Assembly: GCF_000227665.2 (NCBI RefSeq)
Contig: NZ_CP007030.1
Coordinates: 1-64,000 of the forward strand
DNA: 64,000 nucleotides
Reading direction: 5' to 3'
From: Thiomicrospira aerophila AL3
GTDB taxonomy: Bacteria > Pseudomonadota > Gammaproteobacteria > Thiomicrospirales > Thiomicrospiraceae
The notes below the pieces were generated by a model that saw nothing but the letters and a program-made list of their open reading frames with translations, was not told the DNA's origin and ran no database searches. This document shows, piece after piece, positions 1 through 64,000 of the stretch; the first letter of the stretch is position 1, and every line of letters starts with the position of its first letter. The position numbers and the translations under genes are program-made.

Positions 1-13
1 CTGTTTTTTAAAG

Positions 14-22
14 TTATTCACA
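14..22 (+). promoter_or_regulatory. DnaA box upstream of dnaA
   Basis: The 9-mer TTATTCACA matches the DnaA-box pattern TTATNCACA and lies about 70 bases before the dnaA start. It is probably part of oriC or of the autoregulated dnaA promoter. The rest of the origin would lie to the left of this window, so only one box can be supported. Confidence 0.6.
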
Positions 23-77
23 GGTACAATTAACCTCATAGCGCAATTATCCCCTAAATCGGTCAATGAACACAATA

Positions 78-84
78 AAAGGAG
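78..84 (+). promoter_or_regulatory. Ribosome binding site that decides the dnaA start
   Basis: AAAGGAG lies 8 bases before an in-frame TTG at 93. The upstream in-frame ATG at 66 has no comparable site before it. The ATG at 88 is out of frame. This favours TTG at 93, giving a protein beginning MSHVWTQ. Confidence 0.6.
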
Positions 85-92
85 CCGATGAT

Positions 93-1448
93 TTGAGTCA
101 CGTCTGGACACAAAGTTTAAAATTTTTAGAGCAAGACCTTAATGAGCAACAGTTTCATAGCTGGATTCGTCCCCTAAAAGTCATTGAAGATGATAGTGTA
201 ATCCGTCTGTTAGCGCCTACCCCGTTTATTTTAGATTGGGTTAATCGCAAGCTCATGCCCAATATTCAACGTGCGGTTGCGCAGGTCGCCCCGCAAGATA
301 CGCCGCAAGTTAAGCTAGAAATCGGTGATTATGATTTTGATGAGCCGGTTATTCAAACCATGCCTGCCCCGGTCGTTCCTGCTCAACCTGTGGCCCAGCC
401 AAGTGTTGATGCAAATAAAAAAACCATCAAACACAAACTTAACGTCAATTATATTTTCGATAACTTTGTTGAAGGTAAGGCGAACCAGCTTGCAGCGGCC
501 GCGGCGCGTCAAGTCGCTGAAAACCCAGGCGGCAGCTATAACCCGTTTTTTATTTATGGTGGAGTCGGTTTAGGTAAGACCCACTTAATGCATGCAATCG
601 GAAATGCCTTGTTGGAAAAAAATCCCAATGCGCGCGTAGCCTATTTGCACTCAGAAAGTTTTGTTGCCGATATGGTTAATGCGTTGCGTCACAACAAAAT
701 TGAAGAGTTTAAACGGTTTTATCGCTCTTTAGATGCGTTGTTAATTGACGATATTCAGTTTTTTGCTAACAAAGAACAATCGCAAGAAGAGTTTTTTCAT
801 ACTTTTAATACCCTGTTAGAAGGTAATAAGCAGGTGATACTCACATCGGATCGTTTTCCCAAAGAGGTGGACGGGCTTGAGGATCGACTTAAATCGCGCT
901 TTGGTTGGGGCTTGACGATTGCGGTGGAGCCGCCGGAATTTGAAATGCGGGTGGCGATTTTAATGAAAAAAGCCGCGCAAGCGAACTATGCACTGCCCGA
1001 AGATGTGGCGTTTTTTGTTGCTAAACGCCTGCGCGGTAACGTTCGTGAACTCGAAGGCGCGTTAAAGCGGATTGTGGCCTATGCACAGTTTACCCAGCAA
1101 ACTATCACGGTTGAACTGGTTAAAGAAGCCTTAAAAGATTTGTTGGCATTGCAACAAAAAATGATTACCTTAGACAATATCCAGAAAACAGTGGCTGACT
1201 ATTACAAGTTACGTGTCGCTGACCTATTGTCAAAGCGCCGTTCACGTAATGTCGCGCGGCCTAGACAAGTGGCGATGAGCTTGGCAAAAGAGCTGACGCA
1301 TCATAGTTTGCCAGAAATTGGCGATGCGTTTGGGGGGCGAGATCACACCACGGTATTGCATGCCGTTCGCACCATTAAAAGTATGCGTGAAACCGATCAT
1401 GTGATCGACGAAGATTTTAGCAAATTGGTCAGAATTATAACTTCTTGA
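93..1448 (+). CDS. dnaA: Chromosomal replication initiator DnaA
   Basis: AAA+ ATPase that binds DnaA boxes and opens the origin. The N-terminal domain I ([18 protein letters not shown]) is followed by a proline-rich linker, the AAA+ core with Walker [10 protein letters not shown] and Walker [10 protein letters not shown], and the C-terminal helix-turn-helix with the signature [12 protein letters not shown]. The start is taken as TTG at 93 (451 residues) because of the well-spaced AAAGGAG; an in-frame ATG at 66 would give 460 residues. dnaN follows after 10 bases, so the two are probably co-transcribed. The length is normal for the family. Confidence 0.97.
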
Positions 1449-1458
1449 GGCGATATCG

Positions 1459-2568
1459 ATGAAACTAACCCTAAATCGCGAACATTTTTTAAAAGGCTTA
1501 CAAATTGTTGCAGGCGTAGTGGAAAAGCGTCAAACCATGCCGATATTGGGTAACTTTTTGCTGCAAATTAATGGCCATCATCTGACGCTTACCGGTTCTG
1601 ATTTGGAAATTGAAAGCCGCGCACAAGTAACGATAGACGAGATTGAAGGCGAGGCGTTTGATATCACCTTACCGGCACAAAAATTGTTAACGATTGTGCG
1701 CTCCTTACCAGAGGGTATTAGCGTTAGTCTTGATTTTGAAGCGCAGCGTTGTACCTTAACAGCGGGTCGCTCAGCCTTTAAGTTATCGACCTTGCCAGCG
1801 GCTGACTATCCTCATTTAGATTTGTCACGCGTAGAAGTCGCCCTGCAAATGAGCCAAGCGCAACTCAAGCAAATGTTGGCACAAACCAGCTTTGCTATGG
1901 CCTCACAAGATGTCCGTTTTTATTTAAACGGGATGTTGTTTGATGTCAGCCCGCAGGCATTGCGTTTGGTCGCGACGGACGGGCATCGTTTATCGACTGC
2001 GGCACTTGAGGCTGATTTTGCTAGTTTAACGCCTATGCAGGTGATTGTGCCACGTAAAGGAATCGTTGAGTTAGCCAAGTTGTTGCAGGCCTCAGACGAG
2101 CTGGTTGAATTGGCGTTTGCAAAAAATTATTTAACGGTTAAGTTGGCCGATACGGTGTTTACCTGTAAATTGATTGAAGGCCGTTATCCTGATTTTCGTC
2201 GCGTTATTCCCACTCAAAATGAAGTGCAAGTCATTACTGATCGCGAGCTAATGCGTGCAATCTTACAGCGTGCGGCGATCTTATCAAACGAGCGTTTTAA
2301 AGGTGTGCGGATGGTGATAGAGAATAACCTACTGACTGTCCATGCGCAAAACACCGAGCAAGATGAATCTAATGAGGATATGGCGATAGATTATCTTGGC
2401 GATAAAATTGAAATTGGGTTTAATGTAAGTTATTTATTAGACGTGATTCAAGCTGTTAAAGATGAGCAAATTGTATTGCGCTTGAAAGACAGCAGCAGTT
2501 CTTGTTTAATTGCAACTGATGAGGGTTTAATAGCTACTCAGCATGTTGTTATGCCGATGCGTCTGTAA
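1459..2568 (+). CDS. dnaN: DNA polymerase III sliding clamp (beta subunit)
   Basis: Ring-shaped processivity factor of the replicative polymerase. It is 369 residues, close to the usual 366-375, with the three-fold clamp architecture and typical segments such as VATDGHRLS in the middle and the C-terminal VVMPMRL. It starts 10 bases after dnaA behind GAGGCGAT. The usual next genes recF and gyrB are not here: after a 117-base gap the sulfide dehydrogenase genes begin. Confidence 0.97.
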   Translation: MKLTLNREHFLKGLQIVAGVVEKRQTMPILGNFLLQINGHHLTLTGSDLEIESRAQVTIDEIEGEAFDITLPAQKLLTIVRSLPEGISVSLDFEAQRCTLTAGRSAFKLSTLPAADYPHLDLSRVEVALQMSQAQLKQMLAQTSFAMASQDVRFYLNGMLFDVSPQALRLVATDGHRLSTAALEADFASLTPMQVIVPRKGIVELAKLLQASDELVELAFAKNYLTVKLADTVFTCKLIEGRYPDFRRVIPTQNEVQVITDRELMRAILQRAAILSNERFKGVRMVIENNLLTVHAQNTEQDESNEDMAIDYLGDKIEIGFNVSYLLDVIQAVKDEQIVLRLKDSSSSCLIATDEGLIATQHVVMPMRL

Positions 2569-2685
2569 GATGGTATGTTCGCTATAAGCCAAGCTTATCA
2601 CCTTGGCTATAAATACTAATTGGCTTCGCTAGATGGTTATAGGTATATTCATTTGGCAAGCCTTATTTAATAAAGAGGAATAAAA

Positions 2686-2991
2686 ATGAATAAAAAGCTC
2701 CTACCTCTAGCCGGAATCGTAATGGGTCTATCTTTTATGACCAGTGCGCATTCAGTAGAACGCGGTGAACTCTTGGCCAACAGTTGTTTTTCTTGTCATG
2801 GTTATGATGGCAGACTCGATAATGCCGAAATTATTCCGCTCGCAAACTACCCCGCCTCACTTATTATTAGTCAAATGAAAGCCTATCGTGACGGCACTCG
2901 CCAAGGTACGATTATGAACCGTCACGCCCGTGGTTACACGGATGAAGAAATTGAGTTGATGGCAAATTTCATTGGCTTACAAGGACAATAA
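2686..2991 (+). CDS. fccA: Monoheme cytochrome c subunit of sulfide dehydrogenase (FccA-like)
   Basis: Small periplasmic c-type cytochrome of 101 residues that would accept electrons from the flavoprotein encoded next. The N-terminus is a Sec signal peptide (basic MNKK, hydrophobic stretch, likely cut near AHS). A single CXXCH heme site (CFSCH) is present, with methionines in the C-terminal half as possible axial ligands. Many FccA proteins are diheme and about twice as long, so this is the short monoheme form. Its stop overlaps the fccB ribosome binding site. Preceded by an AAAGAGGA-type ribosome binding site. Confidence 0.85.
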   Translation: MNKKLLPLAGIVMGLSFMTSAHSVERGELLANSCFSCHGYDGRLDNAEIIPLANYPASLIISQMKAYRDGTRQGTIMNRHARGYTDEEIELMANFIGLQGQ

Positions 2992-3001
2992 GGAGCAATT
3001 T

Positions 3002-4294
3002 ATGAAAAAAGTTACGTTATCACGTCGTCAAGCCATTCAACTTGCTGCGGCCGGTGTGGCCGTTCCTACTGCGTTTGCTTTATCTGGTTGTGAAACCACT
3101 GGTCGTAAAGGGGCCGGTCATGTTGTCGTGATCGGGGGTGGTTTTGGTGGTGCTGCTACCGCTAAGTACCTAAAGCGTTACAATCCTGAATTGAATGTTA
3201 CGTTGATTGAACCTAATACAACCTATGTGACTTGCCCTGGCTCTAACTGGGTATTGGCTGGTTTTACAGAAATGAATGAAATTACCCATAACTACGATGC
3301 GGCGAAGAAAAATGGTATCAATGTCGTGCATGAAATGGTTGCGAATGTTGACCCAGCCAAGCAGACCGTGACTCTTGCTGGCGGCAAAACCATGAGTTAT
3401 GACCGCTTAGTTATGTCACCGGGTATTGATTTCAAATGGGATGTTCATGCTGGGATTTCTCAAGCAGCTGAAACAGCGATGCCTCATGCTTATAAAGCCG
3501 GCCCTCAAACCTTGTTACTACGAGACCAGCTTCGTGCGATGCCTGATGGCGGCACCTTTGTGATGATTGCGCCACCTAATCCTTTCCGTTGCCCGCCAGG
3601 ACCTTACGAGCGTGCGGCGATGATTGCACATTATTTTAAAAACAACAAACCTAAATCTAAACTTTTGATTCTTGACCAGAAGAATGCCTTCTCTAAACAA
3701 GGCCTGTTCCAACAAGGTTGGGAGCTTAACTATGGTCAAATGATTGAGTGGGTATCGCTTGATGATGGTGGTCGTATCAATAGTATTGATGTCGCCAATA
3801 AAACGATAGACGCATCTTACGGCAAAGTAAAAGCCGATGTGGTCAACTACATTCCACCACAAAAAGCAGGCAAACTAGCACATGCAACGGGTTTGACGAA
3901 TGAATCTGGCTTCTGCCCAGTTAATCAGATTACGTTTGAGTCAACGATTCATAAAAATATTCACGTGATTGGCGATGCCTGTATTGCAGGTCCAATGCCG
4001 AAATCAGGGCATTCAGCGACCAGCCAAGCAAAAGCAACCGCTGCTAACATCGTGCTAGCGATGAAGGGTGAAGAGCCAATTTGGGCGAAAAACGTCAATA
4101 CCTGTTATTCATTGGTTACGCCTGATTATGCGATTTCAGTTGCAGCTATCTATGACATCGTTGATGGCAAAATTACTGATGTGCCAGGTGCAGGTGGTGT
4201 TTCACCTATGGATGGTGATGCAGCATTCCGTCGTACTGAAGCGAACTATACACGTGGCTGGTACCGCAGTATCACTGACGAGGTATGGGGTTAA
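3002..4294 (+). CDS. fccB: Flavocytochrome c sulfide dehydrogenase, flavoprotein subunit
   Basis: FAD-dependent oxidation of sulfide in the periplasm, passing electrons to the cytochrome subunit encoded immediately upstream. The 430-residue protein starts with a twin-arginine signal (SRRQAIQLAAAG), then the FAD-binding VVIGGGFGG, a cysteine in YVTCPGSN, a second cysteine in GFCPVNQ and the C-terminal FAD motif HVIGDACIAG, all typical of this family. ATG at 3002 is chosen because TAAGGAG at 2989-2995 precedes it; an in-frame upstream start at 2972 would lie inside fccA. A strong terminator follows, so fccAB is a two-gene unit. Confidence 0.92.
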   Translation: MKKVTLSRRQAIQLAAAGVAVPTAFALSGCETTGRKGAGHVVVIGGGFGGAATAKYLKRYNPELNVTLIEPNTTYVTCPGSNWVLAGFTEMNEITHNYDAAKKNGINVVHEMVANVDPAKQTVTLAGGKTMSYDRLVMSPGIDFKWDVHAGISQAAETAMPHAYKAGPQTLLLRDQLRAMPDGGTFVMIAPPNPFRCPPGPYERAAMIAHYFKNNKPKSKLLILDQKNAFSKQGLFQQGWELNYGQMIEWVSLDDGGRINSIDVANKTIDASYGKVKADVVNYIPPQKAGKLAHATGLTNESGFCPVNQITFESTIHKNIHVIGDACIAGPMPKSGHSATSQAKATAANIVLAMKGEEPIWAKNVNTCYSLVTPDYAISVAAIYDIVDGKITDVPGAGGVSPMDGDAAFRRTEANYTRGWYRSITDEVWG

Positions 4295-4322
4295 TTCTGA
4301 CGCTCTCCACGTTAGGGCTCTT

Positions 4323-4350
4323 AAACCGCAGTTAAGCTGCGGTTTTTTTT
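4323..4350 (+). terminator. Rho-independent terminator after fccAB
   Basis: A perfect 9-bp stem (AAACCGCAG / CTGCGGTTT) with a 5-base loop is followed by an unbroken T run. It ends the fccAB transcript ahead of glmS. Confidence 0.9.
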
Positions 4351-4430
4351 TGCCCATTCTCCGGTGTGCTTGGCTTGGGGCTGAGCAAGCATGATAAAAT
4401 ACTAAAAATTTTGCTAAGGAAGAGTGCGTT

Positions 4431-6293
4431 ATGTGTGGAATTGTAGGCGGTGTCGCTGAGCGTAATTTAGTGCCTATATTGCTGGCAGGCTTAAAGCGAC
4501 TTGAATACCGTGGTTATGACTCGTCAGGTTTGGCCGTCATAGATGAAGAAGGTGAACTGGTACGTTTTCGGGCTGAGGGCAAAATTAAAGCGCTTGAGCA
4601 AACCATTGCTGCGCAGTGCGCCACACTCTATGGTCAAACCGGCATTGCTCATACACGTTGGGCAACCCATGGCCGCCCTGCCGAACGCAATGCGCATCCT
4701 CACACCAGCCACGACCTTATTTCCGTGGTGCACAACGGTATTATTGAAAACTACCAACCCTTAAAGTCAAACCTGATGACGCAGGGCATTGCGTTTGCAT
4801 CCGAAACTGACAGTGAAGTTATAGCCCACAGCGTTTGTTTGGCTTACCAAGCGACTAAGGATTTAAAAGAGGCTGTCGTAACTAGCGTGGCGCAATTTCA
4901 GGGCGCCTATGCGTTAGGTATTGTGGCCAAGGATCAGCCAGGGCGGTTAATTGCCACGCGCAAAGGTAGCCCTCTAGTGATAGGTATCGGTATTGGCGAA
5001 CACTTTATTGCCTCTGATGTCACGGCCCTATTACCGGTCACACAAAACTTTATCTTTTTGCAAGAAGGCGATTTAGCCGATATCTACCGGGATCAGGTCA
5101 CTATCTATAATAAGGCCGGCGAGCCGGTAGAGCGCCCAGTGGTGCAGTCTAGCTTAAACCCGGCTGCGGTCGAGCTAGGCAACCATCGTCACTTTATGCA
5201 CAAGGAAATTTTTGACCAACCACAAGCGGTCATAGATACGCTTCAAGGACGTATTACTGATAAAGAAGTGATTACTGAGGCCTTTGGTTTCCAAGCCGCT
5301 GAGCTGTTTGATCAGATTAAGCAGGTGCAAATTGTGGCCTGTGGTACCAGTTATCACGCTGGATTAGTGGCAAAATATTGGTTAGAAGACATTATTCGTT
5401 TGCCCTGTCAAGTCGAGGTCGCGAGTGAATACCGTTATCGTAATCCCGTGTTACAAGATCATACCTTGGTGGTGAGTTTGTCCCAGTCCGGTGAAACAGC
5501 CGATACCCTCGCCGCATTACAATTAATTAAACAGCGCGCGCAGCAACTTGATTTTAAGCATATTGCCAGCCTGTGTATTTGTAATGTCGCGGAATCGAGT
5601 TTAACCCGTGAATCAGATATGACGTTTTTAACCCATGCCGGGCCAGAAATTGGAGTTGCGAGTACCAAAGCCTTTACGACACAACTGGTTGCTCTTGCTT
5701 TATTAATGATGGTTTTAGGTAAACGTCATAAAACCTTGAGCGTAAAACGCGAAGCGGCCATCGTCGCTGGATTAAAAAAACTACCTGGATTGATTCAAAA
5801 CGCGCTGACCCATGAAGCGGCTATTCAACAACTGGCCAATAGTTTCGCTGACAAGCATAATGCGCTGTTTTTGGGGCGGGGTACCATGTATCCGATCGCG
5901 CTAGAAGGTGCTTTAAAGCTTAAAGAGATTAGTTATATTCATGCAGAAGCCTATCCTGCTGGCGAGCTAAAACATGGCCCGCTTGCGTTGGTGGATGAAA
6001 TGATTCCAGTGGTCGCTATTGCACCGCATGATGACCTACTCGAAAAACTTAAATCGAATTTACAAGAGGTGAATGCGCGCGGGGGTCAAATGATTGTGTT
6101 TGAAGATGAAGCCTCCAACATTCAATCAGACGGCTCATTTAAAGTGCTTAAAACCACCAGCAATGTTGGCCGGATTACCGCACCGATTACCTTCAATATT
6201 CCGCTGCAACTTTTGGCCTATCATGTGGCCTTAATTCGCGGCACCGATGTCGATCAACCGCGTAACCTTGCAAAATCAGTGACGGTTGAATAA
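4431..6293 (+). CDS. glmS: Glutamine-fructose-6-phosphate aminotransferase (isomerizing)
   Basis: Makes glucosamine-6-phosphate from fructose-6-phosphate and glutamine, the first step to UDP-GlcNAc for peptidoglycan and LPS. The N-terminal glutaminase domain begins MCGIVGG with Cys2 as the nucleophile; two SIS sugar-isomerase domains follow (first SIS near QIVACGTSYHA, second near LFLGRGTMYPIALEGALKLKEISY), and the protein ends LAKSVTVE as is standard. At 620 residues it is slightly longer than the 609 of E. coli. It is monocistronic between two terminators, with AAGGAAG before the ATG. Confidence 0.97.
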   Translation: MCGIVGGVAERNLVPILLAGLKRLEYRGYDSSGLAVIDEEGELVRFRAEGKIKALEQTIAAQCATLYGQTGIAHTRWATHGRPAERNAHPHTSHDLISVVHNGIIENYQPLKSNLMTQGIAFASETDSEVIAHSVCLAYQATKDLKEAVVTSVAQFQGAYALGIVAKDQPGRLIATRKGSPLVIGIGIGEHFIASDVTALLPVTQNFIFLQEGDLADIYRDQVTIYNKAGEPVERPVVQSSLNPAAVELGNHRHFMHKEIFDQPQAVIDTLQGRITDKEVITEAFGFQAAELFDQIKQVQIVACGTSYHAGLVAKYWLEDIIRLPCQVEVASEYRYRNPVLQDHTLVVSLSQSGETADTLAALQLIKQRAQQLDFKHIASLCICNVAESSLTRESDMTFLTHAGPEIGVASTKAFTTQLVALALLMMVLGKRHKTLSVKREAAIVAGLKKLPGLIQNALTHEAAIQQLANSFADKHNALFLGRGTMYPIALEGALKLKEISYIHAEAYPAGELKHGPLALVDEMIPVVAIAPHDDLLEKLKSNLQEVNARGGQMIVFEDEASNIQSDGSFKVLKTTSNVGRITAPITFNIPLQLLAYHVALIRGTDVDQPRNLAKSVTVE

Positions 6294-6348
6294 TTTGTCG
6301 AGTCACTTTACGGCAAACAATGTGAATTTCCAGCTGTTAGCCTAAATT

Positions 6349-6386
6349 AACCCGCATCAAGCCTTGAGTTTGCTGCGGGTTTTTAT
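6349..6386 (+). terminator. Rho-independent terminator after glmS
   Basis: Arms AACCCGCA and TGCGGGTT enclose a loop of about 17 bases and are followed by a T-rich tract. It separates glmS from the Moco genes. Confidence 0.8.
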
Positions 6387-6472
6387 TATATTACGCGTTA
6401 TAGCCAAGCGTGCACAACGCTAATAAGTTGTCCGATGAGAGAGCCATCGCCCCATCTGACATAGGAGCCAAG

Positions 6473-7477
6473 ATGACTGAGTCAAACGCGTTAATCGACC
6501 CCTTTCAGCGCAAGATTGAATACTTGCGAGTATCGGTGACCGACCGCTGTAACTATCGTTGTGGGTACTGTATGCCCGAACAAGGCGTACACCCAGAGGG
6601 CAAGCATACCGAGTATTTGTCATTTGAAGAATTGACCCGAATTATTGCCGCCTTTACCCGCTTAGGGGTTAAAAAAATTCGCTTAACCGGCGGAGAGCCG
6701 TTGGTACGAAAGGGTCTAGCCGATTTTGCCCATGACTTAAAACAATTACCAGGCCTGGTTGACCTCGCCTTGTCCACCAATGCCCATTTTTTAGACAAGC
6801 ATGCCGCTGAGTTAGCCCCGTCGATTGATCGGGTTAATATTTCAATGGACTCATTGGATGCGAATAAATTCCACCACATTACTCGTGGCGGTGATTTAGC
6901 CAAGGTGATGACTGGTATTGATGCCGCCCTCGCCCATGATATTCGCCCAGTTAAGATTAATATGGTGGTGATGAAAGGCACTAATGATGATGAAATCGAG
7001 ACGATGGTCGATTTTGGGATTCAAAAAGGCGTTGAAGTGCGCTTTATCGAAACCATGCCGATTGGCCCGGCCGGTGTCTCAATGATGGACCAACACTATG
7101 CGGCGGAAGCGATTTTAAAACGGGTCAAAGACCATGTGGGTACGGACCTGATTCCAAGCCAAAGCCGTTCGCATGATGGCCCGGCGCGCAATTTTAAGAT
7201 TGCGGGCACCGACGCTAAAATTGGCGTTATTTCAGCGGTGTCTGATCATTTTTGTGCCAGTTGTAACCGCGTGCGCTTAACTGCCCGTGGCTTTTTAGCC
7301 TTATGTTTAGGACAGGAAGATGGCATGGATTTGCGCTCACCGCTGCGTGATGGTGCCACGGATGAAGAGCTAGAAGCACTGATTGTTAAAGCGATTACCA
7401 TGAAACCAGAACGGCATTTTTTCCGCGAAAATGTCCACAATATCGAATTTAGACAAATGGTGTCACTGGGCGGTTAA
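6473..7477 (+). CDS. moaA: GTP 3',8-cyclase MoaA
   Basis: Radical-SAM enzyme that converts GTP to the cyclic precursor in the first step of molybdenum cofactor synthesis, acting with MoaC. The N-terminal cluster motif CNYRCGYC (CX3CX2C) and the C-terminal second cluster CASCNRVR...LC are both intact, and the protein ends in the required Gly-Gly (VSLGG). The start at 6473 is chosen over an upstream in-frame start at 6410 because ATAGGAG precedes it with good spacing; the resulting 334 residues fit the family. A structured RNA lies between this gene and moaD. Confidence 0.95.
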   Translation: MTESNALIDPFQRKIEYLRVSVTDRCNYRCGYCMPEQGVHPEGKHTEYLSFEELTRIIAAFTRLGVKKIRLTGGEPLVRKGLADFAHDLKQLPGLVDLALSTNAHFLDKHAAELAPSIDRVNISMDSLDANKFHHITRGGDLAKVMTGIDAALAHDIRPVKINMVVMKGTNDDEIETMVDFGIQKGVEVRFIETMPIGPAGVSMMDQHYAAEAILKRVKDHVGTDLIPSQSRSHDGPARNFKIAGTDAKIGVISAVSDHFCASCNRVRLTARGFLALCLGQEDGMDLRSPLRDGATDEELEALIVKAITMKPERHFFRENVHNIEFRQMVSLGG

Positions 7478-7493
7478 TGGTTATAAAGCGCGT

Positions 7494-7596
7494 AACCTTT
7501 GTGCTCCAGCGACGCCTCTTTTGCAACGCAAAAGCCGAAGGAGTCGGGCACAAGGTGAGAGCGCTTGGAAAAGCGCGTGATGAATTTGAAAAGAGG
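7494..7596 (+). ncRNA. Structured leader before moaD, possible Moco-type riboswitch
   Basis: The 127-base gap between moaA and moaD can fold extensively. A closing stem pairs ACCTTTGTGC (7495-7504) with GCACAAGGT (7548-7556) with one bulge. Inside it a hairpin CTTTTGC/GCAAAAG (7518-7534) sits between the unpaired-looking blocks GACGCC and GCCGAAGGAGTCGG. A second hairpin GCGCTT/AAGCGC (7561-7576) follows, and the moaD ribosome binding site AAGAGG (7590-7595) lies just after. The conserved-looking blocks and the position in a moa operon resemble the Moco RNA motif as I remember it; I could not align it, so the family assignment is an inference. Confidence 0.55.
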
Positions 7597-7604
7597 AAAA
7601 AACC

Positions 7605-7853
7605 ATGGTCAATATTTTATATTTTGCGAGTTTTCGCGAAAAGTTTGGACAAGCCCAAGAACAATTGCCTGCCCAGTTTAATACTGTCGGCGAACTACTG
7701 GCCAAGTTGGCGCAACGCGGTGATGAGTGGCGTGAAATCCTCATTGAGCAAGGTCATGTACAAATTGCCGTAAATCAAGATATGGCCAATGCCGACACAC
7801 CGCTGAAAGCTGGTGATGAAGTGGCTTTGTTTCCACCGGTGACAGGGGGTTAA
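7605..7853 (+). CDS. moaD: Molybdopterin synthase small subunit MoaD
   Basis: Ubiquitin-like sulfur carrier of molybdopterin synthase. The 82-residue protein has the beta-grasp pattern and ends FPPVTGG, the C-terminal Gly-Gly that is adenylated and converted to a thiocarboxylate. It is preceded by AAGAGG and by the structured leader described at 7494. moaE starts 3 bases after its stop. Confidence 0.95.
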   Translation: MVNILYFASFREKFGQAQEQLPAQFNTVGELLAKLAQRGDEWREILIEQGHVQIAVNQDMANADTPLKAGDEVALFPPVTGG

Positions 7854-7856
7854 GCC

Positions 7857-8327
7857 TTGTCTAATCCTTTTGTCAGAGTGCAAGAAGCCGATTTTGATCT
7901 GAGCACAGAAGTGAATTGGCTGCGTGAACAACATGCCGATGTCGGTGCGGTGGTGAGTTTTATTGGTACCGTGCGCGATATCAACCAAGGTGATGAAGTC
8001 AATCAGCTAGAGCTTGAGCATTATCCCGGCATGACTGAAAAAGCGCTTGAAGCGATTCGCCAACAAGCCCATCAGCGTTGGCAGTTAGAGTCCAGTTTGA
8101 TTATTCATCGTATTGGTAAAATGCAACCGAAGGATCAAATTGTACTGGTAGCGGTGGCCAGTCGTCATCGTGAAAATGCCTTTCATGCAGCGCATTTTAT
8201 TATGGATTATTTAAAAACCAATGCGCCCTTCTGGAAAAAGGAATGGACACCGGAGGGGGAGCGTTGGGTGGATGCACGCCTAAGTGATGAACAGGCGATG
8301 CAACGCTGGTTATCGAACAAGCATTAA
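7857..8327 (+). CDS. moaE: Molybdopterin synthase catalytic subunit MoaE
   Basis: Large subunit of molybdopterin synthase, which transfers sulfur from two MoaD molecules to the cyclic precursor. The 156-residue protein carries family segments GAVVSFIGTVRD, HRIGKMQPKDQIVLVAVAS and the C-terminal FWKKEWTPEGERWVDA with the catalytic lysine region. The start is a TTG directly after moaD, with AGGGGG in the end of moaD as a plausible ribosome binding site, indicating translational coupling. Confidence 0.95.
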   Translation: MSNPFVRVQEADFDLSTEVNWLREQHADVGAVVSFIGTVRDINQGDEVNQLELEHYPGMTEKALEAIRQQAHQRWQLESSLIIHRIGKMQPKDQIVLVAVASRHRENAFHAAHFIMDYLKTNAPFWKKEWTPEGERWVDARLSDEQAMQRWLSNKH

Positions 8328-8366
8328 TTTTAAAACGATTTTCTTAACTACTGCGTTATCTGTCTT

Positions 8367-8391
8367 TTCCCCGCTTGCGGGGAATTTTTTT
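8367..8391 (+). terminator. Rho-independent terminator after moaE
   Basis: TTCCCCGC and GCGGGGAA form an 8-base-arm hairpin with a short loop, followed by seven T residues. It ends the moaA-moaD-moaE unit. Confidence 0.85.
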
Positions 8392-8430
8392 GGTAACAAA
8401 CTTGGTAACTAACCACAGGAACAAAGCGGC

Positions 8431-9675
8431 ATGCATAGTGTAGAACAGGCATTAAGCCATTTATTGGCTCAAGCCCAACCACAAACCGAAACTGAAACCC
8501 GTAGTCTAGTGGCCGCATTAGGATGTATTTTGGCTGAAACCATCGTTTCGCCTGTTAATGTCCCGCCGCATGATAACGCCATGATGGACGGCTATGCCGT
8601 GTATGTTGACGAAGCCAGCAACAGTACGAGCGACAGTGAGCGCGACTTCACGCAGCAGGCCTGGTCAATTAGCCAACGCATACCGGCGGGCACCGATCCT
8701 CAACCTCTTGCGCCCAATACAGTAGCACGAATTTTTACTGGCGCGCCGATTCCGGCGGGTGCGAATGCGGTGGTGATGCAGGAAGCGGCTGAAGTGATAG
8801 ACACCGAGCAAGATGACTTGCCACAAGTGCGCTTTACTCAAGCGGTTCAACCTGGTCAGTTTATTCGTCAAACAGGTGAAGATATTGCTCAAGGCGATGT
8901 GATTTTAACTGCCGGTACTCGTTTAACGCCACAAGCCCTCGCGTTGGCCGCTTCAGTGGGTCGTGCGCAAGTCGCGGTGTATCAGCCATTAAGAGTGGCC
9001 ACCTTTACCACCGGTGATGAGTTGTTAGCACCCGGCACGCCGCCTCAGCCCGGCAAAATTTACAATGCTAACCATACCACTATTGTGTCCTTGCTCACAC
9101 AGCATGGATTTGAGGTGGTCGATTTAGGTCAGGTTGAAGATAGCCTAGTCGCGACACAAGTTGCATTGCAACAGGCGGCTGAGCAAGCCGATGTGATTAT
9201 GACCACCGGTGGCGTATCCGTGGGTGAGGAAGACCATATCAAAGCAGCGGTGCAAAGTTTAGGTGAGTTGGATTTATGGCGCGTGCAAATGAAACCGGGT
9301 AAACCGCTGGCCTATGGCCGCGTGGGCAAAACGCCTTTTATTGGCTTGCCCGGTAACCCGGTATCCGCCTTTGCCACCTTTTGTTTGTTTGCCCGCCCTT
9401 ACCTATTAAAGATGCAAGGTCAGCAGACGGCTGCACTGCAAAAAATTTGGGTGCAAGCAGACTTTAACTGGCTAAAACCTGATGCGCGTCGTGAGTATGT
9501 GCGGGTGCAATTACACACCAGCGGGCAAGGTAGTTGGCTTAAGCTGTTTCCTAAACAAGGTTCAGGTGTGCTGACCTCAACTGTTTGGGCAGATGGTTTA
9601 GCGATAATCCCTGAAAACCAACAGATTCATCTCGGCGACTGGGTTGAATATTTGCCCTTTAACCAATTTAATTAA
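8431..9675 (+). CDS. moeA: Molybdopterin molybdenumtransferase MoeA
   Basis: Inserts molybdate into adenylylated molybdopterin. The 414-residue protein shows the MoeA start ([13 protein letters not shown]), the motif [19 protein letters not shown], the MPT-binding domain signature [12 protein letters not shown] and the metal-insertion segment LPGNPVSAF. moaC follows after 16 bases and is probably co-transcribed. The gene contains one CAGGCCTG palindrome. Confidence 0.95.
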
Positions 9676-9691
9676 GCATAATCGAGAAAAA

Positions 9692-10165
9692 ATGAGCGAA
9701 TTAACCCATTTAGATGAACATGGCCAAGCCCGCATGGTAGATGTGAGTGATAAGTCGCTGACCGAGCGTATTGCACGAGCGCAAGCCCGTATTGTGATGC
9801 AACCAGAAACCTTGGCGATGATTGTTGAAGGCAAGCATAAAAAGGGCGATGTCCTCGCTACCGCCCGGATTGCAGGCATTATGGCGGCCAAGCGTACGCC
9901 GGATCTGATTCCGATGTGCCATCCATTACTACTGACGTCCGTGAAAGTTGAATTAACGCCCAATCTTCAGGATAGTGCCATTGATATTATTGCAACCTGT
10001 AAACTGGTGGGTCAAACGGGCGTTGAAATGGAAGCCTTAACGGCCGCCAGCGTCGCCGCTCTTACACTTTATGATATGTGTAAAGCCGTCGATAAAGGCA
10101 TGGTGATTGATCAGTTACAGTTACTTGAGAAAATCGGTGGTAAAAGCGGGCATTGGCAGCGCTAG
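9692..10165 (+). CDS. moaC: Cyclic pyranopterin monophosphate synthase MoaC
   Basis: Partner of MoaA in making cyclic pyranopterin monophosphate. With the start at 9692 it is 157 residues, as expected for MoaC; an in-frame upstream start at 9644 would overlap moeA. Family motifs [40 protein letters not shown] and the final GGKSGHW are all present. A GGCAGC/GCTGCC hairpin spans the stop codon at 10155-10172, without a clear T run. The next gene is convergent. Confidence 0.95.
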
Positions 10166-10199
10166 GGCTGCCGTTGCGTTTAATCGGTCAGCGTCTGAG

Positions 10200-10388
10200 C
10201 TACTTGGTTTTACAGCTGTTAATACCAAAGGGTAAATACGCTGGACAAAAACGGAAAATACCGGTTAAGAGCGGCACAATACCAATATAACCCAACATAC
10301 CGATCACACCGGTTGCGGCCAAGACAATCAGCAATGCGCCGCCAATAATGCGAACCATCCGATCGAGTGTACCAACATTTACAGGCAT
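10200..10388 (-). CDS. Small DUF2892-type membrane protein
   Basis: A 62-residue protein with the pattern of DUF2892 (YgaP-like inner membrane) proteins: an N-terminal NVGTLDRMVRIIGG, two hydrophobic helices and a C-terminal CPAYLPFGINSC. The two cysteines fit that family. A very strong AAAGGAGG ribosome binding site precedes the ATG. It lies 33 bases after purT on the same strand and may be the last gene of that transcript. The function is unknown; related domains are often fused to or located beside rhodaneses, which are not seen here. Confidence 0.8.
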   Translation of the reverse strand: MPVNVGTLDRMVRIIGGALLIVLAATGVIGMLGYIGIVPLLTGIFRFCPAYLPFGINSCKTK

Positions 10389-10421
10389 AGTAACCTCCTT
10401 TAAACAGGGTTTAAATAATCG

Positions 10422-11603
10422 TTAAAAACGGACGTTAACCTGCTTTACCACCGCGTTTGCTTTTGCAATCGCGTCTTCAATCGTCTCAGCGCGCGCAAGC
10501 GCGACGCCCATGCGTCGGCGGCCAGCGATCTCAGGTTTACCAAATAAACGTAACTGGGTATCCGGTGCGGCCAAAGCCGCATCCAGCCCACCAAAAGCGG
10601 TTTGTGTTGAATGTCCGGTGGGTAATATCACGCTTGACGCTGATGGCCCATGCTGGGTGATATTAGGAATGGGCAAGCCCAAAATAGCCCGCACATGCAA
10701 CGCAAACTCAGACAAGTCTTGTGAAATAAGGGTCACCAAGCCGGTATCATGCGGACGGGGTGAGACTTCACTAAAGATCACCTCATCCCCTTTAACAAAT
10801 AATTCAACACCAAACAAACCACGGCCACCTAGTGCCGCAGTGACTGCTTCGGCCATCTGTTGGGCATCCGCTAAGGCTTTTGCAGTCATGGGGTGAGGTT
10901 GCCAAGACTGACGATAATCACCGTCCACCTGAATATGGCCAATCGGCTGACAAAACGCCGTGCCATCACGGTGGCGAATCGTTAACAGGGTAATTTCATA
11001 ATCAAAATCAACAAACCCTTCAACAATCACCTTACCCTGCCCAGCGCGTCCACCCTCCTGAGCATATTGCCAGGCCTGCTGAATATCCGCCGCCGTTTTA
11101 ACTACACTCTGCCCTTTGCCAGACGAGCTCATAATGGGTTTGACAACACAAGGCATACCGATGTCTGCAATCGCCTGCTCAAATTCGGCCAGGGTTTGCG
11201 CAAAAGCATAGGGCGAAGTGCGCAAACCGAGCGTTTCAGCAGCTAACCGGCGAATGCCTTCACGGTTCATAGTCAGCTGGGTCGCTTTCGCGGTGGGAAT
11301 CACCTGAAAGCCTTCTGCTTCCAGTTCAGCTAAGGTGTCGGTCGCAATGGCTTCAATTTCAGGCACAATGTAGTGAGGTTGTTCTTGTTCGATGACTTGG
11401 CGTAATGCCGCACCATCGAGCATATTAATAACATGGCTGCGATCAGCGACTTGCATTGCCGGCGCATTGGCATAGCGATCCACGGCAATCACCTCAACGC
11501 CAAGGCGTTGTAATTCAATTACCACTTCTTTGCCGAGTTCACCTGAGCCGCATAACATTACCCGTGTCGCGGTGGCGGAAAAAGGGGTACCTAGTGTCAC
11601 CAT
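10422..11603 (-). CDS. purT: Formate-dependent phosphoribosylglycinamide formyltransferase PurT
   Basis: ATP-grasp enzyme that formylates GAR with formate in purine synthesis. The 393-residue length is typical. It shows the N-terminal nucleotide-binding fold ([21 protein letters not shown]), the ATP-grasp loop [11 protein letters not shown], and the active-site segment [27 protein letters not shown]. It starts 3 bases after the mtnN stop, so luxS-mtnN-purT form one minus-strand operon. It contains one CAGGCCTG site read as Gln-Ala-Trp. Confidence 0.96.
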
Positions 11604-11606
11604 AGC

Positions 11607-12329
11607 TTATCCTTTAAATTGATTAATCATCGCCACAATCACCCGAGTAGAGTGGTCGGCGGCTTGGGCTAAAAAGGCCTCGAACGCGACTACGTTTTCC
11701 TTGCCGGCAATATCCGAAAGCGCGCGGATAATTACAAACGGCATCTCAAACTGATGACAAACCTGGGCCACCGCAGCGGCTTCCATTTCGCAGGCAATCA
11801 TCTCGGGAAACTTGGTGCGGGTGTTTGTAACGTCATCGAGTTGATGAACAAAACGATCGCCTGTCGCAATCAAACCATGCATATGAGTCACTTCATCCAG
11901 GCTTTCGATGGCACGTTTTGCTAAGTCAATCAGTTGATCATCCGGCAAAAAACAGGCTGGCAGGCCTGGTATTTGACCATGCGCATAGCCAAAGGGAGTG
12001 ACATCCACATCGTGGTGGCACACCGAGCTACTAATAACAATATCGCCCACCTCTAAATCGGTATGAAAGCCACCGGCTGAACCGGTATTGATCACGGCAC
12101 GCGGCGCAAAACGATCAATTAAAATCGCAGTACTCATCGCGGCATTCACCTTACCAATGCCCGAACGTAACAGCACGACTGGCTGCCCCGCTATCTTGCC
12201 ATGATAATATTCAAAACCGGCTATTTTAGTTGTTTGGCGATCTTCGAGTTGTTCACGTAATAACACCACCTCTTCTTCCATCGCGGCAATCACCGCAATA
12301 GGCGCCAATTGGGCTAGCGCTTGACTCAT
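11607..12329 (-). CDS. mtnN: 5'-methylthioadenosine/S-adenosylhomocysteine nucleosidase
   Basis: Cleaves adenine from methylthioadenosine and S-adenosylhomocysteine in the activated methyl cycle, giving the substrate of LuxS. The 240-residue protein has the nucleoside phosphorylase fold: [10 protein letters not shown] at the N-terminus, VINTGSAGG, the specificity segment [11 protein letters not shown] and the catalytic aspartate in IRALSDIAG. Its ATG overlaps the luxS TGA (ATGA), so translation is coupled. Confidence 0.95.
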
Positions 12330-12847
12330 ACTGCGTTGCCTAATTCACGCAATTTGTCGGCAGGTAATAACAAATCTTCGTTTTTCATCACGCCAATGTT
12401 ATGGTCAATAATGCCCTGAGCAATCGCTTTGGCCTCATCTAACGAATGCATGGTGCAAGTACCACATTGATAGACATTTAGCTCTGGAATATCCGCTTCG
12501 GATTTCACCGCCAACACATCGTGCATAGCAGCTAACCAGGCCTGGGCGACCCGCTGCTCATCTGGCTCACCAATAAGGCTCATATAAAAACCGGTACGAC
12601 AGCCCATGGGCGACACATCAATAATTTCAACGCCATCACCGTTTAGATGCTGGCGAATAAACCCAGCAAACAAATGCTCAAGGGTGTGAATGCCTCGCTC
12701 ACCTAAAATGTCCTTATTTGGACGGCAAAAACGTAAATCAAACACCGTGATGGTGTCACCTTTCGGTGAGGTCATGGTTTTGGCAACGCGCACAGCGGGT
12801 GCGGGCATAATGGTATGGTCAACGCGGAAACTATCGAGTAATGGCAT
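12326..12847 (-). CDS. luxS: S-ribosylhomocysteine lyase LuxS
   Basis: Splits S-ribosylhomocysteine into homocysteine and the autoinducer-2 precursor. Starting at MPLLDSF (12847) the protein is 173 residues. The metal site HTLEH (His54, Glu57, His58) and the C-terminal cysteine in GTCTMHS are present. This start is supported by TTGGAG upstream on the minus strand; a longer frame to 12922 has no such site. First gene of the luxS-mtnN-purT group. AI-2 output or simple methyl-cycle recycling cannot be told apart here. Confidence 0.96.
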
Positions 12848-12969
12848 AAATCTTCTCCAATAAAATTTAGATTTTAACAAATGCACCGCTTTTGGGTGAT
12901 GAATCTTGGTTTGTTTACACAAATGCGTATAAACTAGCCTAAATCACAAAGGGTTATTAAGGAGAAACG

Positions 12970-13125
12970 ATGGGATTTGAAACACTATTCTTATTGGCTG
13001 TGGGTGGCTTTTTAATTGGTTATAGTTTGTTTGATCGCGAAAAAGGCAAACTCGTGCGCGGTTTTGTGGCCTTTTTTGGCTTGGCGTTTTTATCAGGCGC
13101 GGTGGTAAGCTACTTGTATTTATAG
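12970..13125 (+). CDS. Small membrane protein, 51 residues
   Basis: A short open frame translates to MGFETLFLLAVGGFLIGY...LSGAVVSYLYL. It has two hydrophobic segments (about residues 4-20 and 31-50) separated by a charged loop FDREKGKLVRG, a hairpin membrane topology. TTAAGGAG at 12957-12964 gives a well-placed ribosome binding site, and a bidirectional terminator follows 25 bases after the stop. It is divergent from luxS. I do not recognise a family. The ribosome binding site, terminator and membrane-like composition support it being real. Confidence 0.65.
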   Translation: MGFETLFLLAVGGFLIGYSLFDREKGKLVRGFVAFFGLAFLSGAVVSYLYL

Positions 13126-13150
13126 TGAAGTGCACTTTTGGGCAGACGAA

Positions 13151-13177
13151 AAAAAACCCTCAATTAAGAGGGTTTTT
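13151..13177. terminator. Bidirectional terminator between small membrane gene and tRNAs
   Basis: AAAAACCCTC and GAGGGTTTTT flank a 6-base AATTAA loop. The A run on one side and T run on the other let it serve the plus-strand small gene and the minus-strand tRNA transcript. Confidence 0.85.
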
Positions 13178-13186
13178 AACATAATG

Positions 13187-13267
13187 TGCGAGCGGAGAGA
13201 CTCGAACTCTCACACCGAGGGCGCCAGAACCTAAATCTGGTGTGTCTACCAATTCCACCACGCTCGC
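13187..13267 (-). tRNA. tRNA-Leu (anticodon TAG)
   Basis: The minus strand gives acceptor GCGAGCG/CGCTCGC, an anticodon stem CCAGA/TCTGG with loop TTTAGGT (anticodon TAG), a long variable arm typical of class II tRNAs and a T loop GTTCGAGTC. The CCA end is not encoded: after the discriminator A the genome reads CAT. Confidence 0.95.
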
Positions 13268-13312
13268 AATTCGGTTTGAACAAGGCTTAAAAACATCGTT
13301 CAGAATTTTGAA

Positions 13313-13388
13313 TGGTGGCTGCACCTGGAATCGAACCAGGGACACACGGATTTTCAATCCGTTGCTCTACCAACTGAGCTATGCAGCC
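13313..13388 (-). tRNA. tRNA-Phe (anticodon GAA)
   Basis: The minus strand gives acceptor GGCTGCA/TGCAGCC, D arm AGCTCAGTTGGTAGAGC, anticodon stem ACGGA/TCCGT with loop TTGAAAA (anticodon GAA), and T arm CCTGGTTCGATTCCAGG. CCA is encoded. It lies 45 bases upstream of tRNA-Leu in the transcript. Confidence 0.96.
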
Positions 13389-13405
13389 AAATAACAAGTT
13401 GGCGT

Positions 13406-13434
13406 ATTATAGATAGGGGGTTTAGCCCTGTCAA
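13406..13434 (-). promoter_or_regulatory. Consensus sigma-70 promoter of the tRNA operon
   Basis: On the minus strand a perfect -35 TTGACA (13434-13429) and a perfect -10 TATAAT (13411-13406) are separated by exactly 17 bases. Transcription would start just ahead of tRNA-Phe and read on into tRNA-Leu. The bases after the -10 (ACGCC) are GC-rich, as in stringently controlled stable-RNA promoters. Confidence 0.85.
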
Positions 13435-13563
13435 ATGGTATTTGAAAAAAATGTTAAAAATGATCAGATACATGCGAGACTATAAAATGTAGGTCTATTT
13501 TTTTGGTCATTGATCACTATTACGCTGATTGCGCCTATTTATTTAACAATTATTGAGGGCACC

Positions 13564-14751
13564 ATGCCATTTTCTGAGAAGTTTCAAAAAACAGCTGTGA
13601 TCAACTTTCGTATTCTGATGCTAGTAAACTTAATATTCCTCGTTTTAGCACTTTTTGCTAATTTTTGGTTAGAACGGTGGGCTTTACTTATTATTCATGC
13701 TATCACGGGGTTAGCTTTTCTAATGCTATATGGTATGAGTAATCTTAGGCCAAATTATCAAGGATATCCTAGAATTTATTTGGCGATTATGGCTGCATAT
13801 TTTTATAGTTTTTTTTGGTATGGCCATATTGATACCTACGATTTGATTTGGTTGCTGTTGTTTCCACCGTTAGTTGCTTTTTTAATTGAAAAGGATCGTG
13901 AACTAATATTGTGGCAGGGCGGATTTATTTTAGGTGTATTCATCTTCTTTATCGCAGCCATGCAAGATGTTTGGGGTCTTGTTTATCCACCCATGCTAAT
14001 AGGTGCAGTACTTTTTTCAAATAGCTTTATTAGTGTTCTGTCTTGGTTTAACCATCGCTACAAGGCACGATTTTATGCCGCTCAAGAGGCTTTTCAAAAC
14101 GTCTTAGAGCAACGAGTAGAGCAGGCTACACAAACGATTAGAAAATTAAATGATGAACTAGAGGTTTCGCAGCGCGATGTAGTGATGCGTCTAGGTGAGA
14201 TTTGTGAAGTTCGATCGAAAGAAACAGGTCAGCATGTGCAGCGTGTCTCTGAGTATAGTCGAAGGTTGGCTGAACTTATCAATCTGCCTGAGGATGAGGT
14301 CCAGCTCATTCAGGATGCTTCGCCTTTACATGACGTGGGTAAAGTTGCGATTCCTGACAATATACTTAATAAGCCAGGCCGTTATGATGAGCGTGAATAT
14401 AGCATAATGAAAGAGCATGCCAACATTGGTTATAAACTATTAAATAGCTCACCACAACCATTATTACAGGCTGCAGCTATAATCGCACGAGATCATCACG
14501 AGTGGTGGAATGGTAAAGGATATCCCAACCATAAAGCACAAGAAAATATACACATTTACGGTCGAATTGTAGCGATTGCAGATGTTTTTGATGCGCTTTC
14601 CTTTGAACGTATATATAAGCCAGCTTGGTCAGACGATAAAATTCTCGCGTTGTTTAACGAGCAGTGTGGTGTCCAATTTGATCCAAGGCTTTGCCAATTG
14701 TTTTTAGACCATTACGATGAATTTATAGCCTTGCGAAAAAAGTTTTGCTAG
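13564..14751 (+). CDS. Membrane HD-GYP domain protein (c-di-GMP phosphodiesterase), copy 1
   Basis: 395 residues from ATG 13564, which has GAGGG upstream; a TTG at 13510 is in frame but less likely. About six hydrophobic segments fill the first 170 residues, then a short coiled coil (EQRVEQATQTIRKLNDELEVSQ), then a HD-GYP domain. The metal-binding HD is His256-Asp257 in HDVGKVAIPD, followed by EHANIGY, ARDHHEWWNGKGYP with the GYP motif, and AIADVFDAL. The intact motifs predict hydrolysis of c-di-GMP to GMP. A close paralogue lies at 21252. Confidence 0.9.
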   Translation: MPFSEKFQKTAVINFRILMLVNLIFLVLALFANFWLERWALLIIHAITGLAFLMLYGMSNLRPNYQGYPRIYLAIMAAYFYSFFWYGHIDTYDLIWLLLFPPLVAFLIEKDRELILWQGGFILGVFIFFIAAMQDVWGLVYPPMLIGAVLFSNSFISVLSWFNHRYKARFYAAQEAFQNVLEQRVEQATQTIRKLNDELEVSQRDVVMRLGEICEVRSKETGQHVQRVSEYSRRLAELINLPEDEVQLIQDASPLHDVGKVAIPDNILNKPGRYDEREYSIMKEHANIGYKLLNSSPQPLLQAAAIIARDHHEWWNGKGYPNHKAQENIHIYGRIVAIADVFDALSFERIYKPAWSDDKILALFNEQCGVQFDPRLCQLFLDHYDEFIALRKKFC

Positions 14752-14930
14752 ATTGAAAGGTTTAAACTAGTCATCATTATTGGTAGATGTACTCATTTAA
14801 GCACTGTCACCGCAGCGTAATTAATAACCTAAATGGGCTGCCTTGCCATGTGATTTAAAGCAATTAATTTCTAGTGTAGCGAAATAGTTTTTGTTAGAGT
14901 GAAGCTATGCATCTTAGAGGGTAGCATGCC

Positions 14931-16058
14931 ATGAAAATTCGATTTGATAAGCTAGGTTGCAAAGAAGTGTTTGCCCAGTTAGCTAATGAGTTATTGGCTG
15001 AAGATGATGTTCAGGGCCTGATGGTATTGGCCTGTGATGGTAACGATTGGGCCGCCGACGTACTTGACCCGATTATTCAAGCGTTTGATAAGCCTGTTTT
15101 TGGGGGGCTATTTCCGCAGATTATTCATGCACAACAAAATTATGCTAAAGGGACGTTGCTAATTGGATTGCCTAAGCGTCCAGATATTATTTGCGTGCAA
15201 GGTTTAAGTGATGCTGATGCAGACTATGATCAACAACTGGATGTCTATGCAGAACAATGGGATACAGCTCAACACGAAGCCACTCTCGTGGTATTTGTGG
15301 ACGGTTTGAGCAAACGTATTTCAGCTTTAGTCCAGTCGTTATTTTTTACTTTCGGCTTAGAGCAAAACTTTATTGGTGGGGGAGCCGGTTCGCTTTCATT
15401 TCAGCAAAAACCTTGTCTTATTACGCCTGATGGCTTAGTTGCAGATGTGGCTTTGGTCGCTCGTTTGCCTCTACAAAGCGGCGTAGGTGTCGCTCATGGT
15501 TGGATGCCGATTAGTGATGGAATGAAGGTCACTGAGTCAGATCGAAACGTTATCAAAACTATTGAGTGGCGTCCTGCATTTGAGGTGTATCGTGAGTTGG
15601 TTGAAGCTAATAGTGGTCAAACCTTTAGGGATACGAATTTCTTTGATATTGCCAAAGGTTACCCGTTTGGTATTGGTAAGTTTGGCACCGAGGTGGTGGT
15701 CAGAGATCCTTTAATGACGGATGCCGAAGGCGGCATGGTGTGTGTTGGTGAAGTACCGCAAGGCTCCTTTGTTAAAATATTAAAAGGAACCCCAGAGTCG
15801 TTGTTAAGTGCGGCGAATAAGGCTAGAGAATTGGCTGAAGCCTCGATACCAGGTGAGCAAAATGGTCAGGAAATGGCTTTTTTTATTGATTGCATTTCAC
15901 GGGTATTGTTTTTAGAGGAGGGTATTGCTGAAGAGTTTGCTGTAGCTGCCGCGGGACGAACCTTATTTGGTGCGTTAACTTTAGGTGAAATAGCGAACAA
16001 CGGTCAGGATTATCTCGAGTTCTATAACAAAACGGCTGTACTCGGCCTACTGAGGTAA
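14931..16058 (+). CDS. FIST-domain sensor protein, NosP-like
   Basis: 375 residues without signal peptide or membrane segment. The N-terminal FIST domain (about 25-220) is followed by the FIST C-terminal domain (about 225-360) containing FFIDCISRVLF. FIST proteins of the NosP group bind heme, sense nitric oxide and inhibit a histidine kinase encoded next to them, controlling biofilm formation in Pseudomonas, Vibrio, Shewanella and Legionella. Here a hybrid kinase starts 3 bases after the stop and c-di-GMP enzymes surround the pair, which fits. Heme binding itself cannot be read from the sequence, so NosP is an inference. Confidence 0.75.
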   Translation: MKIRFDKLGCKEVFAQLANELLAEDDVQGLMVLACDGNDWAADVLDPIIQAFDKPVFGGLFPQIIHAQQNYAKGTLLIGLPKRPDIICVQGLSDADADYDQQLDVYAEQWDTAQHEATLVVFVDGLSKRISALVQSLFFTFGLEQNFIGGGAGSLSFQQKPCLITPDGLVADVALVARLPLQSGVGVAHGWMPISDGMKVTESDRNVIKTIEWRPAFEVYRELVEANSGQTFRDTNFFDIAKGYPFGIGKFGTEVVVRDPLMTDAEGGMVCVGEVPQGSFVKILKGTPESLLSAANKARELAEASIPGEQNGQEMAFFIDCISRVLFLEEGIAEEFAVAAAGRTLFGALTLGEIANNGQDYLEFYNKTAVLGLLR

Positions 16059-16061
16059 GCC

Positions 16062-17750
16062 ATGAATAATTTAGACGAAACTGAAATTCTTTATGAGATT
16101 TCTTTATCGCTAGGCAGCAGTCTTGACCTCACCAAAATGCTAAGAGAAGCCATGGCAACGATTATGCGCACCCTGAATTGTAGTGGCGCACAAACTTTGC
16201 AGGCCATCAGCTCAGACGATAGCCTTGACAATAAAGCAGGCCAATTAGTTTGGAAGCCGGTTTGTACATTGCCCCGTACCTTAGATCGTAGTGCGAGTTA
16301 CCTTGCTTTTTTAGCGGCCGCTGAATTACCAAGCTTGGAGACTGTTCGTGCAGAATGGGAGCAATCGCTTCCCAAAGTCCAGCAGATTGAAAATACTCGT
16401 TACATCCTGTTTAATTTGCCCCAATTTGGTGTGTTAGCGCTCGAACTGCGTGGGGCGGATTTAACGCATAGCCTACAAAAGTCATTACAGGTGTTGATGA
16501 ATAAGCTGGCGCATGCAGCACATGCATGTCTCTACGAAGTGGAGTTACAGCGACAAATTGAAGCGGCCAAGGCGGCGAGTATTGCTAAAAGTCAATTTTT
16601 GGCCAATATGAGTCATGAGCTGCGCACCCCGATGAATGGTGTAATAGGCATGACGGATTTGTTATTGCTAACCCCCTTAAATACAAAGCAGCAACGCTAT
16701 GTGGATATTGTCAAATCCAGTGGTCAGTCGTTACTCGCTATTATCAATGATATTTTAGATTTCTCGAAGATTGAAGCGGGTATGCTCAATCTTGAAGTCA
16801 TCGACTTTGACCTGCAGCAGGTTTTAGATGATCTCGTAGCAGGCCTGGTGTTTAAAGCGCAAGAAAAAGACCTTAAGCTCGAACTGCTGATTGATGAGCA
16901 AGTGCCAAAGCGAATCAAAGGGGATCCAGGGCGTCTTAAGCAAATTCTGCTGAATCTAGTCGGGAATGCGGTGAAGTTTACGCCAAAAGGCAAGGTGGTC
17001 GTCAGCGTCACTCTAACAGATGAGCAACCTCAGCAAAGCACTGATGTGCAATTACACTTTAGGGTGACTGATACGGGTATTGGCATTCCGCCCGATAAGC
17101 TTGACAGATTATTTCAAGAGTTTAGTCAGGTGGACCCATCGCATACGCGTCAATATGGCGGCACAGGATTAGGCTTGGCTATTTCAAAGCAATTGGCGGA
17201 GTTGATGGGCGGCGCAATAGGTGTCAACAGTATCCCAGGTGAAGGTTCAACTTTTTGGTTCACCGCTTGTTTTAGCAAACAAGCGGTAAGGCCAACATTG
17301 AATAAGGCAGCTACCATTGCTCAGGATAGTTTGCCAACATTTAATCATCAAACGGTGCATATTTTATTAGCAGAGGATAATCTGATTAATCAAAAAGTAG
17401 CTTTGGGTATTTTACAAATGATGGGGTTGAGTGCGGATGTGGTAGCCAATGGTCAGGAAGCACTTGAAGCAGTTAAGGTACAGCAGTATGATTTGGTGTT
17501 AATGGATGTGCAGATGCCAGTCATGGATGGATTAGAAGCAACGCATCATCTTCGCGATGCCGCATCCCTATATTACCGTCCAAATTTGCCAATCATCGCC
17601 ATGACCGCAAATGCAATGCAGGGTGATAAAGAAAGCTGTTTAAAAGTAGGGATGAATGACTACATGACTAAGCCGGTATCACCGGCTGTATTAGCCACAC
17701 TGCTGCAACAGTGGTTGCCCGATCAGGCGGTAATCAAAAAACAGAATTAA
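16062..17750 (+). CDS. Soluble hybrid histidine kinase, partner of the FIST protein (NahK-like)
   Basis: 562 residues, no clear membrane segment. The N-terminal 150 residues resemble a GAF-type region without a recognised ligand motif. A dimerisation and phosphoacceptor domain follows, with His185 in [11 protein letters not shown], then a full ATPase domain ([26 protein letters not shown]), then a receiver domain with Asp482 in [13 protein letters not shown] and lysine in YMTKP. It lacks its own Hpt, so a separate Hpt protein is needed; one is encoded at 61853. It overlaps the convergent GGDEF-EAL gene by 4 bases at the 3' end. Confidence 0.9.
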
Positions 17751-19795
17751 CCTGCGCAATGGCTAGACAGAAAATGAATAAACTGTTGTTCATCCATGGG
17801 TTTAGCAAAAAAATATCCCTGAATCAGTCCGCACCCTTGCTGTTCAAGCCATTGTTTTTGCTCTGATGTTTCAACACCTTCCGCTATGACAGTCAGTTTT
17901 AAGGCTTGGGCTAAGGCTATCACCGCTTGAGTAATCGCATGGATATCGTCGTGTTCTTGCTGGCCAAGATCATCCACTAAGCTTTTATCAATTTTAAGTT
18001 TTTTAACGGCCAGTTTACGAAGCTGAGCTAGGTTTGAATAACCGGTACCAAAGTCATCAATCGCAATCAAAAAGCCACGTTCGGCAAGCGCACTGATGTT
18101 TTTTAAAGCGATATCATTGCCTTCTTCCACCAATTGACTTTCGGTTATTTCCAGTTCTAAGCAATAAGGTGGAATAGTATAAGCAGTAATACGCTCAACA
18201 AGATAATCAACAATGTTGGGTTCTGATAAAAATTCAGCTGGAATGTTGATGGCAAGATAAAGCGTGTCAAAACCCTGTTTATGCCAGCTGCGTAAATAGG
18301 CAAGTGATTTTTCAATAAGCCAGTAGGTAATGGGAATGATCAATCGTGTTTGTTCAGCAATCGGTATAAAAGTGCTGGGCGGAATAGATTCCCCTTTGCT
18401 GGTACACCAGCGCAACAACACTTCGGCGCCAACACATTTTTTGGAGGAGAGATTAAGTTGCGGTTGAAATACCAGTGAAAACTCGCCGTTTTGCTGGGCG
18501 GCTTGCATTTGTGACAAGAGCACCAGATATTGTTCAGATTGTTTTGCAAAGGCGGGTTCATAGAGCACATAATCTTTGTTGTGAATCTTTTTTGCTTTAT
18601 GCAAGGCTGTTTCAGCACAATGAAATAATGCATCAAAACGCTCGCCATGTTCCGGTGACAAACTTATTCCTGCTCTAGCCATGAGTTTGATCGGATAATG
18701 GGGTGAAACTTGAATCGCCTTAATCGCCTCTAAGGCGCGTTCTATCAAATTCGTCAATTCATGGATATCCTTGTAAGGCATGATCAACAAAAAATCATCT
18801 TTATGGATTCGGCTGATGTGTGTATCTGACGAAAAAAACGCTTTTAAGTGATTAGCGACCCGTTGGAGCACTAAGTCTCCAACAGCGTGTCCTAACACAT
18901 CATTAATAAGCTTAAAGTTTTGGATATCCAGCAAGACAAACGCATAGACGTCTCTTGTTGTATCACGCAATTTATGCCAGGCGTTTTGAGTGGCAAAGCG
19001 GCTCGATAATCCAGTTAACTGATCATTATGAAGAAGTGTAGAGAGTTTCTTTTGGGTGTTAAATTGATCCGTTAAGTCAATTAATGAACCAATCATTTTG
19101 ATAGGCTGACCCTGTTTATCATAGTGCAGAACGCGTCCGCTATCATGTACCAGCCGTTCGCCAACAGGTGTGATAATTCGGTAGGTGTGGGTGAATGTGT
19201 CGCCTGTTGCTAGCACCTGTTCAATAGCTTGCCAAACCCGCGCAAAATCTTCTGGGTGAATCCGAGAGGTAAAATGCGATAGTTGGCTCGGATCCTCTAA
19301 GCTTTGGTAAGCAAAAATATCGCGCCAGGCCTGGTTATGATCAATTCTATTGGTAATGATGTCCCATGACCACATGCCTTGTTGAGATATATCGTAGGCT
19401 TGTAGCAGTTCGGTATTGAGTTGTTGGGATAGTTCTTTAAAGTTTATTAAGGCCGTTTGGTCAAGAGCAATCCCAACAAGATAGTTTTGGTCATCCTGGT
19501 GCAGTTGCCGATAAATAAGCTGGTAGTGACGCCCTGCTAAGTAAGAGCTACAAGCGGAAAGTTTACCCTGTAAAGCTTGTTCAATTTGGTTAAGTATTGC
19601 AGGATTATCGGCATAGACGTCGCGATAATTCAGACCAACCACTTCATTGTCTTTAATCCCAAGCTTTTCTAAGCCTTGACCCTTTGAGAATTTAAAGTAA
19701 CCTTGTTCGTCAATGACAAATACAATCAAAGGCATGGACTCAAGCACCCAGTCAAACACGGTCGTAAATAATGGTTCAGGGTGTGAAGGATTCAC
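17747..19795 (-). CDS. PAS-GGDEF-EAL protein, probable c-di-GMP phosphodiesterase
   Basis: 682 residues: two PAS-like regions (about 10-120 and 125-250), a GGDEF domain and an EAL domain. The GGDEF signature is degenerate (RIHKDDF), so cyclase activity is unlikely. The EAL domain keeps its key residues: [45 protein letters not shown] and GYFFAKP. It therefore probably degrades c-di-GMP, with the degenerate domain possibly regulatory. It is convergent with the NosP-like/kinase pair, overlapping by 4 bases, and divergent from rmuC. Confidence 0.9.
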
Positions 19796-19875
19796 GCCAA
19801 GGCCTCCAATGCCAACTGTTGTGAATTTTTTATAATGTTAGTTTACTAAATTTTAACCTGTTTGTAGAAGGCTAA

Positions 19876-21207
19876 TTGATCACTATGATGATAGATACGT
19901 TTATTTTAATTTCCAGCGGGTTATTGCTAGGGTTGTTACTAGCAGGCCTGCTAGTCTGGCGCAAACAGGTTAAGCAAAATCAGGCTCAGCTGACCGAACT
20001 GCACTCCTATCAACAACGTTTTCAACAACTTAGTGAAGACTATCGTGCCTTAGAAAGTCGTTATGATGCCGCGCAGCAGCATTTTGCACAAGAGCGCGAA
20101 CATTTTAGTAATACTAAGGCGGCATTAACCCATGAATTTGAAAATTTGGCGCAACGGATTTTTGAACAACAGGGTCAGCAGTTTTCACAACAAAATCAAA
20201 CGCAAATAAGCCAGCTTTTGCAGCCCTTTCGGGAGCAGGTGTCGAGTTTTCAGCAGCGAGTAAATGAAGTACACGATGCGGCTACTCGTGGGCAAGCAGG
20301 CCTGCAAGCGGAGTTGCGCAAAGTCATCGAATTGGGCATGAGCATGAGTCAAGAAGCGCATAACCTCACGCGGGCGTTAAAGGGTGATGCGCAACAGCGC
20401 GGGGCTTGGGGGGAAGCGCAATTACGTCGCACGCTAGAAATGAGCGGGTTGATCGAATCGGTTCATTTTAGTGTACAAGATAGTTTTAAGGATGCCCAGC
20501 ACCGCGATAAACGCACGGATTTTGTGATTAGACTGCCAGATGCAAAACACATTATCTTGGATAGTAAGGTGTCGTTAGTTGCGTATGATCGTTGGGTGGC
20601 CACCGAATCTGAATCACCAGCGGCACAACAGGCCGCGCTCGATGCACACTGTCAGGCCGTGCGTCGGCATATTCAAGAGTTGGCCGCGAAAGATTACACT
20701 CAACTTATTGGGGTAAAAAGTCCGAGCTTTGTGCTGCTGTTTATGCCGATTGAGCCGGCTTATATTGCGGCCTTAAAAGCCCAGCCGGGTTTGTTTGATG
20801 AAGCCTATAATCAGGGTGTAGTGTTGGTATCCCACACCACTTTGCTGCCCATTTTGCGCACCATCACTAATTTATGGACTCTGGCACAGAGCCAAAATGA
20901 GGCTCAAGCATTAGGCGAAAAGGCGGGCGAAATTTATCAGCAGGTGAGTGTCATTGCCGAGCGACTCACCAAATTAGGTACAAGCCTGAGTGCGGCGAGT
21001 AATCATTACAACAGCACCGTCACCGCCCTGGCGGGTAATCAAGGTCTTTATGGTAAGGTAGCGCGTTTTAATCAGCTTTCGACCAAGGTGCAAAAATCCT
21101 TACCGACATTAGAAACCAAGCATATAGACTTTGATACTGAGCGCTTGAGTATGTTGATAGACCCGTTGAATACAGATTTAGACAAGACGTCAGAAAAAAT
21201 TAATTGA
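19876..21207 (+). CDS. rmuC: DNA recombination protein RmuC
   Basis: RmuC-family protein; the family limits inversion between short inverted repeats and carries a nuclease-like fold. The 443 residues show an N-terminal transmembrane helix (about 4-26), a long coiled coil rich in Gln and Glu (about 30-150), and the conserved core QRGAWGEAQLRRTLE, DFVIRLPDAKHIILDSKVSL and LLFMPIEPAYIAAL. TTG at 19876 or ATG at 19885 could be the start; AGAAGG sits 4 or 13 bases before them. It has two CAGGCCTG sites near its 5' end and middle. Confidence 0.92.
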   Translation: MITMMIDTFILISSGLLLGLLLAGLLVWRKQVKQNQAQLTELHSYQQRFQQLSEDYRALESRYDAAQQHFAQEREHFSNTKAALTHEFENLAQRIFEQQGQQFSQQNQTQISQLLQPFREQVSSFQQRVNEVHDAATRGQAGLQAELRKVIELGMSMSQEAHNLTRALKGDAQQRGAWGEAQLRRTLEMSGLIESVHFSVQDSFKDAQHRDKRTDFVIRLPDAKHIILDSKVSLVAYDRWVATESESPAAQQAALDAHCQAVRRHIQELAAKDYTQLIGVKSPSFVLLFMPIEPAYIAALKAQPGLFDEAYNQGVVLVSHTTLLPILRTITNLWTLAQSQNEAQALGEKAGEIYQQVSVIAERLTKLGTSLSAASNHYNSTVTALAGNQGLYGKVARFNQLSTKVQKSLPTLETKHIDFDTERLSMLIDPLNTDLDKTSEKIN

Positions 21208-21251
21208 TATATTTATTCGATTAGTGTAATTTGGCTAGAAATTAATCACAG

Positions 21252-22475
21252 ATGAAACCTATGCCGCTTAATGAATCTATGCAATTTGAATGGCGACGCG
21301 CGCTAATAAAGCTTTTGCAGCTTAACTTGGTGTTTTTGTTGTTAGCTATTATTGGCAATTTATTATTTGATCGTCTGCTGTTAGCCGCCGTTCATACTTT
21401 GGCGCTAGTAATTCTGACAGTTTTACTTTGGGCTGCACGCGAAACTGAATTGTCTCGCATAGAGCATGCTTATTTGTTGACCATGTTCATTTACTTTTTT
21501 AGTTTCTTTTGGTTAAAACTAGAAGCTTTTGATTTAATTTGGTTAACCTTGTTTCCTGCCATGGCGGCTTTTGTGGTTCAAACTAATAAACGCCTATTAC
21601 AATGGTTGGTCTCTTTTCAAGCAGGCCTGCTAGCGGTATTAGTGATTGTCAGTCAACAATGGCTTGGCTTGGCTTATAGTCCATTTTTGGTTGGTAACCT
21701 GATGTTTGCCAGTATTTTTATAAGTATGTTGGCTTGGTACAACTTTAATTACAAAACCAAGCTGATAGCCGCGCAGCAAGCATTTAATAGTCATTTAGAG
21801 CTGCGAGTTGCCGAAGCTACCCAAACTATTGCACAACTTAATCAGGATTTAGAGGCATCACAGCGAGATGTTGTACTTCGATTAGGTGAAATATGTGAAG
21901 TCCGTTCAAAAGAAACCGGTCAGCATGTACAGCGGGTATCAGAGTACAGCCGTTTTTTAGCAGGTTTATATGGACTTGATGCAACCGATATAAACTTGTT
22001 GCATGATGCGGCGCCGTTGCACGATGTAGGCAAAGTAGCGATACCGGATGCCATTTTAAATAAACCTGGTCGTTATACAGATGCTGAATTTGCGATTATG
22101 CGCGAGCACGCCAATATAGGTTATAACCTGCTAAAAACGTCTAATCAGCCGCTGTTAAAGATGGCGGCGATTATTGCTCGCGATCACCATGAATGGTGGA
22201 ATGGGCAGGGCTATCCAAATCAACTCACGGGTGAAAATATTTCTATTTATGGGCGCATTGTGGCGATTGCTGATGTATTTGATGCACTGTCATTTGAGCG
22301 AGTGTATAAACCGGCTTGGTCGGATGAAAAAATTTATAGTTATTTTGAGCAGCACTTAGGGACACAGTTTGATCCGACTCTGTGCCAGTTATTTTTAGAC
22401 TATTATGCCGAGTTTATTAAATTGCGTAATAAATTCAGCCAGGAACCAGCTCAAAAATCAAAAAAAGCCGCATAA
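21252..22475 (+). CDS. Membrane HD-GYP domain protein (c-di-GMP phosphodiesterase), copy 2
   Basis: 407 residues, paralogue of the protein at 13564 along its whole length, with the same plan: about six N-terminal membrane segments, coiled coil around residue 190, and HD-GYP domain. His257-Asp258 lie in HDVGKVAIPD; HHEWWNGQGYP and AIADVFDALSFERVYKPAW are almost identical to copy 1. The C-terminus carries a short basic tail (QKSKKAA) not found in copy 1. ATG at 21252 is used; an in-frame ATG at 21261 is possible. Predicted active phosphodiesterase. Confidence 0.9.
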   Translation: MKPMPLNESMQFEWRRALIKLLQLNLVFLLLAIIGNLLFDRLLLAAVHTLALVILTVLLWAARETELSRIEHAYLLTMFIYFFSFFWLKLEAFDLIWLTLFPAMAAFVVQTNKRLLQWLVSFQAGLLAVLVIVSQQWLGLAYSPFLVGNLMFASIFISMLAWYNFNYKTKLIAAQQAFNSHLELRVAEATQTIAQLNQDLEASQRDVVLRLGEICEVRSKETGQHVQRVSEYSRFLAGLYGLDATDINLLHDAAPLHDVGKVAIPDAILNKPGRYTDAEFAIMREHANIGYNLLKTSNQPLLKMAAIIARDHHEWWNGQGYPNQLTGENISIYGRIVAIADVFDALSFERVYKPAWSDEKIYSYFEQHLGTQFDPTLCQLFLDYYAEFIKLRNKFSQEPAQKSKKAA

Positions 22476-22498
22476 TTTTGATTCTAAAACTATTCGCT

Positions 22499-22906
22499 CT
22501 AAGACTTAGAAGTACTTGCTGGTCTAGCTTCCGCAGCTAGTTTTAAGTGCATCGCCACTTTAGCTTGTAATGAAATAGGTATAATTGGCTTGGTGATAAA
22601 GTCATTACCGCCACTAGCATAAGCCTGCTTTTCGTCTTCAGGGTTGGATTTGGCAGTGATAAAAATTATGGGTGTTAGCGCAAATTGCGGCATCTTGCGA
22701 ACGAGTTGACAAAACTCATAACCATCCATATCGGGCATCATCACGTCGAGCAATATGATATCAGGCGTATAAGTTTTTAACAGCTCGACCCCTTTTAACG
22801 CTGAATTAACAACTTTGATGTCATAATCATGTCTAAATAGGTCGATCATCAATTTAAGATTGAGAGGGTTGTCATCAATACAAAGAAGCTTTGCTTTTTG
22901 TGGCAT
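22499..22906 (-). CDS. Single-domain response regulator
   Basis: 135 residues forming one receiver domain: acidic pair in LCIDDNPLN, phosphoacceptor aspartate in ILLDVMMPDMDG, threonine in FITAKS and lysine in FITKPI. There is no output domain. It lies 28 bases after the large hybrid kinase on the same strand and is probably its phosphorelay partner or a CheY-like effector. Confidence 0.9.
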   Translation of the reverse strand: MPQKAKLLCIDDNPLNLKLMIDLFRHDYDIKVVNSALKGVELLKTYTPDIILLDVMMPDMDGYEFCQLVRKMPQFALTPIIFITAKSNPEDEKQAYASGGNDFITKPIIPISLQAKVAMHLKLAAEARPASTSKS

Positions 22907-22934
22907 GCTTTATCCTATAAAATTACCTAGAGCG

Positions 22935-25900
22935 TCATTTTATATCAATACAAAAAGTAGGGTTATTAATTAATTCTAATGCTTGTTCAAATTCAAATTG
23001 ATTAATACTATCTTCAATTTTGTCAAACAGTGTTTCAGGCAACATAGGTTTTAGGTTTACTGTCAATTCTTGCCATAAGGATAAACTGTTGCCATCAAAA
23101 GTCTGTAAAGCGTGTTTAAGTTCTTCTAATTTTGCAACGATTTCTGTGTGATCAAGCACCGGGTAAGACTGGGTATAGTCTGAAGTATTAGGGTTTGATA
23201 AAAATTGTTTTAAATTAGCAAAGCTCAGTTCGCAAGCACTCTGACAGTCGCTAAAAGATTCGGCTAACAACGTGGCAAGTTCGGTATCTGCATACTGTCC
23301 TGTCAGTATTTTATCCATCTGCATCAGATGTTCGCTAATCAAGTACGCACCTAGTGAAGCGGATATACCTTTAAAGCTATGAATGAGTTGTCTAAGTTCG
23401 GGCCATTTATGCTCATTGACTAGTGCGGTGACTTTGGTATTCATCTGATGATAGTTTTGATAATAATCTGCTAATAGGCGATGCAATAAAGCCCGTGAGC
23501 CATTTAAATAAATCAGGGCTTGATTTAGGTCAAAGCCATAAATTTCCGGTAAATGCTGTTCTTCAGTCTCATCAGCTTTCAAGTTATTCTGCGTATTTAA
23601 GCCATTAAGATGTGCATTTGATTTTAATGGCGCTGACACGAGTTCGGCTATCGTCACAAATAAGGATTGGGGCTGAAAAGGTTTTAGCATCGCACTGACA
23701 TAGCGATCTTTAAGGTGGGTAAGTTCTGATTCAAGAGAGTCGGCTGACAGCATAATAATTGGGGTGGTTGCATAATTCACCATATTGCGCAACTTGGCAA
23801 GGGTCTCTAAACCACTTAACCCAGGTAAGTTTTGGTCTAACAAAATTAAAGACGGTGGCTGCAAGGCTTGCTGCTGGGCATAGCTAAGCAGCGCTTCACC
23901 TGAATTGAATAGCTGATGTCTAACCCGTTCTGAGTCAAATAGTTCGCTAATAATCTGTCGATTGATCGGGTTGTCTTCTGCCACCCAAACTTGAGTATGG
24001 CTAAAATCAAACTTTAATTGTGTAAAAGCATCAACAGGTGATGTCAGAGGTTCACATTTAGGTAGTTGAATGTTGAAATAAAACTCTGACCCTTGCCCAG
24101 GATGACTGTTGACAGCAATTGTTCCGCCCATCTGCTTTACAAAGGCCTGAGATATCGCTAAGCCCAGTCCAGTACCGCCATAGCGACGCGTGGTACTGCT
24201 GTCGGCTTGATAAAAAGGGGTAAACAAGCCATCAACTTGCGAAGCGGTCATGCCAATACCGGTATCCTGTACTCGAACCGATAGCTTATAGTGTTGATCT
24301 TTTTCAGTAAGATCGACAAGCAGTGATATCTGACCAAGCTCAGTAAATTTAATCGCATTTCCCACAAGATTGGTAATGACCTGTTGTAGGCGCAATCCAT
24401 CGCCTATTGCCCACATGTTTTTCAGCTGGTCAATATTGGTGTTAAAAGTAATTGCGCTGTTATTAAACTGATAGTCAAAAATATTGCGCACATAATCAAA
24501 TGGATCAAACAAGCAAAACGGATGTTGTTCCAGTTGTACGCGATCGGCTTCGATTTTACTAAAGTCTAATAATTCATTAACAATCATCAATAGGCTTTTG
24601 CCGGCTTGTTCTATTTTGTTCGCGTAATCATGCTGTTGATTATTTAAGCGAGTCATTTTTAATAAGTGACACATGCCAATGACGGCATTTAGTGGGGTGC
24701 GGAGCTCGTGGCTAACATTGGCAACCAACTGTGATTTAGCTTGATTGCTGACTTCAGCTTGTTGCGTTTTGACCTCAAGTTCTTGTTGCAACTTAATAAG
24801 CGGGTCAATGTTTGTGTGGGTGCCCAGCATTCTAATTGGCGTACCATCTGGAAGGTGTTGGGTGACGCGACCACGCCCTTGAATCCAAGTGTAACTGTTG
24901 AGGTGGTTCTTTAGACGATATACCACTTCAAAGGAACGATTACTTTTGATTGCCTCATCAACCTTTTCAAACATGATCGTCAAGTCATCAGGATGTACCA
25001 TGGCTTTGAATTCGTCTAACTGCAGCTGTTTGCTAAGTGCAGGGTAGCCTAGCATTCGCATACATTCTGGCGACCAAAGTAATTGCTCTTCCATATCCCA
25101 TTCCCAATAGCCAGTTTCACTTGCAGCCACGATACTGTCGTAACGTGCAATGGTTTGCTCTAGACCCAACTGTTGATGCTTTTGCACAGTAACATTTTGC
25201 AAATGTACAAAAATGCGTAATAACTGATCATGCTCATCGCGCTCGGTAGTCATGGCCATATCAAACCAAATAGGTGCATGATCGGGTAAACTCAACTCTA
25301 CATTTAACTGGGCTGAATTAAGTTTGCCGTTGTACAGTTGTTCAAGCTGTTGGTTAAACTCCTGTTGCTGTGAGGGCAAAAAGTATTGACCTAGATCGGT
25401 GAGTTTAATGGTTTCGGGAAGTTGATCACTCAATTGACGTGCATAGTCGTTTAAGGGGATCAGCCTTGCCTGGTCAGTTGTATCAACAAAAAACAACATT
25501 TGATGGGCGTGACTAAGCAGCGTTTCAACTTTTGCTAATTGATAAGACTGTAGCTGTAAATCAAAATGAGCGCTGACCAGGCCTGCTAACTCGGCCAAAC
25601 GCTCAAACTCAGCTGCCGATAATTGGCGTGGCTGATGATCAATAATACAAAGCGTGCCAATAACCAAATTATTAACTAATCGAATCGGTTGGCCGGCATA
25701 AAAAATAATGGGATTTTCTTTGGCAATAACAAAAGGGTTGTCGAAGAAGCGTTCGTCTTCACGTGTGTCTGGAATTAATAAGGCTTGGTCAGAGGCTACC
25801 ACATGACCACAAATGGAAATGTCACGATCAGATTCAGTTAAGTTAAATCCCTCACGGGCTACAAAGCATTGGCGACTCGATTCAACGACACTAATAAATG

Positions 25901-26039
25901 CAATTGGGACGTTGAACACTTGGGCCGTGAGTGCAACAATAGATTGCATAAAAGGCTGCATAGTGGCCTCTTCAAAATGCAATCGTTTTAAAGCCAATAG
26001 GCGTTCAGCTTCGTTAGCAGGTTTTGATGGTCGAATCAT
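22935..26039 (-). CDS. GAF-PAS hybrid sensor histidine kinase with receiver and Hpt
   Basis: 1034 residues, apparently cytosolic. Order: GAF domain (about 15-165), a PAS-like region (about 170-290), a PAS/PAC domain (about 295-415), phosphoacceptor domain with His444 in VANVSHELRTPLN, ATPase domain ([27 protein letters not shown]), receiver with Asp735 in LILLDQNLPG, and an Hpt domain with His887 in LIHSFKGISASLGA. It holds a complete internal phosphorelay. The single-domain regulator at 22499 is downstream on the same strand. It is divergent from lapG, so it may feed into adhesion control, but that is only location. Confidence 0.9.
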   Translation of the reverse strand: MIRPSKPANEAERLLALKRLHFEEATMQPFMQSIVALTAQVFNVPIAFISVVESSRQCFVAREGFNLTESDRDISICGHVVASDQALLIPDTREDERFFDNPFVIAKENPIIFYAGQPIRLVNNLVIGTLCIIDHQPRQLSAAEFERLAELAGLVSAHFDLQLQSYQLAKVETLLSHAHQMLFFVDTTDQARLIPLNDYARQLSDQLPETIKLTDLGQYFLPSQQQEFNQQLEQLYNGKLNSAQLNVELSLPDHAPIWFDMAMTTERDEHDQLLRIFVHLQNVTVQKHQQLGLEQTIARYDSIVAASETGYWEWDMEEQLLWSPECMRMLGYPALSKQLQLDEFKAMVHPDDLTIMFEKVDEAIKSNRSFEVVYRLKNHLNSYTWIQGRGRVTQHLPDGTPIRMLGTHTNIDPLIKLQQELEVKTQQAEVSNQAKSQLVANVSHELRTPLNAVIGMCHLLKMTRLNNQQHDYANKIEQAGKSLLMIVNELLDFSKIEADRVQLEQHPFCLFDPFDYVRNIFDYQFNNSAITFNTNIDQLKNMWAIGDGLRLQQVITNLVGNAIKFTELGQISLLVDLTEKDQHYKLSVRVQDTGIGMTASQVDGLFTPFYQADSSTTRRYGGTGLGLAISQAFVKQMGGTIAVNSHPGQGSEFYFNIQLPKCEPLTSPVDAFTQLKFDFSHTQVWVAEDNPINRQIISELFDSERVRHQLFNSGEALLSYAQQQALQPPSLILLDQNLPGLSGLETLAKLRNMVNYATTPIIMLSADSLESELTHLKDRYVSAMLKPFQPQSLFVTIAELVSAPLKSNAHLNGLNTQNNLKADETEEQHLPEIYGFDLNQALIYLNGSRALLHRLLADYYQNYHQMNTKVTALVNEHKWPELRQLIHSFKGISASLGAYLISEHLMQMDKILTGQYADTELATLLAESFSDCQSACELSFANLKQFLSNPNTSDYTQSYPVLDHTEIVAKLEELKHALQTFDGNSLSLWQELTVNLKPMLPETLFDKIEDSINQFEFEQALELINNPTFCIDIK

Positions 26040-26118
26040 TTTATACTTCGTTATTTTACGTTTTATAGGGTAAGATTATGCCATAAACCTGATTGAGGGG
26101 GGCTGTTTCGCAACAGCA

Positions 26119-26829
26119 ATGATTAGCAAATCACATTTATTAAACATGCCTTGGCAACGCTTAACGCTATTGGGTTTATGCCTATTGATTGCGCTGGTGT
26201 GGTTGGGTATTTGGCAGTCCAATAAGGCCTACGCTCAAGTTACGATAAACTTTAATCAGTTTAACCAACAGTTGGTGCAAAAGTTTGGCGCTCGGCGCTT
26301 ACCTGTTGGACAAGCTTGGCAACAACTTGTAACCGAATTAAACGGCTTGTCTGACGTCCAAAAATTGCAACGCGTGAATGCTTTTTTTCACCAAAATGTA
26401 CGCTATCGTACCGACCAACAACTTTATGGCATGGAAGACTATTGGGCTACACCGCTAGAAACCTTGGGACATGGACTGGGTGATTGTGAGGACTATGCGA
26501 TTGCTAAATATATCACCTTGCGCAAAGCGGGCTTAACAGATCAGCAGTTACGACTTATTTATGTTCGTGCCAATGTGCGTGGTCGGGTGGAAGCTCACAT
26601 GGTTCTGGGCTACTACGCAACCCCCAATGCAGAACCGTTAATTTTAGACAGTTTAATCCCCCGAATTTTACCGGCCTCGCAGCGAACTGATTTAACACCG
26701 GTGTTCAGTTTTAATGCCCAAGGCTTGTGGGCTGGCAACCAGCGTTCAGCTTCTAGTCCAACGGCGCGGTTGTCGCGCTGGCGATCAGTATTAGATCGCT
26801 TAGCGGCAGAAGGAATTTATTTTGAATAG
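26119..26829 (+). CDS. lapG: Periplasmic adhesin-cleaving cysteine protease LapG
   Basis: Transglutaminase-like (peptidase C93) protease that cuts the N-terminal retention module of large adhesins when c-di-GMP is low. The 236 residues start with a membrane-spanning signal (about 13-35). The catalytic triad is visible: Cys123 in GLGDCEDYAIAKY, His160 in VEAHMVLGYY, Asp177 in LILDSL. lapD follows after 20 bases. The two adhesins with matching Pro-Ala-Ala-Gly sites lie 9-14 kb away in the same locus. Confidence 0.93.
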   Translation: MISKSHLLNMPWQRLTLLGLCLLIALVWLGIWQSNKAYAQVTINFNQFNQQLVQKFGARRLPVGQAWQQLVTELNGLSDVQKLQRVNAFFHQNVRYRTDQQLYGMEDYWATPLETLGHGLGDCEDYAIAKYITLRKAGLTDQQLRLIYVRANVRGRVEAHMVLGYYATPNAEPLILDSLIPRILPASQRTDLTPVFSFNAQGLWAGNQRSASSPTARLSRWRSVLDRLAAEGIYFE

Positions 26830-26849
26830 TCATCTAACTAGGAAGTACT

Positions 26850-28766
26850 ATGTCGTTAATTAAACAGCTTTGGCTTGGCATCATAGGCCTACTACTGATT
26901 GCTTTTATAAGCAGCTTTTTTGTCAGTGTTTACAACGCAAAAGGCTATTTTGAAGAGCAGTTGAATCTAAAAAATAACGACAACGCGCAAAGTCTGGCGT
27001 TATCGCTGAGTCAAATGGATAAAGAGCCTGTAATGGTTGAGCTCTTTATTGCTGCGCAATTTGATACCGGGTACTACCGACGTATTGAGTTACAAGATCC
27101 AACCGGTGAAGCTATCCAACGCCGAGTTTTTGATGATTTAGAGGCATTGAGTGTTCCTGCTTGGTTTGAACAGCTTGTCGATTTAAATATACAGCCTGGC
27201 ATCGCGCAGGTCCAAGACGGTTGGCAGCAGTTTGGAACGGTTTATGTAGAAAGTCATGATCGATTTGCTTACGAAGCGCTCTGGCAAAGTACGATTCAAC
27301 TTAGTATGTGGTTATTGATCATTGCACTTGTATCCGGATTGATTGGGACCTTGTTATTAAAAACCGTTATTAGGCCGTTAGATTTTGTGGTGGCGCAAGC
27401 CGAGGCGATGGGAGATCGACGTTTTTTAGTTGGACATGAGCCCAAAACACTTGAGTTTGGTCGACTTGTGCGCGCGATGAATAAACTATCTGGACGAATT
27501 AAGGGTATGTTGGAGCGTGAATCTCAGCGCTTGGAGAGCTTACGAGCCTCAGTCTCCTTGGATAATACGACAGGTTGTTTGAACCGTGACTATATTATTG
27601 GGCAGCTTGATGCGGTGTTGGCAGATCGAGAAAACGCTGCAACACACGGTGCGTTAATGTTGCGCGCAAAAGCCTTGCAAGAATGTAACCAAACTCTTGG
27701 TCGTCAACAAGTTGATGCTGAGCTTAAAGCACTGGTTCATCAAATTAGTATGGACCTCGGTTTAGAGACAGCCAGTAAGGAGTTCATAGGACGCCTAAAC
27801 GGTACAGATTTTGTAGTTTTGTTACCGGATGAACTGGATAATCACCAGGCCTGGTGTCAGACCTTGCGTGAACATTTAGCCGCAAGACCGATTGATTATG
27901 CGATGGCGTTTACCAGCTATAAGTGTTCAGAAGCACGTGGACATTTGTTAGCACGCCTCGATGGCCTGTTAGTTCGCGCCGAACAACAAGCTGCCACGGC
28001 GCTTGAGTTCTTAACAGGCAGTGAGGAAACCACAGCTAGTCAGCCGGTTTTAACCGAAAGTGATTGGGCAAAGTGCTTACAGCATGCATTAGAGTCCAAT
28101 GAAGTGGCCGTGTCTGCTATCAGTTTTGCCTATTTTCCAACCCAAGATAGTGAAGGTCAGGTATGGCATCAAGAGGCGATGCTCCGTTTAGGTTGTGGAC
28201 AGCAAACCTTTACCGCTTGGCAAATCTTGCCTTGGGCAAAACGCTTTAAAAAAGTCGCTGAATTAGATGAGCGTGTACTTGAAAAAGCGTTACAAGCCTT
28301 AACAAAAAATCCAACGCTTCAACTAGCCGTTAATTTGAGTGTTACCACGATTGCTATTGAAGCGGTTCGCAACCGACTTTTAGCACGATTGCAGGCGAAC
28401 CAAGCACTTACAAGTAGATTGTACCTAGAATTTAATGAGCAAGAGTTAATGCATCAACTTGATCAGGCAAAAACAGCGCTGCTCACGTTGCAGCAAACTG
28501 GTTGTAAAATTGGGATTGAAAAGGTCGGTTCAGATGTTTTAAAAACGCCAAAAATTCAAGAACTGGGATTGGATTATTTGAAAGTTAACAGTGTGTTTGT
28601 AAGGGAATTTATTGCGAGTAATAATGACGCCTATTTACGCGGCATTATTAATCTAGGTCATACTTTAGGTATGACCATGATTGCAGAGGGGGTGATGGAG
28701 CCACAAGAAATCCCGCGCTTAATCGATTTAGGTTTTGATGGTGTGACCGGTCCAGGTGTAGGTTAA
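26850..28766 (+). CDS. lapD: LapD-type c-di-GMP receptor controlling LapG
   Basis: Inner-membrane receptor that binds c-di-GMP through a dead EAL domain and then holds LapG on its periplasmic domain. The 638 residues have TM1 (about 5-27), a periplasmic LapD/MoxY-type domain, TM2 (about 150-172), HAMP, then degenerate GGDEF (RLNGTDF) and EAL domains. Catalytic residues are lost: ELTE is EFNE, the DDFG pair is EKVG, and the end reads GVTGPGVG instead of a QGYFF motif. This is the expected pattern of a receptor, not an enzyme. It overlaps the convergent 73-residue gene by 4 bases. Confidence 0.93.
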   Translation: MSLIKQLWLGIIGLLLIAFISSFFVSVYNAKGYFEEQLNLKNNDNAQSLALSLSQMDKEPVMVELFIAAQFDTGYYRRIELQDPTGEAIQRRVFDDLEALSVPAWFEQLVDLNIQPGIAQVQDGWQQFGTVYVESHDRFAYEALWQSTIQLSMWLLIIALVSGLIGTLLLKTVIRPLDFVVAQAEAMGDRRFLVGHEPKTLEFGRLVRAMNKLSGRIKGMLERESQRLESLRASVSLDNTTGCLNRDYIIGQLDAVLADRENAATHGALMLRAKALQECNQTLGRQQVDAELKALVHQISMDLGLETASKEFIGRLNGTDFVVLLPDELDNHQAWCQTLREHLAARPIDYAMAFTSYKCSEARGHLLARLDGLLVRAEQQAATALEFLTGSEETTASQPVLTESDWAKCLQHALESNEVAVSAISFAYFPTQDSEGQVWHQEAMLRLGCGQQTFTAWQILPWAKRFKKVAELDERVLEKALQALTKNPTLQLAVNLSVTTIAIEAVRNRLLARLQANQALTSRLYLEFNEQELMHQLDQAKTALLTLQQTGCKIGIEKVGSDVLKTPKIQELGLDYLKVNSVFVREFIASNNDAYLRGIINLGHTLGMTMIAEGVMEPQEIPRLIDLGFDGVTGPGVG

Positions 28767-28984
28767 TAGTTAAGCGGTTTTTCTTCGTCTTCCAGCAAAT
28801 CTAAGTTACGCCGGCCTTGGCGTAACTGGGTGCGCTTTAATAGTTTATGCTGCGCTTGCTCTGGCAGCTCTGTAAACTGAATGACACCTTTATCAATCAT
28901 TAACTCAATTAAGTCGTCAAGCACGCGGATCATTTCAAGGTCACTGTCTTGTAAAGCTTGAATGGTCGCTTTTTCTTCGCTCAT
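28763..28984 (-). CDS. Conserved small protein of the adhesion locus, unknown function
   Basis: 73 residues, acidic and mostly helical in appearance, with LDDLIELMIDKGVIQFTELP and a basic LLKRTQLRQGRRNL. It resembles short gammaproteobacterial proteins that databases often label tryptophan synthase beta-like; nothing in it supports that activity. It sits at the end of the lapB-lapC-LuxR minus-strand series with its start just after the LuxR stop. I propose no function. Confidence 0.7.
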   Translation of the reverse strand: MSEEKATIQALQDSDLEMIRVLDDLIELMIDKGVIQFTELPEQAQHKLLKRTQLRQGRRNLDLLEDEEKPLNY

Positions 28985-29629
28985 TTACTTGTACCCCCGA
29001 TAAATCAACATTAACTGCATGCGATCTTTTGCTCCCGTCTTGGCTAGCAAATTACTCATGTGTTGTTTAACAGTGCGTTCCGTTATGTTAAGTTGAGTAG
29101 CAATTTTCTTATTAGTTAAACCCTGGCAGACCTGTTCAGCGACATCATGCTCACGAGCCGTTAAATCGAATGACGCAGTATTTTTAGAGTCAGTCGCTGT
29201 CGCTGCATTACGCTTTAACAGCTTATCACTGGCACCAACTAATCTAGATAACAACTCAGCAGGTAACCACATCGAACCTGCCGCGAGGGTTTGTTCAATT
29301 TGTTGCAGAATAGTGGCGTTAGCCGTGGCGTCTGTATAAGCCTTCGCGCCCAAGCCTATCGCCTCTTGAAATTCCGCAAAAGACTTTTTAAACGACATCA
29401 CCGCGCAAGGAACCTTGTGTTGGTTTAATCCACGTAACCAGGCCTGCCACTCAGGATGATCTGTGCATATCCATGCCATTTTAGGTAGAGTAAGGTGCGA
29501 CTGTTGCTCGAATTCCTCAAGGTTAAGTGAGGTTTTAGTAATGCCAATCTTAGTCCATTCTGGATGTTCAAAACGATTAAGCATAACCAACATTTGTGAG
29601 GCAGTAGGTAGAAGGGTATCAGTTTTCAT
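28985..29629 (-). CDS. LuxR/CsgD-type transcriptional regulator of the lap locus
   Basis: 214 residues. The C-terminal third is a clear LuxR helix-turn-helix (LTAREHDVAEQVCQGLTNKKIATQLNITERTVKQHMSNLLAKTG in pattern). The N-terminal part looks like a receiver fold without the usual acidic pair, so phosphorylation is doubtful; a CsgD-like pseudoreceiver is likely. It starts 12 bases after the lapC stop on the same strand, suggesting co-transcription with the secretion genes and autoregulation. DNA targets are unknown; the AT-rich intergenic regions before the adhesins are candidates. Confidence 0.85.
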   Translation of the reverse strand: MKTDTLLPTASQMLVMLNRFEHPEWTKIGITKTSLNLEEFEQQSHLTLPKMAWICTDHPEWQAWLRGLNQHKVPCAVMSFKKSFAEFQEAIGLGAKAYTDATANATILQQIEQTLAAGSMWLPAELLSRLVGASDKLLKRNAATATDSKNTASFDLTAREHDVAEQVCQGLTNKKIATQLNITERTVKQHMSNLLAKTGAKDRMQLMLIYRGYK

Positions 29630-29641
29630 AGTTATTATTCC

Positions 29642-31054
29642 TTAACGCTCAGTCATTGCATTTGAGGTAGCTCGTAGCACAGGTTTGAGCAAATAATCTA
29701 ACACGCTCTTTTTCCCAGTTAGAATGTCTACTTGCACAGTCATACCAGGAATTAAAACCATATTGGCCGGGATTAACGAATCATCTGTCTGCAGTCGCAC
29801 AAGATAATAGGTTTCATCCTTCTCATCGGTGATAGTGTCGGCACTGATATGAGCCACCTTGGCATCAAACGCACCATAAATCATAAAGTCATAGGCGGTG
29901 AATTTCAGTCGTGCATTTAGGCCTGGACGTATGTTGGCGATGTCACGAGGGGCGATGCGAGCTTCGACGATTAAGGTATCATCTAGCGGCACAATTTCCA
30001 TAACTTCCCTACCTGGTGACACGACACCGCCAACGGTATTAACATAAAGACGTTGAATAGTGCCACGGACAGGCGAGCGTAATTCGGTTTGACGCACGCG
30101 GTCTTCAAGACCGGCTTCTGCTTCACTTAAGGTCGCCAAACGCCCCACGCTTTCGCTGAGTTGCGTGCGCCACCGTGTGACAGCAACCGATTCAATTTCT
30201 TTGATACGAATTTCAGCTTCTTCAATCGCTAGGTTTAACCGGCGAATGGTCACCTCAGTACGATTGAGCTCACCCTGGGCATTTGCAAGATCGCGCTCCA
30301 AACGAATTACATCGACTTCGGAAACAGCACCAGAGCGTAATAAAGGCCGGGTAAAGTTAAGCTCACGACGTGTAGTAGAAAGGACTTCCTGTTGTTGCGT
30401 TCTAGCCATCTCAGCCTCTTTAAGTTCTTCACGGCGTTGTGCAAGTTGAGACCGGGCAATCTCAAGCTGTTCGGCCAGCTCTTGACGCGCTGATTGATAC
30501 AAGGCTAATTCTTGAATAAAGATAACCGGATGTTCTGCGCGAATGGCCGGATCAAACTCCGGTGGGCGTCGCTCAATTAATGCTTGCAGTCGTTCAATTT
30601 CAGCACTTAAGCTAGCCACTTGGGCGCGGTTTTCACGAAAACTCGCCGTGGAGCGGGTTGCATCAATAATAACAAGCGGGTCGCCGCGTTCGACAGTTTG
30701 GCCTTCGCGAACTAAAATATCCTGCACTATCCCGCCATCAAGTGATTGAATAATTTGCAATTGTTGTGATGGGATTATACGACCATCACCGCGCGTTATT
30801 TCATCCAACTCGGCCCAGTTAGCCCAAACAATTAGCGCAATAAAAACTAATACAACAATGTATAGCAAGCGTCTTGCACCTGTGGGTTCCTGGTTAATAT
30901 AAGCCGGTTCATGTTTAATAACCCAATCAGGACTGGCTTTAAAAATTTTATTTGCAACGGCTTGAGTCGTTTTAGCGTGCGTGATTTTGCTGATTTGGTC
31001 AAAACCCTGTTGTTCGCTAGAACGGCTAGTTGGCTTTTTGCTTTCATTGCTCAT
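29642..31054 (-). CDS. lapC: Type I secretion membrane fusion protein LapC (HlyD family)
   Basis: Periplasmic adaptor joining the LapB transporter to the outer-membrane channel. 470 residues: cytoplasmic N-terminus, one membrane helix (about 65-83), lipoyl-like halves (DGGIVQDILVREGQTVERGDPLV and ELRSPVRGTIQRLYVNTVGG) on either side of a long coiled-coil hairpin, and a C-terminal beta-barrel region (IPGMTVQVDILTGKKSVLDYLLKP) typical of HlyD proteins. It starts one base before the lapB stop region, so the two are tightly coupled. Confidence 0.93.
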   Translation of the reverse strand: MSNESKKPTSRSSEQQGFDQISKITHAKTTQAVANKIFKASPDWVIKHEPAYINQEPTGARRLLYIVVLVFIALIVWANWAELDEITRGDGRIIPSQQLQIIQSLDGGIVQDILVREGQTVERGDPLVIIDATRSTASFRENRAQVASLSAEIERLQALIERRPPEFDPAIRAEHPVIFIQELALYQSARQELAEQLEIARSQLAQRREELKEAEMARTQQQEVLSTTRRELNFTRPLLRSGAVSEVDVIRLERDLANAQGELNRTEVTIRRLNLAIEEAEIRIKEIESVAVTRWRTQLSESVGRLATLSEAEAGLEDRVRQTELRSPVRGTIQRLYVNTVGGVVSPGREVMEIVPLDDTLIVEARIAPRDIANIRPGLNARLKFTAYDFMIYGAFDAKVAHISADTITDEKDETYYLVRLQTDDSLIPANMVLIPGMTVQVDILTGKKSVLDYLLKPVLRATSNAMTER

Positions 31055-33223
31055 TTAAGACGCCCCACTCACTTTACCTTTCTTCAACGCATCCAATACC
31101 GTATCTTTTGGACCATCTGCGACAATTTTGCCATGATCAATGACCATCACACGTGTTGCGAGAGCTAAAAGAGATGTTCTGTGGGTACTAATAATCGCGG
31201 TACGATCAGTTAAATAAGTACTCAGATTTTTCTTAATAACCTCTTCGGTAGCGTGGTCTAAAGATGAAGTGGGCTCATCGAGTAAAACCAGATTGGGCTC
31301 ATAAGCTAAGCCTCGAGCTAGACCAATTAACTGTTTTTGACCACCAGACAAACGTTGTCCGCCTTCGCCTACCTCAGAGTCCCAACCGGCATCAGCCTGA
31401 TTAAGCAACGGTTGCAGCTGAGTGAGTTCGGCGAGCTGAACGAGTTGTTCGTCAGCTAAAGGGTTACCCGTAACAATGTTATCTTTAATACTTCCCATAA
31501 ATAGACGGATGTCTTGCGGGACATAGCCAATATATTCACGTAACTGTGCTGGGTCAATTTGATGAATATCCACACCATCTACAAAAATTTGGCCATTGGT
31601 CGGTTGATAAAGACCGAGTAATAGTTTTTTTAAGGTTGATTTACCCGAACCATTGCGACCTAGGATAACTAACTTGTCACCGGGATTAAGTTTAAAACTA
31701 ATGCCTTTCAAGCTAGATTGTTCATTGTTTGGATAGTTAAATTCAACATTCTTGAATTCTACAGCGCCCTTTAACTTGGGACGTGACACCCAGCTTTTAC
31801 CTTTTGGTCGTTCAACATCTTCTTCCATAATAGTATTAACTGCATCTAAAGCAGTTTTAGCTTGATGGTATTGCCCAAGCAGGCCTGCTGCCTGAGCAAC
31901 AGGCGCCATCGCACGAGAGGACAGCAAGTAAGCGGCAATTAAGCCACCTTGTGATAACTGGCCGTCTATAATTAAATAGACCCCAATGATGACAATACTC
32001 ACTGCAACGAGATGTTGAGTGGTTTGCGCCATGTAATTAATAGAACTGGCTACAAATCGATTGCTAGACTGAGTTTCAGCTAAAAATTGCGTAGCCTGTT
32101 CCCAATAGCGTTGTAATTTACCTTCACGGCGGAAACTCTTGAGGTGTTCAATGTTGCTTACCCCTTCAATTAGCTGGCCGTTGCGCATAGCACTGGCCTG
32201 CTGGCTATTTTCCGCGAGTTGTTGCAGTTTAACCTGAGCAATCAATGCATAGAGCAGCACAATTATCGCCCCCACAACAATAGGTGCCGCCATAATGGGG
32301 GCAATAATAAATATAATAAATGTAAATAGGAAAATGAACGGAAAATCGACTAGCGCGATCAGTGTCATAGAGCCGATAAAACCACGCAAATGCTCAAAAG
32401 ACTGAATACTGGCGGCAAAGGAGCCTGAGGAAGCAGGACGGTTTTTTAATTGTCGATTAAGCACTCGCTCCATAATATTGGCGGAAATCTTAATGTCTGC
32501 ACGCGTGGCCGCCAGATCCACAAACCAACTTCGCATAATCTTTAGGGTAAAGTCGGCCACTAATACGACTAACAAGCCTACGCTCAATACCCAAAGGGTT
32601 TCGGTGGCAAAGTTAGGTACGACGCGATCATAGACATTCATCACGTAGAGCGGCATCGCCACTGCAAATAAGTTAATTAAAATAGAGGCAAGTAATACAT
32701 CACGGTAAATTCGGCGGTTTTCTTTGATAACCGACCAAAACCAATGCTTATTGGTGTCTTGTTTTAATTGCTTGCTTGTTTCAGCAACTTGAAACTCCGG
32801 CCGCACATATGCCACGTTTGGCAATTTGCCTGGAATGAGCCCCAGCTGGGTTTCTGCATCTTGCCAATGAAGGGTGTGGGGCTCATGGGTATCGGGATTA
32901 ACTACTGAAATGCTTTGTGACGCAGAGTCGACTGAGGTTATTACCCAGGTTTGACCCTGTTTACTGGTCATAAGAGCGGGCAATAGCGCTGGATTGAGTT
33001 CAGTAATGCGCCGAGATTTCCAAGCGACACTAAAGTCAGCTCGTGCAGCAGCGCGAGCTAATAAATTGGGAGTGAGTCGGTCGGCTTCAATTGGAAGCCC
33101 TTGAGTGGCCGACGCAGCAGAAAGCGGGCGCTCGTGGTGTTGACATATCCACAATAAACCCGCTAGAAGGCTTGACTCGTTAGGGACTTGAGCCCCCTGT
33201 TGTTCTTCTGTCATTTTCAGCAA
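31055..33223 (-). CDS. lapB: Type I secretion ABC transporter LapB
   Basis: Inner-membrane ATPase that exports the RTX adhesins. 722 residues: N-terminal C39-like domain (1-140) without the CGPA-type catalytic cysteine motif, so a binding rather than processing domain; a six-helix membrane domain (about 165-440); and the ATPase with Walker A LGRNGSGKST, signature LSGGQKQLIGLARG and Walker B LVLLDEPTSSLD. Followed immediately by lapC. It carries one CAGGCCTG site. Confidence 0.94.
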   Translation of the reverse strand: MLKMTEEQQGAQVPNESSLLAGLLWICQHHERPLSAASATQGLPIEADRLTPNLLARAAARADFSVAWKSRRITELNPALLPALMTSKQGQTWVITSVDSASQSISVVNPDTHEPHTLHWQDAETQLGLIPGKLPNVAYVRPEFQVAETSKQLKQDTNKHWFWSVIKENRRIYRDVLLASILINLFAVAMPLYVMNVYDRVVPNFATETLWVLSVGLLVVLVADFTLKIMRSWFVDLAATRADIKISANIMERVLNRQLKNRPASSGSFAASIQSFEHLRGFIGSMTLIALVDFPFIFLFTFIIFIIAPIMAAPIVVGAIIVLLYALIAQVKLQQLAENSQQASAMRNGQLIEGVSNIEHLKSFRREGKLQRYWEQATQFLAETQSSNRFVASSINYMAQTTQHLVAVSIVIIGVYLIIDGQLSQGGLIAAYLLSSRAMAPVAQAAGLLGQYHQAKTALDAVNTIMEEDVERPKGKSWVSRPKLKGAVEFKNVEFNYPNNEQSSLKGISFKLNPGDKLVILGRNGSGKSTLKKLLLGLYQPTNGQIFVDGVDIHQIDPAQLREYIGYVPQDIRLFMGSIKDNIVTGNPLADEQLVQLAELTQLQPLLNQADAGWDSEVGEGGQRLSGGQKQLIGLARGLAYEPNLVLLDEPTSSLDHATEEVIKKNLSTYLTDRTAIISTHRTSLLALATRVMVIDHGKIVADGPKDTVLDALKKGKVSGAS

Positions 33224-33313
33224 ATGCCTTTTTAAACTATTAAACTGGAATAGGGCGTCATTTCGTATTTAATGATACTCGTTTTTAGCCCTATTTAAAC
33301 GTTTAAATTAGCA

Positions 33314-35158
33314 TTAATTGCTAGCTGTCACACGTGCCTCTATACGACGATTTATCTCATTAGCAGCTGGATTGATTTCGTTTATAATCGGACGGTTTAC
33401 ACCATATCCTACTGCGGTAATACGATCTGGATTAACATTAAAATCGTTAATTAACGCCTCTGCAATAGCATTGGCACGGCGTTGTGACAAATCCATATTG
33501 TAGTCAAAGTCCCCATCTAAAGATGCGTGCCCGGCAATTTCAATATTGGTGTCAGGGAAGCGTGCCATAAAGTCAGCAATATTTTGAATATCGTCCATAA
33601 ATTCTGGACGAATCACAGCAGAGCTCACTTCAAATAACACATTAACTTCATAGGTGGTTTCTTCACCATTAAACGCCCATTGTTCTGGATCTTCAGGGAA
33701 GGGTTCTAGTTCAACCTCAACATGGGTGTCAATCACTTCTGGCACTGGACAGAATGCGCCAGGATTTGAGATGTCCGATGCACCTAAGTCTTCCAAAGTA
33801 GGTAACTGGTCACGGGTAATGCCTAGGTTATTAACTAAACTGCCTGTGTTAGCCTGAATGCGGGCTTGGGCAACGTTGTAATCAAATTGTGCGTTAATGA
33901 GTGCGCGGCTCGCTTCAAAGTATTCACTTTCGGCGGTTAATAAGTCTAATAGAGTACGTTGGCCTAAATCAAACTGATCACGATAGGCAAGGCGCACGCG
34001 GTCAGCTGAATCTCGGTGACGTTCTAAAGTCGGTAATTCCGACTGTAAACGGCTACCATCGTTGAAGGCAATTTGTACTTCTTGTCTTACGTCCACGCAG
34101 CTCTTGTCACGCAAGCTATTGGCAACATTGATTTGTTCAAAAGCACGGCTGATGCTGGCCGCATCACGACCACCACGATAGAGGTTAAAGCGAGCTTCAA
34201 TACCAATACTGGCATCACGACGCAGCTCATCCAAGCGTTGACCTGAAGAGTCAGAATCACGGTAGCCAAAACGACCCGTTAAGTCCACCTCAGGCATATA
34301 GTTAGAACGCTGACGTAGTTCACCTTTTTCTTCCGCCTCAATATTGCGCATGCTGGCTAGAAAGCTTGGATTACTGGTATAGGCTGTCGTAATGGCATCC
34401 ATTACGGTGCTAGGAATTACATCATTCACAAAGGTTAATGAACTCATCTCAGCCGGTGGTTGTGTGCCCACAATTCGTAGGTAACGCGCGCTCACGTCAT
34501 GCAAATTTGCACGCTCTGTTGACGCATTGGTTTCTGCTAGTGCGACACGGCCATTAATTTGGTCTAAGTCAGCCTGACGTCCGACACCGGCATTCACTGA
34601 GCGTTCAACCTGACGTTGCACAATTCGGTGTGCTTGAAGGTTTTGTTCGGCTAGGCGCACCAATTCGCGCTGCTTAGCAACATCTTGGTAGGCTTGGAAG
34701 CTGGCGTAAGTGATGCGTTCAATATCAGCAAGCAATTCATAATAGCGGGTCAAACGTACTTTCTCTGCTTGACCGATATCGTTACGAACACGGTTGCCAT
34801 TAAACAACGACTGGCGCAACTGTAGTTCTATATTACTACTAGTAAAGTTACGTTTACTATTGGCACCTAAATCATAATCCCGGTCAATTTGTTGCACGCT
34901 GCCCACGAGGTCTAAAGTAGGTAGATTGCCGCCACGGGCAATATCAATATCAAAACTGGTGGCGACAAAGGCATGCCAGCTTGCGGCGACTTCTGGATTG
35001 TTTTGTACAGCTTGACGTGCAATGGATACAAAGTCATGCCCAGCATTTGGATTAGTTAAAGCAGAAGTTATAGGTTCAACAAAGGATTCATTAGCGTGAA
35101 GTGAATTAAAAGCAAAGGCGCTGCAGAGCGCAATAACTAGCGTTTTTTTCTTGAGCAT
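33314..35158 (-). CDS. lapE: TolC-like outer membrane channel fused to an OmpA peptidoglycan-binding domain
   Basis: Outer-membrane partner of LapB/LapC. From ATG 35158 (better than 35206 because a clean signal peptide MLKKKTLVIALCSAFAFNSLHA follows) it is 614 residues. Residues about 45-455 form a TolC-type efflux domain with two repeats (LRQSLFNGNRVRNDI; RFNLYRGGRDAASI). After a proline- and glutamate-rich linker, residues about 490-614 form an OmpA domain (VNVLFEVSSAVI, IEIAGHASLDG, LSQRRANAIAEAL, EINRRIEARV). In other Lap systems these are often two proteins. First gene of the lapE-lapB-lapC strand; 90 bases separate it from lapB. Confidence 0.9.
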   Translation of the reverse strand: MLKKKTLVIALCSAFAFNSLHANESFVEPITSALTNPNAGHDFVSIARQAVQNNPEVAASWHAFVATSFDIDIARGGNLPTLDLVGSVQQIDRDYDLGANSKRNFTSSNIELQLRQSLFNGNRVRNDIGQAEKVRLTRYYELLADIERITYASFQAYQDVAKQRELVRLAEQNLQAHRIVQRQVERSVNAGVGRQADLDQINGRVALAETNASTERANLHDVSARYLRIVGTQPPAEMSSLTFVNDVIPSTVMDAITTAYTSNPSFLASMRNIEAEEKGELRQRSNYMPEVDLTGRFGYRDSDSSGQRLDELRRDASIGIEARFNLYRGGRDAASISRAFEQINVANSLRDKSCVDVRQEVQIAFNDGSRLQSELPTLERHRDSADRVRLAYRDQFDLGQRTLLDLLTAESEYFEASRALINAQFDYNVAQARIQANTGSLVNNLGITRDQLPTLEDLGASDISNPGAFCPVPEVIDTHVEVELEPFPEDPEQWAFNGEETTYEVNVLFEVSSAVIRPEFMDDIQNIADFMARFPDTNIEIAGHASLDGDFDYNMDLSQRRANAIAEALINDFNVNPDRITAVGYGVNRPIINEINPAANEINRRIEARVTASN

Positions 35159-35469
35159 GACATAAATCCTAATGTTAATTTGAGGTTGAATATTTAAGCA
35201 AGTCAATAGCTTATTAACTTGGCTGCTACTTTTAAACTAAGTATAAATAAATAGTGCAGACTAGTGATTAAAAATATTAATTAAGTCTAGACTTTTGATT
35301 CAAAAATTCAAATTTTTATGCCAATATTGGAATAATTTACCCAATTTGGTATAAATTGCTGCACAATTTGTTCAAAAATAGGACCTTGGTACAGTATGAA
35401 AACCGATAAATTTAAAGTAATCTGTTGAAAAATAAATTTTATAAGTCAATCGACGTAAGGAAGTAAGAC
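35159..35469. promoter_or_regulatory. AT-rich divergent regulatory region between lapE and adhesin 1
   Basis: This 311-base gap holds no gene. It is strongly AT-rich and must contain the promoters for lapE (leftward) and adhesin 1 (rightward). A perfect 10-bp palindrome CCAATATTGG lies at 35321-35330. No unambiguous -35/-10 pair could be chosen. TAAGGAAG before the adhesin ATG is its ribosome binding site. Confidence 0.5.
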
Positions 35470-38400
35470 ATGGAACCTACTATCATTGTAAACAGTATCA
35501 CTGGCCAAGCCGAAATTCGCAACGCTAATGGCGAGATCCAAGCGATTCAAGCAGGCGATAACCTTGCGCTAGGCGATGTGTTGGTAATTAACCAAGACAG
35601 CATCGTGTTTTTAGATGTCGATGGTACGATTTTACCCTTTTATGGTGAGCTAGAAGTAGATGTAGTAGCTAACATGCAGCCAATACAGGCTTTCGATATT
35701 GATGATGTGGCTTTAAATGAACCGGCGGTAGCGGAAATGCTGGCGATTCTTGAAGGCGAAGGCGACCTATTAGATGAGTTAGAAGCACCAGCAGCAGGCG
35801 CGGGTGTGGATGAAGACGGCGTGGACGATAGTTTAGTGCGCCTAAGCCGTATTGTTGAAACGACTGATCCCCTTGCCTTTGATGGGTTTGAGCAGGCTGA
35901 TGCGACAACCCCCGTTTTTGATCCTGTCACGGCTACAGCGTTAGATAATGAAACACCTATTGTTCCTTCAAGCATTGATGTAGCTATGGCAGATGTCTAT
36001 AGCGGTAACATGTTTGCTGTTCCAGTAACCGGAACCACTACCGGGGTTGCCGCCGGTTCAACGGTAATCATTACGGTAACAGATCAAAACGGTGCTAGTG
36101 CTTCAGGCACGGCGACTGTCCAGGCAGACGGTTCTTACCAAACAGAAATAAATCTAACCAGTTTAAACGATTCAACTCCAGCGCAGTCTGGTGAACCAGT
36201 TCTCACTGATGGCCCTCTTACAGTTACAGCCGTGGTAACCGACCTAAACGGTTCACCTATATCTGCCGATAATGAGGCGGATATGGACGCAACTATTGGC
36301 ACGCCGGTGATTACATTAGAAGCGGCGGATGCGAATGGAGATGGCATTTACAATGCGGCTGAGCTAGGTGAAGACGGTACGATTAGCGCGACGATCAGTG
36401 TAGCGGGATCAGAAGTGGGCGACACCTTGACCTATGGTGTGACTGGCGGCGAGTCAGTCAGTGTTGTGTTGACAGAAGAGAATATTACGAACGGGATAGT
36501 GGTTGCGATAGCGCCAGAAGCGACGATAACCGCGCAGCTAAGTGACCCAGCCGGTAACGAGTCAGGGGTTGCGAGTGCGACCGCGTTGCCAGCGGATGTT
36601 GTGCCCCCAAGTCTTGAAATTAGTATTGATGAAGAGACGGGTGTCGTGACCTTCACGTTCAGTGAAGAAGTGATGGGCTTTGATGCAACGGACATCGATG
36701 TTGATAACGGCACGATTGCTAACCTGACGACCACCGATAACATTACGTGGACAGCGGATTTAACGCCGGCTGCGGACTTTGAAGGTGATGTCGTTGTAAC
36801 GGTAGCGGATGACAGCTACACGGATCTAGCGGGCAATAACGGTACGGGTAACAGTGCAGAGATTACGGTTGATACCAAAGCCCCAAGTCTTGCAATTAGC
36901 ATCAATGAAGACGCTAGTGTCGTGACCTTCACGTTCAGTGAAGAAGTGACGGGCTTTGATGCAACGGACATCGATGTTGATAACGGCACGATTGCTAACC
37001 TGACGACCACCGATAACATTACGTGGACAGCGGATTTAACGCCGGCTGCGGACTTTGAAGGTGATGTCGTTGTAACGGTAGCGGATGACAGCTACACGGA
37101 TCTAGCGGGCAATAACGGTACGGGTAACAGTGCAGAGATTACGGTTGATACCAAAGCCCCAAGTCTTGCAATTAGCATCAATGAAGACGCTAGTGTCGTG
37201 ACCTTCACGTTCAGTGAAGAAGTGATGGGCTTTGATGCAACGGACATCGATGTTGATAACGGCACGATTGCTAACCTGACGACCACCGATAACATTACGT
37301 GGACAGCGGATTTAACGCCGGCTGCGGACTTTGAAGGTGATGTCGTTGTAACGGTAGCGGATGACAGCTACACGGATCTAGCGGGCAATAACGGTACGGG
37401 TAACAGTGCAGAGATTACGGTTGATACCAAAGCCCCAAGTCTTGCAATTAGCATCAATGAAGACGCTAGTGTCGTGACCTTCACGTTCAGTGAAGAAGTG
37501 ACGGGCTTTGATGCAACGGATATTGTTGTTGCTAACGGCACGATTGCTAATTTAGTACAAGACCAAAACGACCCGACCGTTTGGACAGCGGACTTAACGC
37601 CGGCTGAGGGCTTTGAAGGTGATGTCGTTGTAACGGTAGCGGATGACAGCTACACGGATCTAGCGGGCAATAACGGTACGGGTAACAGTGCAGAGATTAC
37701 GGTTGATACCAAAGCCCCAAGTCTTGAAATTAGTATTGATGAAGAGACGGGTGTCGTGACCTTCACGTTCAGTGAAGAAGTGATGGGCTTTGATGCAACG
37801 GACATCGATGTTGATAACGGCACGATTGCTAATTTAGTACAAGACCAAAACGACCCGACCGTTTGGACAGCGGACTTAACGCCGGCTGAGGGCTTTGAAG
37901 GTGATGTGGTTGTAACGGTTGACGATAACAGCTACACGGATCTTGCAGGTAATCTAGGTACTGGTGACAGTGCAGAGATTACGGTTGATACCAAAGCCCC
38001 AAGTCTTGAAATTAGTATTGATGAAGAGACGGGTGTCGTGACCTTCACGTTCAGTGAAGAAGTGACGGGCTTTGATGCAACGGACATCGATGTTGATAAC
38101 GGCACGATTGCTAACCTGACGACCACCGATAACATTACGTGGACAGCGGATTTAACGCCGGCTGCGGACTTTGAAGGTGATGTGGTTGTAACGGTTGACG
38201 ATAACAGCTACACGGATCTTGCAGGTAATCTAGGTACGGGTAACAGTGCAAATATAACAATCCTCCCAACCCCAACCGTTTCACTTGAGATCAACTCAGT
38301 GTATGGGTTTGAAACAGCGTTAATTGACGATATAGCCAGCCTAGGGGTCGGCGGTTCAGGTAGTGGTATTATTAATGACACTAACGTGCCAGTTGATACA

Positions 38401-40119
38401 TCCGGTGATATTGTTCTTGACTTTGGTGTTGCTAATGCTGGCCAAACCATTACCTTCACCTGGACACAACAAGCTAAGGGCGGTTGGGAAAATGGCGAAC
38501 CTGGGACTCGTGCAGGAACTAGAGATACCTTTAAGGTCTTTGTAAATGGCGTTGAGGAATACGAAACATCTTGGTATGACCCTGCAAATAACAATAACAC
38601 TGTTTTTGCCCCTGAAAATCAGTCTCTAACCATCGTTCTGGACAGTGACGGTAAGGCCACTATTCGTTTTGATGTTGCCTCTACACATCCTGATGAAATA
38701 GTCGATATTTCAAATATTTCGGCAGTTCTAGTTACTCAGACGCTAATTCATGAAGTATCGATTGACGGAGCCATTAGTTCGGGTGAAATTGATTACTATG
38801 TTGTTAACGTAGATGGTGGTGTATTGTTGTTTAACGGTAATGCAATGCAACCTGAGTCTGATGGAAGTTACATCGTTCTACCGACACAACTGGGCAGCTT
38901 AACTGTACGTGACTTGGGTGATCCTGATTTCAGTGTGACGGCTGTTGCGGTCAGTGATAAAGGTGTTGACAGTCAACCGGCTGAAGTCATAGTAGTTATT
39001 GCCGACATTCCATTACCTGAATTCGATGCCGTATCAATTGACAACCTAACAACTCTTTCTGAAGTGGGTGTCAATATTGTAGAGCCTGTATTTAATGGCT
39101 TGGGTAATAATGACTTTGCGGTTTCCTCAACTTCAGTTAATCCTAATAATCAGGGGCAGGTAATTGAATCAAATACACTACCAACTACTGGTACAGGTAG
39201 GACTAGAAACCTCGTAATTGAAACTGTACCAGGAAGCAATGAAACACATTACCTGCAAGTAGGTGATGTTTATCAGTTAAGTTGGGAAGTTGCTACAAGA
39301 CAAAACGGAGGCTGGCAAGCACGCTCTATGACTGGGACAGTTACTAGGTCAGACCAATTATCAAATGGTGAGAGTATTGTTGTTTTTACCGGTAGCATTA
39401 ACGGCCAAGCTGCGACACTCGTTATTGATTCTAGTGGTATTAGTGGTGGTTATTTTGCAAATGATCAATTCGTTAATTCTACAATCGGATTCAGAGAAGT
39501 TGAGCTTTCTGGCCAGGCTGAGGCTGGTTCAGCTATTGAGTTGTTCGATGCATCCAATGCTTCAATTGGCACGACTGTGGCTGATACGAATGGTAACTGG
39601 ACATTTAAGATTTCTCCTGTGACCGCAGATACCGGTACCTATAGAGTAGAGGCAACCGACTTTATGGGTAACGTTACAGTTGATCAGAAAACTTTCTTGC
39701 TTGGTTCGCCTCAAGGAGAGACTTTGACGGGTACAGCGGGTAACGACATCATCTACGGTGGTGCTGGTAACGACACAATTGTTGGTGGCGAGGGTGACGA
39801 CATGTTAACTGGTGGTTTTGGTGATGATGTATTTAAATGGAATTTCGGTGATCAAGCTGTGAACGGCTATGCTATTGATACGATTACTGATTTCAATGTA
39901 GGCGCGAATCGTCTTGATTTATCGGATCTACTGCCTAGTTTGAGAGAAACCAATATTGAAGACTATATTAATGTAGCGGTTGCTAACGGTGATACGACAA
40001 TTAATATCTCTTCAACGGGAGACTTAAACAATAATATCGATCAGAAAATCGTTCTTCAAGGTGTTGAAATTCAACAGGGCGATTTACTTCAGTACTTGAT
40101 TAATATTCCGCAAGACTAA
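35470..40119 (+). CDS. Giant RTX adhesin with LapG-cleavable retention module, copy 1
   Basis: 1549 residues. Residues 1-100 form the retention module that plugs the outer-membrane channel (MEPTIIVNSITGQAEIRN; GDNLALGDVLVINQ). A Pro107-Ala108-Ala109-Gly110 sequence is the expected LapG cut site. After an Ig-like region, six 92-94-residue repeats (about 379-935) follow, then domains of unknown fold (about 935-1400), an Ig-like module, Gly-Asp RTX nonapeptides (GGAGNDTIVGGEGDD) and a C-terminal type I secretion signal domain (DTITDFNVGANRLDLSDLLP). No N-terminal signal peptide, as expected. Calcium binding by the RTX part is inferred from family knowledge. Confidence 0.93.
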   Translation: MEPTIIVNSITGQAEIRNANGEIQAIQAGDNLALGDVLVINQDSIVFLDVDGTILPFYGELEVDVVANMQPIQAFDIDDVALNEPAVAEMLAILEGEGDLLDELEAPAAGAGVDEDGVDDSLVRLSRIVETTDPLAFDGFEQADATTPVFDPVTATALDNETPIVPSSIDVAMADVYSGNMFAVPVTGTTTGVAAGSTVIITVTDQNGASASGTATVQADGSYQTEINLTSLNDSTPAQSGEPVLTDGPLTVTAVVTDLNGSPISADNEADMDATIGTPVITLEAADANGDGIYNAAELGEDGTISATISVAGSEVGDTLTYGVTGGESVSVVLTEENITNGIVVAIAPEATITAQLSDPAGNESGVASATALPADVVPPSLEISIDEETGVVTFTFSEEVMGFDATDIDVDNGTIANLTTTDNITWTADLTPAADFEGDVVVTVADDSYTDLAGNNGTGNSAEITVDTKAPSLAISINEDASVVTFTFSEEVTGFDATDIDVDNGTIANLTTTDNITWTADLTPAADFEGDVVVTVADDSYTDLAGNNGTGNSAEITVDTKAPSLAISINEDASVVTFTFSEEVMGFDATDIDVDNGTIANLTTTDNITWTADLTPAADFEGDVVVTVADDSYTDLAGNNGTGNSAEITVDTKAPSLAISINEDASVVTFTFSEEVTGFDATDIVVANGTIANLVQDQNDPTVWTADLTPAEGFEGDVVVTVADDSYTDLAGNNGTGNSAEITVDTKAPSLEISIDEETGVVTFTFSEEVMGFDATDIDVDNGTIANLVQDQNDPTVWTADLTPAEGFEGDVVVTVDDNSYTDLAGNLGTGDSAEITVDTKAPSLEISIDEETGVVTFTFSEEVTGFDATDIDVDNGTIANLTTTDNITWTADLTPAADFEGDVVVTVDDNSYTDLAGNLGTGNSANITILPTPTVSLEINSVYGFETALIDDIASLGVGGSGSGIINDTNVPVDTSGDIVLDFGVANAGQTITFTWTQQAKGGWENGEPGTRAGTRDTFKVFVNGVEEYETSWYDPANNNNTVFAPENQSLTIVLDSDGKATIRFDVASTHPDEIVDISNISAVLVTQTLIHEVSIDGAISSGEIDYYVVNVDGGVLLFNGNAMQPESDGSYIVLPTQLGSLTVRDLGDPDFSVTAVAVSDKGVDSQPAEVIVVIADIPLPEFDAVSIDNLTTLSEVGVNIVEPVFNGLGNNDFAVSSTSVNPNNQGQVIESNTLPTTGTGRTRNLVIETVPGSNETHYLQVGDVYQLSWEVATRQNGGWQARSMTGTVTRSDQLSNGESIVVFTGSINGQAATLVIDSSGISGGYFANDQFVNSTIGFREVELSGQAEAGSAIELFDASNASIGTTVADTNGNWTFKISPVTADTGTYRVEATDFMGNVTVDQKTFLLGSPQGETLTGTAGNDIIYGGAGNDTIVGGEGDDMLTGGFGDDVFKWNFGDQAVNGYAIDTITDFNVGANRLDLSDLLPSLRETNIEDYINVAVANGDTTINISSTGDLNNNIDQKIVLQGVEIQQGDLLQYLINIPQD
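36604..38277 (+). repeat. Six tandem 276-282-bp repeats in adhesin 1
   Basis: Copies begin at about 36610, 36886, 37162, 37438, 37720 and 38002, counted at the shared AGT codon. Units are 276 bp, or 282 bp where VQDQNDPTVW replaces TTTDNITW. Copies 2 and 3 appear to differ by a single base (ACG or ATG in the T/M-GFDATD position). Each unit encodes an Ig-like bacterial surface domain ending TDLAGN..GTG.SAEITVDTKAP. Variants are shuffled between copies, suggesting recombination. Confidence 0.95.
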
Positions 40120-40154
40120 CCGCCAGGCCTGGTATTAACCAGTGTTATTACCTT

Positions 40155-40188
40155 AACCCCGCTCGCTTTGGCAAGCGGGGTTTTTTTA
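40155..40188 (+). terminator. Rho-independent terminator after adhesin 1
   Basis: AACCCCGCT pairs with AGCGGGGTT across a 10-base loop, followed by a T run. A CAGGCCTG palindrome lies 24 bases upstream. The same arrangement is repeated after adhesin 2. Confidence 0.9.
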
Positions 40189-40282
40189 TTAAAGCTTGTG
40201 TTGTGTATATTAATCTGAGATATAAAAAAAATTTTATGCATTTATCATTTATTTTAAAACCCCGTACTAAGGTCCAATATTT

Positions 40283-40296
40283 ATTTGCTAGCAAAT
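40283..40296. promoter_or_regulatory. 14-bp perfect palindrome upstream of adhesin 2
   Basis: ATTTGCTAGCAAAT is a perfect inverted repeat 51 bases before the adhesin 2 start, in an AT-rich gap. It could be an operator for a dimeric regulator. No matching copy was found before adhesin 1. Confidence 0.4.
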
Positions 40297-40346
40297 AGGT
40301 AAACTAATAAATAAGAAATATCCAGATACCACTCAAGGAGAAAATC

Positions 40347-43300
40347 ATGGAACCGACTATCATTGTAAACAGTATCACTGGCCAAGCGGAAATTCGTAAC
40401 GCCAATGGCGAGATCCAAGCGATTCAAGCAGGCGATAACCTTGCGCTAGGCGACGTGTTGGTAATTAACCAAGACAGCATCGTATTTTTAAATGTCGATG
40501 GTACGATTTTACCCTTTTATGGTGAGCTAGAGCTAGATGTAGTCGCTAACATGCAGCCAACACAGGCTTTCGATATGGATGATGTTGCGCTGAATGATCC
40601 AGCGGTAGCGGAAATGTTGGCTATTCTTGATGGCGAAGGTGATCTACTAGATGAATTAGAAGCACCAGCAGCAGGCGCCGGTGTTGATGAAGACGGTGTG
40701 GACGATAGTTTAGTGCGCCTAGTTCGTGTTGCCGAGTCCACAGATCCGCTTGTGTTTGAGAGTTTTGCGGCTGAAGATGCCACAACCCCAACTTTTGATC
40801 CTGTCACGGCTACAGCGTTAAATACAGACGAAGAAGAAACAGCAGTAGTTATTATTCCTTCAAGCATCGATGTAGCTATGGCAGATGTCTATAGCGGTAA
40901 CATGTTTGCTGTTCCAGTAACCGGAACCACTACTGGCGTTGCCGCCGGTTCAACTGTAATCATTACGGTGACAGACGACTTTGGTAACAGTGTAAATGGG
41001 TCGGCCATTGTTAATGAGGATGGCAGTTACTCAACAACTATCGATTTTTCGAATCCAAACCCAGGCTCAGATAGCGAGTCTTTTAATGGTGAGCAGTTCA
41101 TTGATCAAGAACCTCTACTTGTGATTCAACCACCCTCACAGCCAATTTTGCTTGATGGGCCGTTAACTGTTATTGCAGAGGTTGAAGACTTAAACCTTGT
41201 TGTAATCAACGCTGATAATACAGCGATGATGGATACGATTGCAGAACCAGGCATTGTTATTATTGATGACATTACAGCAGATGACATCATCAACATTGTA
41301 GAGAGTAATTCACAAATAACTGTAACAGGAACGGCTTCGGGTGGTGATATATCTGTAGGTGATCCATTTACAGCAGTAATAAATGGAAATTCTTATGATG
41401 GAACAGTTGGTGAAAACGGAGCTATAAGTTTTGTTGTAGCAGGTGCTGATCTTGCAGTTGATAAAGAATTTACGATTAGTGTTACATCGAGTGATGCAGC
41501 AGGTAATACAGTTGTGAGCACGGGAACATCAACACATACAGTAGATCTTGAAATTAACCTAGTCAATGATGTTAACACTGCAACATTTGGTAGCGTTATT
41601 GCAAGCAATGATGATACAAATCTTTTGGCCAATGACGATGAAGACGTAATTGCCGTTACGTCAGTTAATGGTCAGTCAGTGGGGTCTGAGCCAGTAGTTG
41701 TAAACGGCAACTTCGGTACCTTGACAGTTAACAGTGATGGCTCATACAGCTATCAATCTACAGCGGAAATAAAGCTGTACGGGTTTAATGATGGTGACAG
41801 CAAATTGGCTGACGGTTCTATTTTAAATATGCTAACACCACAAGCCATGCACGAAGTGTCATTCCAAAGAGATGGCGTAGGTGTTAAAGGAATGGGTAGT
41901 TACTCATCACATGGTGCCCCAAACCAGATCATTGATACAGGCAACGCATTAGTTGCTGATTTAGGCGGCACGGCTACAAAAGCATCTTTTGATGTGACGC
42001 GTTTATTCAAAACTGAAGCTACAGGTGAACTAGGTAAATGGTACGCTTACAGCTCGGACGGAACGCTCGTTGGTTCAGGTGAATTTGGGCGTGATGGTGA
42101 AAATGGTTTTACGTTTAAATCAGGAAGCAACCATGAGGGTACGGTTAATATTGACATAGCGGGTGGATTCCAATATCTTGCGTTCGAGGGATTGCCTTAC
42201 GAGAACTCTACCAACACTAGAGACGGTGGTGATTTCTTTGTAAGTAATATCCGTGTGGTTGACTCATTTGAATACACGGCTGTTGATGCGGCTGGCAATT
42301 CAAGTACCGCAACCCTAGATATTACTAAAACGCAGGAATTGAAAAATCTAGTAAACAGCTTACCAGAATTGCCTAACACAGCTATTCCAGAAATTTCATT
42401 TGATGTAACAAGCGAGGAAGTGAGCAATACAACTACAATTTCATCAACTGCAAAGCAAGTTTTAAACTATGGCGGTGGTAATGGTTCGAAAGTATCACAC
42501 GAAATTAAGCTTGGCTCTGAAGCAGATGAGATTACGCTAAACATTAAATTGACCGGAAATGGCAGTGCGACAGGCACGGTTACATTTTATAAGGATGGCG
42601 AAAAAGTTGGTGAAACCTCTTTAGCGAATGGTAACCAATCCTATAGTGTCAATGATGGTGTCTTTGACTCCGTTTTAATCACCCATACTGGAACACCTGG
42701 AAATGGCAATTCCGCAATTCATTTAGAAGGGTATAGCGCCACTGTATCTGCGTCTGGGTTTGTCAATACCATTACGATAAAAGCAAGTGTCGATGGTGCG
42801 TTGTTGAGTGATGTCGAAGTAGCCGGGTTAGCTGGTTTCAACGGAAGCTATGCTCTAGCAGATGACGGCAGTTTGACTTACACATTTATTAGTGAAGAAG
42901 CGCTCACGCCAGAGGATATTGCTGGTATTACAGCCACAATCTCGGCATTAAATGAGGGCGGTGAAGTTTTAGCTACAACTACTACAAATGCAGCGGGTGA
43001 TTTGACGATAGTGGGCGGTGATGCAAATGATGTTATCTCTGGTGGTGCCGGTGATGATATCCTAACCGGTGGTGCCGGTGATGATATCCTAACCGGTGGT
43101 GCCGGTGATGACGTGTTTGTTTGGACTCTTGACGACGTTGTTGCAGGTCAAACCTTTGTTGATACCATCACCGACTTTGGTAATGGAGCCGACAAGATTG
43201 ATGTAAGTGATTTGTTACCTGATGGTGTAACGAGTGATAATATTAGCCAATATATTTCTTTCTCTTCGGATGGAACAGATACTACATTGAGCATCACGAC

Positions 43301-43406
43301 AGAAGTAAATGGACAGCAATCCACGCAGGAAATTGTGTTGCAGGGTTATGAAGTTACTAGCCATGAGCAATTATTGAGTTATTTGGCTAACATCCCAACT
43401 GAGTAA
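40347..43406 (+). CDS. RTX adhesin with LapG-cleavable retention module, copy 2
   Basis: 1019 residues. The first ~195 residues are nearly identical to adhesin 1, including Pro107-Ala108-Ala109-Gly110 and the segment MADVYSGNMFAVPVTGTTTG. The middle differs: an Ig-like module, a VCBS-like domain (TNLLANDDEDVIAVTSVNG ... GTLTVNSDGSYSYQS), a region around LYGFNDGDSKLADGS and a beta-rich region near GSKVSHEIKLG. RTX repeats (GGAGDDILTGGAGDD) and a type I secretion signal (DTITDFGNGADKIDVSDLLP) close the protein. AAGGAG precedes the ATG. It should use the same exporter and the same LapG release. Confidence 0.93.
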   Translation: MEPTIIVNSITGQAEIRNANGEIQAIQAGDNLALGDVLVINQDSIVFLNVDGTILPFYGELELDVVANMQPTQAFDMDDVALNDPAVAEMLAILDGEGDLLDELEAPAAGAGVDEDGVDDSLVRLVRVAESTDPLVFESFAAEDATTPTFDPVTATALNTDEEETAVVIIPSSIDVAMADVYSGNMFAVPVTGTTTGVAAGSTVIITVTDDFGNSVNGSAIVNEDGSYSTTIDFSNPNPGSDSESFNGEQFIDQEPLLVIQPPSQPILLDGPLTVIAEVEDLNLVVINADNTAMMDTIAEPGIVIIDDITADDIINIVESNSQITVTGTASGGDISVGDPFTAVINGNSYDGTVGENGAISFVVAGADLAVDKEFTISVTSSDAAGNTVVSTGTSTHTVDLEINLVNDVNTATFGSVIASNDDTNLLANDDEDVIAVTSVNGQSVGSEPVVVNGNFGTLTVNSDGSYSYQSTAEIKLYGFNDGDSKLADGSILNMLTPQAMHEVSFQRDGVGVKGMGSYSSHGAPNQIIDTGNALVADLGGTATKASFDVTRLFKTEATGELGKWYAYSSDGTLVGSGEFGRDGENGFTFKSGSNHEGTVNIDIAGGFQYLAFEGLPYENSTNTRDGGDFFVSNIRVVDSFEYTAVDAAGNSSTATLDITKTQELKNLVNSLPELPNTAIPEISFDVTSEEVSNTTTISSTAKQVLNYGGGNGSKVSHEIKLGSEADEITLNIKLTGNGSATGTVTFYKDGEKVGETSLANGNQSYSVNDGVFDSVLITHTGTPGNGNSAIHLEGYSATVSASGFVNTITIKASVDGALLSDVEVAGLAGFNGSYALADDGSLTYTFISEEALTPEDIAGITATISALNEGGEVLATTTTNAAGDLTIVGGDANDVISGGAGDDILTGGAGDDILTGGAGDDVFVWTLDDVVAGQTFVDTITDFGNGADKIDVSDLLPDGVTSDNISQYISFSSDGTDTTLSITTEVNGQQSTQEIVLQGYEVTSHEQLLSYLANIPTE
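43041..43115 (+). repeat. 27-bp tandem repeat encoding RTX nonapeptides in adhesin 2
   Basis: Two exact 27-bp units (43041-43067, 43068-43094) and most of a third encode GGAGDDILT-type calcium-binding nonapeptides. Exact DNA identity points to recent unit duplication by slippage or unequal exchange. Confidence 0.85.
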
Positions 43407-43442
43407 CCACCAGGCCTGGTATAAACCAGTGCCACTAACCTT

Positions 43443-43475
43443 AACCCCGCTTGCTTTGGCCAGCGGGGTTTTTTA
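43443..43475 (+). terminator. Rho-independent terminator after adhesin 2
   Basis: AACCCCGCT pairs with AGCGGGGTT across a 10-base loop before a T run. Stem and layout match the terminator after adhesin 1, including an upstream CAGGCCTG at 43411. Confidence 0.9.
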
Positions 43476-43612
43476 TTGGTATAGTCTTAACAAATCGTGC
43501 AAATAATGTGCAATATGGCTTGTGGTTTCTGTGCAGTTTATGCTTTGTATAGATTTTGTATAACTTAGTCGTTACAATAGCTAAAATTTCGTATCTATAA
43601 GGAAATACTGTC

Positions 43613-45757
43613 ATGCAGATGTCCCCCACACTAATCAGCCAGCCGGTTTTTCTAAATCAAGGTGAAGTCGAACAGAAACGACAAGAAATTAAAGCCTACT
43701 TTAACCAAACCTGGGAAAACTACGAAAGCCTTTTCGAAACACTTGTCAGTGACGATACTTTTTATCTCCGTCCTTGCTCACTGCGCCATCCGTTAATTTT
43801 TTATTTTGGTCATACCGCGACCTTTTTTACGAATAAATTGGTGTTAGCTAAACTCTTGCCGCAACGGATTAACCCGACCATTGAATCAATGTGTGCCATA
43901 GGTGTCGATGAAATGTCTTGGGATGATCTCAACGATGCCCATTACGACTGGCCTAGTGTGGCGGCGGTGCGTGCTTATCGCAACGAGGTAAAGGCGGCGG
44001 TGAATGCGCTGATAGATCAAGTTGTCTTTAGTTTGCCGATTGATTGGCAAAGCCCGATGTGGCCGATTATGATGGGCATTGAGCATGAGCGCATTCATTT
44101 AGAAACTTCTTCGGTGTTGATTCGTCAGCTCCCGATTGATCAGGTGAAACCCCATCCGCTGTTTCCGATTTGTGCCGATCAGCAAACCGCTGCCCCCAGC
44201 AATCGCTTGCTCGCCGTGCCAGCCGGCGAGGTCAAGATTGCCCATCAAGACCCTGCGCCTCATTACGGTTGGGATAATGAATATGGTCAGCATCAGGCCA
44301 ATGTGACCGCGTTTCAGGCTAGCGAGTTTTTGGTGTCTAATGCCGAGTTTTTGGCCTTTGTTGAAGCCGGTGGTTATCATACCCCGGAATTTTGGAATGA
44401 AGAGGGCGATCGTTGGCGTCAATTTAGTCCGGTTAAACACCCTAGTTTTTGGGTGCGTAAAACCGAGGGTGGTCAACAGGCCTGGTATTTGCGGTGTATG
44501 ACCGAAGAAATTCCGATGCCTTGGTCTTGGCCAGCTGAGGTGAATCATTTAGAAGCGGCCGCTTTTTGTCGTTGGAAAGCGGCACAAACCGGCCAGCCGA
44601 TCCGCTTGCCTTCTGAAGATGAGTATTTGCGTTTGCGCGACTTTTCTCAAGCACAGCAGCATCTAGCCCAGGCCAATATTAATTTGCAGCAAGCGGCCTC
44701 GTCTTGCCCGGTAACACGTTGCAAGCAAGGCGAGTTTTACGATGTGATCGGCAATGTTTGGCAGTGGACTGAAACCCCGATTCATCCGTTTGAGGGCTTT
44801 AAAGTGCATCCGCTTTATGACGATTTCACTACGCCGACCTTTGATAACAAACACAATATAATTAAAGGTGGCTCGTGGATTTCGACTGGCAATGAAATTA
44901 ACGGTAGTTCACGTTATGCGTTTCGTCGCCATTTTTTCCAGCACGCCGGTTTCCGTTATATTGCCTCGGATGCGCCAGTGCAGAAAGAGTTTTCGACCTA
45001 TGAAACTGATAGTGCGGTGGCACAATATTGCGAATTCCATTTTGGTGACGAGTATTTTGGCGTGGCCAACTTTGCCAAAGCCTATGCTGATTTAGCCATC
45101 GGCTATGCGCAAACTGATGCGGATTTGGCCAAGCGCGAACATTTGAAAGTGCTTGAAGTAGGTTGTTCAGTTGGACGTGCAAGTTTTGAATTAGCCAAGC
45201 ATTTTGAGCAGGTCGTCGGTTTAGACTTTTCTGCGCGCTTTATTAATGTGGCTAACCAGTTGCAAACCTCGGGTCAGCTGCGCTATACCTTGCCGATTGA
45301 AGGTGAGATTATGGACTTTAAAGAAACCACCTTGGCACAGTTGGGGTTAAGTGAGGTGGCAAGTCGCTGTGAATTTTTACAGCAAGATGCGACCAATATG
45401 AAACCGATTTTTAGTGGTTATGACATGATTGTGGCGATGAACTTAATTGATCGTTTGTATGAGCCGAAGAAATTTTTAACGGATGTCGCCGCTCGTTTGA
45501 ATAGCGGTGGGTTATTGATGCTTGGCTCGCCTTACACCTGGTTAGAAGAGTTTACTCAGAAAGTCCATTGGTTAGGGGGCTACAAGGATGCTCATTCGGG
45601 TGAAAATGTGACCACCTTAGAAACCTTGCACGCCTTGTTGAGTAAAGATTTTGAACCGGTCGGTGCGCCACAAGAACTGCAGTTTGTGATTCGTGAAACC
45701 GCGCGTAAATATCAACATACTGTGAGTCAAGTGACCTTGTGGAAGAAGAAAGCCTAA
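43613..45757 (+). CDS. ovoA: 5-histidylcysteine sulfoxide synthase / methyltransferase OvoA
   Basis: First enzyme of ovothiol A synthesis: iron- and oxygen-dependent joining of cysteine to histidine, and later N-methylation. The 714 residues contain the DinB-like iron domain (GHTATFF and HERIHLE, an HX3HXE motif), an FGE-sulfatase domain (YGWDNEYGQ; GNVWQWTETP; GGSWISTGNEINGSSRYAFRRHF) and a SAM methyltransferase domain (LKVLEVGCSVGRASFELA, VGLDFSARFI). This is the full-length bifunctional form. The ovoB-like gene overlaps its 3' end by 19 bases. Confidence 0.95.
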   Translation: MQMSPTLISQPVFLNQGEVEQKRQEIKAYFNQTWENYESLFETLVSDDTFYLRPCSLRHPLIFYFGHTATFFTNKLVLAKLLPQRINPTIESMCAIGVDEMSWDDLNDAHYDWPSVAAVRAYRNEVKAAVNALIDQVVFSLPIDWQSPMWPIMMGIEHERIHLETSSVLIRQLPIDQVKPHPLFPICADQQTAAPSNRLLAVPAGEVKIAHQDPAPHYGWDNEYGQHQANVTAFQASEFLVSNAEFLAFVEAGGYHTPEFWNEEGDRWRQFSPVKHPSFWVRKTEGGQQAWYLRCMTEEIPMPWSWPAEVNHLEAAAFCRWKAAQTGQPIRLPSEDEYLRLRDFSQAQQHLAQANINLQQAASSCPVTRCKQGEFYDVIGNVWQWTETPIHPFEGFKVHPLYDDFTTPTFDNKHNIIKGGSWISTGNEINGSSRYAFRRHFFQHAGFRYIASDAPVQKEFSTYETDSAVAQYCEFHFGDEYFGVANFAKAYADLAIGYAQTDADLAKREHLKVLEVGCSVGRASFELAKHFEQVVGLDFSARFINVANQLQTSGQLRYTLPIEGEIMDFKETTLAQLGLSEVASRCEFLQQDATNMKPIFSGYDMIVAMNLIDRLYEPKKFLTDVAARLNSGGLLMLGSPYTWLEEFTQKVHWLGGYKDAHSGENVTTLETLHALLSKDFEPVGAPQELQFVIRETARKYQHTVSQVTLWKKKA

Positions 45758-47040
45758 AAACTGACATTAGTGCAGACCTCAGCGCTGCCTATATTCGGGA
45801 TTTTTTTACCCAGCCGATTGATCGCAACGATAGCGGGGCGGAAAAGTATGATTTGCGCGAACAGTTGTTTGGTCGCGCAGACCTGTTGCCCATGTGGGTC
45901 GCGGATCAAGACTTACCGACCCCGCCGTTTATTATTGCGGCATTGCAACGGCGCTTATTGCATCCGATTTTAGGCTATACCCATACCTCAGACCGTTTGT
46001 GTGCCAGCGTCGTCAAGTGGCAAGCTCAATATGGCTATGAGGTAGATCCCGCGTCCCTGGTGTTTACGCACAATGTGGCTAATGGCTTGTTTTTAGCCGT
46101 GCAGGCGCTCAGTCGTCCGGGTGAGGGGGTGGTGATTATGCCGCCGATTTACCCGCCGTTTGAACAGGCGATTAACCGTAATGATCGCCAGGTGGTAGCG
46201 GTGCCGTTGCTGTATCAGCCGGACGGTGATCAGTCATCCAATCCCCAAGCATCACAGGCATCGGACTATTGCTTTGATTTAGCAGGCCTGGCACAAGCCT
46301 TTGCTCGTGACGATGTTAGTTTGTGTTTGTTGTGTAATCCGCATAATCCAAGTGGTCGCGTCTGGTCGCGCGCAGAATTGGCGCAACTCGCCGAACTAGC
46401 CTTGGCGCATAATGTGATATTGGTGTCTGATGAAATTCATGGCGATTTAACCTTGCCGCCTAATCAGCATTGTCCGTTGGCCAGTTTAAGTCCGACGGTG
46501 GCGCAGCAAACGGTTACACTCAGCTCGCCCGGTAAAACTTTTAACTTAGCAGGCCTGCAAATAGGCTATGCGATCGCGGCTAATCCCGCGCATCGTAAAG
46601 CACTGCAAGCTGCCGCGGCAAGGGTGAAGATTGACGAGCTGAATCTGTTTGCGATGGTGGCGCTAGAGGCGGCCTATACGGACGATGGCAAGATTTGGCG
46701 GGATGCGCTATGCCAGCATATTCTCGCCAATATAGCGCGTTTACGTCAGGCTTTGGCTGAGCTGTGTCCCGCGGTGCGGGTCATCCAACCCCAGGCGTCT
46801 TATCTTGTTTGGTTAGATTTTAATCCGCTCATTCCTAATCAGTTTGCTGACCATGCGGCTTTGCAGGCCTGGTTAATCAATGACGCTAAATTGGGGTTAA
46901 ATAACGGCTTGAGTTACGGTGAAGTCGGATGTGGTTTTATGCGCATTAATCTAGCCGTACCCCCATCAACGCTTGAACAGGCCTGTTCGCAGTTACGCCA
47001 GGCGTTTGGCATAACATTAATAAGGACCGATGATGACTAA
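45739..47040 (+). CDS. ovoB: PLP-dependent C-S lyase, OvoB-like
   Basis: 433 residues, fold-type I PLP enzyme of the MalY/PatB C-S lyase group. Motifs: CNPHNPSGRVWSRAEL, VSDEIHGDL and the PLP lysine in SSPGKTFNLAGLQIGYA. In ovothiol synthesis such a lyase (OvoB) cleaves the histidyl-cysteine sulfoxide to 5-thiohistidine. The GTG start lies inside the end of ovoA (19-base overlap), which indicates coupling and supports the OvoB role over a generic cystathionine beta-lyase. Four CAGGCCTG sites lie in this one gene. Confidence 0.85.
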   Translation: MEEESLKTDISADLSAAYIRDFFTQPIDRNDSGAEKYDLREQLFGRADLLPMWVADQDLPTPPFIIAALQRRLLHPILGYTHTSDRLCASVVKWQAQYGYEVDPASLVFTHNVANGLFLAVQALSRPGEGVVIMPPIYPPFEQAINRNDRQVVAVPLLYQPDGDQSSNPQASQASDYCFDLAGLAQAFARDDVSLCLLCNPHNPSGRVWSRAELAQLAELALAHNVILVSDEIHGDLTLPPNQHCPLASLSPTVAQQTVTLSSPGKTFNLAGLQIGYAIAANPAHRKALQAAAARVKIDELNLFAMVALEAAYTDDGKIWRDALCQHILANIARLRQALAELCPAVRVIQPQASYLVWLDFNPLIPNQFADHAALQAWLINDAKLGLNNGLSYGEVGCGFMRINLAVPPSTLEQACSQLRQAFGITLIRTDDD

Positions 47041-47833
47041 TATGACACGCTATCCAGAGCTAGCCGGAAAACGAGTATGGATCACTGGCTCGTCCAGCGG
47101 AATTGGCGCGGGTATGGCAAAAATCTTAGCGCAGCAAGGTTGTAAGTTGGTGTTGCATTATTGTCGGAACGAATCCGGTGTGCAACAAACCCTTAAAACG
47201 GTGGCTGAATTGGGTGCGGAAGTTGAAGTGGTTTGGGGCGATTTTAGTGATTACGTCAGTTTGCCTGAGATCTTTGAGCAGGCCTGGTCAGCGTTTGATG
47301 GCTTGGATGCACTAATCAATAACGCTGGCATTGTGACTAAATCAACCGCATTAAAAGATGAAACCGGCGAGGCCTTTAACCGAACAATTGCAGTTAATTT
47401 ACAAGCACCTTATCGGTTAAGTACCGCTTTTGCTAAAGCCTGTATCCAGGCCAAGCAACCGGGCGTGATTATTAATAATTCCAGTATTCACGGTCAACAA
47501 ACCTGCGAGTGGTTCAGTGCCTATGCGGCGTCTAAAGCCGGTTTAGATGCGATGATGAAAGTCATGGCGGTGGAATGGGGGCCGAAAGGCATTCGGGTCA
47601 ATAGTTTAGCGCCAGGCGTTGTACCCGTTGAGCGCACGGCGAAGATTTTGGCGGAACCTAAAATGGCGGCAACCTGGACGAAAGCGATGCCTTTGCAGCG
47701 CTATGGTCATGTCGATGATATGGGTTGGGCAACGGCGTTTTTAATCAGTGATTCTGCAGCCTGGATGACCGGTTCAGTGTTGACGGTAGATGGCGGTTTA
47801 ATTGCCAGAGGTGGTTACCCAGCTCGTGAATGA
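47030..47833 (+). CDS. Short-chain dehydrogenase/reductase in the ovothiol operon
   Basis: 267 residues, classical SDR: cofactor motif GSSSGIGAGMAK, NNAGIV, catalytic serine region IINNSSIHG and YAASKAG (YX3K), and the C-terminal GSVLTVDGG. It overlaps the ovoB-like gene by 11 bases, so it belongs to the same transcript. Its substrate is unknown. It is not one of the standard ovothiol enzymes; a role in handling an oxidised intermediate or an unrelated sugar or alcohol is possible. Confidence 0.88.
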   Translation: MMTNMTRYPELAGKRVWITGSSSGIGAGMAKILAQQGCKLVLHYCRNESGVQQTLKTVAELGAEVEVVWGDFSDYVSLPEIFEQAWSAFDGLDALINNAGIVTKSTALKDETGEAFNRTIAVNLQAPYRLSTAFAKACIQAKQPGVIINNSSIHGQQTCEWFSAYAASKAGLDAMMKVMAVEWGPKGIRVNSLAPGVVPVERTAKILAEPKMAATWTKAMPLQRYGHVDDMGWATAFLISDSAAWMTGSVLTVDGGLIARGGYPARE

Positions 47834-47842
47834 GCTGGGTAA
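47815..47842. terminator. Hairpin at the convergent ends of the SDR and chemoreceptor genes
   Basis: Perfect 11-bp arms TTACCCAGCTC and GAGCTGGGTAA enclose a 6-base loop; the SDR stop codon lies inside. There is no clear T run, so it may block readthrough or protect the 3' end instead of acting as a classic terminator. Confidence 0.5.
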
Positions 47843-47864
47843 TAGAGTGAATGTCACGCCTTAA

Positions 47865-50321
47865 TTAGTTGAGGCGTTTAGTGCCAATGCGGTGGGTTTT
47901 GAAAAAGCTGACCGACTGGGATAATTGCTGTGCCTGATCTTTCATGCTTTCGGCCGCTGCGGCTGTCTCTTCAACAAGTGCGGCATTTTGCTGGGTAACA
48001 TTATCAATCAGACCTATAGCTTGATTAATTTCCGACACGCCTTGTGCTTGTTCCATTGATGCGTTAGCGATGTCACTTAACATATCGGTGACATGGTTAA
48101 TGGTTTCATGCATTTTGGAGATAATCTCGGCCGATTCTGTGGCGTGTTCGGTACCTTGATTAATGCGGTTGACGCTGTTGGTTACTAGTCCGGTAATTTC
48201 TTTAGCAGCTTCAGCTGATTTTTGTGCTAACGCACGCACTTCGCTGGCTACGACCGCAAAGCCACGACCATGCTCCCCGGCACGAGCCGCTTCAACAGCT
48301 GCATTCAGTGCCAACAGGTTAGTTTGGAAGGCAATGCTTTCAATCAGGCTAACAATGTCATGAATTTGATTACTAGATTGCTGAATCATCGCCATCGAAT
48401 CAATAGTTTGTTTCATCACATTACTAGCTTGTAATGACTGAGTTTCAAGCTGATGCTGGAGGTGGTCAGCAGTTTTGCTGTGTTCGGCATTGTTCTTAAT
48501 GGTTGCATCTATTTCTGTCATCGCCGCCGAAGTTTGTTCAACCGATGCAGCTTGCTGCTGGACACTGTCGCTTAGACTAATTGAACCGTGCGATACTTCT
48601 TCTGCCGCACTGGCAACGGCTTTAGAGCTGACCAGCACTTCGTTGATGACTTCGGTCATCTGAGCAAGACTCTGGTTAATCGCTTCTTTAAGGGTAGCTA
48701 GATCACCCTGGCACTCTTGAGTAACAGATTGCGTGAGATCTCCTTGACTCTGTGCTTGCATAACGCGGCTAATATCCTTGATGACCTCGTTTAGGCTAGC
48801 TAAGGATAGATTAATGTCATCTTTGAGTTCTTTTAGTTGACCTTGCAGTTCGCGGTTGATACTGAGATTGAATTGGCCTGCCGCCATTTTTTTGACTACA
48901 TCACCAATGTCTGTCATGGTCAGGTTGAGCTGCGACATGGCGTTTTCAGTATCAGCCAAAATAGTCGCGAAGGCACCTTGTGCTTGCACCTTGGTCCTAA
49001 AGTTGAATTGACCTTGGTTAAGTTGTTCAAGTGCGCGAGCAATTTCTTCAATAATGTTTTGCATGTTGTTGGCGCTGGCATTGACACCCGTCTTGAGTTC
49101 AAGCAAATTGCCAACATAATGACCTTCAATACGCGTTGTCAGATCTCCTTTTGCAATCGCTGCAATAGCTGTATTGGCTTGAGTAATTGCATCACTGACT
49201 TTGACTAGGTGGTGATTAATGGCTTGAGCTGTTTGCCCGACTTCATCGTCAGACTTAACCGCAACTCGAATCGAGAAGTCCCCGGTTTCATCAATTTTAT
49301 GCATGGTGGTGGTTAAGTCCTCAAGAGGACGAATCACCAGACGTAGAATAAGGCCGAATAAAATACCCGCTAGGATAAGAATACCCAAGATAACACCGAT
49401 AATCGTAACGGTAACCTGCTGGTAGGCAGCGCTTAATATATGAGTAAATACTTGTTCGTCTTGAATGAAGAGTTGGCGCCCCATGACTTGTCCCGCTTCA
49501 TCGTAAGCAGGTAGGTCAACTATCAGATAGCCTTGGTTTAGATAAACATTTGTTTTGTCACCATGCGTCGCTTGAAACAAGCTCTGGGTAAGTTGAATAG
49601 TTTCGGGGGTGAACCAGTTATTGTTGGCGACAACATAACGCGGGTTGATGTTAATGAGTCTATCTATGGCTTGGGTATGGCCATGACGCGCCCTAACATA
49701 TTCACTGTCAACGAGCATAATCCAGTTGCCACCTACAATACGATCAAAATCGCGAGATATAGACCCGACACCTTGTAGCATAGAAACTAGGCCCATTAGC
49801 TGTTGTTGCGAGTTGAGTACCGGTGTGACTGCAGTGATGGTGACGCCACGATCAGTAAAACCTAATGCGCCCTGGGCGGTTTTGGTATTAATGACCTCTG
49901 TAATTAACGCGTTGGGTGGCGTGGCAGCAGGTTGTTGATCCAGTGCCCATGAACGCAGTAAAGATTGGCCATTGGCATCATAAATTTCGCTAAAAATACC
50001 GCGGAAATTGGTCACACTGGCATAGTGTTGTTGTTGGTTAGCCAGCACTTGGCGTAATGGGAGTTGGCGATTGTTTGCTAGCGCATCAATTAAGATGGGT
50101 TGTTGCGACAGCATGGTGGCACCGATAATGCCAGACTGAACCTTTAGCTCAATTTGGCTGTCCATAAATACTTGCATATCGTTAGTCAGTTGTTGTTTGA
50201 CTTGTTGTGGCAAGGGTTTGATTTGAGTGAGGTACATTACGCTAGTGACAACAGCAACCACCAGGGTGGTGACGAGCAAGCTAGCGAAAATGATCTTATG
50301 TTTAAGCGATTTAATTTTCAT
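47865..50321 (-). CDS. Methyl-accepting chemotaxis protein
   Basis: 818 residues. TM1 (about 12-30), a large periplasmic sensor region (about 35-300) of double-Cache type, TM2 (about 303-330), HAMP (RLVIRPLEDLTTTMHKI), several further HAMP-like helical segments (about 385-530), and the cytoplasmic signalling hairpin with AFQTNLLALNAAVEAARAGE and GRGFAVVASEVRALAQKSAEAAKEI. No ligand can be deduced. Convergent with the ovothiol genes; no che genes are nearby. Confidence 0.93.
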   Translation of the reverse strand: MKIKSLKHKIIFASLLVTTLVVAVVTSVMYLTQIKPLPQQVKQQLTNDMQVFMDSQIELKVQSGIIGATMLSQQPILIDALANNRQLPLRQVLANQQQHYASVTNFRGIFSEIYDANGQSLLRSWALDQQPAATPPNALITEVINTKTAQGALGFTDRGVTITAVTPVLNSQQQLMGLVSMLQGVGSISRDFDRIVGGNWIMLVDSEYVRARHGHTQAIDRLININPRYVVANNNWFTPETIQLTQSLFQATHGDKTNVYLNQGYLIVDLPAYDEAGQVMGRQLFIQDEQVFTHILSAAYQQVTVTIIGVILGILILAGILFGLILRLVIRPLEDLTTTMHKIDETGDFSIRVAVKSDDEVGQTAQAINHHLVKVSDAITQANTAIAAIAKGDLTTRIEGHYVGNLLELKTGVNASANNMQNIIEEIARALEQLNQGQFNFRTKVQAQGAFATILADTENAMSQLNLTMTDIGDVVKKMAAGQFNLSINRELQGQLKELKDDINLSLASLNEVIKDISRVMQAQSQGDLTQSVTQECQGDLATLKEAINQSLAQMTEVINEVLVSSKAVASAAEEVSHGSISLSDSVQQQAASVEQTSAAMTEIDATIKNNAEHSKTADHLQHQLETQSLQASNVMKQTIDSMAMIQQSSNQIHDIVSLIESIAFQTNLLALNAAVEAARAGEHGRGFAVVASEVRALAQKSAEAAKEITGLVTNSVNRINQGTEHATESAEIISKMHETINHVTDMLSDIANASMEQAQGVSEINQAIGLIDNVTQQNAALVEETAAAAESMKDQAQQLSQSVSFFKTHRIGTKRLN

Positions 50322-50408
50322 AGGTCTCTCGCAGAGGCATTAGTAGTTTTAATAACAGTATATGATATTTTTTGCGAGTTAAACATAGTTTCTATAACAG
50401 AAATAAAC

Positions 50409-50432
50409 AAGCCCAGTTTAGAACCGGGCCTT
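50409..50432 (-). terminator. Probable terminator downstream of adk
   Basis: On the minus strand AAGGCCCGG and CTGGGCTT form a stem with one bulge around a 7-base loop, followed by GTTTATTT. It lies about 25 bases after the adk stop. A separate inverted repeat GGTCAGTT/AACTGACC (50450-50472) overlaps the adk stop itself. Confidence 0.6.
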
Positions 50433-50456
50433 AGGCATTTTAGTTGTTAGGTCAGT

Positions 50457-51107
<651 letters not shown>

Positions 51108-51121
51108 TCAGTCCTAATTAG

Positions 51122-53551
51122 TTATTGAAATAATTCACGGGTTAAGTCCCTTAAATTGTTGGGACGAATGACCGGGATCTCCGGTGCTTGGTCTGGATAA
51201 AACAGCTCAAAGTATGCGCCTGGGGTGTCGGCGGGTACCGCTTGACCGGTGCTACGATCAATTGGAACATATACTAAGCCTTCAGGTTGTAAAAACGGAA
51301 TATTGGGTGAGTCGGCTACGGCATGACGCATATAGTCAATCCAAATAGGTAAGGCAGCGCGACCAGCGGTTTCGCGTCGCCCTAGACCAGAGGGTTGGTC
51401 ATTGCCCACCCAGACACTGGTGACCACATCCGGGTTATAGCCCACAAACCAGGCATCAAATTGCTGATTGGTGGTACCGGTTTTACCGGCTAAATCTTGG
51501 CGATTTAAGCTGGCCGCTTGGCGTCCCGTACCTTGTTTAATCACATCTTGCAAAATTGAGGTAATCATATAAGCATTTTGTTTGGTAATGGCACGCGGAG
51601 CAATTCCAGGGTCGCGTTCATCGCACTGGATGCCACAGGCTTGTAGCGGGTTGGCTTGATAAATCACTTGGCCGTTAAAGTCACGCACTTCGCGCACAAA
51701 ATAGGGTTCGACTAGAAAACCACCGTTGGCAAATACGCCATAAGCACGCGCCGCTTCTAGCGGCGTGAATTGGGCTGAACCCAGTGCCAGCGATAGGTTG
51801 CGATGACGATTGAGTTCGGCTAAATCAAAGCCAAAGCGCTGTGAGTGGTTGATAATCGGTGCAACGCCTACTTCTTGTAACAGTCGAATAGGGACGAGGT
51901 TGCGTGAATGAATCAAGGCTTCACGTACTCGCGTGGGGCCATAAAAGCGCCCGGTATAGTTTTCTGGACGCCAGATATCTTCGAGGGCGGCATCGTGGAA
52001 GACCACTGGCGCATCATTAATGACGGTCGCAGCGGTAATGCCAAGTTCAAACGCGCCTGAATAGAGGAAAGGTTTATAGGCTGAACCCAGTTGGCGTTTC
52101 GCCTGAGTAACACGATTAAAACGGCTTTTGAAAAAATCAAACCCACCGACCAGGGCAATTATTTCACCATTGCGGGGGTTAAGCGCCACCAGGGCGGCTT
52201 CTGCACGTGGGTTTTGCGCTAATAGCCAGTTGCCCTGCTCATTTGGGTGGGGAATGACATAGACCAGATCACCCGCCTGGATAATTTGATCGAGCTGCGT
52301 GGGAGCGGGACCAAGACGATCGAGCCCACGATGTGGCCGCGCCCAGTCAGCTTGAGCAAAGGTCAGTGTGATCTGGTCGCCATTACGTAATTGCAGTTGC
52401 GCTTGGTTATCGGTTAATGCCATCACCAGGGCTAAACGCAGCCCACCTGGCTGAGGATGTTCACGCATCAGCGTGTCTATCGCTGAGCTGTCGTCAAGTA
52501 AGGCCGGATCTAGTTGAGCGACATGGCCACGGTAACCATGACGACGATCGTATTCAAGCAGGCCTGAACGTAAAGCGGCATTGGCGCGGTCTTGATGATC
52601 ACTGCGAATCGTGGTGGTAATGGTTAAACCCTGTTCTAAAGCGGTTTCGCCAAAACGCTCTAGGGCAAATTGGCGCGCCATTTCAGCAATATAGCCGGCT
52701 TCAGTTTCAATACGCACACCGGTTAGGGTCACTTCAATGGGTTGTGCCAGCGCGGTAGTAAATTGGTCTTGAGTGATGTAGCCGAGCTCATGCATACGGC
52801 GCAACACATAACTGCGGCGTAAAGTGGCGCGGGCCGGATTAGCGATCGGATTGAAGGCGGAGGGGGCTTTTGGCAGGCCTGCTATCATTGCAAATTCGTG
52901 AATATCAAGTTCATGAATCGGTTTGCCGTAGTAGGTTTGAGCCGCAGCAGCTACACCGTAAGAGCGATGACCCAAGAAAATCTGGTTCAGATAGAGCGCC
53001 ATGATTTCTTGCTTGGTTAACGTCTGTTCAATTTTGAATGCCAGAATGATTTCATTGAACTTGCGTTTAAAAGAGCGGTCGCGGGTTAGAAAAAAGTTAC
53101 GCGCAACCTGCATCGTAATAGTTGAACCGCCTGATTGAATGCTGCCGGTTGAAATAAGTTCATAGCTAGCGCGCGCAATCCCTTTTAAATCGATACCAAA
53201 GTGCTGATAAAACCGGTCATCTTCTGCTGAAATAATCGCCTGAATCATGCGAATAGGAATGTCTGGGTACTCAAGTGGAATCCGGCGCTTTTCACCAATT
53301 TCTGTGATGACCTTGCCATCGCTGGTTTCAATGCGTAACGGAACCTGATAGCTTACATTTTTGAGGCTGTTGGGGTCGGGCAGTTGATGATAAAGATAGG
53401 TAGCGTAAGCGGCAACAACTAGTGTGATGACGATGCCAAAATAAATTGGCCAAAGCAAGAGCCTGCGCAGCCATCGTTTGGGTGGCTGAGGCGATTTGGC
53501 CTGGTTTTGTTTTTTTGCGGTGGCGCTTGGTTTAGCAATTGGAGTTGGCAT
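51122..53551 (-). CDS. mrcA: Penicillin-binding protein 1A (bifunctional transglycosylase/transpeptidase)
   Basis: Peptidoglycan synthase of 809 residues. Short cytoplasmic N-terminus, one membrane helix (about 32-52), glycosyltransferase domain with the catalytic EDDRFYQHFGID and later ARNFFLTRDRS, an OB-type insert (about 330-440), and the transpeptidase with SAYK (SXXK), SRN (SXN) and KTGTT. All catalytic motifs are intact. Two CAGGCCTG sites lie in the gene. adk follows closely downstream. Confidence 0.96.
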   Translation of the reverse strand: MPTPIAKPSATAKKQNQAKSPQPPKRWLRRLLLWPIYFGIVITLVVAAYATYLYHQLPDPNSLKNVSYQVPLRIETSDGKVITEIGEKRRIPLEYPDIPIRMIQAIISAEDDRFYQHFGIDLKGIARASYELISTGSIQSGGSTITMQVARNFFLTRDRSFKRKFNEIILAFKIEQTLTKQEIMALYLNQIFLGHRSYGVAAAAQTYYGKPIHELDIHEFAMIAGLPKAPSAFNPIANPARATLRRSYVLRRMHELGYITQDQFTTALAQPIEVTLTGVRIETEAGYIAEMARQFALERFGETALEQGLTITTTIRSDHQDRANAALRSGLLEYDRRHGYRGHVAQLDPALLDDSSAIDTLMREHPQPGGLRLALVMALTDNQAQLQLRNGDQITLTFAQADWARPHRGLDRLGPAPTQLDQIIQAGDLVYVIPHPNEQGNWLLAQNPRAEAALVALNPRNGEIIALVGGFDFFKSRFNRVTQAKRQLGSAYKPFLYSGAFELGITAATVINDAPVVFHDAALEDIWRPENYTGRFYGPTRVREALIHSRNLVPIRLLQEVGVAPIINHSQRFGFDLAELNRHRNLSLALGSAQFTPLEAARAYGVFANGGFLVEPYFVREVRDFNGQVIYQANPLQACGIQCDERDPGIAPRAITKQNAYMITSILQDVIKQGTGRQAASLNRQDLAGKTGTTNQQFDAWFVGYNPDVVTSVWVGNDQPSGLGRRETAGRAALPIWIDYMRHAVADSPNIPFLQPEGLVYVPIDRSTGQAVPADTPGAYFELFYPDQAPEIPVIRPNNLRDLTRELFQ

Positions 53552-53618
53552 TACAACTTAACACTATCTTATAAAAAAAATTAATCTAGTCACCATTATA
53601 ACCCCATCTTAACTAACA

Positions 53619-53655
53619 AAAAACGGGAGATCTTTAGAAAAGACCTCCCGTTTAG
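53619..53655 (-). terminator. Rho-independent terminator after the 76-residue membrane gene
   Basis: AAACGGGAG and CTCCCGTTT, with an inner TCTT/AAGA extension, form a long stem; on the minus strand it runs into a T6 tract. It separates the 76-residue gene from mrcA. Confidence 0.85.
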
Positions 53656-53685
53656 CAGTCATACCTTGGAATAGGTGATGATAGA

Positions 53686-53916
53686 TTATGAACGCTTTTT
53701 ATAGCGACCAGTCTTAATATCGCTGTACATCATAAATAAGTTGCCACCGACAATGAATGCAGCGGCGGCTAAAACGCCAAATACACCGATACCAATCAAC
53801 AGCGATTGTGGCAATATGTTGAAATAAATACCCATGAAAATAGCAAAGGGCAATACAAACATCACAACAAAACCGATTAGGAAGTTGACAAGATTTTTAG
53901 CTGTAGAATCTCTCAT
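53686..53916 (-). CDS. Small membrane protein, 76 residues, unknown
   Basis: Starting at MRDSTAKNLVNFL (53916, with GAGG upstream) the protein has two hydrophobic helices (about 11-33 and 37-62) and a basic tail ending TGRYKKRS. An in-frame start at 53988 would add an unlikely N-terminus and has no ribosome binding site. A strong terminator follows. It looks like a real monocistronic gene of unknown function, divergent from rph. Confidence 0.75.
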   Translation of the reverse strand: MRDSTAKNLVNFLIGFVVMFVLPFAIFMGIYFNILPQSLLIGIGVFGVLAAAAFIVGGNLFMMYSDIKTGRYKKRS

Positions 53917-54122
53917 TGGTGCCTCGAATGATAAAATAGAAATGGTAAAACAATAAGATGTCATAATTTTGATGCAATATACCGCCATTTTTTGAAAGTT
54001 ACAAATAAAAGCATTTTATCGCCACGCCGAAAAAACCCACGGTTTTTGCTGAGCTGTTATTGACTTCGTTTATAATGTCGCCATTTTAATTAATGCAAAA
54101 TTGACCTTGCTAAAGGATTGGC

Positions 54123-54860
54123 ATGCGACCCAGTGGACGAGACGCTCATGTTATGCGTAACATTTCATTTACCCCGGATTTTACCTGCCATGCTGAAGGT
54201 TCGGTATTAGTAGCCTGTGGTAATACACAGGTGCTGTGTAATGTCAGTGTTGAAAATTCAGTACCGCCTTTTTTGAAAGGTCAAGGTCAGGGTTGGATCA
54301 CCGCGGAATACGGCATGTTGCCGCGTTCAACCCATACTCGCATGCGTCGAGAAGTGACCGCTGGTAAAGCGTCAGGGCGTACGCAAGAGATCCAACGCTT
54401 GATTGGACGCAGTTTGCGTGCCAGTGTTGATTTGACCGCCTTAGGTGAGCGCACGCTGATGATTGATTGTGATGTGTTGCAAGCCGATGGTGGTACGCGA
54501 ACGGCCGCGATTAATGGCGCTTATGTTGCACTGGTGATGGCACTGACGCGTTTACAAGTACGCGGGGAGTTGACAACTAACCCTATTCGTCATGCGATTG
54601 GCGCCATTTCGGTCGGTGTGGTGCAAGGTGAGGCCGTGGTGGATTTAGACTATGCTGAAGACTCACAGGCCGATACAGACATGAATTTGGTCATGACCGC
54701 AAGCGGCGAGTGTATTGAAGTACAAGGCACCGCCGAGCAACAACCTTTTAATCTACAGCAACTTAATGCAATGCTAACTCTAGGCCAGCAGGCGATTGCA
54801 CAGATTGCCACTGCCCAGCAGACCGCGATTAACCAATGGCGTCAACAGGCAGGCCTATGA
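54123..54860 (+). CDS. rph: Ribonuclease PH
   Basis: Phosphate-dependent 3' exoribonuclease that trims tRNA ends. The 245 residues begin MRPSGR and include the family core [43 protein letters not shown] and [16 protein letters not shown]. The rdgB start overlaps its stop (ATGA). AAAGGA precedes the ATG. First gene of rph-rdgB-hemW. Confidence 0.97.
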
Positions 54861-55447
54861 TGAGTACCTTGGTGTTGGCTTCAAATAATCCCGGCAAAAT
54901 TGCGGAGCTAAAAGCCTTGTTACCCGGGCGTGATGTGCGTCCGCAAGGCGAGTATTTTAGTGAAGAAGCGGTTGAAACCGGTCATAGTTTCATTGAAAAC
55001 GCATTGATTAAAGCGCGTTATGCTGCCAGTCGTACCGGACTGCCCGCGATTGCGGATGATTCAGGTCTGGAGGTTTCGGCGCTAAAGGGTGAGCCGGGGA
55101 TTTTCTCGGCGCGTTATGCAGGCCGGGGTGCGAATGACACGCAAAACCTCTATAAGCTACTTGAAATGATGCATGATGTACCGGATGGTGAGCGACAAGC
55201 CAGCTATTTTTGTGCGATGGTCGTGGTGCGGCACGCGCAAGACCCTACGCCGTTAATTGGGTTGGGCCGATGGCACGGCGAAATTTTACGCCAGCCGGAA
55301 GGCAGTGGTGGCTTTGGTTATGATCCGGTGTTTTATTTGCCTAAATGGCAGTGCACAGCGGCCCAGTTATCGTCTGAGGTGAAAAACCAGCACAGTCATC
55401 GCGCGCAAGCCTTAAAAGCACTCGTCACTCAGCTTTCGGTTGAATAA
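54857..55447 (+). CDS. rdgB: dITP/XTP pyrophosphatase (Ham1/RdgB family)
   Basis: Removes non-canonical purine triphosphates such as XTP and dITP from the nucleotide pool. Family motifs: [16 protein letters not shown] at the start, [23 protein letters not shown] with the catalytic aspartates, GIFSARYAG, and [12 protein letters not shown]. Two adjacent ATG codons (54857, 54860) overlap the rph stop; either gives about 195 residues. An upstream in-frame GTG-like start would lie deep in rph. Confidence 0.96.
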
Positions 55448-55463
55448 CGGAGCGGGTGTCGTC

Positions 55464-56714
55464 ATGGATAGCCTTGCACACGACCCAGTGACCCCAGCAG
55501 ATACCTGGGTTTTTAGCCCGCATATTCCACTTAGTCTTTATATTCATTATCCTTGGTGTGTGCAAAAGTGTCCTTACTGCGATTTTAATTCACACCAAGC
55601 GAAAGTAGATTTAGCCGAGCAAGAGCATCTTTATTTAGACGCGGTGATTGCGCAGTTAACTGCCAGTTTGCCACTGATTTGGGGACGTCCCATTCAATCC
55701 ATTTTTTTTGGCGGCGGAACACCGAGCTTAATGTCGGCAGCGGGCTTTAGTCATTTAATGACTCAGGTTCGTCAATTGCTGCCGCTTGCTGCCGGCTGTG
55801 AAATCACCCTAGAAGCCAATCCGGGTACGGTTGATGAAGCGAAATTTGCGGCCTTCTATGCGGCGGGTGTCAATCGTTTGTCGATTGGCATTCAGAGCTT
55901 TAACCCCGAGCATCTTCAGGCGTTAGGGCGTATTCATGACGAGCAGCAGGCCTGGTCGGCGATTGCCACTGCTAAGGCAGTCGGTTTTGAGCGTATTAAT
56001 CTCGATTTAATGTATGGTTTACCCAACCAAACGCTCGCACAAGCGTTGGATGATTTAGCGCAGGCCTTAGCTGCCGATACTGGTCACCTATCTCATTATC
56101 AATTAACCCTAGAGCCAAATACGCCCTTTTATCGTCAACCACCGGTTTTGCCGGATGATGATCATTGTTGGGAGATGCAAGAAGCTTGTCAAAGCCGCTT
56201 AGCCGCAGCGGGCTATCAGCATTATGAAGTATCCGCCTATGCCAAAGCGCAGCAGGCCTGCCAGCATAACCTGAACTACTGGCAATTTGGTGACTATCTT
56301 GGCTTAGGTGCCGGCGCGCATGGTAAATTGACCTTTGTGAATGAGCAGTCCATTTGGCGCTCGCAAATGCCTAGTTCTCCGGGGAGTTATATTCGTGAGG
56401 TGAATCAAGCGATGCAACAGGGGCTAGCGGTGCAGAATCCAAAACAGTTGGGGCGCTGGTGGCAGGTTGAGCCGGATGAACGGCTGTTTGAATTTATGTT
56501 AAATGGGTTAAGATTACAGCAAGGGTTTGATGTGTCCTTGATCAGTGAGCGCACTGGTTTAGTGGCGGATCATTGGGAAGCGCAACTTAATGAGTTGGCG
56601 CAACAGGGCTGGTTAACCCTGTCACCTGCTGATGCGGCTATCACGGCACGTAGGTTGAACCTGACCGAACAGGGACACCGTTATTTAAATAGTTTATTGG
56701 CCCAGTGGGTTTAG
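55464..56714 (+). CDS. hemW: Radical-SAM heme chaperone HemW
   Basis: Coproporphyrinogen oxidase-like radical-SAM protein that binds and delivers heme. From ATG 55464 (CGGAG upstream) it is 416 residues. The cluster motif CVQKCPYCDF is present, followed by SIFFGGGTPSLM, LEANPGTVDEAKF, GVNRLSIGIQSF and a C-terminal HemN-like domain. A TTG at 55440 would overlap rdgB. The lack of the extra N-terminal HemN features supports HemW. Third gene of the rph operon. Confidence 0.93.
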   Translation: MDSLAHDPVTPADTWVFSPHIPLSLYIHYPWCVQKCPYCDFNSHQAKVDLAEQEHLYLDAVIAQLTASLPLIWGRPIQSIFFGGGTPSLMSAAGFSHLMTQVRQLLPLAAGCEITLEANPGTVDEAKFAAFYAAGVNRLSIGIQSFNPEHLQALGRIHDEQQAWSAIATAKAVGFERINLDLMYGLPNQTLAQALDDLAQALAADTGHLSHYQLTLEPNTPFYRQPPVLPDDDHCWEMQEACQSRLAAAGYQHYEVSAYAKAQQACQHNLNYWQFGDYLGLGAGAHGKLTFVNEQSIWRSQMPSSPGSYIREVNQAMQQGLAVQNPKQLGRWWQVEPDERLFEFMLNGLRLQQGFDVSLISERTGLVADHWEAQLNELAQQGWLTLSPADAAITARRLNLTEQGHRYLNSLLAQWV

Positions 56715-56751
56715 ATGGGTTTCAGGATTTAATTAAGGCAAGGAGTGGGCT

Positions 56752-58506
56752 ATGTCCGTAGCAGACGCAACATCCTCATCATCAGATTTATCGACACCGC
56801 AAACGCGACCACCGCGTCATCCGGTCGTGCGTTGGTTTAAAGCGATTGCGATCATTATTGCTACCTTGATTATTTTTGTCGTCGCCGCGTTTTATATTGC
56901 CTTGCATCTGATTGACTTTAATAAGTATCAGCCGCTGATTGCCAATGAGCTAAATCAGAAGTTAGGTATTGAGGCGGAATTTAATGGTGAAGTGCGCGCC
57001 CAAAAATGGCCGTTTGCAATGCAAGCCGATCAGCTGACCTTACAGGGTGAGTGGCAAGACTATTGGTGGCGGGCGGAGATTGAGGACGTCAAAATTAAAC
57101 TGTCACTGAACGATTTAGTCCGTCAACAGCAGGCTAATCCCGTTGGCATTGAATGGTTGGTCAGCACACTCAGTTGGGGTGAACTTGGTCAAGAACAACC
57201 TATTGCCAGTATTAACGATTGGCAAGGCGAGGCGGGTATGAGCCAGCTGGACCAGCAGGCCTGGTTCATTGATATGCAATTTTATCTAGCCGAAAAATTA
57301 CAGCGCATCCAGATTAATCCATTGGCTTATGACAAAAGCACCCAAACGTTGAGCTGGCAAGAACTGGTGTGGCGCCAAGGCCATCAAGCAGAAAAGGTGA
57401 TGACCGCCCAAGGTTCGATCACTTGGCAGCCGTCATTGAATTGGTCGCTCAGCGCCAATCTTGTTAATTTGAATCCGCGTGAGTTGACTGAAGTGTTTGG
57501 TGCCCATTGGCCTAATTTTGTGGCCGAAGATGCCTTTACACGTTTGAGTGGGCAGTTAGACACGCGCGGTGAACCTCAGTCTTGGTCATTGGACATGGCG
57601 CCTTTAACCTTGGACCAAACCCAGCTAACCGGGCAGATTGAGTTTAGAGATCAAGTGAAACTGCAATTGGGTTTATCTTTGGATGAACTGAACATGGATT
57701 TTTACCGTGCCCATTCAAGCCTGCAGCCTGGTGAAACCTATTTACCCATTGCGGTGCCGGTGACCACCTTACGTGAAACACCTTTTGAGGGTAAGTTAGC
57801 GATTAATTCGCTAAGGTTATGGGGTGGTCATTACCAGAATATTCAGGCCAGTATGAGTGGTGAAGCAGGCCTGGTAGAGCTCAATCCGCTGCGGGTCGAT
57901 TTGTATCAAGGTCATTGGGCCGGCGATATGTTAATTGATGTGACCGGTGACACGCCAGCGTTTGGCTTAAATTGGCACTGGCATGAGGTGATGATAGGTG
58001 ATTGGTTAGCGGCCATCATGGATTACCGTGATTTATCAGGGCAACTTAATGGTCAGGCGAGGATTCAAACCGCCGGTTCAAATGAGCAGGCGCTCAAATA
58101 TAATGCCCAAGGACAGTTTGAATTGCAGTTGCTAAACGGTGAATATCGCGGTTTGGATTTGAATCGTTTGCTTATGGCACAAATTCCGCAAGCAGGGGAC
58201 ACCACGGTGTTTCAGCAGCTCACGGTGAGTGGGCAGATAGTCGATGGGGTGATGACGGTGCGACCGATTCAGCTGGCATCAACGAACTTTGATATAAGCG
58301 GTCATGGGCAAGTTCACTTGCCTACCAGTCTAACGCGGGGACAATTAATCTTGGATTATAAGCAACCGCCCACACCGCTGGGTTTTTTAGCCGGCGCTAA
58401 ATTGCCGGTTGAAATGGACGGGCCTTTATTGGCCCCGCGTTGGTTTATAGATAGTCGCGAGGTGTTACAGCACAACAACCTGCTTGACCTTTTTATTGGT
58501 CATTAG
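56752..58506 (+). CDS. AsmA family protein
   Basis: 584 residues with one N-terminal membrane helix (about 29-52) and a long beta-rich periplasmic part typical of AsmA: the start FYIALHLIDFNKYQPLIANELNQKLG and the C-terminal GQLNGQARIQTAGSN ... GEYRGLDLNRLL. AsmA-like proteins are linked to lipid transport to and assembly of the outer membrane. It lies 37 bases after hemW with AAGGAG before the ATG and may be co-transcribed. Two CAGGCCTG sites. Confidence 0.88.
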   Translation: MSVADATSSSSDLSTPQTRPPRHPVVRWFKAIAIIIATLIIFVVAAFYIALHLIDFNKYQPLIANELNQKLGIEAEFNGEVRAQKWPFAMQADQLTLQGEWQDYWWRAEIEDVKIKLSLNDLVRQQQANPVGIEWLVSTLSWGELGQEQPIASINDWQGEAGMSQLDQQAWFIDMQFYLAEKLQRIQINPLAYDKSTQTLSWQELVWRQGHQAEKVMTAQGSITWQPSLNWSLSANLVNLNPRELTEVFGAHWPNFVAEDAFTRLSGQLDTRGEPQSWSLDMAPLTLDQTQLTGQIEFRDQVKLQLGLSLDELNMDFYRAHSSLQPGETYLPIAVPVTTLRETPFEGKLAINSLRLWGGHYQNIQASMSGEAGLVELNPLRVDLYQGHWAGDMLIDVTGDTPAFGLNWHWHEVMIGDWLAAIMDYRDLSGQLNGQARIQTAGSNEQALKYNAQGQFELQLLNGEYRGLDLNRLLMAQIPQAGDTTVFQQLTVSGQIVDGVMTVRPIQLASTNFDISGHGQVHLPTSLTRGQLILDYKQPPTPLGFLAGAKLPVEMDGPLLAPRWFIDSREVLQHNNLLDLFIGH

Positions 58507-58523
58507 GTTGTTAAATCGGTGGA

Positions 58524-59855
58524 TTAGCGGCTTGGCCAACGACCGCGTTTAGCCGGTGCTTTGCCTGCTGAGGCAGAGTCACTGCCTTTGTTGCCCTGGC
58601 CACCACTGCGTCCACCACGCCCACCTGGTTTCCCTGCGCCAGTGCGACCATTAGCAGGCCTGCTACTGGCCGCAGGTTTAGCACGACGAGGTTTGCGATC
58701 CAATGAGGTTTCAGGCACGGAATGATTGGGTTCAAAGCCATCTTCGAAGCGACGCGGCAAGACTTTACCAGTCAGGTGTTCAATCTCGGCCAGTAAATCC
58801 ACTTCATCAGCACAGACTAAAGATAACGCCTCACCTTTTGAACCTGCTCGGCCCGTTCGGCCAATACGGTGCACATAATCTTCAGCCACGTTGGGTAAGT
58901 CTATGTTGATGACATGGGGTAGTAGGTCAATATCAATGCCACGCGCGGCGATATCGGTCGCTACCAGCACACGAATTTTATTGGCTTTAAAATCAGCCAG
59001 GGCTTTAGTCCGTGCGCCTTGGCTCTTATTGCCATGTAACGCGGCCGCTGGAATGCCGGCACTAATGAGTTTTTCACAGATGCGGTTAGCGCCGTGTTTG
59101 GTTTTGGAGAAAGCCAGCACTTGTTGCCAGTTTTGCGAGGCGACTAAATGAATCAATAATTCCGTTTTTTTGGCTTTATCGACTGGGATGACTGTTTGTA
59201 GTACTAATTCAGTAGTGGTATTAGGCGGGGTCACCGATACTTGTTTTGGCGCGTTTAAAAATTGATGCGCTAACTGCTTAATCGAATCTGAAAAGGTCGC
59301 CGAAAACATCAGTGTTTGACGTTTGTTAGGCAACAGCTTAGCAATACGCTTTAAATCATGGATAAAGCCCATGTCGAGCATCCGGTCGGCTTCGTCTAGC
59401 ACCAACACTTCAAGCTGATCAAATTTAACGGCATTTTGCTGATGGAGGTCGAGCAAACGACCCGGTGTGGCTACCAAAATATCTAAACCGCGACGCAGTT
59501 TCATCATTTGTGGGTTAATGCTGACGCCACCAAATACCACGCCTGCCCGCAAGGGCAAATGTTGACCGTAGTTGACCACGCTTTCATGGACTTGTGCCGC
59601 CAGCTCACGGGTGGGGGTTAAAATCAGCGCGCGTACTTGGTTGGGCTTGGCGGCTTGGCCGTTTTGCAGGCGATGGAGCAGCGGCAGGGTAAAGCCAGCG
59701 GTTTTACCTGTTCCAGTCTGAGCAGCGGCCATTAAGTCGTCACCCGCAAGCACTAATGGAATCGCGGCTTGTTGAATCGGTGTGGGTTGGGTATAGCCTT
59801 CGTCGGCAATGGCTTGCACTAAAGCCGGATGGAGTGCGAGTTGATCAAATGTCAT
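58524..59855 (-). CDS. rhlE: DEAD-box RNA helicase, RhlE-type
   Basis: 443 residues. Q motif ([15 protein letters not shown]), motif [10 protein letters not shown], Ib PTRELAAQV, motif [15 protein letters not shown], motif III SATFS, then [11 protein letters not shown] and [10 protein letters not shown]. The C-terminal 75 residues are a basic, glycine-rich tail ([14 protein letters not shown]), as in RhlE proteins acting on ribosome assembly or RNA turnover. Convergent with the AsmA gene. Confidence 0.92.
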
Positions 59856-60023
59856 ACTTTAGACCTATAATGAAGCGATCTGAAGTGCATGCAAACCAAA
59901 CCGCGATGAAAAGAGTGCCAAGCATACCCGATTTTGACTTAAAAAGCGTAAAATAAATCTGACTTAGGCTGGCCTAAGCCGAATAAGTGAACAAAATAAT
60001 TAACATACTTGGGAGTGACATGA

Positions 60024-60542
60024 ATGAAAGCCGTTAAAACAGGTTTGCTAGCTTTGAGCTTGGGATTGGCGACCAGCTTATCCGCACAGGCGTTTACCGT
60101 CGAACTGGGTGATCCAGCATGGGATGGTCAAAAGATCCCAACTGGGATGCAGTGCCAAAAATTTGGTGGCGAACAACCCCGCTCACCGGCCTTGATGCTG
60201 AGCGATATTCCCGCCGATACCAACTTAATTATGTTCGAATACAGTGATCGCAGTTTTGCGCCGATGGATAACGGTGGTCATGGACGATTTGGGTTTGCGT
60301 TGAATGAACCGGTTGAAAAGGTATGGGTAGAGCATGTGCCAGGGCATAGTTTTGAGTTACCCAAAGGATTCTTTTTAATTGAACCGCATCGCAATCCAAG
60401 TTGGGACATAGCTGGAGCCTATATGCCACCTTGCTCAGGTGGTCGCAATAACGAATATTACGTGACAGTAACGGCGGTTAAGTTTGATGGTGAATCAATG
60501 GAGAAATTAGCGACTCAAGTTCTAGAGCTAGGCCGCTATTAG
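60024..60542 (+). CDS. Secreted PEBP-like (YbhB/Raf kinase inhibitor-like) protein
   Basis: 172 residues with a signal peptide (MKAVKTGLLALSLGLATSLSAQA). The mature part has a pattern like phosphatidylethanolamine-binding proteins: PRSPALMLSDIPADTNLIMFEYSD, a central GHGRFGF and a C-terminal MPPCSGGRNNEYYVTVTAV. GGGAG precedes the ATG. Probably periplasmic; the ligand is unknown. The assignment rests on pattern similarity, not on a catalytic motif. Confidence 0.65.
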   Translation: MKAVKTGLLALSLGLATSLSAQAFTVELGDPAWDGQKIPTGMQCQKFGGEQPRSPALMLSDIPADTNLIMFEYSDRSFAPMDNGGHGRFGFALNEPVEKVWVEHVPGHSFELPKGFFLIEPHRNPSWDIAGAYMPPCSGGRNNEYYVTVTAVKFDGESMEKLATQVLELGRY

Positions 60543-60545
60543 TCA

Positions 60546-61208
60546 TCACTTGCCGTTAAAGGCGGCTAGGGGCTTAAAGCGTAAGATGTCATTGCTGCCT
60601 TCAAGGAGCAATAGTTCTAAGCCCTTATCAGGAAAATACCAATAGGCAATTCCATCGTCATCGGTGTGAATCGATGCCGGTGCGCCAAAGCGTTTTTCAA
60701 TGGCTTCCGCGGTTAAACGACGACGTGGCACCATGGTGATTTCGCCGATCGGATAATTAAACAAATCTAGCGTATCTTGGCTGTTTAACAGCACCTCACG
60801 CGCGCCTTGCTTCGACACGGTAATTCTGGCGCCCCGCGCAAAATACTCATCAAGTTGTTGCGGAGTTAAATTGAGTTTTGCCACCAGCGCAGTATGAATG
60901 GTGCCGACATAGGCCGAATGTAAATAGGCTTCAGCAGAGCGCTCGCCACTTGGCAGTTCAAATAGTTTGACTTCGATATCGCGCCCATACAGCTGACTGA
61001 TTTCTCGCAGTGTCGATTCATTGAGGGTTAGACCTAGTGCGAGCACCTGACCTTGCTCATTAACCGTTGCGTTCCAAGGTAAAATTGCTCGATCATAATC
61101 ACGCCCTTGCGGCACGATATTGAGCAAAATCACAAACATGACCAGTGAGATAATAATGACCCAACTCACGGGTCGTAGCGATTTTAGCCAAGCGGTTATT
61201 TTAGCCAT
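60546..61208 (-). CDS. Membrane-anchored protein of unknown function
   Basis: 220 residues from ATG 61208, directly after the stop of the upstream gene (TAA GTG ATG). One N-terminal membrane helix (about 15-33) is followed by a soluble, probably periplasmic domain with LNESTLREISQLYG, RITVSKQGAREVLLN, PRRRLTAEAIEKRFGAP and AYWYFPDKGLELLLLEG. I do not recognise a family. It is translationally linked with the membrane protein at 61212. Confidence 0.7.
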   Translation of the reverse strand: MAKITAWLKSLRPVSWVIIISLVMFVILLNIVPQGRDYDRAILPWNATVNEQGQVLALGLTLNESTLREISQLYGRDIEVKLFELPSGERSAEAYLHSAYVGTIHTALVAKLNLTPQQLDEYFARGARITVSKQGAREVLLNSQDTLDLFNYPIGEITMVPRRRLTAEAIEKRFGAPASIHTDDDGIAYWYFPDKGLELLLLEGSNDILRFKPLAAFNGK

Positions 61209-61211
61209 CAC

Positions 61212-61814
61212 TTATTTTGGCTCACTTGAGTCGCTGCGCGCCAGGCCTGGGTCACGGTCGTTATATTCACCTTTTTCTGCATTAGATGAATCGGTGCGCG
61301 GGACATACTGGGCCATTTTTTTATCGACAATGCCTTTGCCGGCATCGTAAACCGAAATACCTGTTTGTAAAAAGGTGATCAGGACAGTGAAAAACACAAT
61401 CGCGCCGCCAAAGAACATGGTGATAATTTGGAAGATGGGCGTAGAGCTACCGTCTTCAGCAAAATTATTCATTGTCATGCCGCTTGGGGTAATCCAATCG
61501 ATTAAAACATAGATAGACACTAAGACGATCGCTGCGGCATAACTGATAATTAACAAGCGACCACGTCGCCATGCCAGCATCCAGTGCGCACTTACAAACC
61601 AGGTGTCATCGCGCATTTTTTGATAGGCTTTGTAGCGAATATAACTTAATACCGCAATCGAAATCAGCGGCACTAAGATAAACATAAACATATTGCCGGT
61701 TGTTTTCAGAATCGACAAGGATAAAAATAAATGCACCAAAATAATGTTTAGATTGTAGATATGGTGGGGGTTTTTTGCGCGTTGCGCTTCATCATCTTGA
61801 ACCTGATATTGCAT
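61212..61814 (-). CDS. Multi-pass membrane protein of unknown function
   Basis: 200 residues with about four hydrophobic segments (about 22-40, 43-58, 90-110, 130-155) and a charged, acidic C-terminal tail (RTDSSNAEKGEYNDRDPGL). The stop is followed immediately by the start of the 60546 gene, so the two are likely a functional pair. No family recognised. A CAGGCCTG site lies near its 3' end. Confidence 0.7.
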   Translation of the reverse strand: MQYQVQDDEAQRAKNPHHIYNLNIILVHLFLSLSILKTTGNMFMFILVPLISIAVLSYIRYKAYQKMRDDTWFVSAHWMLAWRRGRLLIISYAAAIVLVSIYVLIDWITPSGMTMNNFAEDGSSTPIFQIITMFFGGAIVFFTVLITFLQTGISVYDAGKGIVDKKMAQYVPRTDSSNAEKGEYNDRDPGLARSDSSEPK

Positions 61815-61852
61815 AGTGCCTCGGGTGTTAGCAAATGGAATGGTTAAATATA

Positions 61853-62209
61853 TTAATATTCTATTATAAATTGTTCCAAGCGTTGTTGAAGGTTTTCCGC
61901 ATGCGTGATTAAACTCGCTAAATTTGTTTGCAACTGCTCATAGTCAGCATCTTCGTTAGCCGATTTTTCAATTACATAGCACTGCTCAGAAAACGCCATT
62001 AAGCCTAGATTGGCGCTGCTCCCCTTGAGCAAATGTGCCAAATCCTTAACCTGCGTCGTATTTTCCGCTTTGATCGCCCGCTGCAACTTATTCAGCGTAA
62101 TGGGCGTGTGTTTTAAGAAGGTGACAATAATGGGTTTTAAGTCGTCGTTTAGGAGTTCTTTTAACGATACTAAGGTTTCAAAAGAGTCAAGTGTGTTAGG
62201 GGACGTCAT
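61853..62209 (-). CDS. Orphan Hpt phosphotransfer protein
   Basis: 118 residues forming one histidine phosphotransfer domain. The phosphohistidine lies in the motif LAHLLKGSSANLGL, with helical flanks typical of a four-helix bundle. Its ATG overlaps the pip stop (ATGA). The NosP-like kinase at 16062 has a receiver but no Hpt and could use this protein, though nothing in the sequence proves that pairing. Confidence 0.88.
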   Translation of the reverse strand: MTSPNTLDSFETLVSLKELLNDDLKPIIVTFLKHTPITLNKLQRAIKAENTTQVKDLAHLLKGSSANLGLMAFSEQCYVIEKSANEDADYEQLQTNLASLITHAENLQQRLEQFIIEY

Positions 62210-63159
62210 ACTATATTCCTTAGTTGATCGGTCGCGTTAAGTAACGCATGGGTGATTTCCGCTTCAAAGGCCGAGTGACCACTATTTGAACAAATAATTA
62301 ATTCTGCCTGTGGCCAGGCTTGGTGCAACGCATAAGCCTGCTCAATCGGACACACCACATCATAGCGGCCATGAATAATCCAGGCCGGCACATTGGGTAG
62401 TTTATGTGCGTCGTCTAAAAGTTGATTTTGGCGCAAAAACGACTTGTGCATAAAGTAGTGGCATTCAATCCGTGCCATTGCCAGCGCATGGTGTGGATCA
62501 GCAAAGTGCGCCACAATATCTGGGTTACTCACCAATGTTGAGGTGCGCCCCTCCCAGACGGACCAAGCTTCAGCCGCACGCATTCTGGCGACTTCATCGT
62601 CACCGGTAAGTTGTTGATAATAAGCAGAAATCAGGTCATTTCGTTGTGCTTGGGGTATGGGGGCAAGGTAATCTTGCCAGTAATCTGGGAAGAGCGCGCT
62701 CGCCCCTTGCTGGTAAAACCAAGCAATATCTTGATCACGACAAAGGAAGATCCCGCGAAGGATTAAACCCCGAACGTGTTGTGGATAAGTCTGTGCGTAA
62801 GCTAATGATAAAGTCGAACCCCAAGAGCCACCAAAGAGCAGCCATTGTGTAATCGCTAAATGTTGGCGCAAGGCCTCCATATCGGCGAGTAGATGATCTG
62901 TGGTGTTATGGTCTAAACTGGCATGAGGGGTAGAACGCCCAGACCCGCGTTGATCAAATAAAATGATGCGATAGGTCTGGGGGTCAAAAAATTGTCGGTG
63001 CACGGGCGAACAACCGCCGCCGGGGCCACCGTGGACAAACAATACCGGAATACCCTGTGGGTTACCGGATTGTTCATAATAGATTTGATGTCCCTCACCA
63101 ACAGGCAACCAGGCCTGCTGATAGGGTTCAATCGGAGGGTAGAGCTTGCGTAAGCTCAT
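62206..63159 (-). CDS. pip: Prolyl aminopeptidase
   Basis: Alpha/beta hydrolase that removes N-terminal proline from peptides. 317 residues with oxyanion segment VHGGPGGG, FDQRGSGRSTPH, nucleophile serine in FGGSWGSTLSLAYA, aspartate in HGRYDVVCP and histidine in SGHSAFE. All triad residues are present. Translationally coupled to the Hpt gene downstream. One CAGGCCTG site near the 5' end. Confidence 0.94.
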   Translation of the reverse strand: MSLRKLYPPIEPYQQAWLPVGEGHQIYYEQSGNPQGIPVLFVHGGPGGGCSPVHRQFFDPQTYRIILFDQRGSGRSTPHASLDHNTTDHLLADMEALRQHLAITQWLLFGGSWGSTLSLAYAQTYPQHVRGLILRGIFLCRDQDIAWFYQQGASALFPDYWQDYLAPIPQAQRNDLISAYYQQLTGDDEVARMRAAEAWSVWEGRTSTLVSNPDIVAHFADPHHALAMARIECHYFMHKSFLRQNQLLDDAHKLPNVPAWIIHGRYDVVCPIEQAYALHQAWPQAELIICSNSGHSAFEAEITHALLNATDQLRNIV

Positions 63160-63164
63160 TAGGC

Positions 63165-64000
63165 TTAGCTAGCCTTGGTGCGACTGTGACGCTTACGGTC
63201 GTTTTCAGTCAGGTGCTTTTTACGAATACGGACTGATTGTGGCGTGACTTCAACCAATTCGTCATCGTCAATAAACTCAAGCGCTTGCTCAAGTGTAAAG
63301 CGAATCGGGGGGGTTAGCACAATCGCTTCGTCAGTACCCGAAGCACGCATGTTAGTAAGCTGCTTGCCTTTCAAAGCGTTAACCGTTAGGTCGTTTTCAC
63401 GGCTATGCAAACCGATGACCTGACCTTCATAGACTTCATCACCATGACCAATAAATAAACGACCACGCTCTTGTAGGTTAAAGAGCGCAAAACCAAGCGC
63501 TTTACCAGTGCTCATCGCAATCAATACGCCACGGCTACGTTCACCGACGCTACCGTCAAACTTAGGGCCATAATGCGAGAAGCTGCTGAAGATTAGGCCA
63601 TTACCTTGGGTCGCGGTCATGAACTCAGTACGGTAACCAATCAAGCCACGTGAAGGAATCATAAAGTCAATACGAACGCGACCTTGGCCGTCCGGAACCA
63701 TGTCTGACATAATTGCTTTACGCATACCTAGTTGTTCCATGACGGTGCCCTGGTTTTCTTCTGGGACATCAACGGTGAGGGTTTCATAAGGTTCACAGAC
63801 TTCGCCATCAATTTCACGGAAGATAACTTCTGGACGAGATACGCCTAGCTCGAAGCCTTCGCGACGCATGGTTTCAATTAAAACGGATAAATGCAGTTCA
63901 CCACGACCTGAAACACGGAATTTATTGGCATCTTCGGTGTCTTCAACACGTAACGCTACGTTAGTGAGCAATTCTTTATCCAGACGCTCACGGATTTGGC
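63165..64000 (-). CDS. typA: GTP-binding ribosome-associated protein TypA/BipA, 3' part
   Basis: The C-terminal ~278 residues of the translational GTPase TypA; the gene runs off the right edge, so the GTPase domain is outside. Visible parts: the EF-G-like domain ([33 protein letters not shown]) and the TypA-specific C-terminal domain ([52 protein letters not shown]-like segment and [17 protein letters not shown] end). Open at the window boundary, not truncated by mutation. Confidence 0.95.

Follow-up and report, generated by a model that had tools for sequence, protein, structure and literature searches.

When an attached cell is pulled, its retained surface adhesin has to hand the load on to some other structure, and in the usual Lap picture the path ends with a channel in the lipid membrane. 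In Pseudomonas fluorescens, the TolC-like channel LapE is reported to retain the adhesin until LapG cleaves and frees it (PMC6890996). The locus described here raises the question of whether such a channel can itself reach the cell wall: its channel protein ends in an OmpA-like domain. The locus lies in the window, by which we mean the whole 64,000-nucleotide stretch of Thiomicrospira aerophila AL3 DNA that was analysed (positions 1 to 64,000 of NZ_CP007030.1). We consider it probable that the protein is the LapE-type outer-membrane channel of a complete Lap adhesin system and that it has its own wall-engaging tail. The gene and its parts are as follows, with conservation given for A3, a 35-row alignment of proteins chosen by OmpA profile.

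33314..35158, minus strand: fused TolC-OmpA channel (LapE-type), 614 residues plus stop (Pfam, NCBIfam, structure model, Foldseek)
33824..35032, minus strand: TolC channel domain, residues ~43-445 (structure model; PF02321)
33659..33823, minus strand: acidic linker, residues ~446-500 (structure model; sequence)
33323..33658, minus strand: OmpA-like domain, residues ~501-612 (Pfam, structure model, Foldseek)
34097-34099, minus strand: Cys354, in the channel part, invariant in 35/35 rows of A3 (alignment)
33749..33751, minus strand: Cys470, where the tail begins, likewise invariant in 35/35 rows of A3 (alignment)
33521..33523, minus strand: Ser546, aligned to the diaminopimelate-binding Asp (D271) of A. 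baumannii OmpA (alignment)
33476..33478, minus strand: Arg561, counterpart of R286 in A. baumannii OmpA, conserved in 35/35 rows of A3 (alignment)

Translation of the minus strand gives 614 residues without a stop (the coordinates include the stop codon), and the plus strand of the same interval has stops throughout. The ATG start lies at 35158 with AGGA 8 bases upstream; the longest possible frame, from a TTG 48 bases upstream of the ATG, has 630 residues. Pfam places OEP (PF02321) on the protein in two stretches (162.3 bits, cut-off 22) and OmpA (PF00691) on residues 508-604 (67.6 bits, cut-off 27.2), and the NCBIfam model for type-I-secretion TolC, TIGR01844, scores 250.9 bits against a cut-off of 225.15. 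The structure model, built on 35 sequences, shows a TolC part with two barrel hairpins and long helices, a low-confidence linker (pLDDT <50 at residues 477-488 and 490-499) and an OmpA domain at pLDDT ~90. In Foldseek, the front of the protein matched TolC (1ek9, E 3e-20), and its end matched the C-terminal domains of OprF (5u1h) and A. baumannii OmpA (3td5), with target-normalised TM scores of 0.86-0.89, the 3td5 match being the one at 0.89. The sequence-only reading, which named no strand, had taken channel and OmpA domain for one continuous 614-residue frame, and the frame scan, Pfam and the model agree with it. The linker is strongly acidic (15 D/E vs 1 K/R in residues 446-505), and a disulfide between the two invariant cysteines could clamp the start of the tail to the channel. 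We found no second full-length homologue in the 2.16-Mb source genome, where the next match is a plain channel of 23% identity, and counts of promoter-like and terminator-like sites were not above shuffled means.

The surrounding genes are those of a Lap system.

26119..26829, plus strand: LapG-type cysteine protease (PF06035 54.3 bits, cut-off 27; NF045674 216.2 bits, below its cut-off of 320)
26850..28766, plus strand: LapD-type c-di-GMP receptor (PF16448, GGDEF, EAL; NF045673 373.1 bits, below its cut-off of 1020)
28985..29629, minus strand: LuxR-family regulator, last gene of the export operon (PF00196)
29642..31054, minus strand: LapC/HlyD-type adaptor (TIGR01843 401.8 bits, cut-off 208.65)
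31055..33223, minus strand: LapB-type ABC exporter (TIGR03375 841.4 bits, cut-off 693.1)
35470..40119, plus strand: adhesin 1, 1549 residues, with retention module, PAAG site at residue 107, Big_12 repeats and RTX repeats near the end (NF033682 54.3 bits, cut-off 50)
40347..43406, plus strand: adhesin 2, 1019 residues, with the same PAAG site at residue 107 and RTX repeats near the end (sequence comparison)

Exporter, adaptor and regulator follow 3' of the channel gene on the same strand, then come lapG and lapD on the plus strand, and the two tandem adhesin genes are divergent from the channel gene. The LapG-type protein (C93 family) has GDCED, AHMVL and LILDS stretches that hold the expected Cys, His and Asp, presumably its catalytic residues. 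Both adhesins carry EAPAAGAGVDEDG near residue 107, and we take the PAAG motif there to be the LapG cleavage site. Residues 1-301 of adhesin 2 are 72% identical to residues 1-279 of adhesin 1. Judged by these domain assignments, which also place the fusion inside a Lap locus as previously read, the predicted set is complete: LapG, LapD, LapB, LapC and two adhesins with retention modules. Of note, the adhesins (35470-43406) have similar retention modules, the same LapG-type site and different middles, and they may compete for one channel type. A LuxR-family regulator also lies 3' of lapC in many of the fetched Lap loci, from several families.

To place the fusion among related channels, we used a census of TolC matches (query P0001, E 1e-25), which gave 54 matches in 48 of 369 gammaproteobacterial genomes and may miss remote channels. 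Stretches of up to 20 kb were fetched for 53 of the 54 matches, so that genes farther away are missed; the remaining match (G051:C11) was assigned to the short channels by the length of its frame. None of the 369 genomes reached the LapG family cut-off, and LapG was therefore called by E-value. Regions anchored on LapG (n=40) lacked LapB in 31 cases and TolC in 38, and all counts were therefore taken from the TolC-anchored census. The 54 channels comprise 12 with a C-terminal OmpA domain, one with an N-terminal OmpA domain, three with SPOR, one joined to another barrel and 37 that are short. LapG lies in the stretch of 23 channels, two of which share one locus (G300): 11 are fused, ten have no OmpA domain in the stretch, one has a separate OmpA and one is fused to the other barrel. 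Thus, the OmpA domain is not needed for a Lap system. The earlier view of the fusion as an exceptional form is not supported, as it is about as common as the plain channel in this sample. The outcome that the sequence-only reading had named as counting against it, fusion as the commonest form in all Lap loci, is thus borne out by half.

A C-terminal OmpA domain occurs in 11/23 channels with LapG in the stretch and in 1/30 without (Fisher p 1.6e-4, uncorrected for kinship), and the genome of that single exception has LapG elsewhere. Counted by genome, the fusion is present in 12/33 with a strong LapG match and 0/15 without one (p 0.009, again with no kinship correction; G148, among these 15, does show a weaker LapG match). 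The 12 fused channels spread over nine family codes. On independent pairs of the tree, the association of fusion with LapG does not show (median p 1), with six pairs only and so with little power. Two other arrangements stood out: a reverse-order fusion with OmpA N-terminal to the TolC channel in one frame and no Lap genes in 16 kb (L108:9327-11162, G304), and a TolC channel continuous with a BBP2_2 beta-barrel, adjoined in the same Lap locus by a plain TolC (L107:6576-9176, G300).

In the window's own order, nine of the 20 fetched regions (up to 20 kb) are fused, and no separate OmpA gene lies in any of these nine stretches. The other 11 have channels without OmpA; a separate OmpA gene is present in eight, beside lapG in seven of those eight, and among the three plain Lap loci without one, two stretches (L057, L060) stop inside lapG or shortly behind it. 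L061, also among the 11, has C-terminal SPOR matches in two stretches in addition to its separate OmpA. In four fused loci of the order (L051, L052, L053, L054), a protein of 975-998 residues with a LapD-like GGDEF/EAL end replaces the adjoining LapG and LapD; these loci also carry a second ABC protein, cut by the stretch in three of the four. In G051, LapG is encoded elsewhere (L201).

Fused channels are found, for example, in Thiomicrorhabdus, Marinobacter, Alteromonas, Halomonas and Methylophilus. Among the matches listed, the best 80 of 574 confirmed candidates in named genomes, a sample that favours OmpA-bearing rows, include 34 with an OmpA tail by profile, three from Gilvimarinus with a diverged OmpA, 19 with an NTF2-like Cds6_C tail, one with SPOR alone and 23 short (L051 is the same locus as L206, and L099 the same as L252). 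As a control for the OmpA scan, none of 27 distinct other OEP proteins, nor three more chosen for long frames, had an OmpA domain. Among the open-licence papers listed by searches on such channels, no title or abstract start describes an OmpA, SPOR or NTF2 tail on one, which is weak evidence of absence from print. We conclude that the fusion is a real, fairly common and widespread variant. The linker between channel and OmpA varies in its own right, with a Big_9/cadherin-like domain in one group, L132 and L134 (Pfam) and L135 and L199 (alignment), and with thrombospondin-3-like stretches, read from sequence, in L049, L097 and L100.

The tails themselves are of several kinds. SPOR tails, three among the 54 census channels, also occur in L061, L217 and L215, the last of which (Halomonas fontilapidosi) carries OmpA and SPOR in a row. 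SPOR domains are septal-wall binders, and the SPOR fold has peptidoglycan-binding members. Of the 19 loci with an NTF2-like tail, 17 have LapG in the stretch. A profile of 17 of the 19 tails finds Bd1075 (E 3e-14), Csd6 (2e-11) and Pgp2 (2e-9) in the PDB, and the same three are the first matches among solved structures for an AlphaFold model of one tail (mean pLDDT 80). The NTF2 pocket of Campylobacter Pgp2 is reported to bind peptidoglycan, with five pocket residues that matter (PMC8038945); Tyr233, Lys307 and Glu324 are identical in all 17 tails, Phe242 is kept in 13 (Tyr in the other four), and Lys257 is Arg in 16.

Closely related channels differ in what they carry. In Halomonas, the OmpA+SPOR channel L215 and the SPOR channel L217 are 73% identical, and L217 is 86% identical to L098, which has no tail domain; the Methylotenera channel L242 (OmpA) and the Methylophilus channel L270 (NTF2) are 73% identical, and L243 (NTF2) and L256 (none) are 81% identical. 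The short tail of L098 (L098:9154-10668, G423) ends like a SPOR domain, as if an internal in-frame deletion had taken the rest. A quick tree of 100 channel domains, tails excluded, requires 19 changes of tail label and 11 of OmpA label, and starred branches force at least six of the 11; these parsimony counts do not distinguish gain from loss. Such differences between channels of 73-86% identity suggest that selection acts on contact with the wall and not on OmpA as such. Our preferred reading of the tail is a wall-engaging module that can be exchanged between unrelated folds, OmpA, SPOR or Pgp2/Csd6-type NTF2. The best argument for tails that act on the wall comes from the NTF2 tail, which occupies the same position as an independent solution. 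We lean, if only somewhat, towards the general form of this statement, that in Gammaproteobacteria, Betaproteobacteria and Desulfuromonadales the Lap-type adhesin channels end in an exchangeable wall-binding module, for which three or more unrelated folds are in use (OmpA, SPOR and Pgp2/Csd6-type NTF2). If it is true, wall grip would be a general and so far unrecognised part of holding half-secreted adhesins, and species would gain, swap and lose it when their habitat or wall chemistry changes.

In the window, wall engagement could work as follows. A single protein joins channel and OmpA-fold domain through a flexible linker, and the locus supplies its exporter, a LapG/LapD switch and two adhesins, both with retention module and LapG-type site; this much is shown by the analysis. 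A channel trimer would offer three OmpA domains to the peptidoglycan, and the N-terminal retention module of the adhesin would plug the channel, so that a pulling force on the adhesin could run through plug, channel and linker to the wall and not to the lipid bilayer alone. The equatorial ring of E. coli TolC has been proposed to meet peptidoglycan (PMC13082787), and tails that leave the channel near this ring, three per trimer, could bind the wall directly. Load bearing is the most attractive and the least tested part of this role.

The tail might instead serve to position or assemble the channel, by way of the wall or where the wall is growing, without bearing adhesin load. The SPOR domains of related channels speak for such a task, and two of the three SPOR-tailed census channels (G189, G081) are in genomes without a strong LapG match; a wall-binding tail is thus not tied to retention in all cases, and tails may serve secretion or placement besides retention. 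There are also precedents: the NTF2 domain of Bd1075 is described as targeting its enzyme to one cell face (PMC8938487), and E. coli YbjP is described as binding TolC, where it may stabilise orientation and is not needed for efflux (PMC13082787). We nevertheless regard positioning alone as unlikely, since every OmpA-tailed channel of the census comes from a genome with a LapG match (the 12/33 vs 0/15 above), which points to retention over general secretion.

Load transfer through the wall also requires us to consider the pocket of the window's own OmpA domain. Calorimetry of A. baumannii OmpA is reported to show that D271 and R286 are critical for diaminopimelate binding (PMC6572160). In the window, R286 has its counterpart in Arg561, and D271 is replaced by Ser546. 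The position holds Asp in 36, Ser in 18 and Cys in one of 55 fused OmpA domains (a set with at least one duplicate locus) and Asp in 12/12 separate OmpA proteins. GHASL is found there in the rows of the window's order, in four of five Alteromonas and in G406, GHASK in Marinobacter and GHTS in Alteromonas lipotrueiana. The pocket is thus changed in the window's group; wall binding there is not to be assumed because of the Asp to Ser change, and canonical binding by this domain is putative. The serine, present throughout the window's subfamily, would fit a lineage in which the domain has lost canonical wall binding and is either on its way to loss or has another task, for instance to hold LapG, the retention module or the trimer together. 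Tails can indeed be lost, as in the G423 channel, which keeps only a remnant of the tail of its SPOR-bearing relative. Against this, Asn554 and Arg561 are kept in 35/35 rows of A3, the model shows an intact fold, and among solved structures the wall-binding domain of OprF is the closest relative (E 1e-23), so that we hold loss of binding to be quite improbable. The proposal that the fusion anchors the channel to the wall therefore survives in part: it is the likeliest role and is strengthened by the unrelated wall-binding tails of related channels, and it is weakened by the serine at the critical position in the window's domain.

Separately encoded OmpA partners, which the sequence-only reading had described as frequent in Lap systems, do exist. 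In Shewanella oneidensis, the OmpA-like SO4321 is reported to have its own gene between the secretion genes and bpfG, its deletion affects biofilm, and the published model is that it helps BpfA to localise on the outer membrane, the authors calling the part of this gene in the process not known (PMC4523816). On a Vibrio harveyi plasmid, a TolC gene is followed after a 2-base gap by a separate OmpA gene; the plasmid (pvh2, typed conjugative; L328:615-9886) also carries a divergent gene for a large Ig-like protein. The third case is the plain-channel sister operon type of the window's own order. We considered whether simple joining of neighbours in such a sister operon gave rise to the fusion and reject it: in most loci OmpA is at one end and TolC at the other, and on the tree the channels of the two types belong to different large clades. 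The two genes abut in one locus of the order (L058). The OmpA-domain tree, with 14/71 inner branches starred, is compatible with one origin of the fusion or several. That the window's gene is itself an artefact, in which an error of sequencing or frame has merged two genes, might be suspected from partners that are separate in some relatives and 2 bases apart on the V. harveyi plasmid, but has practically no chance of being right, with single frames through both domains listed for 10/62 genomes of the order, the window included, and both Pfam domains in 35/35 of the OmpA-profile-chosen A3 proteins.

If the channel is tied to the wall by swappable domains, the Lap load path becomes testable by cutting or exchanging one tail. 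Among known systems, that of P. fluorescens (LapA, LapBCE, LapD, LapG) is matched in that all protein types adjoin in the window locus and that the adhesins have a retention module and a PAAG-type site. Pseudomonas LapE is described as a TolC-like channel and is not known to have such a C-terminal tail, whereas the window channel has its OmpA tail. The PF00691 domains of OprF, A. baumannii OmpA and Pal share with the window domain the fold and the Arg and Asn of the motif, but the window domain has Ser where Asp is reported to be critical for diaminopimelate. The NTF2-like domain of Pgp2, Csd6 and Bd1075 is homologous to the betaproteobacterial channel tails, with pocket residues largely kept; it is joined to an LD-carboxypeptidase there and to the channel in betaproteobacteria, and is absent from the window. 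TpgA, the partner of the trimeric autotransporter adhesin AtaA, is likewise OmpA-like and periplasmic and is proposed to strengthen a giant adhesin (PMC5861075; PMC13082670), by simulation as a separate reinforcement (PMC13082670). Unlike the window's tail, TpgA is a separate lipoprotein and serves a type V adhesin, the window system being type I. The Bpf system of Shewanella oneidensis is described as likewise pairing a channel, AggA, with an OmpA-like protein (PMC4523816); SO4321 comes from its own gene, whereas the window's OmpA domain belongs to the same protein as the channel, and a channel tied to the wall would also offer a role for the separate Shewanella gene.
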